A program made the translations under genes and the position numbers. This document shows positions 1 through 64,000 of a DNA stretch of 64,000 nt, piece after piece. The stretch comes from Prostheceraeus crozeri (lineage: Eukaryota > Platyhelminthes > Polycladida > Euryleptidae): NCBI GenBank assembly GCA_907163375.1, contig CAJQUW010001793.1, positions 62,001 to 126,000 on the forward strand, written 5' to 3'. The notes beneath the pieces were generated by a model that saw only the letters and a list, made by a program, of their open reading frames with translations, did not search any database and was not told the DNA's origin. Within the stretch, counting starts at the first letter, position 1; each line of letters opens with the position of its first letter.

Positions 1-1510
1 CATGGAAATGATCAAATTGACATTGTGGAATTTCGTAGGATTGGAAAAGGTGATTTTGCATGGCTTTGAATCTTGGACGATCGACAAGCAACGTATGATT
101 TATCCCATAAACCAAGTTGCTTTTGAATATTGTGTCAGACAAATTTTTCAGGAACGAGGGTCCGCGTTGCTCTTGTGGAAGGATGCGACTTACCACTGCC
201 AGTAGAAATGTCACAAAGAAGTGAATCTTGGTTAGGGCCGAATTTGGCATCTTGTAGGTGCAGTCCAATCAGAACTGTGTGTAATCTTTCATCTCCGGGT
301 CTCGTTTCTGTTCAGCAGACATCGCTGATCCACACTGATTTGAGTATAAACAGAATAGATTAACATTCCGGAAAGAGCGTCAGCAACACGATTATTTTTG
401 CCTGATAATATTTAACATCTGAAGTAAATTCTGATACGTATGACAAATGGCGTTGTTGCCTTGGAGACAAGAGATTTGAACATTTGCTGAATGCAAAATT
501 GAGTAGCTTGTGATCAGTGAAAATAACGAGATGGCGACTTTCGATCACGTACCGGAAATGCTTAATAGACAGATATAGAGCAAGTAATTCACGATCAGAT
601 GCACTGTCCTTTTTTCTGCTGGACGCAATTGCGACTGAAAAGTGATAATGGTTGTCATTGATCATTAATCATCTGCTCTAAAACAGCTCCAACTGCAATA
701 TCAGAAGCATCAGCCGCAAGCGCGATGGTAGCGGAAGGTTCATGATGAACGAGCACTTTGGCACTAGGTAAAGATCCCTTTGCTTTTGAAAATGCTATGT
801 CCAATTCATGGGACCAGGAAATGAGCTTAGGCTTCTTGGTGACTTCCTGAGACAATGGTTGCATTCTTGGTAACCTCGCACAAGATCCACTTTTGAAAAT
901 ATTCGTTTACCTGCCAGATTAGCAGCAGAATCATTAATATGATTTCTGTCAGGAGCAGTTTCATCCTTCAGTCGCCTGCAATCGCCACACGGCCGCCAGC
1001 CACCTGATTGCTTAGAAACCACGTGTAATGGTGAAGAGCATTGACTGTTCGATCGTCGAATTATTCCCATTTCCTCCATTTTTGCGGAATTCTTCCTTAA
1101 CCAAAGAAAGCTTTTGCGGTAGCAATCGACGCGCTCTGGCATGAACTGGAGGACCTGTCGTTGTAATGTAGTGCTCGACTCCATGTGTTGTCTTCGGGTT
1201 AGAGAAAGTGGGTATTGTTAATGATTGGTAACGAGTGAGAAATTCTGTGAATTGATTATTAGAGGAGACAAGGTACAATCGTTGTGATGTCACATTTGCA
1301 TCAGTCAAGGGAGTAGTTGCAAAAGTTAAAGAATCAACCAACTGACGGCATCTCATATCGACAAGAAGGTCACAAAAGCAGAGGAAGTTTGCACCTAGCA
1401 ATGGCTTATCCACGTCAGCGATCAAAAAGTTCCATCTGCGTTCGCGCCAGTTGATGTGAAGTGAAAGTGTGCGAACGCCGAAAGTACGTACCGGAGTTCC
1501 GTTAGATGTT
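1..1510 (-). mobile_element. Ty3/gypsy retrotransposon pol remnant (protease-RT-RNase H)
   Basis: Read on the minus strand, this stretch gives pieces of a Ty3/gypsy polyprotein in the correct order but in several frames. About 1500-1330 is the C-terminal end of the aspartic protease (DVDKPLLGANF). About 1230-880 leads into the N-terminal half of reverse transcriptase (HYITTTGPPVHARARRL, then GIIRRS, SSPLHVV, GGWRPC and FSKVDLVRGY). About 864-655 is the region after the RT palm (LAADASDIAVGAVLEQ). About 665-360 is RNase H (FTDHKLLNFAF, RQQRHLSYVSEFTSD), ending at a VADALS motif near 370-390. The RT palm section that should carry the YxDD active site is missing between about 880 and 860. At least three frame changes are needed, so this is a dead copy. 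No gag, integrase or LTR was recognised, and it may continue left of the window. Confidence 0.88.
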
Positions 1511-2511
1511 AAATTGTAAAATGAAAGGCAATGAAGTGTAACTTAAAGTGTAAAATGTTCAAAATATAAAATCTGTCAATGTCAGTGATTTAGTTCTGAA
1601 ATGTAGTACGAATTTACGCACGAAGATGAGCGAGTTGGTGAAAATGAACACAACCATTAGAAATATCAAGCATGAAATGTGTTAAATCGTAAATTTCATG
1701 TGATTCGGGACGATGTATTTGATGTCAAGGAGGGGGATGGGCGAATCGGGAAATTGATGCACTTCAGAACCCGGTGTGAATATGGTCAAATCCTCACTTT
1801 TTAGCTAAAATCAATAAGACTGATAAAGGAACCACCACTACAAGTTGAACACAATTCTCGACTAGCAAGTGACAACGTGAAGACATGTCCTTGCTGAATT
1901 GTCTCCACCCGCAGCAATTCACTACTGTGTTCACTCAATGTTCATTCATCGAATATAATTGTGACTCATTTCAGTGGTTATGAAAAACCGAGGGGCTTCA
2001 ATATAGGTTGTTGTTAATATCAGGAGACATGTGAGGTTATTGTTTATTTGCCAGATGACAAAGTGTTGCCAGATGGCGTCATCCGATTTTAGCGAGCTAT
2101 GTATTTAAAGAGTTCTCTACAAATATTCTTTCTCCTCGTACCTGACCTAGTCCATTTTCCACAATCGAACTTGCTAGTGCGAACATACATGTATTATGTA
2201 TATACCAACATGTTTTATTGCTGATAAATTGCGATCTCGATCTCGAATTGCGAGTTTTCCATTCATAATTTGTTTTCACACTCAGATTTGTAGATGGGCC
2301 GGATATTTTTATTCCAGCTGGGCCTGAAAATTATTTTCCATTTATTTTTTCGAAGATGAAAATCATTAAAACAGAGCACTAGTATTAGAAAATATCGTGA
2401 TGCAAATGACCAAGTGAGTTATTTACAAATTTAATGCCAGTGGATTAAAATGTCAGATCATTCATAAGTTTATCTGCATCTATAATCTTCCAAAAGACGT
2501 GGGTTATTATA
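1511..2511. other. Unassigned stretch between gypsy remnant and IS630/Tc1 element
   Basis: No convincing coding sequence, RNA gene or repeat was seen. It could hold the eroded gag/LTR side of the minus-strand gypsy copy, because that side faces this way, but I found no pair of LTRs or primer-binding site to support that. Confidence 0.4.
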
Positions 2512-2513
2512 TA

Positions 2514-2572
2514 GGATTTGAGACCCAAATGTGAACACATGCAAATTCAAATGCGACAATGCAAAAGCAAAT
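2514..2572 (+). repeat. Left terminal inverted repeat of the IS630/Tc1 element
   Basis: About 59 bp that match the reverse complement of 4461-4522 with a few substitutions and small gaps. The outermost 22 positions agree at 20 sites. It abuts the TA at 2512-2513. Confidence 0.85.
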
Positions 2573-2891
2573 ACGACATAGCCAGGCAAATGTGCATAGA
2601 ATAAAAAGCAAATGAGGCAATTCCAAACCAAATACAACTACTTCACAATTTTTAAAATTAGACTCGCAGTAGTGCATGTTGAACTTACACATCATTGCCC
2701 TTCCTGACTAATGAATTTTCAGATTGAAATATACGTATTAAATGTGACGGTGATCAAATGCGAAAAGCATTTGTTTTTCAAGAAGTTTCAATTTAATTAA
2801 ATTCAATATATCTTCACATCAATCTGCCAAAAAAAGCTCCTTAAAAACACCGCGCCAAAACACTGTCACTTTCCGAAAAATACTTGTTTAT

Positions 2892-3273
2892 TTACATCAA
2901 AATGTCTGACTTTGTCAGACACAAAGGAATTCGACCCTGTAAAAGTCTGAAGTAGTTCTGGGCCTTCTGTGCACCATCCTGAGTCACATCACCGATAGCG
3001 ACTTCCGCAACTGTCGCCAAGTCCGCCATCCTTTCTTGGTGAGATCGAAGGATAAGTTCCGCATGCATCTCGGCCAGTCGTCTCTTTACACTTGCTTTCC
3101 ACTCGGAAAATGTGTTCTCAACAATGTTGAGCAACGGCGAATAGGGCGGCAATTTCCTTATGGACAACCACTCATGGGATACCGTGATGTGTCCGTGGCA
3201 GCTGGCGTTGTCAAAAATGAATGTTGTCACTCTTTGAATATGAGGGATGACATTACTGAGGAAAGTGTTGAAG
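2892..3273 (-). CDS. IS630/Tc1 transposase, exon 4 (second catalytic Asp and Glu)
   Basis: This exon starts after an acceptor reading TTTTGCATTGCAG on the minus strand and ends at a TAA at 2892-2894. It encodes the second half of the DDE catalytic core: the second aspartate in FIFDNASCHG, then LPPYSPLLNIVENTF, where the glutamate after NIV is the likely third catalytic residue. About 30 residues separate the two, slightly short of the 34 usual in mariner relatives. A basic tail (WKASVKRRLAEM) follows. The first base completes a codon split by intron 3. An AATAAA hexamer (TTTATT on the plus strand at 2887-2892) overlaps the stop codon. Confidence 0.82.
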
Positions 3274-3379
3274 CTGCAATGCAAAAGAGAAATTAAATTG
3301 ATTGAAATATCAAATATTAAATAATATCAAATATCAAATAATATCAGTATTTATTATTTACTTCATCTGGGACACTCAC

Positions 3380-3612
3380 ATCTCATTTGTTGTTCCGCCT
3401 ATAAATATGTCATGGGCTAGCAGACCGCGCTCATTGCTGACAGCAAATATGGTTGTCAAGCTCTGGCCACGACGACCAGCGACCACTCGAACTGCTGGTT
3501 CCCCAATTCTCGCACGACCACGAGTACGAGCTGTCCAAAGATTAAATCCAGCCTCGTCTATGAAAATGAGCTCGTCATGAATGCCAGTCGCCATAAGCCA
3601 ATTCGCAAACTC
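3380..3612 (-). CDS. IS630/Tc1 transposase, exon 3 (first catalytic Asp)
   Basis: On the minus strand this exon follows the acceptor TCTTACAG and ends at the donor GTGAGT, which begins at 3379. It encodes EFANWLMATGIHDELIFIDE, where the aspartate of IFIDE is the probable first catalytic residue, followed by FNLWTARTRGRARIGEPAV and GGTTNE. The open frame runs through its 77 complete codons, and the last two bases join exon 4 to give an isoleucine codon. Intron 3 (3274-3379) is 106 nt and contains an AT-rich string of ATCAAAT repeats. Confidence 0.82.
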
Positions 3613-3707
3613 CTGTAAGAGGCAAGAAGAGATGCAATTTTTTGCTGTTCCAGCTTTTTATTTACTAGCGTCAATGAAATATCTTCAAGTATAAATCAAT
3701 AGCTTAC

Positions 3708-3785
3708 CAGTCGTTCATTTTTCACAGAATCTGAGTTTCTTTCAGCTGGAACGGTCTCCAGTTTCTTCATCCGATACAATGATCC
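3708..3785 (-). CDS. IS630/Tc1 transposase, exon 2 (26 codons)
   Basis: A short 78-nt exon lies between the acceptor CTCCTGCAG (cag at 3788-3786) and the donor GTAAGC (starting at 3707). It is in phase 0 at both ends. The peptide reads GSLYRMKKLETVPAERN and onward, the linker between the helix-turn-helix region and the catalytic domain in this family (compare the usual L..MK....P..RN). It is too short to be noticed as an open frame. Its support is the exact fit of splice sites, phase and family homology. Intron 2 (3613-3707) is 95 nt. Confidence 0.78.
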
Positions 3786-3865
3786 CTGCAGGAGAAAGTC
3801 AATGATTGAAAAACAGTCACAGTTCTAATTGTTATCATACAGTGTATAATATAATGCTAACTTGC

Positions 3866-4218
3866 CCTCAAAGCACTGCATATGGTCGTTATTGTCACTT
3901 GGGGGCACTTGGTAGTCGGTGACGCAGCTCCGCGTTGATTTGCAGAAGAGTCAGAGCATTGTTCTCCTCAACAATCGAGCATGCTGTGTCAATCATTTCT
4001 TCGGTCATTTTTCTTCCCCGGAATCCTCCACGGGGCCTTGTAACTTCTCCGGAATCGAGGAACCGCCGTACGATAGAATACGCAGTTGTTCCGCCAATAC
4101 CCATGGCTCGCGCTAGCTCTTGGTAATCATTGCCATTTTGATATGCAGCTTTGAGGCGCTCTTTATCGGCAGTAGATATACGTGAGTACGACATCTTTTC
4201 ATCTGACACTTCAATCAT
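3866..4218 (-). CDS. IS630/Tc1 transposase, exon 1 (helix-turn-helix DNA-binding region), frame broken near the 3' end
   Basis: The exon starts at an ATG at 4218; a second in-frame ATG lies eight codons on. The N-terminal about 107 residues form a paired-like helix-turn-helix domain: a helix with DKERLKAAYQNGNDYQELAR, then MGIGGTTAYSIVRRF, a basic GRKMTEE linker, and a second helical unit ALTLLQINAELRHRLPSAP. The open frame then meets a stop. A one-base shift at a run of five C residues (plus strand G at 3901-3905) restores VTITTICSALR, exactly what this family has there, up to a donor reading AGG|GCAAGT at 3866/3865. The first intron (3786-3865, 80 nt) is therefore GC-AG. The base loss could be a real mutation or a sequencing error in the homopolymer. 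Confidence 0.78.
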
Positions 4219-4324
4219 GCAACATCTGCTTCTTAAATGTCATGTTTGATCTATAATCATTGACTTATTTTCTATCGCTATGATTCAGAGTTCCAGTTAG
4301 ATCACATGTCAGATTTGGATTGAA

Positions 4325-4465
4325 ATTGTCGCATTTGGTTTGGAATAATAGGTGTCAGATTTGGTTTGGAATGGTCGTATTTGGGTTAGAATTATTAGTG
4401 TCAGATCTGGTTTGAAATAGTCACGTTTGGTTTGGAATAGTTACATTGTGTTTGGAATAAAGATA
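4325..4465 (-). repeat. Degenerate subterminal repeats inside the IS630/Tc1 element
   Basis: Six or so imperfect units of about 20-25 bp resembling TGTCAGATTTGGTTTGGAAT follow one another just inside the right terminal repeat. The same unit occurs reverse-complemented near the left end (about 2615-2640). Arrays of this kind often serve as transposase binding sites; that role is inferred here. Confidence 0.65.
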
Positions 4466-4522
4466 TTTGCTTTTGCTATGTCGTATTTGGATTTGCAAGT
4501 TTCACATTTGGGTCGCAAAACC
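4461..4522 (-). repeat. Right terminal inverted repeat of the IS630/Tc1 element
   Basis: Reverse complement of the left end at 2514-2572, adjacent to the flanking TA at 4523-4524. Confidence 0.85.
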
Positions 4523-4708
4523 TACCGTAGTGAATTGTGAAGCTTTCTTTTGTGGACGAGCGTGTGTACCGACCTCTATAGGAGTCATACGCGTTCATAT
4601 AGGATATATACGCGTTCATTTATGCGAGTTATAATGTCACAACTTCCAATGTCACATTACAAAGTTCCCAACTATATTTGTATACAATCATATATTTAAA
4701 TTCGTCAT

Positions 4709-5081
4709 TCATGTTATCTTTGGTGGGAAAAAATTGAGAAGTTTTCTAGGTTTAAGAAAGAACTCCCACACGTGCAGTCCTGATAGAATTGTCTTTGGTT
4801 GTTGTAGTATCCCTTTCATTTTCATTCTTTCTTGCTGAATGTTGATTAGTGCAATTTTCTTTGACTTTTGTCTCTGCCTAATCAATGATTTCGTCGGAGA
4901 ACCCATTCTCCCGAAAGATAGAGCGAATTATCTCCACGGACTCATGATAATTCTCATGAGATAAATGCATTGCTAGATCAAGGGGAAAAATCGATTGCAT
5001 GCCTGCCGGGCGATAGTGCTTTGTATCATAAAAGCTCAGTCCGGAGTATGGACTCCAGTGTTTGTCTCTTTTAAGCACCAA
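4709..5081 (-). pseudogene. Possible retroelement reverse-transcriptase C-terminal scrap
   Basis: The minus strand reads HLSHENYHESVEIIRSIF followed by RENGFSDEIID in one frame, then LIRQRQKSKK in the next frame. The pattern of a heptad-like helix, a 'xNGFxxxxI' turn and a basic run resembles the linker that follows reverse transcriptase and precedes the endonuclease in Penelope-like and some LINE proteins. Nothing else of such an element is adjacent, and the match is to a short, weakly conserved region, so this call is tentative. Confidence 0.3.
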
Positions 5082-8000
5082 GCTGTATCAAAATAGTTAC
5101 AATTCCGATTGATCTTGCTATCGAGAAAAAAAGAAGATTATTCTCTTGTTCCATCGTGAACTAAATATTACCATGAAGCCTGTTAGTGAGCTAAAAATAT
5201 TCTTATATTTCCGACGAATTATCAGAAATTTGCAAAGCGTCATCAACATGCTGTTTGTAGAATCTGGAACAATGCGGGCAGTCTTGTTATGGGGTCCTAT
5301 CAAATTCATCACAAAAGTTGACATTGTTGAAACAAAATATCTAATCTTAATAGAATATTCGCACAAGCCAGACCGCCATCTTTAAAAGACAGCGAATGGC
5401 ATCTTTTCTAATTAGAGTGTCATCATTTTAGCTGAACATCAGTTCACATGCATCTAAATCGCTTTGATTACTTACAGTAAATTAGGTAGAAAAAATTTGC
5501 GGAAAGGGCTCGTACTATATTAATGTATGGGAACCAATGATGATCTCACTAGCCAGAAAATGGACAAAACTAAATGAACTAGACCTATAGGCTATGCCAA
5601 AGTCGGTATCAGTATCGTGTGGTTAGCAAGTAGTTGATCTTACAAGCCATGGGCAAATAAGCTGAAATTGCCTTTCCAACTCTCAGAGTGATGGTGAATG
5701 TTCTGTAGCGATTGGCAATTATTTTTTCATTCTAATGGAGCACATGAATGTAAGGTATCCGTTTTGAAACTCATTAATATCATTGCATTGCTTTCAGAAT
5801 CGGCTTCTCTGTTTTTTAACTCTACACTATTTTAACTCTACATCAGAGTTAAAATGTATTGCTCAGATTTAAAATCCTTTCTCTACGGGAGACGGAAGAT
5901 TCCGTCGTCCGTGTATGAGAGAAAAATAAATCGTCGAGAAAGGGTGCTAAAATACTCAAACTTTCTCATTCTCGCTAACACTTCAGTTCATCGGCGGTTG
6001 ATTGTTTCTGTATCAATCTTCATCGGATAGCTTATTCAATTGAATGAGATCCTATGCAGTTATACATACGGCTATGAAAATTCTCCTCGAAATAACAAAA
6101 TATACAGTGATTCACACACCATCAGTTTTCTTGTGAGGAAGATATCTCTTGTTACTAGCATTCAAATAGTGAATGAGATTCGTTTTATTCCTTTCATGAA
6201 TGGAATTGTATCAGGATGGCAATGATAATGGAATTGTATCAAAATCATCCATGTATCCATTTTAATCAAGTTGATATCAAAGTGGCGTTCAACATTGTCG
6301 GAGTCGCTTTTTTATATTTTTTCATTTTAGACTTTAAACTCCACCATTATCGATTCCGCGAGATGCTCTGATAAGTAGATGATTGGGAAGTACTGTTTAA
6401 ACCGTCTGCCTTGACAAAACACACGACTTTTTGTATGGCGTTCACCTCCTTTGTCAATCTCTTCTAAATGAAAATTTTCTTTGTAGCCTTCAGAACCTCG
6501 ATTTGATGCAGGAAGACGGAACAACATTCAGATAGACATCTTATAAATATGATTTATTCAATACAGGGCGATCACAGAATAGCGATTATGATACTTAAGT
6601 AACAGTTGATGTGGAATCTAATTTTGAATGCATTGACTGAATTTTAGAATCTATGTACATGCAAGTCTAGCCAAATTCGAATGGATATAGAATTCACAAC
6701 TCTTGATCTAAAATGCATATTTGAGCTTAAGTACACCTTTCCCGAAAACGCTCATCGTCATTTCCTGAAATCATTTCGCTGCCCCTTCCTCCTCTATTGA
6801 ACGATTCCCAGGCTTGCCGTGGGAGCGGGATTCCCATGCGAATTCCATGGGATGGGAACAGCAATTTCAGATATGGGAATTCCCATAAAAATGCGAGAAG
6901 CTCTAATAGAGCTCATTATTTTTTCTTGCCTCTGTTGCACGATTTCATTGTTATGATAATATGATAATAGTCATACAAGATATGATAATATCAGTCTTCA
7001 TTTCTAAAGAAAATTATGCATGGAATGATTGTACGTAGACATTATTTTTATCCTTACTAACATGTTGCTGCAACAGAGGCTTTAAAGGAAATTGTGTAGT
7101 AGAAATTAGGATAATATATGCTTAACGCTTATAATAACGCTTAACGAATTCAAGGACGTCAAACGAGGAATGAGTGAGTGAGCTTGCAGGTAATATGATT
7201 ATTTATTTTTGTTAAATGATATTAATTTTCTCATCTTGATCTGGAATCAGATTGTGTGATGCGAGCGTATAATGTACATGTAAAATAAAATGAGAACATG
7301 CCTGGTTGAATTTTCTGTATTCGATCCTCGCTTGATTCTCGCACACAAGCATGCAGTCTATTTCAAGCACGTATAAATGTACTTAGGCCTACTGTATTGA
7401 CCAGTTTCCATGCAGGCTGATTAGGCATCGACATCGTATCAGTAAGTAGGAATATTTCATGTAGGTACGTGTGTGTAGTAGGCCTATCATGTGTATGTTA
7501 GGCTGGCTTTCTGCATCGATACTGCTTTTAACTATTTTAGTAAACTATGACTTCTAGAAATATTATGACCTAATAAGGAAGGTTGGTGTGGTAATCGAAA
7601 TGCAGATTAACGGCATCTATAGCAGTCTGATGTCATAGATGATAGACCTACTGACATTTGTAGAGTCCTTTGATTCAATTATCTAAAAACATACATGCTA
7701 CTAAGAAGTTGTAAGGTTGTTGGCAGAAACTAGAAAATGCTTGGAACAAGGTTGAGTGACATTACTCGTAGAATGATTTCGGGGAGATCAGTTGCGGCGA
7801 TTCCGTTGAATAAGAATTGAGATGAGGCTTCTTTTCACTCATAGAGGAAGTTTCTGCTTCCGCGGGAGTACTGTTGACAGATCGCTTTGTGACGTGGACT
7901 GGGATGTGAAAGGATTGCTGTTGAGACAAAAAGTCTACTGCTTATATTGGTAATTTTCTGCATTTAAACGAGGCCGTTGGACTTGATGCTTAATGCTTTC

Positions 8001-8358
8001 AATAGTAACGTACTATCGACACTCTACAGTAAAATCTAGTTGTCAAGCTAGTTTGATGTCATCTCGATAGCAAACTAATAATCTGGTAAATTTGAATAAG
8101 ACTAGTCAAAGTAAAAAATGCGCTTTCACTGTCCAGCGTCTTGAGTAGTTGATGCTACATTGACAGCCATTCATATGCCATACATCACTGAGACGCGGTG
8201 GATACTAAAGGCCACTTTTTTCTTAGTAGGCTGCTTGATATCTGATTATTGTGTACTTGATATCACGAGGTCAAAGCGTGCTGTTAAAGGGTTAAAACAT
8301 CGATTCGGGTGCACCATCTCTGCGTTCCGCGATTACCAAGATAATGTCGCTTTTTCAG
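5082..8358. other. Unassigned AT-rich stretch upstream of the first visible PNKD exon
   Basis: No gene was recognised. The missing 5' exon or exons of the PNKD-like gene should lie here or further left. Minor structures only: a short inverted pair (TGCCTCTGTTGCA near 6926 and its complement near 7068) and a palindromic GGGAATTCCCAT cluster near 6830-6895, possibly worn ends of small DNA elements. Confidence 0.4.
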
Positions 8359-8587
8359 ATATTTTTTGTATTCAAGAACCTCCATAGGAAAGCTTTACTT
8401 TGCTCGTGAATTACGACAGGCTGCAGTAAAACATCCTAATCAACATTCTGAAACTGAAATCATTCGGCTGAATGGTATCAACGTGTTGCCAGTTCCGTTT
8501 TCAAACGACAATTATGCATACATTATTTGGCGAGCTGGAGAGTCATCGTGTGTTCTAGTGGATCCTGCGTACCCTCCACCCGTTCTG
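8359..8587 (+). CDS. PNKD: PNKD-like metallo-beta-lactamase-fold hydrolase, first visible coding exon
   Basis: The gene encodes a glyoxalase II-related hydrolase of the PNKD type. Family members have a metallo-beta-lactamase fold that binds two metal ions and hydrolyses thioesters or similar bonds; the true substrate of PNKD proteins is uncertain. This exon follows the acceptor TTTTTCAG (8351-8358) and ends at the donor GTGAGT (8588). It reads YFLYSRTSIGKLYFARELRQ, which matches the N-terminal 'LYxRTxxGxLxxxRxLRxA' segment typical of PNKD, then the first strands of the fold (INVLPVPFSNDNYAYIIW and CVLVDPAYPPPVL). There is a stop in frame at 8342, so the exon cannot extend left. The first base completes a codon begun in an upstream exon that I could not find. 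From here to the stop, spacing agrees with the vertebrate family with no insertion or deletion over the catalytic region. The exon ends in phase 0. Confidence 0.9.
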
Positions 8588-9306
8588 GTGAGTTTGCCTG
8601 TTTATTGATGCATACTAACTTGCTTGCGCTTCATGCAGTATGTGCTGTTCAAAATGGGAAATAGACTACCTGATAAATTGAAATATTTGTTTCTTGTGTG
8701 CCATATTTGCATTCGTTGAAAATGTTAAGTTCCTCTGAATGCATAACTATTTAAGTATGAAGACTGTCGCATTTCATAGGGTATGCTAAAAGATTTTGAT
8801 TACATGTATTTTCGATTTTATAGGCGCATGCATTTTTAGTTAGTACAATGCTGGTGCTAAATGATAATAATGTTCAATAGCTCATTTATCTAATCTACTT
8901 TCCGTGATCCGTCAAGCTTGATTGATGAATTTTCTGATCCTCTAGAACAATTTTTACCAAGTGCCCCTGATTAGGACGATTGTGTGCTGCTTGTTACAAT
9001 TAAAGTTCACATCCGTACTACTAGTACAGGGTAATCTTCTTGATATTGAACTAGGGCAATGCTCCCTACTTAACTCTATACATGTACTGTACATTGTACA
9101 AGCTATAAGAATGAATGGGTTGACATGCATATAGTCATTTTGTAGTTTGTGCACTCGTTTGTCGCAAGCATTGATTGACAGATTGACCTTTTGTTGCCTA
9201 GAAACGTTTTGTAAAAAGCGAAAGATAGTTAGATTCAAAATAATTCAATTTTAATGATAGTCCAATGCTGTCCACAAAATGTAGCATTGATCAAGTCTAT
9301 TACTAA

Positions 9307-9444
9307 TGGATTATAAGAACGAACGACCAAACCGTTGACACGTAATATGTTGAATAAACAGTTAGTTGTTAGGGGAAGTCATATTTAAACGTTCACAAGT
9401 GATGATTTAAGTGATACATACAAACAATAGTTCACATACGGTCC
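9307..9444 (-). repeat. Direct terminal repeat, left copy (probable BEL/Pao LTR)
   Basis: This segment of about 138 bp, from TGGATTATAAGAAC to CACATACGGTCC, is nearly identical to 11257-11390, apart from a 4-base GAAC expansion and a few substitutions. The two copies bracket a BEL/Pao coding remnant, which suggests they are LTRs or LTR fragments. They are short for LTRs, and canonical TG/CA ends are not secure. Confidence 0.65.
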
Positions 9445-11256
9445 ACATGAATACCCGAGGGGGGAGAGATACTGCTCACGGAAGTAAACACCAGCAGTAC
9501 TTGAATCACATGCTTCTGTCTTCTCTTTGAAGCATCCTAGTTGCGTGTTCAGCAGCCGCTCTTCTAGGATTTCGATTGGCAAGGGAAGCAGAGTTCATAT
9601 CACAATTACCATTGTCGCTTCGTTCACGATCGTTAATGTTTGAATTGCACGTCAACTCCAGCGGATGCAATTTGAAGACAGCTTGATTTGTTTTTCCGCT
9701 TGCGGTTCGAAGATGAGCTGCTCGCACATGTCCATCGACACCTGTAATCAACTTTTCAATGATTCCCACCCGCCATTTATTCCGTGATACATTGTCATCA
9801 TGAATCAAAACAGGTTCACCTACATTAGGAGACGTTATGCTGTGTGAATTCATAGAGTGACCATGCTGAAAAGAATGACGTTCACGAGGAGCAGAGAAGT
9901 ACTCTGTCTGAAACAGCTTTATGTAATGTTGCTGAAGAAGACATCGGCGATTCGCCAGTTGATTAAGTGTAGAGGTGCTTGAGAAAATGTTGTTGTTCTC
10001 AATTTCCACGAGATCAACCTCTGGATTTGGAAGAGAGGCAGGATTGGAAAGAAATAGAAGATTTGAAGGTGTCAAAACCTCTAACTCGTTCTGTGAATCT
10101 TCTAAATGAGTAAGTGGACGGACGTGTGTCCAAGATGCATTTCACTTCCTTCAGTAAAACACGCAACTTCTCGAATGAGATGCATGCGCGACCTAAAACT
10201 TTCTTGAGACACATCTTGACCATTCCAACAAATCTCTCATAAAATTCACCCCACCAAGGAGCTTTGACAGGAATATTGCGAAATTCAATTTTACACCAAC
10301 ACTTCGCTGCGATTTGTTTTTGATTTAAACACTTTTCTGTGTCAGAATTCTAAGCCAAAGAATGCAACTTCTGAATCTCAATGTGTGCTTTTTTAAGGTC
10401 TTCGCATAATCTGTGACGATTAGTCTTGGCGTACCGTAATCTTCGCAATGACTACGAAGAGTGGGTAAGAAATATTCTGTCGTCATATTTGGAAGTAGTT
10501 CAGCGTTCACGTTCGTCGTCGTACAAAGAGAAAAAATGCAGATGTAGCATTTCGAGAATGAATGAGGACATTTTTTGACAATCAAGTTTCCTGAAAGATG
10601 CATACCTACAGATGTGAATGGTCGTGCGTCATTCAGACGAAATTCTGGGAGATCAGGAGAAGCAGGGAGTTTAAATGAATAACCGTTAACTTTCCAAAAA
10701 ACTATACAATGCCTGATCACTCGTCGATACTGAGCGTGCTGAAGGCAGCCAAAATTTTCGATGAGAGCATTGGCAGTTGTGGGATTATTTTTCTTCAAAA
10801 TGAAAAAGTGTGGTAGATAATAACAATTCTTGTCTTCGAACGTCTTGTCTTGTGGTATGCACTGAACGTATCTCTTCGAGATAAGCTCATCTATGACATT
10901 GGCATAGGCCTGGAACAATCCAATATCTAGAAGACGTCTTTTGACTTTCTATTGCTCTTTGGATTTGAAGGTAGAGCTGGATGATTTGTCTGCCAAGGAA
11001 GTGGAGTAACATATTGATGATTTATCTCGTCAAATTCAATTCTTTTGCAAAAGTCATCATGAAATTTTTCATTACTCTCAATTGGCATGTTGAAAAACTC
11101 ATCGTCATCTACATACGAAGTGTTCTGAGATATGGAGTAAGGTTCTGATACTTTATCAAATTTCCTATCACAATTTGATAAATATGGTGCCTCGTGAACA
11201 GTGAAGGAACAAGCATTGAGCAGACAAGAAGTTCGAGAAACAGTGATGTGTCTAAA
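9445..11256 (-). mobile_element. BEL/Pao retrotransposon, internally deleted pol
   Basis: The minus strand encodes recognisable BEL/Pao pol blocks. Nearest the right repeat is the region between protease and RT (FTVHEAPYLSNCD, then YVTPLPWQTNHPALPSN, 11230-10980). Next is the start of RT (LFQAYANVIDELISKRYVQ, about 10920-10790). The frame then jumps directly into integrase (CLQHAQYRRVIRHCIVFWKV, FRLNDARPF, MTTEYFLPTLRSHCEDYGT, 10760-10330). The C-terminal part follows (FVGMVKMCLKKVLGRACISF, LTPSNLLFLSNPASLPNPEV and VRAAHLRTASGKTNQAVFK, 10260-9506). Most of RT and RNase H is therefore missing, and several frameshifts and stops are present. It sits in PNKD intron 1, antisense to the gene, and should be inert. 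Confidence 0.88.
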
Positions 11257-11390
11257 TGGATTATAAGAACGACCAAACCGTTGACACGTAATATGTTGAA
11301 TAAACAGTTAGTTGTTAGGGGAAGTCATATTTAAACGATCACAAGTGATGATTTAAGTGATACATACAAACAAAAATTCACATACAGTCC
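11257..11390 (-). repeat. Direct terminal repeat, right copy (probable BEL/Pao LTR)
   Basis: Second copy of the 9307-9444 sequence in the same orientation. Because the pol remnant reads on the minus strand, this would be the 5' LTR. Confidence 0.65.
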
Positions 11391-14376
11391 GCAATTGTTG
11401 AATAAGGATAGGGTTTCAATTATCCGACGGTTTGCTTCTTGAGGTAGCAAGTTCCTGGTATTTACATGTAATTTTGCCATTTCATGCGCTAACACAATGT
11501 TTATCGGTTAAACTCGTAAATCCCGCAGGTTAGTTTTGTCTCATGTCAAAAAGCATGTGATTCGGATTAACTCGCGATCTTGTATTAGAATGAATGGAAT
11601 TTCAGTCTCACACTTCTCTGGTCACTCTGTTCATCGCATTTTGAATTGCAGATAAACGATTTTTGCATTGTGTAAGTGAAATGACGAAATATAATGTAGA
11701 TTTTTCTCTATATTTATGCGCTACTTCATTATTGCCAATCAAGAAATTGCTTTGACGTTAGGCATCGTCGTGACAGCTAGGAATAATGACGTTTTTCTGA
11801 AAATGACATAGATGGGGTTTTTCGTGCTTTGCCTGCTTTCGTCATTCTGTGTTTCTTCGCAGGCATCCGGTCCCACCTTCATTCCATCTTTGATTTTGAA
11901 AAGCAAGCAGATTCAATTAGTCATTAGGGTGATGTATCAAACTTGAATGAAGTGAATAGCATGGATTGCACCATCGGTTAAGCTATTCGAAGTAATGCAA
12001 GGGTTACGCATACGTAGAACTTGTGGAAGGAAATCAGTCTGTGCATATGCGTATACACATAGACCTGTGTTCCGAGTTTCCGGCTTTTCCTTGAAATCTA
12101 GCTGGAAGTCATATTCTAATGATGAAATTGCGATTTGTCTCAATTTGCAGCTCAACGCAATTTACGTTAGTGAGTATTGTAATGGAAATAGTTGACACAT
12201 TATCTAAAACGAATCGTAGCAGTAAAAGCTGAGATATGCAGGCATCAAAATGATTCTGAATGTCTATACAAAAGATTCTACCGTAAAGATGTATAGATCT
12301 CAATCTTTGAATTAGAATTCTGTTTTTTGATAAATATCAGCGGATCTTGTGTAACGACTCAATTTCTATCAGAATGTAGCTGATGCATTCTATAGCTATG
12401 CTCATGAATCAGCACATTTCTTTCTTTCTTTTCTTGATTTTCAAATGCGCTTTTTCTATAATAGTGAGGAAGACTATTACTGTCTTGTACTTTCAACATC
12501 TTGATGAATACCCAACAAATGTTATCAGATCTTCAGGGAGGATCCGGATGTGAGAAATGTAAGAAACTTGAGAATTTCGGCTAATTGTGAGAAATGTGGG
12601 AAAATTATGTGCGAAATGTATCCTGTTGAGAAGTATGACTTGGTTTGGATGTGTTTCAATAGGTCATGTTTTCTTTAAAGTTCCCATAATTCATCGCTTG
12701 CAAACATGGGATCAGATCTGATGGAGCTGGATGTATGCAATCCATGTAAATCTTTTGGTTGCAATGGTTGATCGACGAGATTCACGAACTCCACATGTAT
12801 CTCTTTCATTATTCTATAATCACTATACTCACAGCCCTACCTTCTATATGCATCTAGTAGCAACAAAAAGCTTTATGTCCTAGTACAGTCGAATTTCCTG
12901 TATTAGGTTGGTAATAATTTAGACACCAGTTGATACACTAAACAGGCTTTGTTGTGGCACTTATCCTTGCTACTTGCAATAGATGGAAGTCTAGCCTCAG
13001 CATTCATTCATATCATCACATCGGAGGTTCGAATAGCAACAGTGCTTGTCAAAGAGACTCTTACTCGAGTCAAGGCAGGAATTACTTGAAATTCCTTTCA
13101 GCGGGCTTTCATTCTATCAGGGATGACGACCAATCTATCAGCGAAGACGTCCAGATGCTCGACGAAAAGAGCACAGCTATAAACGGATATCTCCATCAGC
13201 TGGAAGAGATCACTTTGTGTCGTGATGAACAGCACGATGATGGAGTTTTTTTTTTAGGATGAGGCGGCGCATAAGTGATGAAGTAGTAGAGGACCTGTCG
13301 GGCGATCCGGAACCTGTGGTCGTGACAAAGGAAGCTCACCAGTATATACTAATCGCCAACAAGTTCGGGTGCGGCAGGATGCTAATTATACAGCTCCTGG
13401 CGTGTGTAAAGTTGCAACCGCGAAATAAAATACATGTAATGGTTCGCCAGAATAAAATAGATTTCTTGGGAAGTTGCTTCGGTGTCTCCTGTGTAAGATT
13501 ACTCAAGTAACGGAGCTTCGAGCTTATAAGCTGTCTATGCATTGGACATAATTATCATGAGGTCGAATGTTTCCATTCTAAAGGCATATAGAAGCGATAT
13601 GGACCAAAGATATTTTAAGCAATCAATTTTTGTCGGCGGGCAGGAAACCAAGCCAGACCTTTATTTCATCCTCTTGAAGGTACATTTAGTCACGGTGGTT
13701 AATGTACTTGATAGAGTTTATACACTATCATAGTATCTACTGCTATTTATGTAACTCAGAGCTGTAATTATTACATTTTTTTCTAAACCTGCGACCAAAA
13801 TACGAGCTTTTATCACGTTGGAAAGTTCACTTTTATCATACTGTCATGAAGTATGAAATTTCATGCAATGATCTGTTTTCTTAATTCATTTACCATTCAC
13901 ATAATTTTCAGGTAGAGGCCCCTGATGCGCATGTGGTCTGTCGAGTAGTCACCTAATAGGCGTACGTGCATTATACTGACTCTTATATCTCATTGCAATT
14001 ACTTAACTATACTCATTAAATATTTTATATGTGAAATCAAGACTGACATGCAATGCAAAAGAGCGAAGAAAGAGATAATTAATACCCTTTAAGATTCCAG
14101 TAGGATCTTGGTTCTAGACGAACGACATGGCGATTACCACCATGCCAGATAACTTGTGTTGTTTGTAGTGCTGAAAGTGACATTATTCATTATGATTAAT
14201 GCAAGCATTGTTGTTTCAAACACATTTGTTCATTATTATTAGAGATGTGAAAAATTGGTAATCGGAGCGCACTATCCCTGGATCTTTTCTGTAAAACTAC
14301 TATGCATTCTACTTTATTTTAACATTATTTTTGATTTATTGATGTTTTAGTCATTCCGCTTACTTTATTTCTACAG
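11391..14376 (+). other. Remainder of PNKD intron 1
   Basis: Intronic. Open frames at 12954-13262 and 13259-13510 abut with a one-base overlap and lie in a slightly more GC-rich patch around 13020-13480. I recognise no domain in either and treat them as unassigned, possibly eroded TE coding sequence. Confidence 0.4.
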
Positions 14377-14435
14377 GAGGCAATGAAACAACATAGTTTA
14401 CGTCCGTCTTCTGTTCTCGTGACGCACAAGCACTG
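14377..14435 (+). CDS. PNKD: PNKD-like hydrolase, second visible exon (THKHW metal-binding motif)
   Basis: A 59-nt exon between the acceptor TTTCTACAG and the donor GTAAGA. It reads EAMKQHSLRPSSVLVTHKHW, with the tryptophan codon completed by the next exon. The THKHW segment supplies the first two histidines of the HxHxDH signature that binds the two metals in glyoxalase II-type enzymes. The number of residues from the previous exon to this motif equals that of vertebrate PNKD, which supports the join. Confidence 0.92.
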
Positions 14436-17348
14436 GTAAGAAAAATGATGTAATAATAATGTGATTTTGATATGTAAATTTAGTTTTTTCGCAAACGTAT
14501 TCCATGTTTACTTAATGAAATATATTTTACTTTTCCTGCCTGAAGACAGTATTCCTGACATCTCAAAATTTTGGTCAAATGCTTTCAGCAGAAAGTGTCG
14601 TACATGATTAAAAGTGATTTAGTGCTCTCATAAGTCAATTTTCTTCGAATGAATACTTAGGCAGGATATTGTGAGGAATATACGTCAGGATAGGTCGTCA
14701 GCAATCAGCATACACTCAAATGACTAGCTCGAAGTCAATTAGTCAATTCCACGACGATATATGAACAGCAACTGCTTCAAGGCGACCAATGAGAATCAAT
14801 TCAAATATTCAGTGACCGTGGCTTTTATGAGGTCGAATAGCAACCACGGAAAATGGCTTGGCGACTGGGAATCGAATGTGCGGCACGACAGCCAAGAAGA
14901 TTAACGAACCACCCCTCCATGATTGTACCAGGAACAAGCATAGTTATGCCATTTTACATGGTCAAAGGCTATTTTGTTCGATGATTAGGTGAACGATTTG
15001 TAGTTGTGACGGAATCAAGGCGCGTTCGGATATCTATTCGACATCATCAAAGCCTGAGGCATTAAATTTCTGAATCGATTCTCCAAAGTCGCCTGGAAAT
15101 TTAAAAACGAAGGTTGGTAAATGGATATGGCTGAAGCTCATGCACACATAGTATGAATAATGGAATGAAAGAATATCGTGTTGCTGGGCAATGGCATGGA
15201 ATGGAAGCAGCATGACGTGGTAAGAAGCATTGAGATTGCATGCCTCCCTCTGTGTTCTCTTTTATCTCGCAGAAACCAAAACAACGCTGTGTGAAGAGTG
15301 AGACTGATGTCAGTGAATCTCATGCGTATTACAAAAAAGGGGATGAAAGAGAATGATGATGCTGGGCAATGGCATGAAATGGAAAAGTACAGTGCTCCTA
15401 CTGTGGCGCGAAATTTAACGCAATGCCTGTTTTGGCGCTAAAATCTGAGGACTTTAATATAAAATTTTGTTTATGCGAAATATTTTCTTGAAAATTCCAT
15501 TTTGCTTTATAAAGTTGAACTTCATGTTTTTGGAAAAATATGTAGTATTCAAGGGCAAATCCATTTTAAATGACTGTTTCCGGAAAGAGAACAAGTCTGA
15601 CTGTAATCGCTGCTCCAGCCATTCTATGCGTCTATTCAGTCCTATTTTTCAATGCAACCTTGGATATTTACCATCATAGTAAAAGCTTTCAGAAGGTCCG
15701 AACGGGCTTCAAGTTAAGTTTGGGATTGAATTAAATTACTCACACTCAAAAAACCTTACGATTTTTATTGTATTCTTCCCCATCAACTTGTTACTCTGTA
15801 CACCAGGCATGCGGTTTCATGTGACAATTTTTGCACTGGAGAATACATTTCTTTAACTTAACATCAGGTATAGAGTTTTACTCAGATCATTTTCTGACCA
15901 CTTAACTTCACTTTGTCAATTTCACTCATTGAGTATGCAAGTGCATTATTTCAAAGGCTCATCATACATCGTGTTAGAGGAAAGGAATTTAGTGTGAAAT
16001 TTTATCTACACCATATTTGGCTGTAGATTATGCTATCAATCAAAAAATATCACTCATGCTCAGACATTTTGAGATGATTATCAAATAAAATGGATTACTT
16101 TGAGTTTTTAAAAAATTGTTCAGTCACAAATTTCGCTATGATCAGCGCCCTGAAAACTCAATGTGACAAATGCGTCAAGTATGTGCTTCAAATGCACGAA
16201 TTTTGACGGTTCTACCAAAAACTGAGGAATTTTCTTGTATTTTTACATTTTTACTTTCTTTATCTGTTTGGAAGCTCCCCATGTCAGATGTTTGACACAT
16301 TAGTGAAAAGCAAAATTAGTTAGTCTCGCGCGAGCGCTTTCGACGACCGTCGGCCACCATAATCATGCGCAAGTGAATTTATTCATCATTATTGCAGACG
16401 GAACGAAATGATAACAATTCAAGAAGACTTATTCATTTACAAGAATGGAAAATTAAGAAATTCAAGACTACTAATAAAATAAGAAGTTAGTAAAGTCAAA
16501 ATAAGTAAAAATCATATACAGTCACAAAACAGAATCATAGAGAGTTCCAATCTCTGCCTTAGTCTTATTGGATGATCTCAGCTTTCGAGTCCACAGCGCC
16601 TTTTTGGTGACTCGACGCCTCCAGTTCTCCTCCCTGTCAACACACTCCATCCGATCTAAATGTCTACTTTCATTGAGATGCGACATGAATGCGACCAGAA
16701 TTTTGCTATGAACGACGTAGATCATAATGATCATGGCATCCATCATGACGAAACAAATGTCGACCTTAAAGTGCATTTTGTTATTCATTGGATAACTGTA
16801 TAGCTAAATCGCCTCTGCAATGATTCATCACATGTGCTAGACAGCTTAGTCACCAAGGCTCACATGATCATCTGCAAAATCCCAATCTCAGTAGTTAAGA
16901 TCAAACACCATGAATTGAATTTGCTCTTCTTTAAGTGCTAGATACAAGCAATGAAATCCTTAAATTTTGACTAATTTATTCATTGCATGATGCATGATAT
17001 GCCAGGTTTTAACTGGAAATTGTTAAAAAGGACATTTTGGCCAGAACAGAAATTACAACCTCTTGATGATTTTGATGGCTTAAATAATCGTATAGGCCAA
17101 ATGATAAATATTCATCAGTGCTTAATCAACCTACCATCTAAATCCGCTGATTTATTGATTAATGAGGATAGATGAATTGGTCATGATGAACGCACTGTCT
17201 AGTCGTTAGGCCAGCACAGACCTCATTGTGATCGACAGACAAAAACAAAGTCTCCTCGGTACGGCAAAAAATAAAAGTTTCTTGTGCTTTTTGGCTTGTA
17301 GTGATATTCGTGTTCAGGTTGTTGAGTCAGTTTCATAGTTCAGCATTA
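14436..17348 (+). other. PNKD intron 2, left part
   Basis: No gene seen. One direct repeat of about 44 bp is present (15164-15206 and 15341-15386, sharing GCTGGGCAATGGCATG with flanking similarity), 177 bp apart. Confidence 0.45.
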
Positions 17349-18990
17349 TTAGTCAATCCACATAATTTCCGTCATTATGTGGGGGAGCTCTGGGGTAGAA
17401 ACTTCAGGGAAATCGGCCATGAGTGTGTCTACGTTGTGAAGGGTTGACGCAAGGACGGATCTCTGTGCTACTCCGTTCTTCAGACTGAAGGGCTTGCTAC
17501 TGGCACACCACTTGTCTTGGACGGAAGAGCGATTCTGCAGAAGGCTCATGACGAGATTGGTGGACTTCGCGGTGATGTCGATCCACTCCCTCCCTGCTAT
17601 TGGGAGGGGGGCCGTCAGGTGTCGGGCGGGCCAATCGCCCGCTCCTAGCAGCGGATGAGCTCCTCGCACCTGACGGAGGAAACCCAGAGGTCCCACGGTG
17701 TGAGCGTGGGTGTATGTATGTGCAAGAGAAGAAGAGTTTTGTGGTGTGCGGTTGAGATTTACAAAGAGGTGAAGAGTGAACAGAGGGGTTTATATTGTGT
17801 AAACATTCTTGTAAGAGGGGTTATTTGTTTGTTCGGAGTTGTGTCAGTGTTCTGCGTGTGCGTCGGTCGAGTGTTTGTTCTGATTTGAGAACTGTGGGGG
17901 TGGGGTTGAGTTAATGATCTTGTTGTTTTGTCTGTGTGCTAGGTATGTGGCAACGTGGTGTGCGTGCGTTTGTTTGAGGAGTTGCTTTGTTGTCGCGTTG
18001 GGTGACTGTTTGTGAGGGGGTGAAGAGTAACTTCCTGAGATGAAAATGGTGGGTTTTGTTGTCTGAGAGGTGGTGGTTGTTGCGTGAGGAGATGTAGAGG
18101 ATGGTGTTGACATTTGGTTTTGTTTAGGAGCTGTTTTGCGTGTGATGTGAGGTGTTCAGCGATTGAGTGATTAGTCGTGGAGGCGTGTGTGTTTGTGTTG
18201 CGTGTGCATCCTGTGGCGATCCTCAGCGCTTTGTTCTGTATTGCTTGTAGTTTGTTAATGTTTGTTTGTGCGATGATTGGTGACCAGAATGTTGATTATG
18301 TGTATTCCAAGAGGGAACGTGTGATGGCCTTATAGGTGGCCACGATGGTCTCTTACTGTTATCAGTTGGTGGAAATGAGACAGGAGAGGATGCCTACGGT
18401 GGGTTTCGTCGTTGTCGTAGGCGGCAGTCAGATCGAGGAAAACGGTGCCGGTGATTTGTCCAAGTTTTAACCTTCTTCGATGTTTTTCGTTAGAAGGGCA
18501 ATTTGATTCGTCGTCGAGCGGCCCGCTTGTTCAGTTGGAAGGACCTTCTCAAGCATCGAAATGATCATCCTTTCGAAGATATTGCAACTTGCGCAGAGAA
18601 GTGAGATCGGACGAAAACTCACAGGCAGGTTGACCTCCTTGCCGGGTTTGAGGATGCCAATCGTGGAGGCGCGGCAACACATTTTTGGTATGAGGATAGT
18701 AGATAAGCAAGCGTTGTAAAACTTTGCCAGCCACTGGAGGAGTTTGTCGTCAAGATTCATTAAGAATTCGTTATGCCCTCCATCGCCCCCAATAGCTTTC
18801 CTTGACTTGATCAGTCTTAGTCCTGCTGTGATGTCATTCATGGTGAAGTTCTCTAGGTATTCCTCTTCTGGATAGCTAAACAGTTGTCAGCTTAGTAAGT
18901 GAGAACATCCACTCTTAACTGTATATGCTCGAGCAATTTCAACAAAACTTTGAGGAACGGTCACATCCACAGAATGAATGGGTGGGCGCT
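17349..18990 (-). mobile_element. Scrambled jockey/CR1-group LINE remnant
   Basis: The minus strand carries LINE ORF2 parts out of their normal order. From 18880 to 18430 is the N-terminal half of reverse transcriptase (DITAGLRLIKSRKAIGGDGG, IPKMCCRAS, SFRPISLLC, then after a frame change TGTVFLDLTAAYD). From 18350 to 17700 is the far C-terminal region (TNINKLQAIQNKALRIATGC and YLAHRQNNKIINSTPP). Only after that, at 17560-17349, come RT palm residues (KNGVAQRSVLASTLHN), which should lie between the first two parts. The catalytic aspartates of the YADD box are absent. The region is probably two overlapping or rearranged copies. Segment 17650-18350 is strikingly G+T-rich on the plus strand. It lies in PNKD intron 2, antisense. 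Confidence 0.8.
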
Positions 18991-19493
18991 GGTAAACTTT
19001 GAACACTCATCCCCCGACTTCAGTGACGTCAATTGAGGGAAAGAATCCGAACCCTCAAAAGTGCATTAGAAGGCGCCAGAGGCGGGGTTGAAAATTTAAT
19101 AACGTGCTTTGGCGAGAATTTCAGGAGTTTAAAAAATAACAGTGCTAGTGAGCGCATTGTGAATAATGCTCCATGACTTGTTAACGCAGCTTTTCACCTA
19201 CAGAAAATCCCAATCAAATGAGGAGAGCATTTTGTGTAAAGTTGACGTCTATGATAGGTTGCAGTCACAAGCACACTAAGGGCTAATATTGTTGTCATCA
19301 CTGTCGTTGAAAGTAATGTTTGACGCTAATGGAACAAATAGAATAGCAATCTTTCTTACCTGGATTCGAACTATGTCAGCTAGAAAGTCTGATATTTGTA
19401 GAGAGTTTAATTTTAGAGTATATAATTGATGATAATATTTTGCTTATATTTTGTGAAGCAATAACATTTTCATGTGGATGTTTTTGTTTGCAG

Positions 19494-19586
19494 GGATCAC
19501 GCTTCCGGATCATCCAAAATAAGAAGACAATTTTCGAACGTGAATGTTTATGGCTCAGCTGTTGACAATGCAATTGGAATTACACA
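19494..19586 (+). CDS. PNKD: PNKD-like hydrolase, third visible exon (completes HxHxDH)
   Basis: A 93-nt exon after the acceptor TTTGTTTGCAG and before the donor GTAAGC. The first G completes TGG, and the exon continues D-H-ASGSSKIRRQFSN and VNVYGSAVDNAIGIT, so the metal-binding HxHxDH motif is formed only after exons 2 and 3 are joined. The usual SGGN following this motif in the family is replaced by ASGS. The last two bases (CA) join the next exon to make a glutamine codon. Confidence 0.92.
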
Positions 19587-22500
19587 GTAAGCTAGCTCCT
19601 CAGTTTATTGAGTTTTGACGATTCATGCATAAATGCACAACTGTTAGCCAAACGTGTGTATGAAAGTTTTGAGATTTAGTTTTGACTTAAATTGTAACTG
19701 GCATTTTTGTCATCAAAATGTGTAGCAAAATTTACATGTATATTTCAGAGTTTTCTTGTTTGAGAATCTTGCTATGCTCCACGAGGAATAAATATAAGAC
19801 TGAATTACATCGATTAATTGAAATCAAGATTTAATTAAGCCATAAAATGAACAACTAAACAATATGCCATCTGATGAATATCCAAAGATAATAGAAATTC
19901 AGGAAAAGTACATGTATAAGTTGATTTAATCTCCTTGTTATTCATACCCGATGTCTCCGAGTGGCCCGGGAGCGATTTTGTCACAGGGGGTGCAAGAAAA
20001 ATCGGTTTAATTGATGAAATGAAATGTAGGACTGCATACATAGATACTTGCATAGGCATGCGCATATGTACATGTAGGTAGCTACAAGCCTACATAAATT
20101 AAATGACCTATATGAATAGTATCATGGATTCATGACTCGTGAATCTGTCAGCATCTACCAGTTGTAAAAGTCAAGCATAGGGCTTACCGACAAAAGTGCA
20201 GTGATACATGCTGCCGATCTCAATAACAATACAGTTTTCATCATTCATTGTGAATTCACAAGTTTTGGATTGCATGTAACCTATACAAGCCTACATGAAC
20301 ATGTTGATTTCCGCATGTAGCATGCTGCATATCATTCTATCATATGCAAGTTGTAAGATGCTGGTAAAGGTGTGCCAAAATAATGTTAGGCCAGAAACAT
20401 TGCAATATCGTTCCATTTTCAATACAAAATTGTTCTCAAATACCAGTGAGGATGATTAATATTTGATTCTGCACCCTGGTTTAACTAAATTCTTAACTAC
20501 GAAATATAACTGGTACTCACTGACCCACTCACCTAAAATACTGAAAATCGAAGTCCAATAATGTAGTGACAACAGTTGAAAACATTGTCACTACTACATA
20601 ACGTTGTCATGTATACAATCTGGGAGTATATTATGTTGATCTTTTATCAATTGAGGAATTTTGGTAGACCTAAATTCCAAATAATTCCCTTTCAAGCAAT
20701 GACACAAGAAAACCGAGCTTTCCATTATTGTCTGATATTATATAAAATATTGTTAAAATTTGTGTTGCAGTTTGTAACAAGTAGCTTCATGCACTTATGT
20801 TACCATACCTAAAGTCGAGATGGTGTCTAATATATCTTTTATGTCTATGAAAGTCAAATTCAGTGATTTTTAGAACTGGTATTTTGGAGAATCTGTTGCC
20901 GGAAAAATCACATTAAGTCAAATTTTTCAAGAGTTGTTGTGGATATCGGCTTAACTGCTGTTGGTATGAATGCCCCATCACCTAAATATTGTAAGGGTGC
21001 AAAGAGTTTTGGTGTCGGACATTTATCTGGATGACAGATAGAAAATACTTTTGATTGATTTCCCCTCAAATTATAGGTATATTTTGCAAACTGCAAAAAC
21101 TTTCGATGAAACTCTCATCAACGGCTACTGTCATTTTAGACAAAGCAAGCCTACATTGTTTATATGTATGCATCTACTATATAGAGGCCAATAAACAATA
21201 ATCCTATCGTTGGGCCTAAAATTGTTGAAGCATGCTGAGTATTCTGTATGCATGCTACCACGTCTTTCAAATCCAACAAAGATAATAGCGACTTCAATCA
21301 AAGTTCCAGGCTTGCAGCGAAAGAAATTCTTGCGATAAATGGGCTTGAATGTAATCAATTAATTAATGATCGAGAATTAATAGCGGCTCCGTTTTGCTTC
21401 ACATGCTGTCAAATCATGCACTTCTTTCTTCTCAAATGAAGAAGTATCTAATGCAATATTGCACGAACTATGTGCTATTATTTCAGTAAATAGTTTTGAT
21501 TGTATTTGGTCGCAAAATTGATCTATGTTTATGACTTGGTCGAAATGAACGAAACAAAAATCCAGATAATCAGTACACCATGGTTAGGAGAAAGGGAAGT
21601 CCTATGACAAACCAAACCAAACAAAGAAAACAAACCAAAGAAGAGAGTGGGAACCCGCGAAATTTATTGCGGCCTTGTGCTACATCATTGACGCGCGAGG
21701 TCATTGACTGAAATTTGACAACTTTCACCAGGGGTTTCCTAGTTTCACTAGTTTTCATGGTGCACATGCACCTCTTGACATGTCTATGACATCTCCCCAG
21801 ATATTTCCTCATTTCTCTTTTACCTTCACGACAATCAAATAGATCCTCCTTTGTCACCGAAAGCTTGGTGCGCTCTCGAGAATCTTTATTACTATCTATG
21901 TAGTAAGCAGTGAGCATCTTTCAACTCATCTTTCATCGTGCACATCGATTGGTCGTTCACACTGATGCGATTGCAAAGACTGTAAATGCAGATTGATCTA
22001 ATACTTAATCGTTATTCATCTACATTATTCATATTAATGTTCAACTGTCATTTGATTTATAAAAAAAATTGCAAGTTAATGAATTGTAAACGTACCGCAC
22101 TTAATGGATTCGTTAATTCACTGAATTTTTGCATTCGTGCAAGATTATATATCACTTAATATTTTGCAATGTCTAAATTTCCGTGTCTTCCCTTCCCATT
22201 GTTCTCTTTATGCTCACACTTGGCTGATCTTTTTCTGGCTCACAGAGAGTCAGCCCATCACTTGTCTTACTACTAGGTATGTAGACGATTCATGGATTAC
22301 CACTGAAAGCAGTTTGATAAAATCGTTTGTGAAATGTATCTTTTTGCGTGTAATATTGGAAGCAATAACAAAGTTAAGGTCCACGAACATGAACTCTTCC
22401 CTGAGCGCATTATATCACTTGCGAGATACTGACTTGAATTTCTGTGTAGCCCACCATAAGAAATGCTAGAATTTCTTCCTTACAACTTTCATTCAATGAC

Positions 22501-23923
22501 TAGCTGCATTTTCAGAATCTTCACGGGTAAGGATTGAAAATTGCATCCACTCATAAATTCCTTTGATATAAAATCCCTCATTTTTGGTTTTGAATTTGGA
22601 GTTATATTTTCTTCTAGCTATGCCTTCCAATGTTTGGAGAGGTCCTCATTCCACTTTTTTTCATAAGGTCGTTCTTGGCCTGTCTTATGGTAAGGGTTGG
22701 AGGCTAGGGGCCGAAACCTTTCTCTAAACCATCACTTAGTTCCTTCCTAACGACTCAGTTCATGGCTGTAACTTCATTGTCACACATTTCACTGTTTACT
22801 CTATCCTCATGCATAATTTGAACTTTTGCATCTTAATCTTGCAATTTTTTTCTCTCATCTCTTTTCTTGCTTGTAGATTTTACTTAACCTTTATTATTAT
22901 TTAGTATACTCTCATTAAATGCACGTGCAAACGTACATTAATTTATGCATTTTAGACTTTAAGTGAAGACTATTTTCTTCAAAAAAATTCCATTAGATTT
23001 TCGATTATTTTTTCATGCTTTTCTTTTTTCTTTCACTATTTATCGTATTGATAGTATTACGCGCACTGAAGGTATTGATAGGTTCTCCTCAAGATGCCTT
23101 CTACAAATTCTTAGTTTACTTGCTTAATTCATTAACACAATGCACAGTATCAAGGAAGTTGATTTTAGTAAGCGCGAAAGGCAAAAACTTGCTTCCAAAA
23201 CTCGAGTAATTGAGAAAACTTTTATTGGACCATGAGCCTCTTTCTAGAGGCTTACTGCTACATTTAAGTCCCTTCGTCGGTTAATTTACTTGAAGTTGTA
23301 TAATTGCGTGTTGCAGAGGCATTTACATGTTCAACATTTTTATTCACCGATCCCCTCCCTCATCGGAAATAGTAGGCCTACCGAAGTCGTGACTGTCGTA
23401 GTCATTGACTCATAAAACAGCTGCAGATACCTCAAATTCACTACCTACTGCAATGGAAGCCTAGTAAACAGTCTGTCTGTTAACGTCGAGCCATCAATAT
23501 ATTAATAAGTCTTATCTCGAGCATTCATATGGACCAACCAGTCACGCGCGGTTATTCGTGAAAGCAACAGACTCACATTCGTGGTGCTCTAAACCCGTGT
23601 ATGTACATTGTACACAATAAAGACATGATCAAAAAATGAGTGAATTTCACACTAAATGCATCCACACAGACAAGCGAAATATCATTCTGGATATACACAC
23701 TGAAGTTTGAGACATGAAGGAGATTAAGTGGACCTCTTAAGTGGCTATTTACCATGCATACTTCCAGTTATTCAACTGAAAAGAAATATCACATAACTGT
23801 GAGGAATGATGATTTTACACGGGCATTAGCCGCTGATATATCACCAATTAAACAATCCAAACAAAGTAAAGCACTAAAACAAAACAAAACAACCACTTTT
23901 CATACTCCTTTAACTTATAGTTA
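19587..23923 (+). other. PNKD intron 3, left part
   Basis: About 4.3 kb with no recognised gene or repeat family. Open frames here (for example 21570-21917 on the minus strand and 22137-22469 on the plus strand) show no known motif. Confidence 0.4.
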
Positions 23924-24465
23924 AATTATGCAATACCAAGGCCTTTCTTTAGGAACATCCTGCCGTCATCAGGGAAATAATCTAGTAGCTGAGAAATACG
24001 TGCACATGAATTTCTACTTAAGATATTCTAAACTATCAAACTATTCTATGGAAAATCTAAATCTCAGACAAGCAGAAACTATGATAATAACTCAAAACAC
24101 ATTGATATACACAAGTAAAGATAAAAATGTAGAAAAGGGGGATTCGAAAACAGAAAGAAAAAATGAAGAGTCCCTCTGAGAAAGTTGCTTATTCAAAATT
24201 GGAGACTTCTTAATAAAGAGGGCCTCCGCAATGCTCACAAATGAAGTCCTATAGAGGATAGTGACATTGTTCATAATGCTACGTCTGCAGCAGGTATTGC
24301 ATTCAAGTAAGTGGTCAAAAATTGGACTAGGTCTTGATACATGCTCTTGAAATATCCTACCTAGATGCCTATTTGTCTCACCTATGTATGTGGTAGACTG
24401 ATCACCAATGCACTTAAATTCATAAATCACCGATGAGACAAGGGATTTCGAGGTAAGTTGTGCGC
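23924..24465 (-). mobile_element. Penelope-like element 3' end, copy A (GIY-YIG endonuclease)
   Basis: The minus strand from about 24460 reads the endonuclease end of a Penelope-like element: SLVSSVIYEFKCIGDQSTTY, then the GIY-YIG signature as TYIGETNRHLGRIFQEH, CNTCC, and the conserved tail SIAEALFIKKSPILNKQLSQ before a stop at 24092. The downstream UTR-like part runs to 23924. Copy A is joined head to head with copy B at about 24465/24466. No reverse transcriptase is present, so this is a 5'-truncated copy. Confidence 0.85.
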
Positions 24466-24695
24466 ATTGCGGAGGCCCTCTTCATAAAGAACAGGTCTCC
24501 AATTTTGAATAGGCAACTTTCTCAGTGGGACTCTTCATTTTTTCTTTCTGTTTTCTAATCCCCCTTTTCTACATTTTTTTCCTTTACTTGAGTATATCAA
24601 TGTGTTTTGAGTTATTATCATAGTTTCTGCTTGTCATAGATTTAGATTTTTGATATAATGGTTTGATAATTTTGAGCATCTTTAGTAGAAATTTA

Positions 24696-26047
24696 CGAGG
24701 GCTAGTCAATAAGTCTTGCACATTTGAAATTTAAAGCAAAGCAATTTACTATGATTTTCTTATTCAAAGAAAAGCAATGACAAGTGAACGTCTACAAGCC
24801 CTCTATGTGATCGCCTTTACTGCGGATCACACTTTCCCACCTTTGAGGCAGTTTTTCTATGCCGTCCAACCCTTCGCTGTTCAAAGACCGAATCTGGGCC
24901 TTCACTGCCACCGACAAGTCTTTCAACGTTGCGTATCGTTTGCCTCTCATGGGTTCCTTCAGTTTAGGAAACAGGTTGAAGTCTGGCGGACTTAGATCCG
25001 GACTGCAAGCGGGATGCGGCAAAACTTCCCAACCCATAGAGTCCAGGGTTTCAGTCACATGCTGTGCTGTATGGCATCGGGCATTGTCGTGGAGAATGAG
25101 AGGCTGCAGAGGTCTTTTCCTCCGCAGGGCATTCTTCAGTTTTTTGGAGATGAAATCGGCGTAGTATTCCTTGTTGACGGTCTGTCCAATGCGGACGGCA
25201 TCGGCAAGAATGATTCCAATGTGGTCATAAGCAAAGATCATCATTTGCTTTACCTTGCTCTGCTCACGTCGAAACTTTTGAGGGCGTGGGGAATCCGGAC
25301 TTCGCCATTCACTCGACTGTCGCTTCAATTCTGGTTCGTACGATCGAATCCATGTTTCATCAATCGCAACAATCCTTTCCAGGAAATCTTCGCCTTCTCT
25401 CCGATATCTTCGACGCAACTACATAGCGATTCTGTAGCGGGAAAGCTTTTCTTCGTCCTTTTGGGCGGTGTGGTACCCATCGACCCGTAACTTTACACTT
25501 ACCAAGATTGAGGGTGAGAATCTTGCAAGCAGACCCGTGACTTATCCCAAATTCAGTGGCTACTTCATCGCAAGTTATCCGTCTGTCTTCGTCCAACAAC
25601 TTTTGAACGCACTCCTCGTGTGCCTCATCAGTTGCGGATAATGGGCGGCCGCTGCGGTCTTTGTCTTCGATCGACAGATCACCGTCTCTCAGCCTCTGCA
25701 TCCATCGAGTGACAGTCGAGCGGTCAACAGCCTCTTCCTTGCATGCTTCTTCCAATGATGCATGGATTTCACACGGGCGCTTGTTTCTTGCGAACTCGAT
25801 CTTCACGTAAGCGTGCTGCTCTTGTTCGGAAACATTTTTAGTGAATGACCACTTGCAGACAGACTTTGATTGTTCGTGAGTAATATTCATGACAGCTGCA
25901 GTCGAGAGTGATAGAGAGCTAAATGAGATTTCTCTTGTGCTTTATGAAGCAGATGTTAGCCTGTTCAAAATTTGGTATTGTGATCGCTGAAAGTGCTTTT
26001 AAACGAATTTTGCAAACAAATGTGCAAGACTTATTGACTAGCCCTCG
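24696..26047 (-). mobile_element. mariner element with perfect terminal repeats
   Basis: A 1352-bp element whose two ends are the same 31 bp in inverted orientation, beginning CGAGGGCTAGTCAATAAGTC. It is flanked by TA on each side (24694-24695 and 26048-26049). Size, repeats, target site and encoded transposase all fit the mariner family. The uninterrupted Penelope copy A shows what the site looked like before insertion. Confidence 0.95.
24792..25890 (-). pseudogene. mariner transposase, one frameshift
   Basis: On the minus strand the protein starts at an ATG at 25890 (MNITHEQSKSVCKWSFTKN). Residues 30-120 form the two helix-turn-helix units (ASLEEACKEEAVDRSTVTRW and GRPLSATDEAHEE), followed by a RWVPH motif equivalent to the family's WVPHEL. 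The frame shifts once between about 25418 and 25360. It then continues YRREGEDFLERIVAIDETW, with the first catalytic aspartate, LHDNARCH with the second, and SPDLSPPDFNLF with the third, 34 residues after the second (DD34D). It stops at 24792 after GDHIEGL. All catalytic residues are intact; the single indel is the only visible defect, and with the perfect terminal repeats it suggests a young copy. Confidence 0.93.
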
Positions 26048-26219
26048 TATGTGCATGTACTTCTCAGTTACTAGATTATTTCCCTGATGACGGTAGGATG
26101 TTCCTACAGAAAGGCCTTGATATTGCATAATAAGTTAGAAATAGAAATAGAAAGTGTTTATATTCGAGCATAATGAAAATCAAATTGTTGCAAGTCAATT
26201 AGCAAAAATACATAAAAGA

Positions 26220-26561
26220 TCAGACATTTTCAAAAAGATAACGAAGTGAAAAGTTCACAAACGACTGCGCATATTTATTCGTGCGTACAATTGGATAGGC
26301 GTATGAGTTACTTCGGGGAAGTCTGTGCGGTAGCAATTCATGCAAGATATGATCGCGATCTTCAGCCTTTTTGAATAGTTCAATTGTCAAGGAAACTCTT
26401 CTTTCTTGAATTGACTCTGGACACCTCAGACATGCAGTACGACCGTTGTACATGAGACGATGGACGCGATTCTTTATACTATTCAAAACTTTATTATTCT
26501 TTTCAGAAAGTCCGATGAAAACAGGGCATGCATATTCAAATATAGAGCGAATGAGACACAC
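26220..26561 (-). pseudogene. LINE ORF2 C-terminal fragment
   Basis: The minus strand reads LIRSIFEYACPVFIGLSEK, then IKNRVHRLMYN, ESIQERRVSLTIELFKKA, and a PxxRTNKYAQSF ending. This is the layout of the region after reverse transcriptase in CR1/L2-type LINEs. There is no catalytic domain. It lies 85 bp beyond the Penelope copy B end in PNKD intron 3. Confidence 0.75.
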
Positions 26562-27282
26562 ATAAACAACATGAAGTTTCTCAACGGTGATGAGAGTTTT
26601 TAACTTTCGAATATTAGTTAATATGAGTATGTAAGTGGTTGTTTTGTTTTATTATTTGCTGCAAAAATTTATAGTGGGCTTCCTACTGGAGAAAGTAAAA
26701 TAGGTTGACAAATATGGCTCTGAGGTTTTTCACCGTGGCGGTGGAATTTTGATGGATTTTTTACTCGCTACGGAATTTTACCATTTTGAAAAATCCGCCG
26801 TCCGATTTTTGTGATTTATTTTTTTATGTAGACAGACATTTATGTATATGAGAAATAGTTGAATATTCACAACACACCTACATATTGAAAATTGAATGAA
26901 ATATCATTGTCACATAACAATAGTTTCTACAGTTTCGGATTATCAGCGTTACACCGCAGAAAATGACACTGCATCTTTGCTTAAAGATGCCAATGCACGA
27001 GACGTTAACAAAAATGTCCATCAAAAGTTCACATCATACTTAATCGGTCCGTATAAGTTTACACGTACTTTCTGTCGCAACTTGAATGTATCGTGCACTT
27101 GTGCAAGCACCTGATTAAACTATAGAATTGTTCAGATTTCAGTTTCATTTTAATATTTTTATTTGCCTCCGTTGTTTAGGCATCAAACATTAGCCATTAT
27201 GGTAAAACATTAGCCAGTACATGCACTTGCAGCAAATCAAATTATGAGATAAAACCCAAGCTAATGGGATTTTCTATTTCAG
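26562..27282 (+). other. PNKD intron 3, right end
   Basis: Nothing recognised before the acceptor TTCTATTTCAG at 27272-27282. Confidence 0.45.
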
Positions 27283-27443
27283 GTTTTTAGATAACGATTC
27301 TGACATCATCATTGATGCTAATCTTCACTTTCGGGCCATCTTCACTCCTGGACATACTGTTGGACACATGGCCTATGTCCTTCTCACACAAAATGGCGAT
27401 CATTGTCTCTTTAGTGGTGACACACTATTTCTTGGAGGAGTAG
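27283..27443 (+). CDS. PNKD: PNKD-like hydrolase, fourth visible exon (TPGHT and SGD metal ligands)
   Basis: A 161-nt exon. The first base completes a glutamine codon, followed by 53 codons reading FLDNDSDIIIDANLHFRAIF, then TPGHTVGHMAYVLL, with the third-site histidine, and CLFSGDTLFLGGV, with the bridging aspartate of SGD. The distance from the previous exon's YGS to TPGHT equals that of vertebrate PNKD, so no exon is missing between them. The exon must end at 27443, where the sequence is GTAG|GCAAGT. This gives an intron starting with GC, and joining to the next exon yields GGVGRMFEGN as the family requires. Confidence 0.93.
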
Positions 27444-28024
27444 GCAAGTATTAGATGAATGTTACTTATTTCTAAATATAAAATCTTAGTAAGCTGTACA
27501 CTACATGATCATTTTTACAGAATTTTCAATCAGACCGCAGCAAAGAACCGTCATTGTGTAGAAGTTATAACCTGTGAAGAGAAATCAGTGAAATAGATTA
27601 CTTTGGATGAACCAAAGGAAAGTGACAAATCTTCTGAGCTTGTGAAGTTGTCCCCATCAGAAACCTGCTTGCACGTCTCGTACAAGCATTAAGATTATAT
27701 TGGCCAGGGAAAATGGTCTGGGGAAGAAGATTCCTAAAAAAATTTGAGTGATTCACTGTACGTGTACGCTCCAATTTCAAATGACTGTGTGTGCTTCTGG
27801 AGAAGGTCTTAGGTTTGGATATGCACTCATTTAGGTGTGCTGCAGAGCTGCTTCTACCAAAGTAGTATCTGTAGAAGAGAACAAGTGAAGCTACATTTCT
27901 ACTGATGGAGAGTGACTATCTCGTTCGCAAGTTTTTCACCCATTAGATTTTTTGACATGTTTCTAAATCCGTTCGAGCAGGTTGAGCTGTCTGTTGTGGG
28001 TACAGAATTAGACAACTTGCTCGC
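27444..28024 (+). other. PNKD intron 4, left end with GC donor
   Basis: The intron begins GCAAGT instead of GTAAGT. Other GT sites nearby (27440, 27448) give the wrong phase. The rest of the stretch holds no recognised feature. Confidence 0.6.
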
Positions 28025-28290
28025 TCAGTATTCGTTCTGTGGTGGTGGTTCACCTGCCCACAGAGTACAGCAGTACTTCGTCAGTGGACGGATGGTGGAC
28101 TTACAAAGATAGCAGACCGTTTTTGGTGTGAGATAGCTGCTGGTGCGACAGAGGTTGCCAATGCGTTGAGCTGCCTGCTTGTTGGTGGACTGAATGAACG
28201 GTTTCCATGGCAAGTTTTTGGTAGCCGTTAATCTAAGGAAGAGGACGAAATCTTGTTTCCTGATGCCGTTGCTTGACACTGACATCTTAA
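28025..28290 (-). pseudogene. LINE ORF2 fragment
   Basis: The minus strand reads LPWKPFIQSTNKQAAQRIGN, then SSYLTPKTVCYLCKSTIRP and KYCCTLWAGEPP. This is the conserved 'WxxHI...A.R.IG.L.R...L....L..LYKS.IRP..EYC...W.G' block downstream of reverse transcriptase in LINEs. No other part of the element is adjacent. Confidence 0.78.
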
Positions 28291-28325
28291 TGATATGATG
28301 GTCATCTTCTTTAAGTCGTGAGTGC

Positions 28326-28395
28326 AGAATACCCTACTCTCTCTAATTAGCGCCCCCCTCTAATAAGCGCCGCGACTTAATAGAGAGTATTAATA
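28326..28395. repeat. Possible DNA-transposon terminus
   Basis: ACTCTCTCTAATTAGCGCCC is followed by a tandem second unit (CTCTAATAAGCGCC), then TAATAGAGAGT in the opposite sense. This resembles the end of a small pogo/Tc1-like element. No partner end was found. Confidence 0.3.
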
Positions 28396-29941
28396 ATAAA
28401 ATAGAGCTTTGAAGGATTGAAAGTAGCAAGCCATTCTGCGCCCCAGTCTGAAACTATGTTGGGGTTTTATCAAGAACTTCTCATCGAGGTCTTCATTGTT
28501 AATGTTGGCAGTTAATGCCATGACTTGCACCGTTTGACACACAATTAAATGGTATGGTTTAAATGCATGTACATTGCATATTGAACCAAATAAAGTAGCC
28601 AATGGTCAGGATAAGTAAAAGATCCGGTTAAGCGAATTTTCAAACCAGTGTATTAAAAATGCTCAAAGCTTTCAGTGGCTCTACTTCTTTTGGTGAAGTG
28701 TACTAGTCACAGAATTAAATATTTTGTTTATCTGCTTCGGTTTGCTAGAAGTGTGATTAATACGAAATTGACGGCACATCGAGGAACCTATTAAGTGGGC
28801 AAAAAGGAATTCCTTATACCTTACAGAGATGGAAAAAAAAGTCGTGCGTCGCTTGCGGATTAATGTGAGTTCAAGCAAAGTGCTTCGATTGCCAAAATTC
28901 TTTCAGATTCGAAGACTTCAGATCATTGCGCACAAGTTTTCTCCATAATGTTGGCCCTTCCGATCATTATTAAAGAAAGTAGCAGGCGTACGAAAATTAG
29001 TTCACTTGATGATTTCACATTCTCTCCTCGGCATCTCTCACTGTATAGTGCATACACTGAATCGAAGCCAGGCATCGATGTGTGTTTTGGTGTGTGCGAA
29101 GTGATATCACAGCACGCACGCCTCTCTCACTGGCTCTGTTGTCCTCTGCTGACAGCTTATTGTTTGCCATTTCCAATAGCAAGCGATACACGAATTACCA
29201 TTCGAGAAGGAGGAAGTTGTCTAATTCTGTGATGTGCCATTTCGATATTAAGGCTACGTACAATTCTTCCTTTCTAGGAAACCGAAGCGCGCGCAGATGA
29301 ATCTAATTCTGTGGTACTAGTAGTACCCTGCCTTTCGTTACTAGGGTCAGCTAGACATAACAAATGGAATTGATACCCGTTGCTTATTAAAATCTACTTG
29401 ACCGGGAACTATCAGAGGTTTAATCACAATATCGAACAAGGAAAGTTTGAGATGTGGTGTGGATAGTTGGCACTTAATATTAATATTTTATTGCTCCCAT
29501 AAGTGCATACAGCACAAAGGAAAATCAAATTTACAGCTGTTTAGAGGTTGAATGGACCAGTCTTGATTCATTATCATGCGCCCAATCATTTTGATGGCGT
29601 CGAATATCCTGTCGTCTTGGCGCACAGATATCCAATAATGAACCAGTTATTGTTTGCGAAGGCAAAATCTCTTGCTCAAAGACTTCTTATGAAATTTGTT
29701 GCTGCTCCCCGAGCGTGTCTCCAGGTGAATTGCGAATGCATAGTAATGAAAGAATTAGCAGAAGTCCTTCCGTGGTTAGTTTAAATTCTTGTCGATAAAA
29801 GAAGCAACTTCTGTCTTCCAAGACTGTTAATGGCAGAATTGCTCTCTACAAACGGTGCAAGACATTCACTGAGGAAGGCTTTCGTCCAGTGACCGTTTCC
29901 GATGAATCTTTTTAATTCAGTCGAAATAGCATCCAACCTAG
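28396..29941 (+). other. PNKD intron 4, unassigned part
   Basis: Open frames at 28948-29232 and 29548-29784 carry no recognised motif. Nothing else seen. Confidence 0.4.
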
Positions 29942-30885
29942 AAAAAAATTGTACCTAGATGAAAATTGGCAGAGACATTCCTGACAGTACCGGTATTGAC
30001 CAAAATGAACTTCACCGAAATCCACCTTGGCACATCATTTCTACGAGCCCATTTATTATGCGTGTGATTAATAATATCCTACTACTAATAGAATTTTACG
30101 AATTACTCAGAATATGGTCATATGGCATATCAAATTGAAACCTATCATCACGTGAGTGCAACCATGTCATTCTCCAGTTTCAGGAAATTATATAATTCAA
30201 GTAATGACGATAATAATACATGCACATGTAAAAGCATGATTATATTTGTATAGTTTTAAAATTTAGATAAACAGTTCAATGAGACGGATCGGTTGACGAT
30301 GCGAAAATATTTCGAACTATTTATAAAAGAAAACGTCGCTGAAATCGGGCAATATGAATTATATTCATATTGCCCGATTTCAGCAACGTTTTCTTTTATA
30401 AATATTTCGATATATTTGTATAGTTGTCATAGTTACTCAGAGCATGTCATATGGCATCAAAATGAAGTCTATCATCAGGTGAGCACAGCTGCGTCATTAT
30501 TCATGTCTAAAAATGTTATTTTATGGGCTATAACAATAAGATCAGGTTCATGATGGTCTCCTCTTGAAAGCTCTGAATAACCATGACAACTATACAAATA
30601 TAATCATACTTTTACATGTGCATGTATTATTATCGTCATTATTACTTGAATTATATAATTTCCTGAAACTGGAGAATGACATGGTTGCACTCACGTGATG
30701 ATATGCTTCAATTTGATATGCCATATGACCATATTCTGAGTAATTCGTAAAATTCTATTAGTAGTAGTGTATTATTAATCACACGTATAATAAATGGGCT
30801 TGTAGAAATGATGTGCCAAGGTGGATTTCGGTGAAGTTCATTTTGGTCAATACTCTGCCAATTTTCAGCTTGGTAAAAAAATTTT
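29942..30885. repeat. Nested inverted-repeat (foldback) element
   Basis: Three concentric inverted repeats. The outer arms 29942-30253 and 30590-30885 are nearly the same sequence in opposite orientation, except for about 20 extra bases in the left arm near 29975. The middle arms are 30411-30443 and 30570-30602. The inner hairpin is 30319-30359 with 30363-30403: 41-bp arms with one mismatch and a 3-nt loop. A more diverged third copy of part of the arm (CATATGGCAT..AATGAAGTCTATCATCA) lies at about 30448-30510. The whole could fold into one long hairpin. It looks like a foldback-type DNA element or an inverted duplication. Confidence 0.88.
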
Positions 30886-31619
30886 ACATGGTTTGACCTT
30901 TTCTGAGGTATTTCGACCACACTATTTGTAGCTGAAGTCTCGGTTTTTAACCTATCCGTGAGAAAGCCAGTGATCAAGTAGGAGCAACCCCAAACACTTC
31001 GCAAGACGAGTGAGGAACGCCGCAGCAGCAATTGTATGTTGTGCATTTTGACATAAGACGCTGTAGTCCACTGGAAGAACAACTTAGTTAATAGGCCTAC
31101 TTGAACATCATGAACGCGAAGCTGATGAAGAATGCATTTCAAATATGACGGCGCCCTATATCCGCGTACGATGGCAGTGTTATACTTTGTTTGTCATAAA
31201 ACTGTTCAATTGTCTGATCCTTACCTAATAGTATGAGTCCAAACGTCAACCCAATCGAGTATCAACCGAATATGGTTAAGTGGCCTTTTGCGTAAGATGT
31301 CCCACGGAACATAATCCATTGTCTTTTGCGGACTTGACGCGCATCATGAACGGAATACGAACGAAGGACATTTTAACATAACTGCCGCACAGTTGCTACA
31401 TGCCTATACCGCGTCGCATATAGTCTGTGCTGCAAAATAGGGGCCATCATTCCAAGTATTGGTTAAATAATTGTACTGTACATGTAGAAAATATGTACAT
31501 AGTTCATATTCATTGATCAATTATACATTTGATGTTTGTGATCAATATGATCTATAAGTATGTTGTCACATTCAGAAATCATAATAATTTTTTCGGTTTT
31601 CTTCTCCGAATTTAAAGAA
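30886..31619 (+). other. PNKD intron 4, between foldback and CR1-like LINE
   Basis: Nothing recognised. The long minus-strand open frame 30708-31142 that enters here runs out of the foldback arm and has no known domain. Confidence 0.4.
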
Positions 31620-33520
31620 GTTTGGTAAAATTGGAAGATTTCAAAAGATGCATCCATTCTGTCCAATACTGTACATTTTATGCAAACACAGGAAGAGTCA
31701 CAAAGCTTTCTCATCGTAGGAAGTTGTACAGACTCCTCTTGAAATCGCGGAGATGTCGATTCAACAATATATGCCAGGAGCGAATTCCAAGCGTCGATCA
31801 CACGGTGCGAGAAAAGATATTCCCGAGCTTGAACCCTCAAAGGATTTTTAATGACCTTCCGGTCATGTCCACAACTCCTTGAAGTGACAAGATTGAAAAA
31901 AAGTTTCAGGATCACATGGAGAAAGGGAATAAAAAAATTTGTATACGAGAATCAGATCAAAAGCACGGCGACGAAGTTGTAGGATGCGTATTTCTAGTAT
32001 TCGGAGGCGGTCTTCGTAGGAATGACCCGATAGATTGATTACTGAACGAGTAGACCGCCGTTGGACCTTTTCAATGAAGGCGATATCCTGTACAGCAAGG
32101 GAATTCCACACACACGTAGCGTACTCCAATTGTGGACGCACATAGGTCTTGTACAGGCAGAGAAGAACATCAGGTTCGCGGGATTCAAAAGTTCGCAGAA
32201 AAGCTGAAAATACCATGTGCGCTTTATGGGTACACATGACGTGTTAGTGAGATTTGAGGTCGCTCGAGATGACCACTCCAAGATCATTCGACGAGTCCAT
32301 AGCCTTGAGGAGCCGGCTGTTGAGAACGTGAGCATTCAATGGATTATGATGACTAAAGGAGATAACGTGTGATTTTGTAGGATTCAATCGTAATTGCCAT
32401 TTCCTGGGCCACACTGAAATCTCACCCAGGTCAACCTTCAGTAACATGACCGCATCTTGAGGATTGTCACGCTTGATTTCTATGTAAAGTTTAATGTCGT
32501 CCGTGTATTTCAGGATAGAAGATTTAGCAACAACATCATCGATATCGTTTATATATAGGCTACAAACAAATCAGGTCCAATTACGGAGCCTTGATGGACA
32601 CCAGAGGACATAGCATAGGAAGAAGGAACAACACCATCAACAACAGCACTCTAATGTATTACTCATAAAGTCTTAAAAAGTTGTTAAGATCACCCTGAAT
32701 ACCGACAGGCGATTACCGAAAAGCGGTAAAGGTCACCCTGAACGCGCAATTTGGTCAGTAATTTTTTGGTGTGGTACCGTGTTGAAGGCCTCCTCAAAGT
32801 CAAGATATACAGCATCAGCCCAATTGCACGGTCGATATTAGAAGTGATATCTTCTAAAAAGTCGAGAAGCTGGAGACAGCCAGCTGAATTCGAGCGGAAA
32901 CCGAATTGGGAATTTTTTTATCAAGGAATACGTATCCCAAAACCGCCACAAACAATCTTTGATCACACATTCCATAAGTTTGGAGACTGTGCAAATGACT
33001 GATCGGGCGATAATTAGCCGTCTGTTTACGACTTCTTTTCTTATAAATTGGAATAACATGTGCATGCTTCCAAATGCTTATCAGAGAGCCACGAGCAAAA
33101 AAAGAAAACATGTGTAATTATAGAGGAATCAGTAAAGCAGGAAACAGACGTATGGTAGACCATCTGGACCAGGAGACGCAAAATTCCTACGTTAGGAAAG
33201 ATGGCATAATATCTTCTCCGGTGAGAAGTCAACCGTGGAGATGCATAGGTAAGAGGGAGTCGGATAATTAGGTAGAGGACAGGATTCTTTGATAAAAACA
33301 CTGTGGTAGAATTCCCTAAAGATATTGGCCATCCTTTCAGGTTTATAGACAACAACATCGGTGATGGGATCTTTTATCGGACCACTATTTGAGGAAGAAC
33401 GCTGTTTGAAGTGGCAGGGTTATCTCGGTTATTGGCACATCTACGTATCTCACCACTTTTGCTTGTAAATGAAGGTATAGAATGAACTTCGTCGACAATG
33501 ACGAACACATCATTTTTCAT
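31620..33520 (-). mobile_element. CR1-like LINE, decayed ORF2
   Basis: The minus strand contains ORF2 blocks in order, with many frame changes. About 33350-33230 holds the pre-RT region (YKPERMANIFREFYHSVFIK). About 33180-33020 holds SPGPDGLPY and then HVIPIYKKRSRKQTANYRPI. About 32620-32540 holds the palm (SSGVHQGSVIGPDLF). About 32515 holds the catalytic box as YTDD in place of YADD. About 32440-32380 holds VWPRKWQLRLNPTKSHVISF. About 32200-32000 holds the C-terminal LYKTYVRPQLEYATCVWN and KVQRRSTR. About 31870-31740 holds FSHRVIDAWNSL. A second copy of its 3' part lies at 48640-48930. No intact ORF1 or endonuclease was seen. Confidence 0.85.
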
Positions 33521-33799
33521 GGATTCTGTCAATTTCAGTTAGATGCCTTAAATACACGTCGGGCTTGTATAGCCCAGTTGTGCTAAGGGACTGAGATAAA
33601 CAACGTAGACATCGTGAAGATGGCAAGATCTAACACTTAATTTTCCGGATTTCGTCGTATAGCGTTTGACTTCGACAGAAAATTTTGTATGCGAATAACA
33701 TAAACTCGGAAGGATAGCGTCGTTGGCTTGGAATTACCCTTAGCATTTTAATTCCCCTTAACCCCTGGAGTATATTTTGAAATGACATCTGGTCTCAAT

Positions 33800-34180
33800 G
33801 CATGATGAAAGAGGAAATCCAACCTGCTGTCTCATCGTGACAAGGGGATGAACACCTCAGGGTGGCCAAAGCAGGCGCTGGGACCGATTATCGGCGGTAT
33901 AGCCGGACAGGTCACTTAATGCCACCGGCCGACTTCGTGCCTATGAGCATAATGTGAGTCGGGCAACGTTCTTAATTGGTGTGAGAAGTTTTCCTTGATG
34001 GAGCTAATACCATATGAAGTGTGGTGCGGAGGTCTTCGGAAGGGCCAACGGTGTGAGGTCGGATGAGCGCTGGAGACGATTTTTGAAGGGCTCCAGCTAT
34101 GGATAAATAGTCGGGTTACCTTACCCGTTAAAAGAGGTTGCATCAGGAAGGGCATCCGGCGTAAAACTTGCTACAATTAT
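33800..34180 (+). repeat. RTE-like LINE/SINE 3' tail region
   Basis: A GC-richer segment ending CAGGAAGGGCATCCGGCGTA followed by AAACTTGCTACAA. This string is typical of the 3' ends of RTE-clade LINEs and the SINEs that borrow them. Upstream of it I see no intact coding sequence. A related tail is present in the SINE at 36346-36552. Confidence 0.6.
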
Positions 34181-34376
34181 GTATTATGAGACTTCAAAGT
34201 GAATTTGAATTTGCTGACACAAGAAATGAAGACACGAGAAAATGTCAGTCCATCTATCATCATTTGCATTTAGCTTCTGCATTAACACCTCAGACATACA
34301 CTGTAGAATCAGCAGTCCCGGCTACTGAAGGACAATCATTGTCAAAATCATTCAGGAAAGTAACGATGTTTTCTAT

Positions 34377-35014
34377 TTAACTGGTAAATTTTACAAGTCC
34401 ATTTGCTGTTAAATGAGAGAACAAATTTGATCTGATCTTCGCGTCTTTCGAAAACAGACTAATTTGAAATCCATCAACAACCCACAGAAGACGAATGCTA
34501 TTAATAATCCTAGTTGGTATATATTCCTCGGAAATATGAATATGAAGAAAAAAACATTCTTTGTCCTTTTGAGCGAAATTCCAACTGGAATCATCTTTTA
34601 CAAAAACCAGAAAGATCAGAATCACTATTCAACTTTTGTTGGACGTTGAAAATATCGTCTTGATGATCGTTGAACGAATTTATGTTTGCTGAACGACGAA
34701 TTGATGGATCACGACGAGTAGGGAGTGGTGAGGGTTGCACTGACGGAGGGGAGTCATTGGAAGACTGATCCAACAACATTTTCTCGAAGTTTTAGGCGTT
34801 TTAAATTGTTATCACATCTGAAGTCCGCGTCCTTGAAATGCTTTTTACACACACAGACGTTTTTGGTGATGATGAAACTCTCGACGTATGTCGGAAATCT
34901 GTGCTTTAGCAAGACTTTTGTCTTTCGGAAAAAATAACACTGGCAAGGTTCCCTCGGTTTTAGTCTTAGAAGCATAATTGCTTTGCATAATGGAACAGCG
35001 CATTTCCGCGGCAT
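34377..35014 (-). pseudogene. THAP-domain P-type transposase remnant
   Basis: On the minus strand an ATG at 35014 begins MPRKCAVPLC, the usual THAP start. A frame change gives YASKTKTEGTLP and then FFPKDKSLAKAQISDIRREF, the middle of a THAP zinc finger. A second change returns to VCVCKKHFKDADF, which carries the C-x2-H pair of the C2CH metal site. The sequence continues with a serine/proline-rich linker, then CFFLHIHISEEYIPTRIINS and ISLFSKDAKIRSNLFSHL, resembling the region after the THAP domain in P-element/THAP9-like transposases. At least three indels break the frame, and no catalytic core is visible. It is either a dead transposon or a dead copy of a THAP gene. Confidence 0.72.
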
Positions 35015-36345
35015 GTCGTCGAGTATCGATGCAGTGCTTCTGTCTACACAGAGACAGTGCATTACAACCCGAGAAGCCGTCCGTTCGAGCAGCATCTTCC
35101 TGCGATTCGATGGCTACGCTATTGTTATCCTGTGACGCGGCGTAAAAACTTGGATAAAACCACCAGAATGCAGACACAGGTAGTCTCGACTCTCATTCGC
35201 TTAGAAGAAGGACTCGTTTTTTCAGTGCGTGATGAGAATCTGATCGTACTTCCTAGCCTTCTATTCAAGACACCTTGGACGAGCTTCATTAAAAAAAATC
35301 CAGTACAATTCAAATAATAATTAGTGATGCTACTTTAATCAAAACTTTCTAAACTGAAGCTGATAAATCAATAAAAATTCACTTTCTAAAAAGTGCATAA
35401 AATGAAGATTTCTGCTCAGCGTTTCTCATCGTTTCGCTGCCGTCTATCAAAGTAAAGAAGTTGCTGTGATGATTCATCAATTGTACCTCAAGTACCCTAG
35501 AAATTGATCTGTGTGATGACATGCTTCCGAATGATGGCGTATCTGATCCAATAGCGAAAGACAAAGTTCGTCTCGTAATGTTTTTCCTGCTTAGAACACT
35601 TTTACAGGGGTTTATAGCAAGATCGTTGAGGCTTTGTTGGTTTTGATGAATCAATGACTATTGCCGGTAAGTAGGGATGTGGAGTCGGAATCCTACCAGA
35701 CACGATTATTACTGTTCATTTTCAGACTGTCGTAATCACAGAATGGTCGTAATGCTCAGAATAACCTCATGACATTCTCCAGATCAGCATTTAAGGGGTG
35801 TAATTATGATGCCAGTAACAAATTCAACAAGTAGTGATAGCACAAGTGATTCAATGGGCCCATAGTTCAGGGAGTTGTTTCCAGTATATTTGAGAATTGC
35901 AATGTGAGTTTCTGCCTCATTCAGTAACTGTGTAGAGATTTCTAACAGTTCAAAACCCGAGTTGACTTTTGGTCTAATGTTGTCAAAAATCAACTTCCAA
36001 AATCCGAATATTTTTCTCATCTATATTTTGATGGAGCTGCCTATATATAGATGAGACCGTATAGCCACGTAGGGTAGGATGGTCCGTCCCCTGTGATTTC
36101 CTAAAATACCGTCGATTCATGATGGAAGTGTCTATATTTGCACAAGGACATGAAGATTAGTGATTTCAAAGTCACAAGATCATATAGTATACTATACTAT
36201 ACAATATACTAAGAGCTAATTCCGAAGTGAAAGTCATTTCCTTCGTGCATATCAACTGTATATGTATGTAAGTCCATCATCAACATCGTCTGATGATGTA
36301 CTTTTTGCATGCTTGCTTTTATAGTGGTTGCATAAGCTAACATTA
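35015..36345 (+). other. PNKD intron 4, unassigned part
   Basis: No known feature. Open frames on both strands (for example 35379-35654 minus) show no family signature. Confidence 0.4.
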
Positions 36346-36552
36346 TTTACTTATGAATGAATGGTTTAACATCACACTCCCCCATACTGGGGGCTGGGAC
36401 GGCGCTGACACAGTCATATACTCTAATCTGCGGCGTTGTGATCTTTTAGTCCGGATACCCTTCCTGCCGACTTTCAATGACACTTTTGGGGTTTGACCTC
36501 TGGACCAGAAGATCGCTAGGTCGAGCACTTCACCACTTTGCCACATAGATCA
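36346..36552 (-). mobile_element. tRNA-derived SINE with RTE-like tail
   Basis: On the minus strand an RNA polymerase III A box (TGGCAAAGTGG at 36543-36533) matches the TRGYNNARNGG consensus fully. A B box-like AGAGGTCAAACCCC follows at about 36501-36488, with tRNA-like spacing. Downstream comes GGCAGGAAGGGTATCCGGAC, the same type of tail as the RTE-like segment at about 34145. This head-plus-LINE-tail arrangement is standard for SINEs mobilised by a partner LINE. A diverged fragment of the same family is at 50620-50725. Confidence 0.75.
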
Positions 36553-36828
36553 CTTAATGAATTAAAATTAGATTGACTTTTACGCTTAATGTATGGAGTG
36601 GCTGGCCTAGCACATCGTTTTACATTTTTATGCTACAAGCTCCACCTACTGCCGGAGTCCTATCAAACCCCGAAGTCGAACTCGACGCCCTATCAATCAA
36701 AATGATGGTGCTCCGCATCCCTTTTGTATAGCTTGAGACTTGTAATGAAGATCATACTCCTTTCATTGATTGAGCTCGCATACATGTACATCCATCCGCT
36801 TTTGCATCAAGCTATAGTATTTTTACAG

Positions 36829-37895
36829 TCAACCCGCGTTTATCTGCCATGTTCACCTTTCGACACGAATTTCCCAAGAACGAACGGTTAGATAGGAATT
36901 TCTCTATGCAATATTCATTTATCCGCCAATTCGCATTTGACCGATTACTTTGAAACTCAAGATGCTGAGGTACGTCGCTGGTGTTAAAAAAATTGAAATT
37001 TGAGACATGTAAGTCTGCAGACTAAGACCTCAAAAGCTAGATATAACTATATAGAGCTGAATGCTACTGTAGCCTATATAACCTTACATAACCTAAGGGA
37101 GCATAACTTTATAACGTTATTTATAATTGTTCATGAAAATTCACATCAATTGCATAATGCGAAATTTGTACAAGTGCTGCAAGTGTTATAAACTTAAACA
37201 GTGCACTGTTATAGACAGCATGCTGTTATATAGTACGCTGTATACTATTGCACCATTATACATGTAGGATGCCTATATGCATAAGTCTACTCACTGGTAG
37301 ATTAAATGTAAAAATGTTCTGTGAAATATTCATCAATTGTTCAGTGTTACTTCTTATTATATGAAAAAATAGAAGTATTTTAAGTAAAAAATGTTAATCA
37401 GATAGGCAGGATGATATTCGGTAGAGTCTAATACCAGACTGCAGAAAGTAATAGATCCGCTCGTGGATAGTTTCTGAGATGTCAAGATATTGTTCATTTT
37501 GCTAAAGGATCGCTACTGGCAATATATTTTGAATATAGCGTCTTATGCGACATTATATTTTCCTATTCCCTAATAAAGGCTATGTGACTGCTACTAATGT
37601 GATGACAGCCTGGAGGTTAAATAAGTAACATATGCAAGCCAAAATAGAATATACAGAATACCTCTGCTCGAATGATGAATGCATGTACATAATTTTGATC
37701 CTAAGTTTATTAAAGGCCAAATAGGCAATATGGAAGAAGTTGGAAAAATTACATTTTCCCATTGGAATGGAAATTAAGTATGCAGCAACGAACGTAGAAG
37801 TCGACTTTTTGCTGGCTAAAATGAAAATTTCTTTTTTCCGCCGAATTCACTTTTCCCCAAAAATTGGTCTGATATCAATTGTGGCGGATACACGG
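36829..37895. repeat. Possible worn pogo/Tigger-like element
   Basis: The left side reads CAACCCGCGTTTATCTGCCA, and the right side, reverse-complemented, reads CCCCCGTGTATCCGCCA. That would be an inverted pair about 1.07 kb apart. No TA flank or transposase could be shown, so this is a weak call. Confidence 0.25.
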
Positions 37896-38607
37896 GGGGA
37901 TGGGGATTGGTTTATTTAATAGGACTCAATTTGTGCTGGTATTGAAAATGGTCCTCTATTTCCTGGGGATCCGACTTTCCATCCATGGTCATATCACTTT
38001 TCAGATCTCAAGATAATTTTCGATGCCAAGGCATCGCTAGGCAATTTATCTGTTCATCACATGAACAGAGTTTTATACCATTCCGCCTCAATGCAATTTC
38101 AATTTTCACCGGAACTCATTTTCATGGTTTTGTACATCTACATTCTAACATAATAGTCTTCATATAAACAGACCCAATGAAGCTTCAAATGTCTCGGATG
38201 TGCGAATAGTTCTACTCCATTTTTCTTCCATGAGATTTAGGCAACTTAAGATGTTAATCAGTCTTCCATGAGGTTAATCAGTTTTGTATTTGTTTTCTGT
38301 TTAATACTTCTCTAGCAAGTCTGACCCAAGCATGATTTAGTAGTAGAAAAAAATGAATGTAGAAGCTTTCCGGAAATTTCATAATCATATTCAGAATCAT
38401 GCTTAGTCGCTCTACCATTAAACAAGGGAAGCTCGGATCGAAGCTAAGTGGTGAGACAAAATATTACCATCACACGATGTCATAGCAATCATGCCTAGAT
38501 GTTTCATCAGAGAGAAAGCCTATTTTAATGAAATCGCTTGCAATCATTTGATCGTTATTCTTTTAAAAAGCTAGTGTTTCTCTATTACTTCGCCTCTTAT
38601 GTTTCAG
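37896..38607 (+). other. PNKD intron 4, right end
   Basis: Nothing recognised before the acceptor CTTATGTTTCAG ending at 38607. Confidence 0.45.
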
Positions 38608-38999
38608 GTAGAATGTTCGAGGGAAATGCGCGTATGTACATGGAATCTTTGGATAAGCTGTGTGCGTTACCGCATGATACATTGCTATTCCCTGGTCACG
38701 AATACGGTGTTAACAATCTTAACTTTGTTTGTACAGTCGACCCTGATAATTCAGCTGCGAACGAAAAGTATTCATGGTCTGTAAGCCAGCGTTCTTCCCG
38801 TCTTCCTACATGTCCATCGAGAATGAGTGAGGAATTGCTTTACAATCCATTCATACGAATCCGCGGTCGAATTGAATTTTGGTCAAATGTCCTCGGACTT
38901 CAACTTTCTCCGGATTTGAGTGAATCGGAATCTCATTCTCGTGTCTTTTGTGAATTGCGTAAACGCAAAGAGGCCTTCAAAGCTAAAAAGGATAAATAA
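38608..38999 (+). CDS. PNKD: PNKD-like hydrolase, last exon
   Basis: The exon starts with GT, completing the glycine codon split by the GC-AG intron, and runs to a TAA at 38997-38999. It encodes RMFEGNARMYMESLDKLCAL, then LLFPGHEYGVNNLNF with the last metal-binding histidine (PGHEY), then TCPSRMSEELLYNPFIR, which matches the PNKD-specific 'TCPSxxxEExxYNPFxR' end of the fold. It closes with a basic lysine-rich tail (RKRKEAFKAKKDK) equivalent to the family C-terminus. An AATAAA overlaps the stop (38995-39000). All catalytic residues across the visible exons are intact, so the gene looks functional. Confidence 0.94.
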
Positions 39000-39000
39000 A

Positions 39001-41675
39001 AAAACTGTTAATATTAAAATTGATCAAAAGCTGACATACAGTCTCAGTTACTGATATTATTCATCAGATCGAGATAGCTATTGAATTCTTAAATAATAGG
39101 CGAGTTGCATGTTTACTAAATGAGTATTGATATCTTTTCCATTGTAATCATGACGCTTATAGTCCAACCAGGACACGAGTTTCTGCAGGAAGCGAGACCG
39201 AAAGTGAGACTTTCACATAATTTATCATGGGATTTCACATTAGACTATCACAATGATGCCAGTCCAACAAGGTTTCTCTTCTTGTCATGCAGGATCAAAG
39301 AAAACCACGAAATTCAATGGGAAGTGGCAAGAAATTTTCTGTGCAAATGAGATTTTTTGTGGTCTCTCTGGTTAAGTAAAAAATACTTAGTCTAGAGCCA
39401 TAATTTTTGGCATTGATGTCTTCAAGTCAACTCCTGTCATGTGTTTGTACTCAAATCATGCTTCTGATGGGTGATGTATGTGAGACTGTGGTTAAATGTG
39501 GCTTACAAAAGTTGTATTTGCCGACATTAGGATGCTTTTTAAATCTGAATATATCTGGCTTCATAGACGAAAGTACATGAACACATGAGTATGTGACTTG
39601 AATACATTGCATGCCAAAAGTTATGGTTCTAGACTTAGTAGTTTTCACTTAATCAGATAAAACTTAGAAAATCTTATTTGTGCAGAAAACTTTAATTTGC
39701 TTCCATTTGGATTTACATGTGGCTTTATTTCATCTTGTCCTGTCTGACAGAAAGGAATCAGGTAAAATTCGGCAGACACGAAGATTTGTACCTGGAGAGT
39801 ACATAACTATGTGAACTTCGGCCTCGTGCCCTACTGAAGCTCGTTCTGTCAGTTGGAATGCAATTCTAAAGCAACATGCAATGAACGATCATCTGTTCTT
39901 TCAGCTGCTTCCCGATGAGAACTTGTTCGATTCACAGTTTGCAATATTATTGTAATTAATAATTTAATCAGAAATTGGTTACACAACCTCTCATTTTAGT
40001 TTGTGTTATCTAAACAGTCAATCAAGATATAGTTTTAATAACGCACTATCATTGCCGGCATACGCCTACTGTTTAGAATGTGCAATCCTACATCTATTGT
40101 GAATAATTGCACGAAATATACTTAAATTGTAATCAATGATTTTAGATAACCAATTCACTTTTTATCAAAGTCAAAATGTAATAGTCATGGTCTGCAAAAT
40201 TCGCGTGCGATCTTTTGATTAATCCATGTATCTCCTGCTACATCACTTACATCAGTGATATTCTTAAATTTATGCGATAAAGAGTACTTACAAACAAGCA
40301 GATTTTATGGATTGTATACCATTTTATTGTTATTTTTTGTTTACAATAATAAGATAAGAAAATATCCATCATCTTTATAAGATGACTTACTTCTTCTGTA
40401 ACATACTGTTCTTGCAGGAAATGGCAATCATGGTCAGCTTGTGTATACAAGTCGCATGACTGCTTGATGTGGTACAAAACCTTTTTATTGATGACATTGA
40501 TTTTCGTTTAATCTACTCATGCAGAAACTGTTGCAATCTTTTTCTGCTCGTTAAACAGAATTGAGCTTTTTTTCGCAGACAACAATTATTCTTGGATAAG
40601 TGTATCAGCAACTTGAAGACTGCTGACAAATTCTTATTGTTTCTTTGTTATTTCGTTGATCCGAGTGTCACTTTTTCAGACGGATGTTTTTCCTTCAGTG
40701 TATTTGGTTTCTAAATGTGACTATCGTGAACTCTTCTTTATCCAAAGAAAACCATGTTATTTGATGCTGCTGAAGATTTTGTATCCCACAGATTGTAAAC
40801 CATGACATATGAAGCGTAAAACTTTCTTTGCAAGTTGAATATCTGAATGAAATATCAATTGTATATGCCCATTATTCTAGTCTTTTTCACTATTTTCAAA
40901 GCATCCCATGGAATCGTCAGAAATGGCATTGTTCAGTGCGTCCTTCACTTCGGATCTATTATGACTGCATGTAAACGTTGTGAATATTTAGAAATCGTCT
41001 GCAGTTTCGTAGTACTTGGCGTAACTCATAGTACAAAGGCTGTGAGCATGTGTAGAGTGTACACGCATACTAATGTTCTACAGTGTTCTGGTCCTGTGTT
41101 CCCAAAGTGGGTGATATCGCCCCTTTTGAGCGATAAGATCCTAAGATGTAATTTTGCATTCAGGTAATTTAGTCTACATGAAATGTTAAAGCGTACTAAA
41201 CCTTGTCCACAATTACAAGCGGATGCGTTTAATCTTTTTTATAGTAATATCGATCATCGAATCTCGCGTTTTTGCATAATATGTCTGTCATATTTCGCGT
41301 AGGCTACGAGTTTCACTGATGTCAAATGGGCCTATTAAAAATGTTATTTGCATTTTGCTGTTCTAATCTTAAAATTTTGTGAAGGAAATTAGTCAATGGA
41401 ATCAATAAACTTTAGGACAAGTTTATTTTCGCGACCCAAGTTTCGGAGCCTTTTGGGTTTGGCACCCATGTAGGTTGCTCGATCGTCCAGACGAGCCAAT
41501 ATAGTTTGGGAATTTTCAAGCCGAACTGCAAGCCTATGTAAAACATGGCTACATAACCTGACAGATCTAATTTAGGTCCATTTCTTTATTACTCCCGTTC
41601 CCAAGTGTAGCTATATGTGTAGCACTATAACGATAGATCAAATTTACAGTGAGCGAAGCAGAGTCAACATGTAGG
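39001..41675. other. Intergenic region downstream of PNKD
   Basis: No gene recognised. It presumably holds the PNKD 3' UTR and poly(A) region. An open frame at 40847-41167 begins with a signal-peptide-like stretch but is judged a chance frame. Confidence 0.4.
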
Positions 41676-42779
41676 CCTACAGCAGCGTTGCCACCGCTGC
41701 GCGGTTCCGCGCGGATGAAGGTTTCAGAAAAATATTTTGTTTGGGCTTATAAATTTAGAAGAGATGTTTTTTTGAAGTCGCGGTAGCATTTTTCTTCTAA
41801 ATACATATATACTGTATATATATATAAGCTTACAATAAAGCACTTTTTTCTACAACTACTACTTTATCTAACATGATTCAACTTTTAGGCATCGATAAAC
41901 ATATAGGTAGGCCTATAGCTGAAAGTGACTTTGGTCTGATGTCGGAATTTTTTGATTAATATTTGTGAGCTATCTTGATTGGGATGTTTTGTTAAGGTCT
42001 AAATAATGTCTCCATTTACTTATGATGATAATAATGGCAACTTAGTTTAAGCTCAAAACACATTAGCGCGGAGCCCGTTGTCGATGTGGTCGTACTAAAA
42101 TGGTCATTCTTATCAATGAACTCAAATTAAGCAAATAGGTCGATATATTTCTAAATCGGCTTGCGTGCGTGGAAGTCTGGTCATGTGACTGATAGGGCAA
42201 TTTTTTTGACTTAGAATTTTTGAAATATTACCAGGCCTAAACGTACGATGCTTTTATATGACCTATAAAGCATAATCCACAACAAAACCAAGAATCGACA
42301 AAGTTGTAACGTTACACGAAACATAGTGCAATAAAAAGAACAATTTATTTCTCAAAAGAAATTTAACCCCTTAAGAATAAACAAAAGCACTAAATTCATC
42401 AACGAGCGCTTATGTCCCTTCTATTTCACGCTGAACATGGAACTGAGTGACAATACGTGACATGAAGGTGTTAGCACAAAAGATCATGATAGTCACCAAG
42501 GCAGACGTAAAATGAACAATTAAGATGTCTATCTGAACACAATTAAGGTCGGATGCAAACCGCTTTATACACAATCCCTCGTAGATGGAAAATAGCTATA
42601 AATTAGGAGGACAGAAAACAATCTTAACCCCTTGCATGCCAAAGTGAAATAGAAAAAACACCCCAATCGCCAAGCAAAAATGCAAAAAATATCAAAATTC
42701 TTAAACACAAATTGCCATCTATTTTCACAATATTACACTAATTTGGTCATCAAAAACTGCGAATCTTTAGGTCAAAAGT

Positions 42780-44396
42780 TAATTTGGTGAATTACCTTGT
42801 CCATGGAAGTCTTTGAAACACGAAACACACAAAGAAGGAAAGGATTGGCATCCTGCGTATCTGTACGTTTTCCTTGTCTCGCACATTCCCTGCACTTCAA
42901 TCTGCGCTGTTTGCCGTGCAATCCTCTAGGAATCAGTTCAGGCAGATGTAATTGTGCATCTTGGACATTGGGGAGGGCTCAAAGAACCGGTGTTTCGACG
43001 TTTGGTTGGCCTGGATTCCTTACGTGTAAAGTACACAACAGCAGACTTTGTAAAGCTACTAAAAGTAGTTTTCGGGACATTTCGTTCTTGCTTGTATCTT
43101 AAACAAATGCGTTCAGTAGTAGTAATCTTTGCAAGTAGGCTAATGCAAGCTAATTTTCTTGAACCAAGTAGAACACCTTCTGGTAATTGTCAATGAAGAT
43201 AAAAGCTGGTCGGTCAAGTCAACACCTAGGTGTTGGGAGCTCCCATTTTTGAATTATATGTTTCTATAGCTGTTGGTTTTTCATAAGCTTCATCAACACC
43301 ACGAATGTTTCTTGTCTTTTGTACAACTCCAGGGTCATGCAGTCGTGAGCAGGTAAACATCTTTTCTATCGGCAAATTTTATTGCCAAGACATTGACTTT
43401 CGCCATATAGGCGATTCCACGATTCGGAAGTTTCTTTTCTTGAAGTTGCATAGGAATACCGCGGTTCTTCATAACCGTGCCTCTCATATATGTTTTCTTT
43501 GAATATAGATACTCGCAGCCAGTCGCAAACTTGTGTACCAGTTATCGAGTGTTACTGTATGCCACTTTTCCAACAAATCAGCTCTGCGTAACAAATGGAT
43601 AACAATTGCTTCACTTTTAGATAAGGAAGGAATGTCATCAAAGTTTGATCCAGCTCCATAATAAACTTCTGACGCAAGCATATACCCATAAATGTCACAT
43701 AGCATACAAATCTTTATACCAAATCGAGCGCGTTTAGTTCTTATAAACATTCGAAATCCCAAACGTCCTTTATGAAGTAATAATGTTTCATCCAATGACA
43801 GCTCCGATGATGGCTGGAATAGATGGCAAAGATGTAGAATCTCGGTGACAAAGTCAACTAGACGACTATTTCTGTTTCCGGGTTCCACCCTGTTTGGATC
43901 AGAAAATCGTAGGTAACGATGAATGGCTCTGTACTGATTCCGTGGCATAACACGAGAATAATATGGAGTATGCATATGATCGGTTCAGTTGACCAGTAAT
44001 CATCGATGCGTAGTTTCTTAGTCAATGGCATAGCAAGTGTCAGACCAAAGAATTTTTCATCGAATCAATATCCACATCTTTCCATTCTGCTTCATCTAGG
44101 GTTGCACGGGCATTCGTCCAGTCACAGAGCTTTTGAAATAGAGAATCTGGAAGAAACGTCGAAGTATAGTCTTCTAATTCTTGAGGTTGAGTGACAGTCC
44201 AGCCTGCAACCCCTTCAAACGGATGACTTGTGTGAACATATTCCTCAACTTGAACGAATCTCCAATCATCACTATCTCCGTCTACCGATTCTTCTCCGTC
44301 GCTTGAGTATCCAACGTCACTTTCACTTGTACTGTCATTTGAATCGTGAGCCACAAAATCTTCATCCGACACATCATCATCAGATTCGGATTCCAT
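42780..44396 (-). pseudogene. piggyBac transposase (PGBD-like), broken
   Basis: Minus strand. An acidic N-terminal region (MESESDDDVSDEDFVAHDSN, then SDGEESVDGDSDDW) is followed, after a frame change, by FFGLTLAMPLTKKLRIDDYW and a second frame change to SRVMPRNQYRAIHRYLRFSD. The DDE core is readable: the first aspartate in ELSLDETLLLHKGRLGFR, the second in TVTLDNWYTSLRLA. Next come TYMRGTVMKNR and LAIKFADRKDVYLLTT. A cysteine-containing C-terminal remnant (KCRECARQGKR) ends near 42780. The true start was probably further upstream: an ATG near 46734 begins MSLSRPRRQRQP in the sequence now on the far side of the nested hAT. Confidence 0.87.
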
Positions 44397-44415
44397 AAGC
44401 GACGAGTGGGCTGGC

Positions 44416-46697
44416 CAGGGCTGTGGAGCCGGAGCCTTAAGGAGCCGATGGTTTTGGTCGGAGCCGGAGCCGATTTATCACAAAGGCTCCGGCTCCGGCT
44501 CCGATAGTTTGAGCTTTGATATAAATCTAGAATTTTGAAAGTTATTAATTGGCATCATAAAAAAATTAAATCATTTGAAATCTAAAGATATGTCTTTTAA
44601 GTATACCAATGATCTAGGTCCTCCACGATATCTTTCTTTGCAGTTGCCGCCTTCTTTTGTATTATATTTATTATATATTTACACACACGTGTAATATTTT
44701 TTTATTGCATATGTTTCGTAAGACTAATTTCCATATTGACAACGTATTCTCCAAAATCCATTAATTTGAAGACTTGTTATATGCATGCTAAGTAGATGAT
44801 TGTAGATTCCTAGAGACAAGTCGCCAGTCATTTATGTACACATTTCCAGTTCAGTCAGCAAAGATAATATAGCTACATTTCTTGCGCAATGTCTTAAATC
44901 TAATACGGTTACTATGTAGGCTATCATCTATCGGTATGGCTACTGGCAGAAGCTACTGGCATCTGTGACAATGCCAATTTCCTTAGATTGTATTGTAGGC
45001 TCTTGTGCAGTCCCCCCACCTACATTTTTCAAAATAATCGATTATTCAATTTGATCAATTTTGATTGGAGGGAACTCTTCACACTCACACGAATGACCTG
45101 ACTACAAGTCCTCACATGGCTATAGCAATAAGCGACCCAGCCACTTCTAGTAGCGCCAATTCAAAGGGTAGTCTATATTTCAATGCGAAAAACCCGAAGG
45201 CAAATTACAATGTTGACTTGCTGACGAAGTTTGCGACCATGACATCGCAATTACCCACGTAGATTTTTACAACAGCACGGAATGCTTCACTCAAACCGGT
45301 GATGCTGAAACGGACATCCAATGATGCTGCATCTTTTGACCAGAGAAAAAATGGGGGGGAGGACTGCACAAGAGCCGTATCGTGTAATAATATTTCCCCA
45401 AATGTCATAGACCTGTGGATTTCAAGAATTTTCATTATTATTTTTTCCGTCTGTCAACACTTTATGCTGATATCATGCTGACTTATATGTAAACAATAAA
45501 AAAAGACAGACGCTCTCAATAAAGGCGCCTTTTGACCTCCCTTTTCTATTGTCTTTGACATTAAACCGCACGCGCATTCGAAAGCTAGCAAAGTTGGGAT
45601 TTCTGCTCGGTGCTCGCAGTCAAATTTTAATTATGCATAGCACCCTGCAACATACTGTGTGATACTCCGAGTTCAGTTTCATCAGCCTAACCATCGTCAG
45701 AGGAATAGTGGTAATGTGTTATACATAAATTGAATATAATAATATACATGAATCATTGATGAATTATTTAGTGCAACTTTACGCCATAATGAAAAATACG
45801 AAATGGAAATTAATATAATGTAAGTTAGGCCTTAACTTATTAAGTATGCTGCATAGAATTACAAAACTTGTCCTAAATTAGATATTTTTAATTTTTTTAA
45901 GTATAATTTTCAATTGTACATTTCTAGCCTACACTGCAATGAGGCTATCTAAATTACAATTTCTACAGATGATGAGTCGTGGGCTACCCACCGATCATAT
46001 TATTCATGGACCAACAGACTATTGAATAAAGGCAATAACAAATAACAATAGCAACCTAAGCTAGCCTATATACACTTTAATATTCAATAAAGCAATTGAT
46101 ATCTTTATTGATACGGTATATTTGGCTATATAGCCGATACCCTTTCCATGTTCGAGTAGATACAGGCCCTATAAGCTATTTAGAGGCATACGCTATCCAG
46201 TTTCATATTCAAGCTTTGTTAAAAAGCTTATACTACTATTCGGCCCCTGTGACGGCTAATTAGGTATATCATCATCAATCATGTGGTCTTATTTAATGTA
46301 GCCTCGTAGTAGACTGGTTGCAGGCTAGACCAATTTATATTTAGCCAGTGCGGGAGATCTTTATCTAATTTAACCAATCCTGGCTATAACTTTATTTTAT
46401 CTTTCAGAGATAGTCAATTCATGCAAAAATATATGACAAGTATGTGTGTTTGTCATTATATTAGGCTATTATCATTTTTATTATTAACTTACGTCGTTGC
46501 TTGTTAATGAAAACTAATTTGATGATTGTAGCAAGCCTCTAAAGGCCACACCGTTATCCAAAAAAACCCGTTCAACGGATCCAGGATAACCAGCATAGAT
46601 AGAACCTGAATTTGAAGTCGGAGCCGGAGCCTTTCACATCAGTGTCGTGGAGCCGGAGCCGGAGCCGATGAGATAACGCATCGGCTCCACAGCCGTG
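44416..46697. mobile_element. hAT-type non-autonomous element nested in piggyBac
   Basis: It is flanked by the 8-bp direct repeat GGGCTGGC (44408-44415 and 46698-46705). The left end is CAGGGCTGTGGAGCCGGAGC; the right end, reverse-complemented, is CACGGCTGTGGAGCCGATGC. Both ends carry extra GGAGCC/GGCTCC units in both orientations. The 2.28 kb interior is AT-rich and shows no transposase. Removing it rejoins the piggyBac 5' coding sequence. Confidence 0.87.
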
Positions 46698-48639
46698 GGG
46701 CTGGCGCTGTCTTCTTGGTCGACTGAGGGACATGATCCAAAACCGTACGCAGTCAAGAATGCGCAAATTTAGTTTAACAACAGTTTTTACATACAGTCTC
46801 ATCGTCTGGAGGTCAAACACGATCAGAAGGTTGCTTCTGATTGGTCGCGACTGCGCTCATTGTTCAATGCAATCTATCACTTTGTTATTGCAAGGCAATT
46901 TCGAGAAATACCTTCTCTAGCTCAGACAAGCGTTTATCACTTTGTTATCGTGTCTAATTGAAACAAAAGCATTCTGCCAACTATTGACACTCACCCAGTG
47001 ATGCAGTCATACAGGTGGTTTTCATACAATCATGAAACAAATTTATTGTGCTCATGAGCTCTCCAGACGCCAATCGATGTCTTGCTTTGTCATTCATAAC
47101 GCCAGGCTTCTATCAAATAAACCAATTCCTATGAACAAAGAAGACGCAATAGCAAGGGGTTAAAGCGATCCAATGCGTCATCAATCATCATCATTACAAG
47201 AACATAATTGAAGATGACGATCAGTGATGGTCCTGGATGCTCGCCGATAAGATCGCGGTCGACAACGGTTTGTGCTGTGAAGCCAAATAGGAACTGGCCT
47301 ACCTGTCACCAAGTGCTAATTGCATGCTGCAAAACTAGCAATTTATATATGAAAATAGGAAAATTTGGATGACGCAACAGACATAATATGACATGTCATA
47401 AAAAATTGCCTTAATTATGACGTTTTATATCAGTTCCTCTATGCTTTAATCATCGTGTGTCACAGTTGTTACGAGTTAGTAATCTTTTAATTATTCCCAA
47501 AACAAAATAATGGAGAAAATAAATAATGGTTCATGTATTATTATACGTCACCAGGAAAATACAGGAATTTTCAACAGAAGTATTCAAGGATGTCTTTAGC
47601 AGTCACAAAGTCGGAAAACAGAAAGTCTTCAAAGTCTTCTGTCAGCATCAGCAGGAGAGGACGGGTAGCAGCGACCATCCAGGACAACGTCAGCGCGCAG
47701 TTGTGACAGAAATCGCGTATTTGCCTTCGCGTTCAGCTCTACGCGTTAACAGTCTTCACTTCACCAATTGCATCACTTGACTTGGCCAGCTCGGATCTAT
47801 AGTGATAATGACAGCAACAGTAACAAAGGTATTAAACAAGAACATAATAAAACAATGGATTGAATAACAAAATACCCTAACTAAAACAACCACCCCTAAC
47901 CTAATAACAAAGAATAAATAAAATTGTGCATGCCCCGCAGAAGACAAAAGAGATAACACAGTTATATAGACGTTTTATTATTCATAACTTGTCACAGTGA
48001 TGAGATCATATTTGACTCATGAATATTATAAAAGCGTGTGAAATTTATCTTACATATGCGAGGTAATTTGCATACTTACTTTTTACAATAAGATAGCATT
48101 ATCCGTAAAAATTGTTTCTGCTGAAACAAATTTGCATTTTATTTCTATAACTAGGCCTATAGCAGTTTTGATATTTGATGTACAGCTTCATCAGTGTATT
48201 GAAAATCAAGTCTTTACCAAGAAGTAAAATCGGAAATGTCATTGAAATCGCTCACAATTATACGATATATTTAAGCACGGTCAAGAATTCATGGAACCTA
48301 TAGACCAGGCTAGAAACAAGTTTTTAGCAACAAAAACTTTCCTTTCGTAAACATTTCCATGAAACAAATCATACCAATTCACTGCTTAGTAGATGCCGTA
48401 GTTTCAGGAACAACGAATATGTTCCAAAAAGTAAGCCCTCACGGACGCAATTTCCTCCATGTCATAGGCTTGATTTTAGAACCTTCATTTATACTACCCT
48501 GCATCGACACACTGCCTATGCGGATAACATCGTCCTGCACGGATTGGGTCGCGAGGTCCGGTGGCAACGCTGGCCTACAGGTCAGGGATCATAAACATTT
48601 ATACAAGTAAAGGATCTCACAAAGCTGGCCTCATGACGC

Positions 48640-48930
48640 AGCAAATTATACAGATTCCTCTTGAAATCCCGAAGAGATGGCGATTCAGCAGCATTTGATG
48701 ATCCAAGAGTCGATTACAAGTTGAGTGAATTAAAATGTTACCGCGAGCTTGTACCCTTAATTAAGGGATTTTTAAAGACCTTCAAGTCATGTCCGCGAGT
48801 CCTTGAAGTGGCAGGATTGGAAAAAGTTCCTGGAGCAAATGGAGCAGGGAATAAAAAGATTTGTCTATGACTGACGTCAAAAGCATACGGCGACGAAGTT
48901 GTGGTGTATAATTCCTAGAATTATAAAATT
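48640..48930 (-). mobile_element. CR1-like LINE 3' fragment, second copy
   Basis: The sequence from CAGATTCCTCTTGAAATCCC through ACGGCGACGAAGTTGTGG is clearly homologous to 31720-31990 of the CR1-like LINE in PNKD intron 4, with scattered substitutions and indels. It sits 60 bp outside the hAT-type target duplication. Confidence 0.8.
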
Positions 48931-50600
48931 TCTACGGATTTTAGACAAATTTGAAAATGTGGGGGCGATCTCATAAGTACCGCGTATAGTTGCTAATCGA
49001 TAGTTTCTCAAGCAATTAAGCTGCACCGTAAGCGCACAGCCATACACTCAGGGACTCCAGCACGACCTTAGGGCAGGTGCTGCATCGATCTAAAGAGGGC
49101 ACTTTTGGGATATTATATTCCATCCTTTTACCCCCGATACCCAATGCTTCGCGTTTTAATAAGTCTAAATTTGGTTTTGTATAGGCCCATCCAAAGACCT
49201 GTTAACTTTCGTTTGATAACTATTCCATGCTCATCGGACAACAGCTAATACCGGCATGCATGAGTACAGGTGCGTAGATCAAATAAGTAAAAATCACTTT
49301 GTTGTCAATTTTAGCATAAGCATGTCCTATTAATAGGCTAAATTCTTTAAATTTGCTGCACTAAGTGTATGTGCAGACACCCGCTTACTGCAATATAAAT
49401 AAAAAGTGCGACTCTATCCAAATAGACCGATTGGTACCAACACATTTTCATTTTCCTTGAAAATGACATGTAATTATCCGGCGGATAAAACAAGAGACCT
49501 TCTATACTGTGTTGCTTTTCCATCAGTATAGAATAGCCTATACCGATAGGCCTATATCAAGCGTCTTTACAATTTCAACTATATAACTTGTTCTAAAACA
49601 ATTGCAACTCTTAAAAAATTACAGAGGTATTGAATGAATTGTAGTGGATCAGGAAAAACAACATGATGTTGCTGCAGATGTTGCTTGCGTGTATGCATGC
49701 AAAACAATTTGCAAAACAACAAAAATCTCAGCACACCATGATATGAGACGGCTCCCATAGAATACAAACTATATGCACTTCTAATCATCAGTACAGAAAA
49801 ATGCTATTTGTCTAGAAGAAATCGATGACACAGCAGAATACATTTTTACGATAAAAAACTGAAGCTTTTGACAATTTTTACTTAAAATCGCTCTTGCTCA
49901 GGACAAGAAGAATTCGGTAGGTGTTCTAAGCAAGCCATAAGCTTGTGTCAATGAATATTATGCGCTTCAAAAAAATCATGGAACTTCTAAAACATGTTCA
50001 ACAAGACGCGCTACAAAACTCCGAATTGTTATACTTTGGATCTTGGTAGGCTATATGGTAAGATTTGAAATATTTGGAAATTTACAAAATTAGTTTTCAA
50101 AAATCTACGCACAAGAGTAACCTGTACCCATACATGTAAAATCATGTCGATTTTTTAATAGTGAATTAGTTAAGCAAAAGCTTGGAATAGTGTCTTGTTC
50201 AACACATTCCGAATACATTCCTAACTAATTTGCAACATTACGTCAGCTCATCACTTGTAACGATTGTAAAAAGCAGTTTTGTTTAGCAAGACAATTGATA
50301 ATTTGCACGCTACATCAAATGATTCTACGATTCTGCTTGTTGACAATTTTGTTATCAGTTCACACTAAAAGTATCGTATCCATCTTTATAATTTCTTAAT
50401 ACACGTAAAATTTTTGTTCACCATGATAACTATAGCTTCGGGACGGTAATTTGTGACCACAACACGCTTCAACGAAAAGTTGATTAAATAATATTTTTTC
50501 GGTAATTCATGAAGAGGGCACACATGCAACACCTGCAACCCTTGCGGCGTCCATGCATACACTATATAGTCACAATCGCACATTATCGTGTAAAATTAAA
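48931..50600. other. Unassigned intergenic stretch
   Basis: No coding sequence or repeat family recognised. Confidence 0.4.
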
Positions 50601-50619
50601 TGTGAATGAAAACTCAACC

Positions 50620-50725
50620 GTCAATCAGCTGGCGGCACCACTCCCTCACAGGCATTCTATCATACTCAGACTTGAGCGTAATGATGCTTTCAGTCCGGAT
50701 GCCCTTTCTGCCGAATTCCAAAATT
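50620..50725 (-). mobile_element. SINE fragment, same family as 36346-36552
   Basis: On the plus strand it holds CAGTCCGGATGCCCTTTCTG and CCGAATTCC preceded by an eroded CATACTCAGACTTGAGCG segment. This aligns with the tail half of the other SINE copy in the same orientation. The tRNA-like head is not convincing. Confidence 0.5.
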
Positions 50726-50884
50726 CTTTATATCAAGTCAAAGAGTCGCGGCTCCAATCGGAATGAAGCCGAGCCGAGCAGTGTGTAGACTGCATGTTTA
50801 TTGCTTAAACAAACTATAATTATCACTGATCTGACAAGGCGTCTGAAAGCCGTAATCAGCATCATTTTCAACCTACCCACCCTT

Positions 50885-51310
50885 CATGATAAAGCTTCTG
50901 ACCGCATTAATCATAGTCCCAATTTCGAACACCATAATCAGTCATAATCAAGCTTATGGCCGCATTAATCATGATCACATTCTTCAACACTTTAATCAAT
51001 CACAATCATAATCAAATATTTGAACATTTCAATCATAACCTCAATCATAGCTCTAGTTTCAAGTCGAGCCGAGTTGCTGTTAACTCAGTTTGTGCAAGGT
51101 CCAACCTTGGGAGTGGAGACGGCATTGCAAGTTAAGCAGTCAAAATAACTAGTTTTTTGATATCAAATCTATCAATTCATTGCAATTGCTCGCCATGAAA
51201 GCAATCAATTAATTGCAACTGTTCGATAACACCAATCAATTAATTGCAATGATTCAATCACGGCAATGAATTGATTTATTGCGATTTACGACCAATTAAT
51301 TGGAATGTAA
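50885..51310. repeat. Two adjacent degenerate tandem-repeat blocks
   Basis: Block one (about 50885-51060) repeats AATCATAATCA-like words with longer units sharing CGCATTAATCATG(A/G)TC. Block two (about 51160-51310) repeats a unit of about 35 bp built around CAATCAATTAATTGCAA, three to four times. Both lie within 1.3 kb upstream of the tubulin start codon. They may be a worn minisatellite or clustered AT-rich factor sites. Confidence 0.6.
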
Positions 51311-51976
51311 TTAATTTCTGATAACCCGTGCTCGAAGGTGCCATTTTATGAAACTTAAATAAAATTCAACATTGAAAGCCTATTCAATATACCATTGGTC
51401 TACTACTAGTGGTTAACAATAAGCATCATTTAGCCTTTTGCGACTTTTTAAGAAGCGGTCTGTTTAGGACTGTAGTTAATCACTAACTTGATGAATGTTC
51501 AGTCAGTAGCACGTGGTATTCTTTTTTATCGGCGTCATTAATGGGGGAATGAAAATTATGAGTTGAGCATACTTTCACCCGTTAACTTTCATGGCTCTAC
51601 TTTGCCAATGTTGCCCTCATCGATATAGAAATAGTTGGGGATGTATCAATGGTTGCTATGTACTTAACGATGATTTTTCTTCCCATTAATGTTTTTCAGT
51701 CATTAGAATATGATTCACTCATGGATTCATCAGAGAAAATGCTAGGATGTTTCTTCCCTACGTGCTGTTTAATCATATTTTGTTATCCATTGCTTATCGC
51801 AGGTCATGAATTGACTCATCTTGATTGCGCATTCAAAAACGTAGCGTATTGGCTAGAAGCACACACTGACTATTTATCGTCGGATGATTTCCATGTTGAC
51901 GTAATCTATAAATGAAATTTATTCATTCACTTACTCCTACTGAACATTGCGCACGCACCATCAAGCTGAACGCTAA
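51311..51976. other. Upstream flank of beta-tubulin
   Basis: No recognised feature. Open frames 51649-51915 and 51912-52142 are judged chance frames in the promoter region. Confidence 0.4.
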
Positions 51977-52068
51977 CCAATCATGTTTGATGCGTGGCGT
52001 GTCGTCACACTCCCTCGTTTATGCTACAGGGTTTAGCGTCATTGCTTTTCTTCTCATACATTATAAAG
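51977..52068 (+). promoter_or_regulatory. Candidate beta-tubulin core promoter (CCAAT and TATA)
   Basis: A CCAAT box at 51977-51981 and a TATAAAG at 52062-52068 lie 182 and 97 bp before the ATG. The TATA position predicts transcription start near 52090-52100 and a 5' UTR of about 60-70 nt. The spacing of the two boxes, about 85 bp, is typical of animal polymerase II promoters. This rests on sequence position only. Confidence 0.5.
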
Positions 52069-52158
52069 AACACGATCACCTAATTTCGACCTTTCCCTGC
52101 GCATTGTGCTGCAAACTACGCTTCTCGATACTGACAGCCTGAACATCTCCGGACAACC

Positions 52159-52215
52159 ATGAGAGAAATTGTGCATCTACAAGCCGGACAATGCGGTAAT
52201 CAGATCGGAGGCAAG
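52159..52215 (+). CDS. TUBB: beta-tubulin, exon 1 (codons 1-19)
   Basis: Beta-tubulin pairs with alpha-tubulin to form the microtubule subunit. Exon 1 starts at the ATG in ACAACCATGAG and encodes MREIVHLQAGQCGNQIGGK. The MREI tetrapeptide is the signal used for co-translational autoregulation of tubulin mRNA, and GQCGNQIG forms part of the nucleotide pocket. The exon ends AAG|GTAAGC after codon 19 in phase 0, a position where many animal beta-tubulin genes have an intron. Codon 18 is glycine where most beta-tubulins have alanine. The 10.1 kb intron that follows is long and TE-bearing. Confidence 0.96.
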
Positions 52216-53399
52216 GTAAGCTAAAAGTTACAGCTAAGGCTTTGATTTTTTACGTGGAGTTAACATTGGTGAGAAAAGAACTTAGTATTTTTCTGGTCAG
52301 GCATATTAGCTCAATACCAGTGCATTCGAACTAGGCCTTTTTCTGTTCCTCGTTCAATTGACGTTTTTTCTTGGTTCACTCGGTTCGCAGTTCATTTAAT
52401 TTTGTGCCTTCGCCGTTCTGTTCTGTGTTTCCGTTCATTTAGCCAGACGACGAGCTGATGATGATCTAATTCTGCTCGGATGAGGTGCTTGCGTTCACAT
52501 TAAGAATCTTGTTTATCCAAGTCAAACAGCATTGCTGATTTTAATGTACTGTTCCATCATATTCATGTGTAGGTATCAGTCCATGTAATCAGACAGTCAT
52601 ACATCTACTGATCTATAATCGTCATGCCTTCAATAACCGCTGTCACCCATCTAATGCAATTACCTACGGTAGCTAGTTAATAAAAGCTAGTCATAATGAA
52701 ATAACCAAAAAATTAGAGTTCTGCATTTCTTCCAACCTCTCGACGTTTTTAAAACCCCACTGGCGTCTTCTATAGACTATCAAGGGTTACAGGAGTCCTT
52801 TTTTCATTCACAAATTAGTCAGAAGTAGCATTTGACTTGTTGAACAGAATTTTAAATCCAAGGAAGAACTCATTGATATGTGGATATCAAATTTGTCGGA
52901 AGACCTCCAACCATTACAATGGAAGAGCAGATAAGCAGAAGATATGCGATGTGGAAGCAACATTGCATGGTCCCAGAAAATGAATAATCGAAAAAAAGTT
53001 TGATTACTACATCAAATTACAAAAAGATGGCGGACCAATCGGACTTGAATTGACTGGAGTAATGTCACTAATCTTCATATACTAAGCCCTTGAGACTGTC
53101 GGATTGACGAAACGCGTCGGGTGATTTGTTGAAATTTTTTTAAATAGATTTACGTCAAACAAAGAGAGCGATTATATTTTTTTTCAAGCAATTATGACTA
53201 ACCTCCCGTACGGACGAACTATAAAAATGATGTGATGGGATGATAAACTAATCCAGAAATCAGACCAAAAGAATTTTGTCAATGAAAAGATAAGTTGATG
53301 ATAATACAACGTAATGTACAAGAAATTGGAAATGAAATTCATCAATCCATTCAATTAAAAATTGATTTCCCTTCCAACCACATAAAAAAATTACCAATT
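52216..53399 (+). other. beta-tubulin intron 1, left part
   Basis: No gene recognised. The string GACTGTCGGATTGACGAAAC and CGCGTCGGG at about 53094-53124 precedes the GIY-YIG retroelement remnant and may be part of it. Confidence 0.45.
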
Positions 53400-54261
53400 T
53401 TGGATTTGAAGGTATGGATAACTACAAGTGAGAACAGTAAAGATGTTACATGAATTTTATATGAAAAACGTAACTTCAAAAATGGTTTTTCATGCAAGAC
53501 CGTCCTTGTCATGGAGTACAAAAAGAACTATTCCAGCGCAACAAATGCTGAGATTCATCTGTAGCCAAGACTTACCAAGGAATCAAGCATTCAACAGAAA
53601 TGAAAAAGAGAATGCAATATTCTGGTTGTAGTCAGAAATTTAGAACACAAATTACGAAGTCAGCATTAAATGCTTACAACAAAGTAAAAGATAGACAGAA
53701 ACAAAATCAAGCCAATGTACAGACCAAGAGAATGGCAACAAACTGAAAGAAGAATGAAAGAAATGAAGAAGAAAACATGGTGCAAGAAAGATAAATGCGA
53801 TAGTGTATTATTCATTCAATCAACCCCAAATTCGATGTTGAAGAAGTGTTAGGAGAAATAAAGAGAAGTGGTATCAAAATTAAAGTTAAGGAAACTGCGA
53901 AAGATGCCATAAAATCAAATTTACAAAGGTGAAATCCGTTCGGAAGAAATGCACAGACGAATGCCTAATATGCAAAAATAATGGAAAAGGAAAATGTGAT
54001 GCGCAAGGAATAACCTACGAAATTGAATGTGAAGGATGCAAAGGGGTCTATATCGGAGAAACATCAAGAAATGCGAAAATCAGAGGAAAAGAACATATGA
54101 AGCAATTGAAAGAAAAGACGGATGCATCATGTTTATGGAGACTTTGCAAAGAACAACATAACATGGAACAAGAATTTTCAATGAGTGTAACAATTGTACA
54201 TCATGACAACGCAATGGAACGTCAAATAGCGGAATCGGTCAACATCAAAAACAGAAAATGA
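53400..54261 (+). mobile_element. Retroelement C-terminal remnant with GIY-YIG endonuclease
   Basis: The plus strand reads, across frame changes, KRTIPAQQMLR, SGCSQKFRTQITKSALNAYN, MYRPREWQQTERRMKEMKKK, SVLFIQSTPNS, then one frame from 53929 with CTDECLICKNNGKGKCDAQG, TYEIECEGCKGVYIGETSRN and a RGKEH motif, ending at 54261. The GIY-YIG residues appear as VYIGETSRNAKIRGKEH, preceded by a cysteine cluster. This domain order belongs to the 3' end of a family of animal retroelements, either Penelope-like or a LINE with this endonuclease. It differs clearly from the Penelope-like copies at 23924-26135. No reverse transcriptase is left. Confidence 0.75.
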
Positions 54262-57200
54262 CCGTCATCAACAACAAAACATGGTGGAACCAACCAAACA
54301 TGACAACGGTAGCAATGCAGATGATAATGAACTATGAGCTATGAGACTATTGAATAATGAATTATGGAACTGCGACAATCAATTAGCTGTGGTATATGCA
54401 CCTATTTGTTAGATATCGATAATTTATTTTTATATTAATTTTATATTTTTATATTAATTTTTGTGCGTAGAAAGACTGAAAAATAATATTATTACAATAA
54501 TTTCAACTTAAAAACAACAAAATGATAATTTATTTGTTTCTTTGTCTAATTTAATTGCAATCAATTATTTACAATCCATGCTTTTGGAGCGCGACGGTTA
54601 TTGTAGCTTAGGTGCCCTTAAAAACAGAAATTCATTTCAAAAAAATTTAAATTTGTTTTTTTTCAATTATTGGTGGGAAGTATGGACCACATGGTGAGGA
54701 GGAATGGGCACCTGTACTTTTACTGGTCCCAAAATAGCTCCTCCTGTACTTTACTGGTCCCTAATTAAAAACAAATATTTATCCAATTAAAAGCATTTTC
54801 AGTCATTAAAAGTCAAATTTCCTTCTCAACACACTAAATGCAGAGATAGCCAATCCCTTAAAACAATGCGTGGGAGTTCAAAGATTACCAGCCATAGTTC
54901 ATTCTCACGATTTGACACATAGCAACACGTCAGCGTTCGTGCTAAATTTGGGACCAGCAAAGTAAAGGAGGGGATAGACGCTATCACAGTATCTCAATAG
55001 AAGCACAAACTTGCATTTTCGTATTGCGTTTCACAAATGTTAATCTCATAGCCAACAAGCTTTGACAGACTTCCACTTCACCGCCATTGAATCCGTACCC
55101 GACGGCTGTTGAGTTAGATTTTATGCTCACGCTGTGAATTCACTCAGTACGTCCTTCGATTGCACCTGTCTTCTCAGACGGAGAGATGTAGCCAATCTTC
55201 ATGTGATTTCAGTATTTCTTGGAAAAGCTGAGGACATGTTGGGGCTCAAAATTCCACAATAAAAGTGGAACATCGCTGATCGGTCACTTATTCGTCTAAA
55301 CCTGTACAATTAATGTGCATATTATGCTATTTCGTGTGTAACATGTGGGGTTCAAATGTAGGGTCATCATTTGGTTTGTTTTTTACAGAAACGCATCATG
55401 GAGTGGTCCAAAGCACCCCACGATTAGGTAGACGATACCTCTTCCCCCATAGGGTGTCCAAAAATCAGATCGAAAAAATATGTACGGAGAGATGATATTT
55501 TTCTCAGTACTGAAGTCAAGCTGCAACAGTGTATAAGTAAGCAATGCTAGAGATATTAATTGATTTAGCAAATTATCGGGGGAAATAGAGCAGTGACTTT
55601 TCGATAAAAGATGAAGCTGTCTGAAACGCATTCACCTACATATCTCTAAAAAATCTATCTGCAATTAAAGAGCTGATAATGACATCTGATACAACTACAT
55701 GTATTTCACTCTTGTTTCGGTTTCCATGCCGCGTCACTTTCCTCTGTATGAATAGAGCCTAAATATTTCGCACCGGTGCGTGCGTAATGCAGTTTCCTAT
55801 TAGAAGGTCGTCTGTGCTTGATATTAAGATTGCGATAATTTAAATATAATTTTAAAAGACAACGTTTTGAACATGATTAAAAAATGTTTGCTTTTTTATA
55901 AAAAGATAGTATTGTTTTTTCTCTGTAAAAAGCCTTCTGCGTATGATTTGTCAGTAAATCTTTTGAGAAATGTAATTTAGTATTACTAATAGAGCGAGTG
56001 CGGTTTACTCGATATAAAGAATATATTTTTGTAAATGATTACTATTTATTTAATTCTGCCGATGAAATTTGTGTTTTCAGTGATGTTTAGTGTGTTGAGC
56101 AAAGATCGGCAATGATAAATTGATACCATTTTATTGAGGAAAAGTGATATCATTGTGCATCATTCTATTTTTGAAAAATGATGTAAAATGATATCAAAAA
56201 TTTTTGTTCCCTTATGTTTTCTTATCATAGATTCTTCACATTTTGCATTTCTCTTCCGCTTGTTCTACCCATGTCCCATGTCCTTCCACACTGGTTGATT
56301 CATGTTGCGAAAAGCAACCGGCTATTGCCTGTTAGTCTGTCCATCACACAAATTGTCAAACCACTGATTAATGACACTGTCTTGATGTTTTTGAAGTCCT
56401 GACTGTAATCTAAATATTTTTAGCCTCTTTTCGTACTTTAGATACTGTTGGCCCAATCAACTGCATATTCTGGCCGTATTTGTAATTCGAGTGTATAAAG
56501 CTTAAATCAAAACTTGCGATGTCTAATGTTTAGGCCATAGGCCATACATAACTTTTGATATACAAGTTTTGTATGACTAAACTGCTTTCTTCGGTCTTTC
56601 ATTACTTGGAATATATCGATGCTGCATGCAATCTAATTTTAATTTCATTGCTAAGAGCAGTATAAGTAGCTTGGTAGCAGTGTAAATCGAACTATTCGTA
56701 TGACTAGATCTATATAGGTATCTAGATCTATACGGTGTAGGCCTATAAAATCACTAAAATATGGCATATTTTCATTATAAAAAATAAAATGATATAAAAT
56801 CATTTTACAAAGTTTGTAAAATGATATCATTGCCGATCATGGGTGTTGAGTGAACATCCCTAATCATCAAGGATATTTTTACTGTAATTCTGGGTTCCCG
56901 CGGCCCTTGAAAACTCTTCTATCAACGTCGAACTCAATAAACTTAAATCTGTCTGATTCACGCATACGCGCTGATCTACGCATACGCATTTTATCCATCA
57001 AAGTTGTTACGAATTTAATCAGAACTTTTTTATCAATTTTTTTCATGAGAGTTGTTAATCCTGAACTGTATTGTTATGATCTGAGATTTTTTTTAGAGTT
57101 TATTAAAAAGCTGTAACCACTGAGATTTTTTTCACAATCATTCACATGTACTAACTCTTGTTTAAGTCGAAATAGCTTTCTCATTTGCGTGGAGGGATTG

Positions 57201-59737
57201 CACATGTAATGCCTCTATATGTTATACAATTCCGCAGGTAATTTGTGTTCGAAGTTGGCAAACAAAGCGATAACACATTTTGCGTTATTCACCTATAATT
57301 GTCCCGTTTGTTAACTGCTGCCGTCAAGTCGGCTACGACGTCTAACCAGTATGACACATCCGTCGCTGCGGCTTCTGGCCGCCTCATAGATCTTTAACTG
57401 AATATTCAAGTATTTAACATATATTTCAATTGATTTTCTACTCATTTTGATATGTAAAAATGATCTATTGAATCATGGAAAATGTATTTCAATACTTATA
57501 TATGAGAAATCTCAAATTTACGTTACCCTTGAAAACCCTTGAATTTTTTGTTCGAAAAGCCGCGGGAACCCTGGTAATTTGTATCTATCCAATATGGTTT
57601 TTAAGACATTTGTCTTCTCTTGTGACATGCCAGTAATGTTTTTCAATTGTCACATCGCATTTTCTATCATTATCTCTAGAATAATTTATTATTTCCATTC
57701 GTTTTTTCTTTTATTTAGCTTAATCTGGCTGAATGATTACTTCAAAGGTGGATCTGTATATCAAAATGAATTGAAAAAAGAAAGGATGAGCATTTAAAAA
57801 AATGAAAAATAAAATGCTGTTTTCTGTGATCATTAAACTCAAAATGCTATTATTAAGCATTCTAATTAAACGATTTCCAAAATAAAGGAAGTTTTTTGAC
57901 TTATTTGTATAATATGCATTCCTTCAATTCACCAAGTTTTAAGGGAAGATATTAATTTAATTCACCTTAAGTACTACCGCAATTATTGTCAAAGCAAAAA
58001 TTAAAATTTTTAAATTTAAAACTTTTAAATATTTAAAATGTGATGGATGAAGAAACATTTCCTTTGCAACCCTAGTTGATATGCACGCGACTATCCTACC
58101 GGATGGGTTATCTTCCCCCCCCCCACTGTTTCAAATTTGTTCAAAATCCGCAGAAATGAATCAATCGTTACAAAGGTGCCCTTGAGTGATGATATTTGCT
58201 ACCTATGTATTTATGAAAATCTGCAAAATATCCAATAGCAGAAGTTAAGACGAGGGTCGGATCAGGTTGTTGACATCGCTACACTTCGTTATCGTCTTTA
58301 ATGAAAAAAGCAATTATTCGATCTGCATCAGTTTTTGAATGTGGATAGAAAATATACTTAACGTACATCTACCTGAAGTTCGGTGACAATTGATACATTT
58401 TTTCAGTAATGAAATCTAGCATTACACAATAAATTCTCCGAATGATTGATCAAATGAATTTGTACGTTGTATTGAAATTCCGAGAGTTCGCTAGGTAGCG
58501 GACAATCGTTTGACTGAAAAATCTGAAACTTAGTATTAGTTAAATTCATTCTTCCTACATTAATTGACTAAATTTAATTTATTTTCTTATCTATAAGGCA
58601 AAAAAAGCTGTGATATCTCGATTCAAAGCAAGTAATAAGGAATAGCCCTGTCATTGAAAATGTGGATGTGTTGTAGGCTAGTAAGAGAAAAGATGAGATT
58701 GGAAGGAATTGAATTTCTGCATCTCTAGAAAAGGAATGACAACGAATATACCAGTTAATAAAGTCAATGAGAACTTGGTTTGTGACAAGTATCAGACGCC
58801 TATTAAATGCCACAATCGGCCAACAGTCATCAAGAGAAAAAACTCCGGGAACAATCAAGTCGAAAAACACTGCAAGCAATGTGCAATGACACGATAAATT
58901 AGAATAAAATGAAATTTCACGAAAGATACCGTAGTAAATTTCCATCATTCGACATTTCATGATGAGTTACCGGTCAGAAAGCATGTTCATCGAGCGAACT
59001 ACACTATCAGTGGTGTGATAACGGCGCGAGTGCGGCGCGAAAGCGCGATTTTTTTAGTATGGCCTGTAATATGAGGCCTGTGGCACCAAAATTCACAACT
59101 CTAATTTTAAGAGTATGAAGAGAACCATGAACGACTTCTGCTAGCGAAACAGCTCTTAGTGGAGATGGAATCGGAAAGGAAAGCCAGTAAGAAGATCGCT
59201 AAGTAATTAATTTAATTTGATTTGCGAATTGGAGATGGAAAACGTGACGAATTATGGAATTAAAGGTCACAAGTTATCTGTACGTTTTACAATGTTAAAC
59301 ATATGAAGCCTATTCGGGGAATCGGAAATTTGGCGAAAGGCGAATTATCCGGTAAACACTGTACTTAAATATTCTATTCCAAGGGAAAGTATTTCAACGT
59401 TTTCATTTACTTGCCCCTTCCATTCATCACATCAGCAAAAAATTTCCACAAATCATCTAATGTATTTCTAGGATCAACTAATAATGGCGCGTAAAAAATC
59501 TACCGACTCGAAAAACCTGAAAATCCGTAATCATACCACTGTGCACTATGTAAGAGCCAAGTTCTAAAGTAAAGCGTGTTGATACTGAAATCGGCCGCTC
59601 AAAGTTAGTTCTCTTAGCCCTCGACATGGTCTTCCTGATCTCATTTTCATTCTATATTAGCCATAGAACATGCGCCTTAGATTATGCAGTATGAATAATT
59701 AAAACACTGAATTTCGCATGTATAGCCTACATGGAAG
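54262..59737 (+). other. beta-tubulin intron 1, middle part
   Basis: No gene. Two possible small inverted-repeat elements are present. One is about 54699-54975, with TGTACTTTTACTGGTCCC in two tandem forms on the left and GGGACCAGCAAAGTAAAGG on the right. The other is about 56079-56863, with ends sharing GATCGGCAATGATA in inverted orientation and an interior rich in AAAATGATATCATTTT. A run of 10 C lies at 58115-58124. Confidence 0.45.
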
Positions 59738-60787
59738 CAAGGATGTGGAGCGGTACAATTTTACCGCTCCGCTCCGCTCCAGTCATTTTTTCATACCTAG
59801 CCACTCCGCTCCACTTAAGCTAAATCCTATTAATTTACCATACCATAGATAAAACGATTTCCTTGAACTTTTTAGGTTGTTTGACTACTGTAAATTCTGA
59901 TTGACTTCCACTCTGATAATATGTTTAACTGCAAAATATTAGCCTTATGCTTGTCGAATTTTAAATACGAATTATGGCCGATAATCATGAATGATTTTAA
60001 ATAAATAATGATTATAATTGAACAATACTTCGAAAGCGGATTACACATTAGCATTAATAGTGATTCTACACTTATCATGTGATAATAACTTAGTGACATT
60101 CATGTCTAATTTTCCCGAAGTTGTATACCTTTATTTTCTTTCTCTTTTTATATATGTAGTAATAGTGCGGTAGACCTGATTTTATCGTCCCATTAATGTG
60201 ACAAAATATTTAGCTCTAAGAAAGATCAAAGACTCGACGGTCAAAATATAATTTCAAAAACTTTTTTAATCCCATTATGTAATTTTTGAACTTTGCATAG
60301 AAGAATTAATGAACATCTGACTTAATCCATCTATAACATCTCATCACATGTCAAATAACCTAGCAAAATATATGTCAATCATTCATTAACCTAACATTCC
60401 GTTAGCCAATGCACACTAAAAATTTGAACCCATCCATACGAACGAATATGAACTGTCGGACTTCCATTTTTAACTTTCAGATTTCTTTCAATTTTAAATC
60501 ATATCTTTATTGGCTTTCTTATTAACGGTTTATACAACCCTTCCACTTACTGTATAACTTGAGAATGTAGTCTTATCTCCGAATAATGTTGAAAAAATAG
60601 ATAATAGACTAATATCTTACGAAAAATAGTGTAATAATAATAATGTAAAAAATCATTAATTATGATAAAACTTTGTTGACTTTGTCAACATCAGGTTCTC
60701 TCCCACTGCACTCCGCTCCTGTCAAAATTTTCTTTACTACCGCTCCGCTCCAAATTTACTCCCACTCCGCTCCGCTCCACATCACTG
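59738..60787. mobile_element. hAT-type non-autonomous element in tubulin intron 1
   Basis: It is flanked by the 8-bp direct repeat CATGGAAG (59730-59737 and 60788-60795). The left end is CAAGGATGTGGAGCGG; the right end, reverse-complemented, is CAGTGATGTGGAGCGGAGCG. Arrays of CGCTC/GAGCG units occur inside both ends. The 1.05 kb interior is very AT-rich and has no coding potential. Confidence 0.87.

Positions 60788-64000
<3,213 letters not shown>

Follow-up and report, generated by a model that had tools for sequence, protein, structure and literature searches.

How many insertions of mobile DNA lie behind the transposable-element ends that crowd one site of a 64-kb stretch of DNA, and in which order did they arrive? 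This whole stretch, called the window here (G000:C1473:62001-126000), was analysed together with copies from the same assembly (2.05 Gb, 14165 contigs). The original prediction was built on flanking repeats and consisted of three levels: a hAT host, a piggyBac inside it and a second hAT inside the piggyBac. When copies across the assembly were considered, five insertions of mobile DNA, stacked up to four deep, were observed at 41683-48572, and two of them (element B and a solo LTR) lay beyond those first described. The order outer element, piggyBac, inner element holds, within a deeper stack than three levels; one locus, however, orders insertion events and not the activity of families in general, as had been claimed.

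The three flank pairs exist in the window (GCCTACAG, TTAA and GGGCTGGC) and exceed chance. An exact 8-bp target site duplication (TSD) with a 14-bp terminal inverted repeat (TIR) occurred twice in the window (the outer element and a palindromic repeat at 30148-30698) and in none of 20 Markov-resampled windows. TTAA with an 8-bp TIR starting CC occurred once in the window and 0.05 times on average in the resampled ones (maximum 1). Assembly copies of the outer, piggyBac and inner elements stop at the boundaries seen in the window.

The window also carries a tubulin-domain piece, an HAGH C-terminal piece and other transposable-element relics, from which the genome was taken to be of animal type. 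The left flank of the nest (40900-41682) is single-copy except for eight weak partial matches, and on the right another dispersed repeat, with 82-88 % identity to at least 39 matches, begins at about 49040 and reaches at least 49400. The 551-bp stretch at 30148-30698, which passed the same TSD and TIR screen, has matching inverted arms with a palindromic 8-mer at its ends. A decayed mariner-like transposase is present at 24792-25941 (minus strand), of which the piece 24792-25418 matches DDE_3 and Transposase_1. An Imm31 hit (E-value 0.014, ORF 48314-48607) was below the Pfam cut-off and was taken as chance.

The outermost layer (level 1) is a non-autonomous element at 41683-48572 on the plus strand, starting one base before the predicted 41684. 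It is flanked by the 8-bp TSD GCCTACAG (41675-41682 and 48573-48580) and has the perfect 14-bp TIR CAGCGTTGCCACCG at both ends, beginning CAG and ending CTG. The consensus of hAT TIRs is YARNG, and the TIRs found here, starting CAG or TAG, fit it; we label the element hAT-like, judging from its TIR and TSD. Its own pieces (41683-42192, 47414-47466 and 47959-48572) rejoin to 1173 bp when one CAGT is removed. When the assembly was searched with the left half of the element (41683-42623), 30 loci were obtained: the window, 18 outer copies and 11 copies of element B. Aligned to the window, the outer copies run to 42194, resume at about 47415 and again at about 47965. Seventeen of the 18 have a junction without B, where 42195-47414 is wholly missing, and 16 align across both the B site and the LTR site, the exceptions being L002, which carries B, and L017, which is deleted near the LTR site. 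These counts include two loci (L003 and L004) that overlap on one contig (G000:C5371:151320-155769), where part of the outer element is tandemly repeated.

Element B (level 2a) occupies 42193-47413 on the plus strand and has the TIR TAGGGCAATTTTTT. Its own pieces (42193-42627 and 47164-47413) rejoin to a non-autonomous element of 685 bp. At the 11 other loci the copies start at about 42193, cross the TTAA and stop at about 47421; ten align straight across the piggyBac site and eight hold the exact TTAA. Since outer copies skip B and B copies read through the TTAA, B was placed inside the outer element and the piggyBac inside B, not directly inside the outer element as first proposed. At the eleventh locus (L010) another insert, about 0.7 kb long (about 771-1500) and unlike the piggyBac, sits between two copies of ATCTTAAAGCG nearly at the piggyBac site of B, so this spot has been struck more than once. 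At 8 bp the TSD of B matched 8/8 in L014, 7/8 in L006 and L022, 6/8 in L027 and L030, 5/8 in L010 and L016, and 4/8 in L018 and L026. The window copy has no clean TSD pair, its left target copy being damaged and the right one (ATTATGAC) remaining, and a small deletion was therefore assumed; L002 has kept its target copy on the left side, TCTATGAC. By eye the targets of B are alike and GTYATGAC-like.

The order of the outer element and B is not firm at the window locus, because B also sits, at an identical position and in the same orientation, in L002 (G000:C6944:389434-393105), an outer copy on a different contig with different flanks. The two may have moved to the window locus together. On that account B had entered an outer copy elsewhere and the pair came as one composite, giving four events here and not five, and we give it an even chance. 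In the outer tree the window pairs with L002 (support 0.692) within a clade of support 1.000 that includes L003/L004, and the two elements are equally diverged, the substitution distance from window copy to consensus being 0.133 for the outer element (21 sequences, of which the overlapping L003 and L004 supplied four) and 0.129 for B (9 sequences, first 175 bp). However, the pairing of the window with L002 is weakly supported, the tree of B does not unite them, L003/L004 of the same clade are without B, and no third B-bearing outer copy was present among the 40 matches listed in the junction search. The likeness of the B targets would also permit two independent hits. The outer tree thus leans weakly to a composite, and the target preference of B would also fit a preferred site that was hit twice.

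The piggyBac (level 3) lies at 42628-47159 on the minus strand between two TTAA copies (42624-42627 and 47160-47163), has the 8-bp TIR CCCCTTGC and measures 2242 bp without the inner element. An open piece of its decayed transposase (43484-43984, minus strand) matches DDE_Tnp_1_7 (E-value 5.8e-27). The frame of the window copy is in pieces and is also split by the inner element. At least ten other long copies were found at 93-95 % BLAST identity (gaps counted), and the three that were read contain frames of 361, 412 and 422 amino acids. A DUF3716 hit in a piece of the piggyBac (E-value 0.08) was below the Pfam cut-off and was taken as chance.

The inner element (level 4), a hAT-like element of the GGAGCC type, is found at 44416-46697 (plus strand, 2282 bp), inside the stretch of the piggyBac that encodes the transposase N-terminus. 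It has a TIR matching at 14 of 15 positions and the TSD GGGCTGGC (44408-44415 and 46698-46705), of which a single copy is present in three of three piggyBac copies. An 8-bp TSD matching 8/8 was observed in the window and in each of the three copies that were read at either end (L061, L062 and L065). In the sister piggyBac L066 the transposase frame starts MSLSRPRRQRQPTRRF and the target of the inner element corresponds to codons 10-12, so the insertion splits the start of the transposase coding region. Five ORFs of the inner element (64-82 amino acids) gave no Pfam match and the element was therefore considered non-autonomous.

Two further candidates within the inner family were rejected. A 31-bp inverted repeat (44998-45028 and 45346-45376) had suggested another element inside the inner one. 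The region is whole in L061, L062 and L063 and was therefore assigned to the family itself; copy L064 begins within it, and part of it is missing from L065. A second form of the inner element had been considered from many matches starting near query position 354, and when contig C3484 (L070) was read leftward the missing left end was found. The search itself may have broken up matches of this kind, judging from the two contigs looked at (C3484 and C499). In C499 (L063, L069) the left end is absent in the stretch read, and the contig looks chimeric.

The fifth insertion (level 2b) is a solo LTR of a young Gmr1-like Ty3/gypsy family at 47467-47958 on the minus strand (492 bp, TG...CA), bounded by the TSD CAGT (47463-47466 and 47959-47962). 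A search with the right half of the outer element (47164-48572) gave 39 non-self matches of 98-100 % to about 47467-47959, among which eight pairs lie on the same strand about 5.1 kb apart. By eye, 4-bp TSDs were seen at L032/L033 (CAGT), L043/L034 (AGGG), L053/L049 (ATAT) and L041/L056 (GTAT). The copy bounded by one LTR pair was read in three separate stretches (L032, L033 and L071) and encodes a Gag with a SCAN domain, an integrase, and then a gypsy-type reverse transcriptase (RT) and RNase H. Goodwin and Poulter reportedly described in 2002 a Gmr1 pol order with integrase upstream of RT-RNase H, and the integrase-before-RT order of this family is what we take to be the Gmr1 type. A SCAN domain is present in Gmr elements (PMC4131045). 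The LTR also occurs at regular spacing elsewhere, four times at 4973-4975 bp (G000:C4301:208817-224236; L059, L060) and three times at 1590 bp (G000:C310:324414-328086; L036, L039, L040), which suggests that the gypsy element is arrayed head to tail there or that the assembly is at fault.

Divergence fits the nesting order, and a long interval separates levels 1-2 from the other layers. The window copy differs from its consensus by a substitution distance of 0.0081 for the piggyBac (n = 4, a set that includes L066, whose own distance is inflated by an unrelated tail) and 0.0053 for the inner element (n = 6), and the window LTR is 0-1.2 % from 29 other LTR copies; all of the consensus sets are small. 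These three layers are too close for a firm order by divergence alone. Nesting orders the piggyBac before the inner element, and the solo LTR is probably the latest layer, as its distance from sister LTRs would indicate.

We conclude with high confidence that the nest is an ordinary nested transposable-element cluster of at least five insertions, deeper than first described. Observed boundaries, copies, empty sites and divergence carry this explanation directly. An old, decayed hAT-like non-autonomous element contains the equally old B; much later a piggyBac entered a TTAA of B, and the 2.28 kb hAT-like element landed where that piggyBac encodes its N-terminus. A Ty3/gypsy element also recently entered the outer element and was reduced to a solo LTR, presumably through LTR-LTR recombination. 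The hAT-like elements would have been cut and pasted in trans by hAT transposases. No host function of the nest is indicated.

An assembly artefact would be conceivable in a repeat-rich draft of 14165 contigs. However, every junction has its own exact duplication or a base-exact match to empty sites, neither of which misassembly would create, and we consider this explanation very improbable. Least probable of all is a piggyBac directly inside the outer hAT with nothing else inserted, which has three exact flank pairs in its favour but fails to account for the absence of 42195-47414 from 17 of 18 outer copies, for flanking DNA that is family B at 11 other loci, and for an LTR found at many other places.

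The TSDs of the outer family were also analyzed, and the constant length of 8 bp that had been expected was not found among 15 copies. A total of 38 outer loci were read (18 from the first search and 20 from the second), and two ends within the limit were available in 16; the duplicates L088 and L091 were removed and the window was added. Three copies (window, L023 and L080) matched 8/8 at 8 bp, and L077 matched 7/8 at 8 bp and also 5/6 at 6 bp. Repeats of 6 bp were observed in six copies (6/6 in L005 and L087; 5/6 in L021, L025, L028 and L029), L083 matched 5/5 at 5 bp, and four of the 15 (L012, L015, L082 and L092) had no TSD. Two loci outside the sample, which missed the end-quality limit, gave 6/6 (L078) and 5/5 at 5 bp (L007). 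When flanks were paired between different copies as a control, 0.07 copies were expected at 6 bp (at least 5/6) and 0 at 8 bp. The tree of these scored sequences joins L080 (8 bp) with L083 (5 bp) as sisters (support 1.000). A one-base shift of the outer ends, which might lengthen 6-bp TSDs to 8 bp, was rejected as the adjacent bases mismatch (few copies, by eye).

The original hAT assignment of the outer element depends on its TIR and TSD, in a family that has both 6-bp and 8-bp TSDs. We lean slightly towards a single non-autonomous hAT-like family that shares one type of TIR and has TSDs of 6 or 8 bp (perhaps also 5 bp), the length not cleanly following the tree. It would have been mobilised by two hAT transposases of different stagger (a hAT6-type and an 8-bp type) or by one transposase of flexible stagger. 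Two TSD lengths in one hAT family are unusual, in a sample that is small and of old copies, and a limited literature search on TSD length found no mixed 6- and 8-bp TSDs within one hAT family. Among at least 150 PF05699 matches, five loci with a hAT transposase domain were sampled for an autonomous partner; none had the outer, B or inner TIR, and the hAT-like elements could thus be linked to no mobilising enzyme. Autonomous hATs with TIRs like CAGCGTTGCCACC, and two enzymes at 6 and 8 bp, would favour cross-mobilisation. TSD length is the basis for defining hAT5, hAT6 and hAT7, and if the mixture persists in a larger sample it would test whether that length is fixed by the transposase or variable within a family.

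The nest is otherwise a tidy, ordinary record of old hAT-like layers followed by recent piggyBac, hAT-like and gypsy insertions. It indicates that flank pairs alone overlook layers, and that family copies and empty sites are required.

When compared with known systems, the piggyBac shares the TTAA target and the DDE_Tnp_1_7 transposase with its superfamily, and the 412-aa frame of the sister copy L067 matches piggyBat 9c0f (E-value 4.7e-43) and piggyBac 6x67 (E-value 2.1e-27). The window copy differs in being frame-broken and divided by the inner element. The gypsy family shares SCAN in Gag and the position of integrase with Gmr1-like elements, whereas the window has a solo LTR only. In the hAT superfamily (PMC12730594, PMC2874221) an 8-bp TSD is usual according to PMC12730594, and it is shared by the inner family and by the outer element of the window; hAT5, hAT6 and hAT7 make 5, 6 and 7 bp and are kept as separate groups in PMC12730594, whereas the outer family has both 6 and 8 bp. 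In the REANNOTATE approach, nested clusters are resolved by defragmentation and younger elements are dated by the older ones they interrupt; a single benchmark run there yielded 3619 inferred nested insertions (PMC2672092). The present nest is the same in kind as those clusters, with hAT-like, piggyBac and LTR elements brought together at one site.
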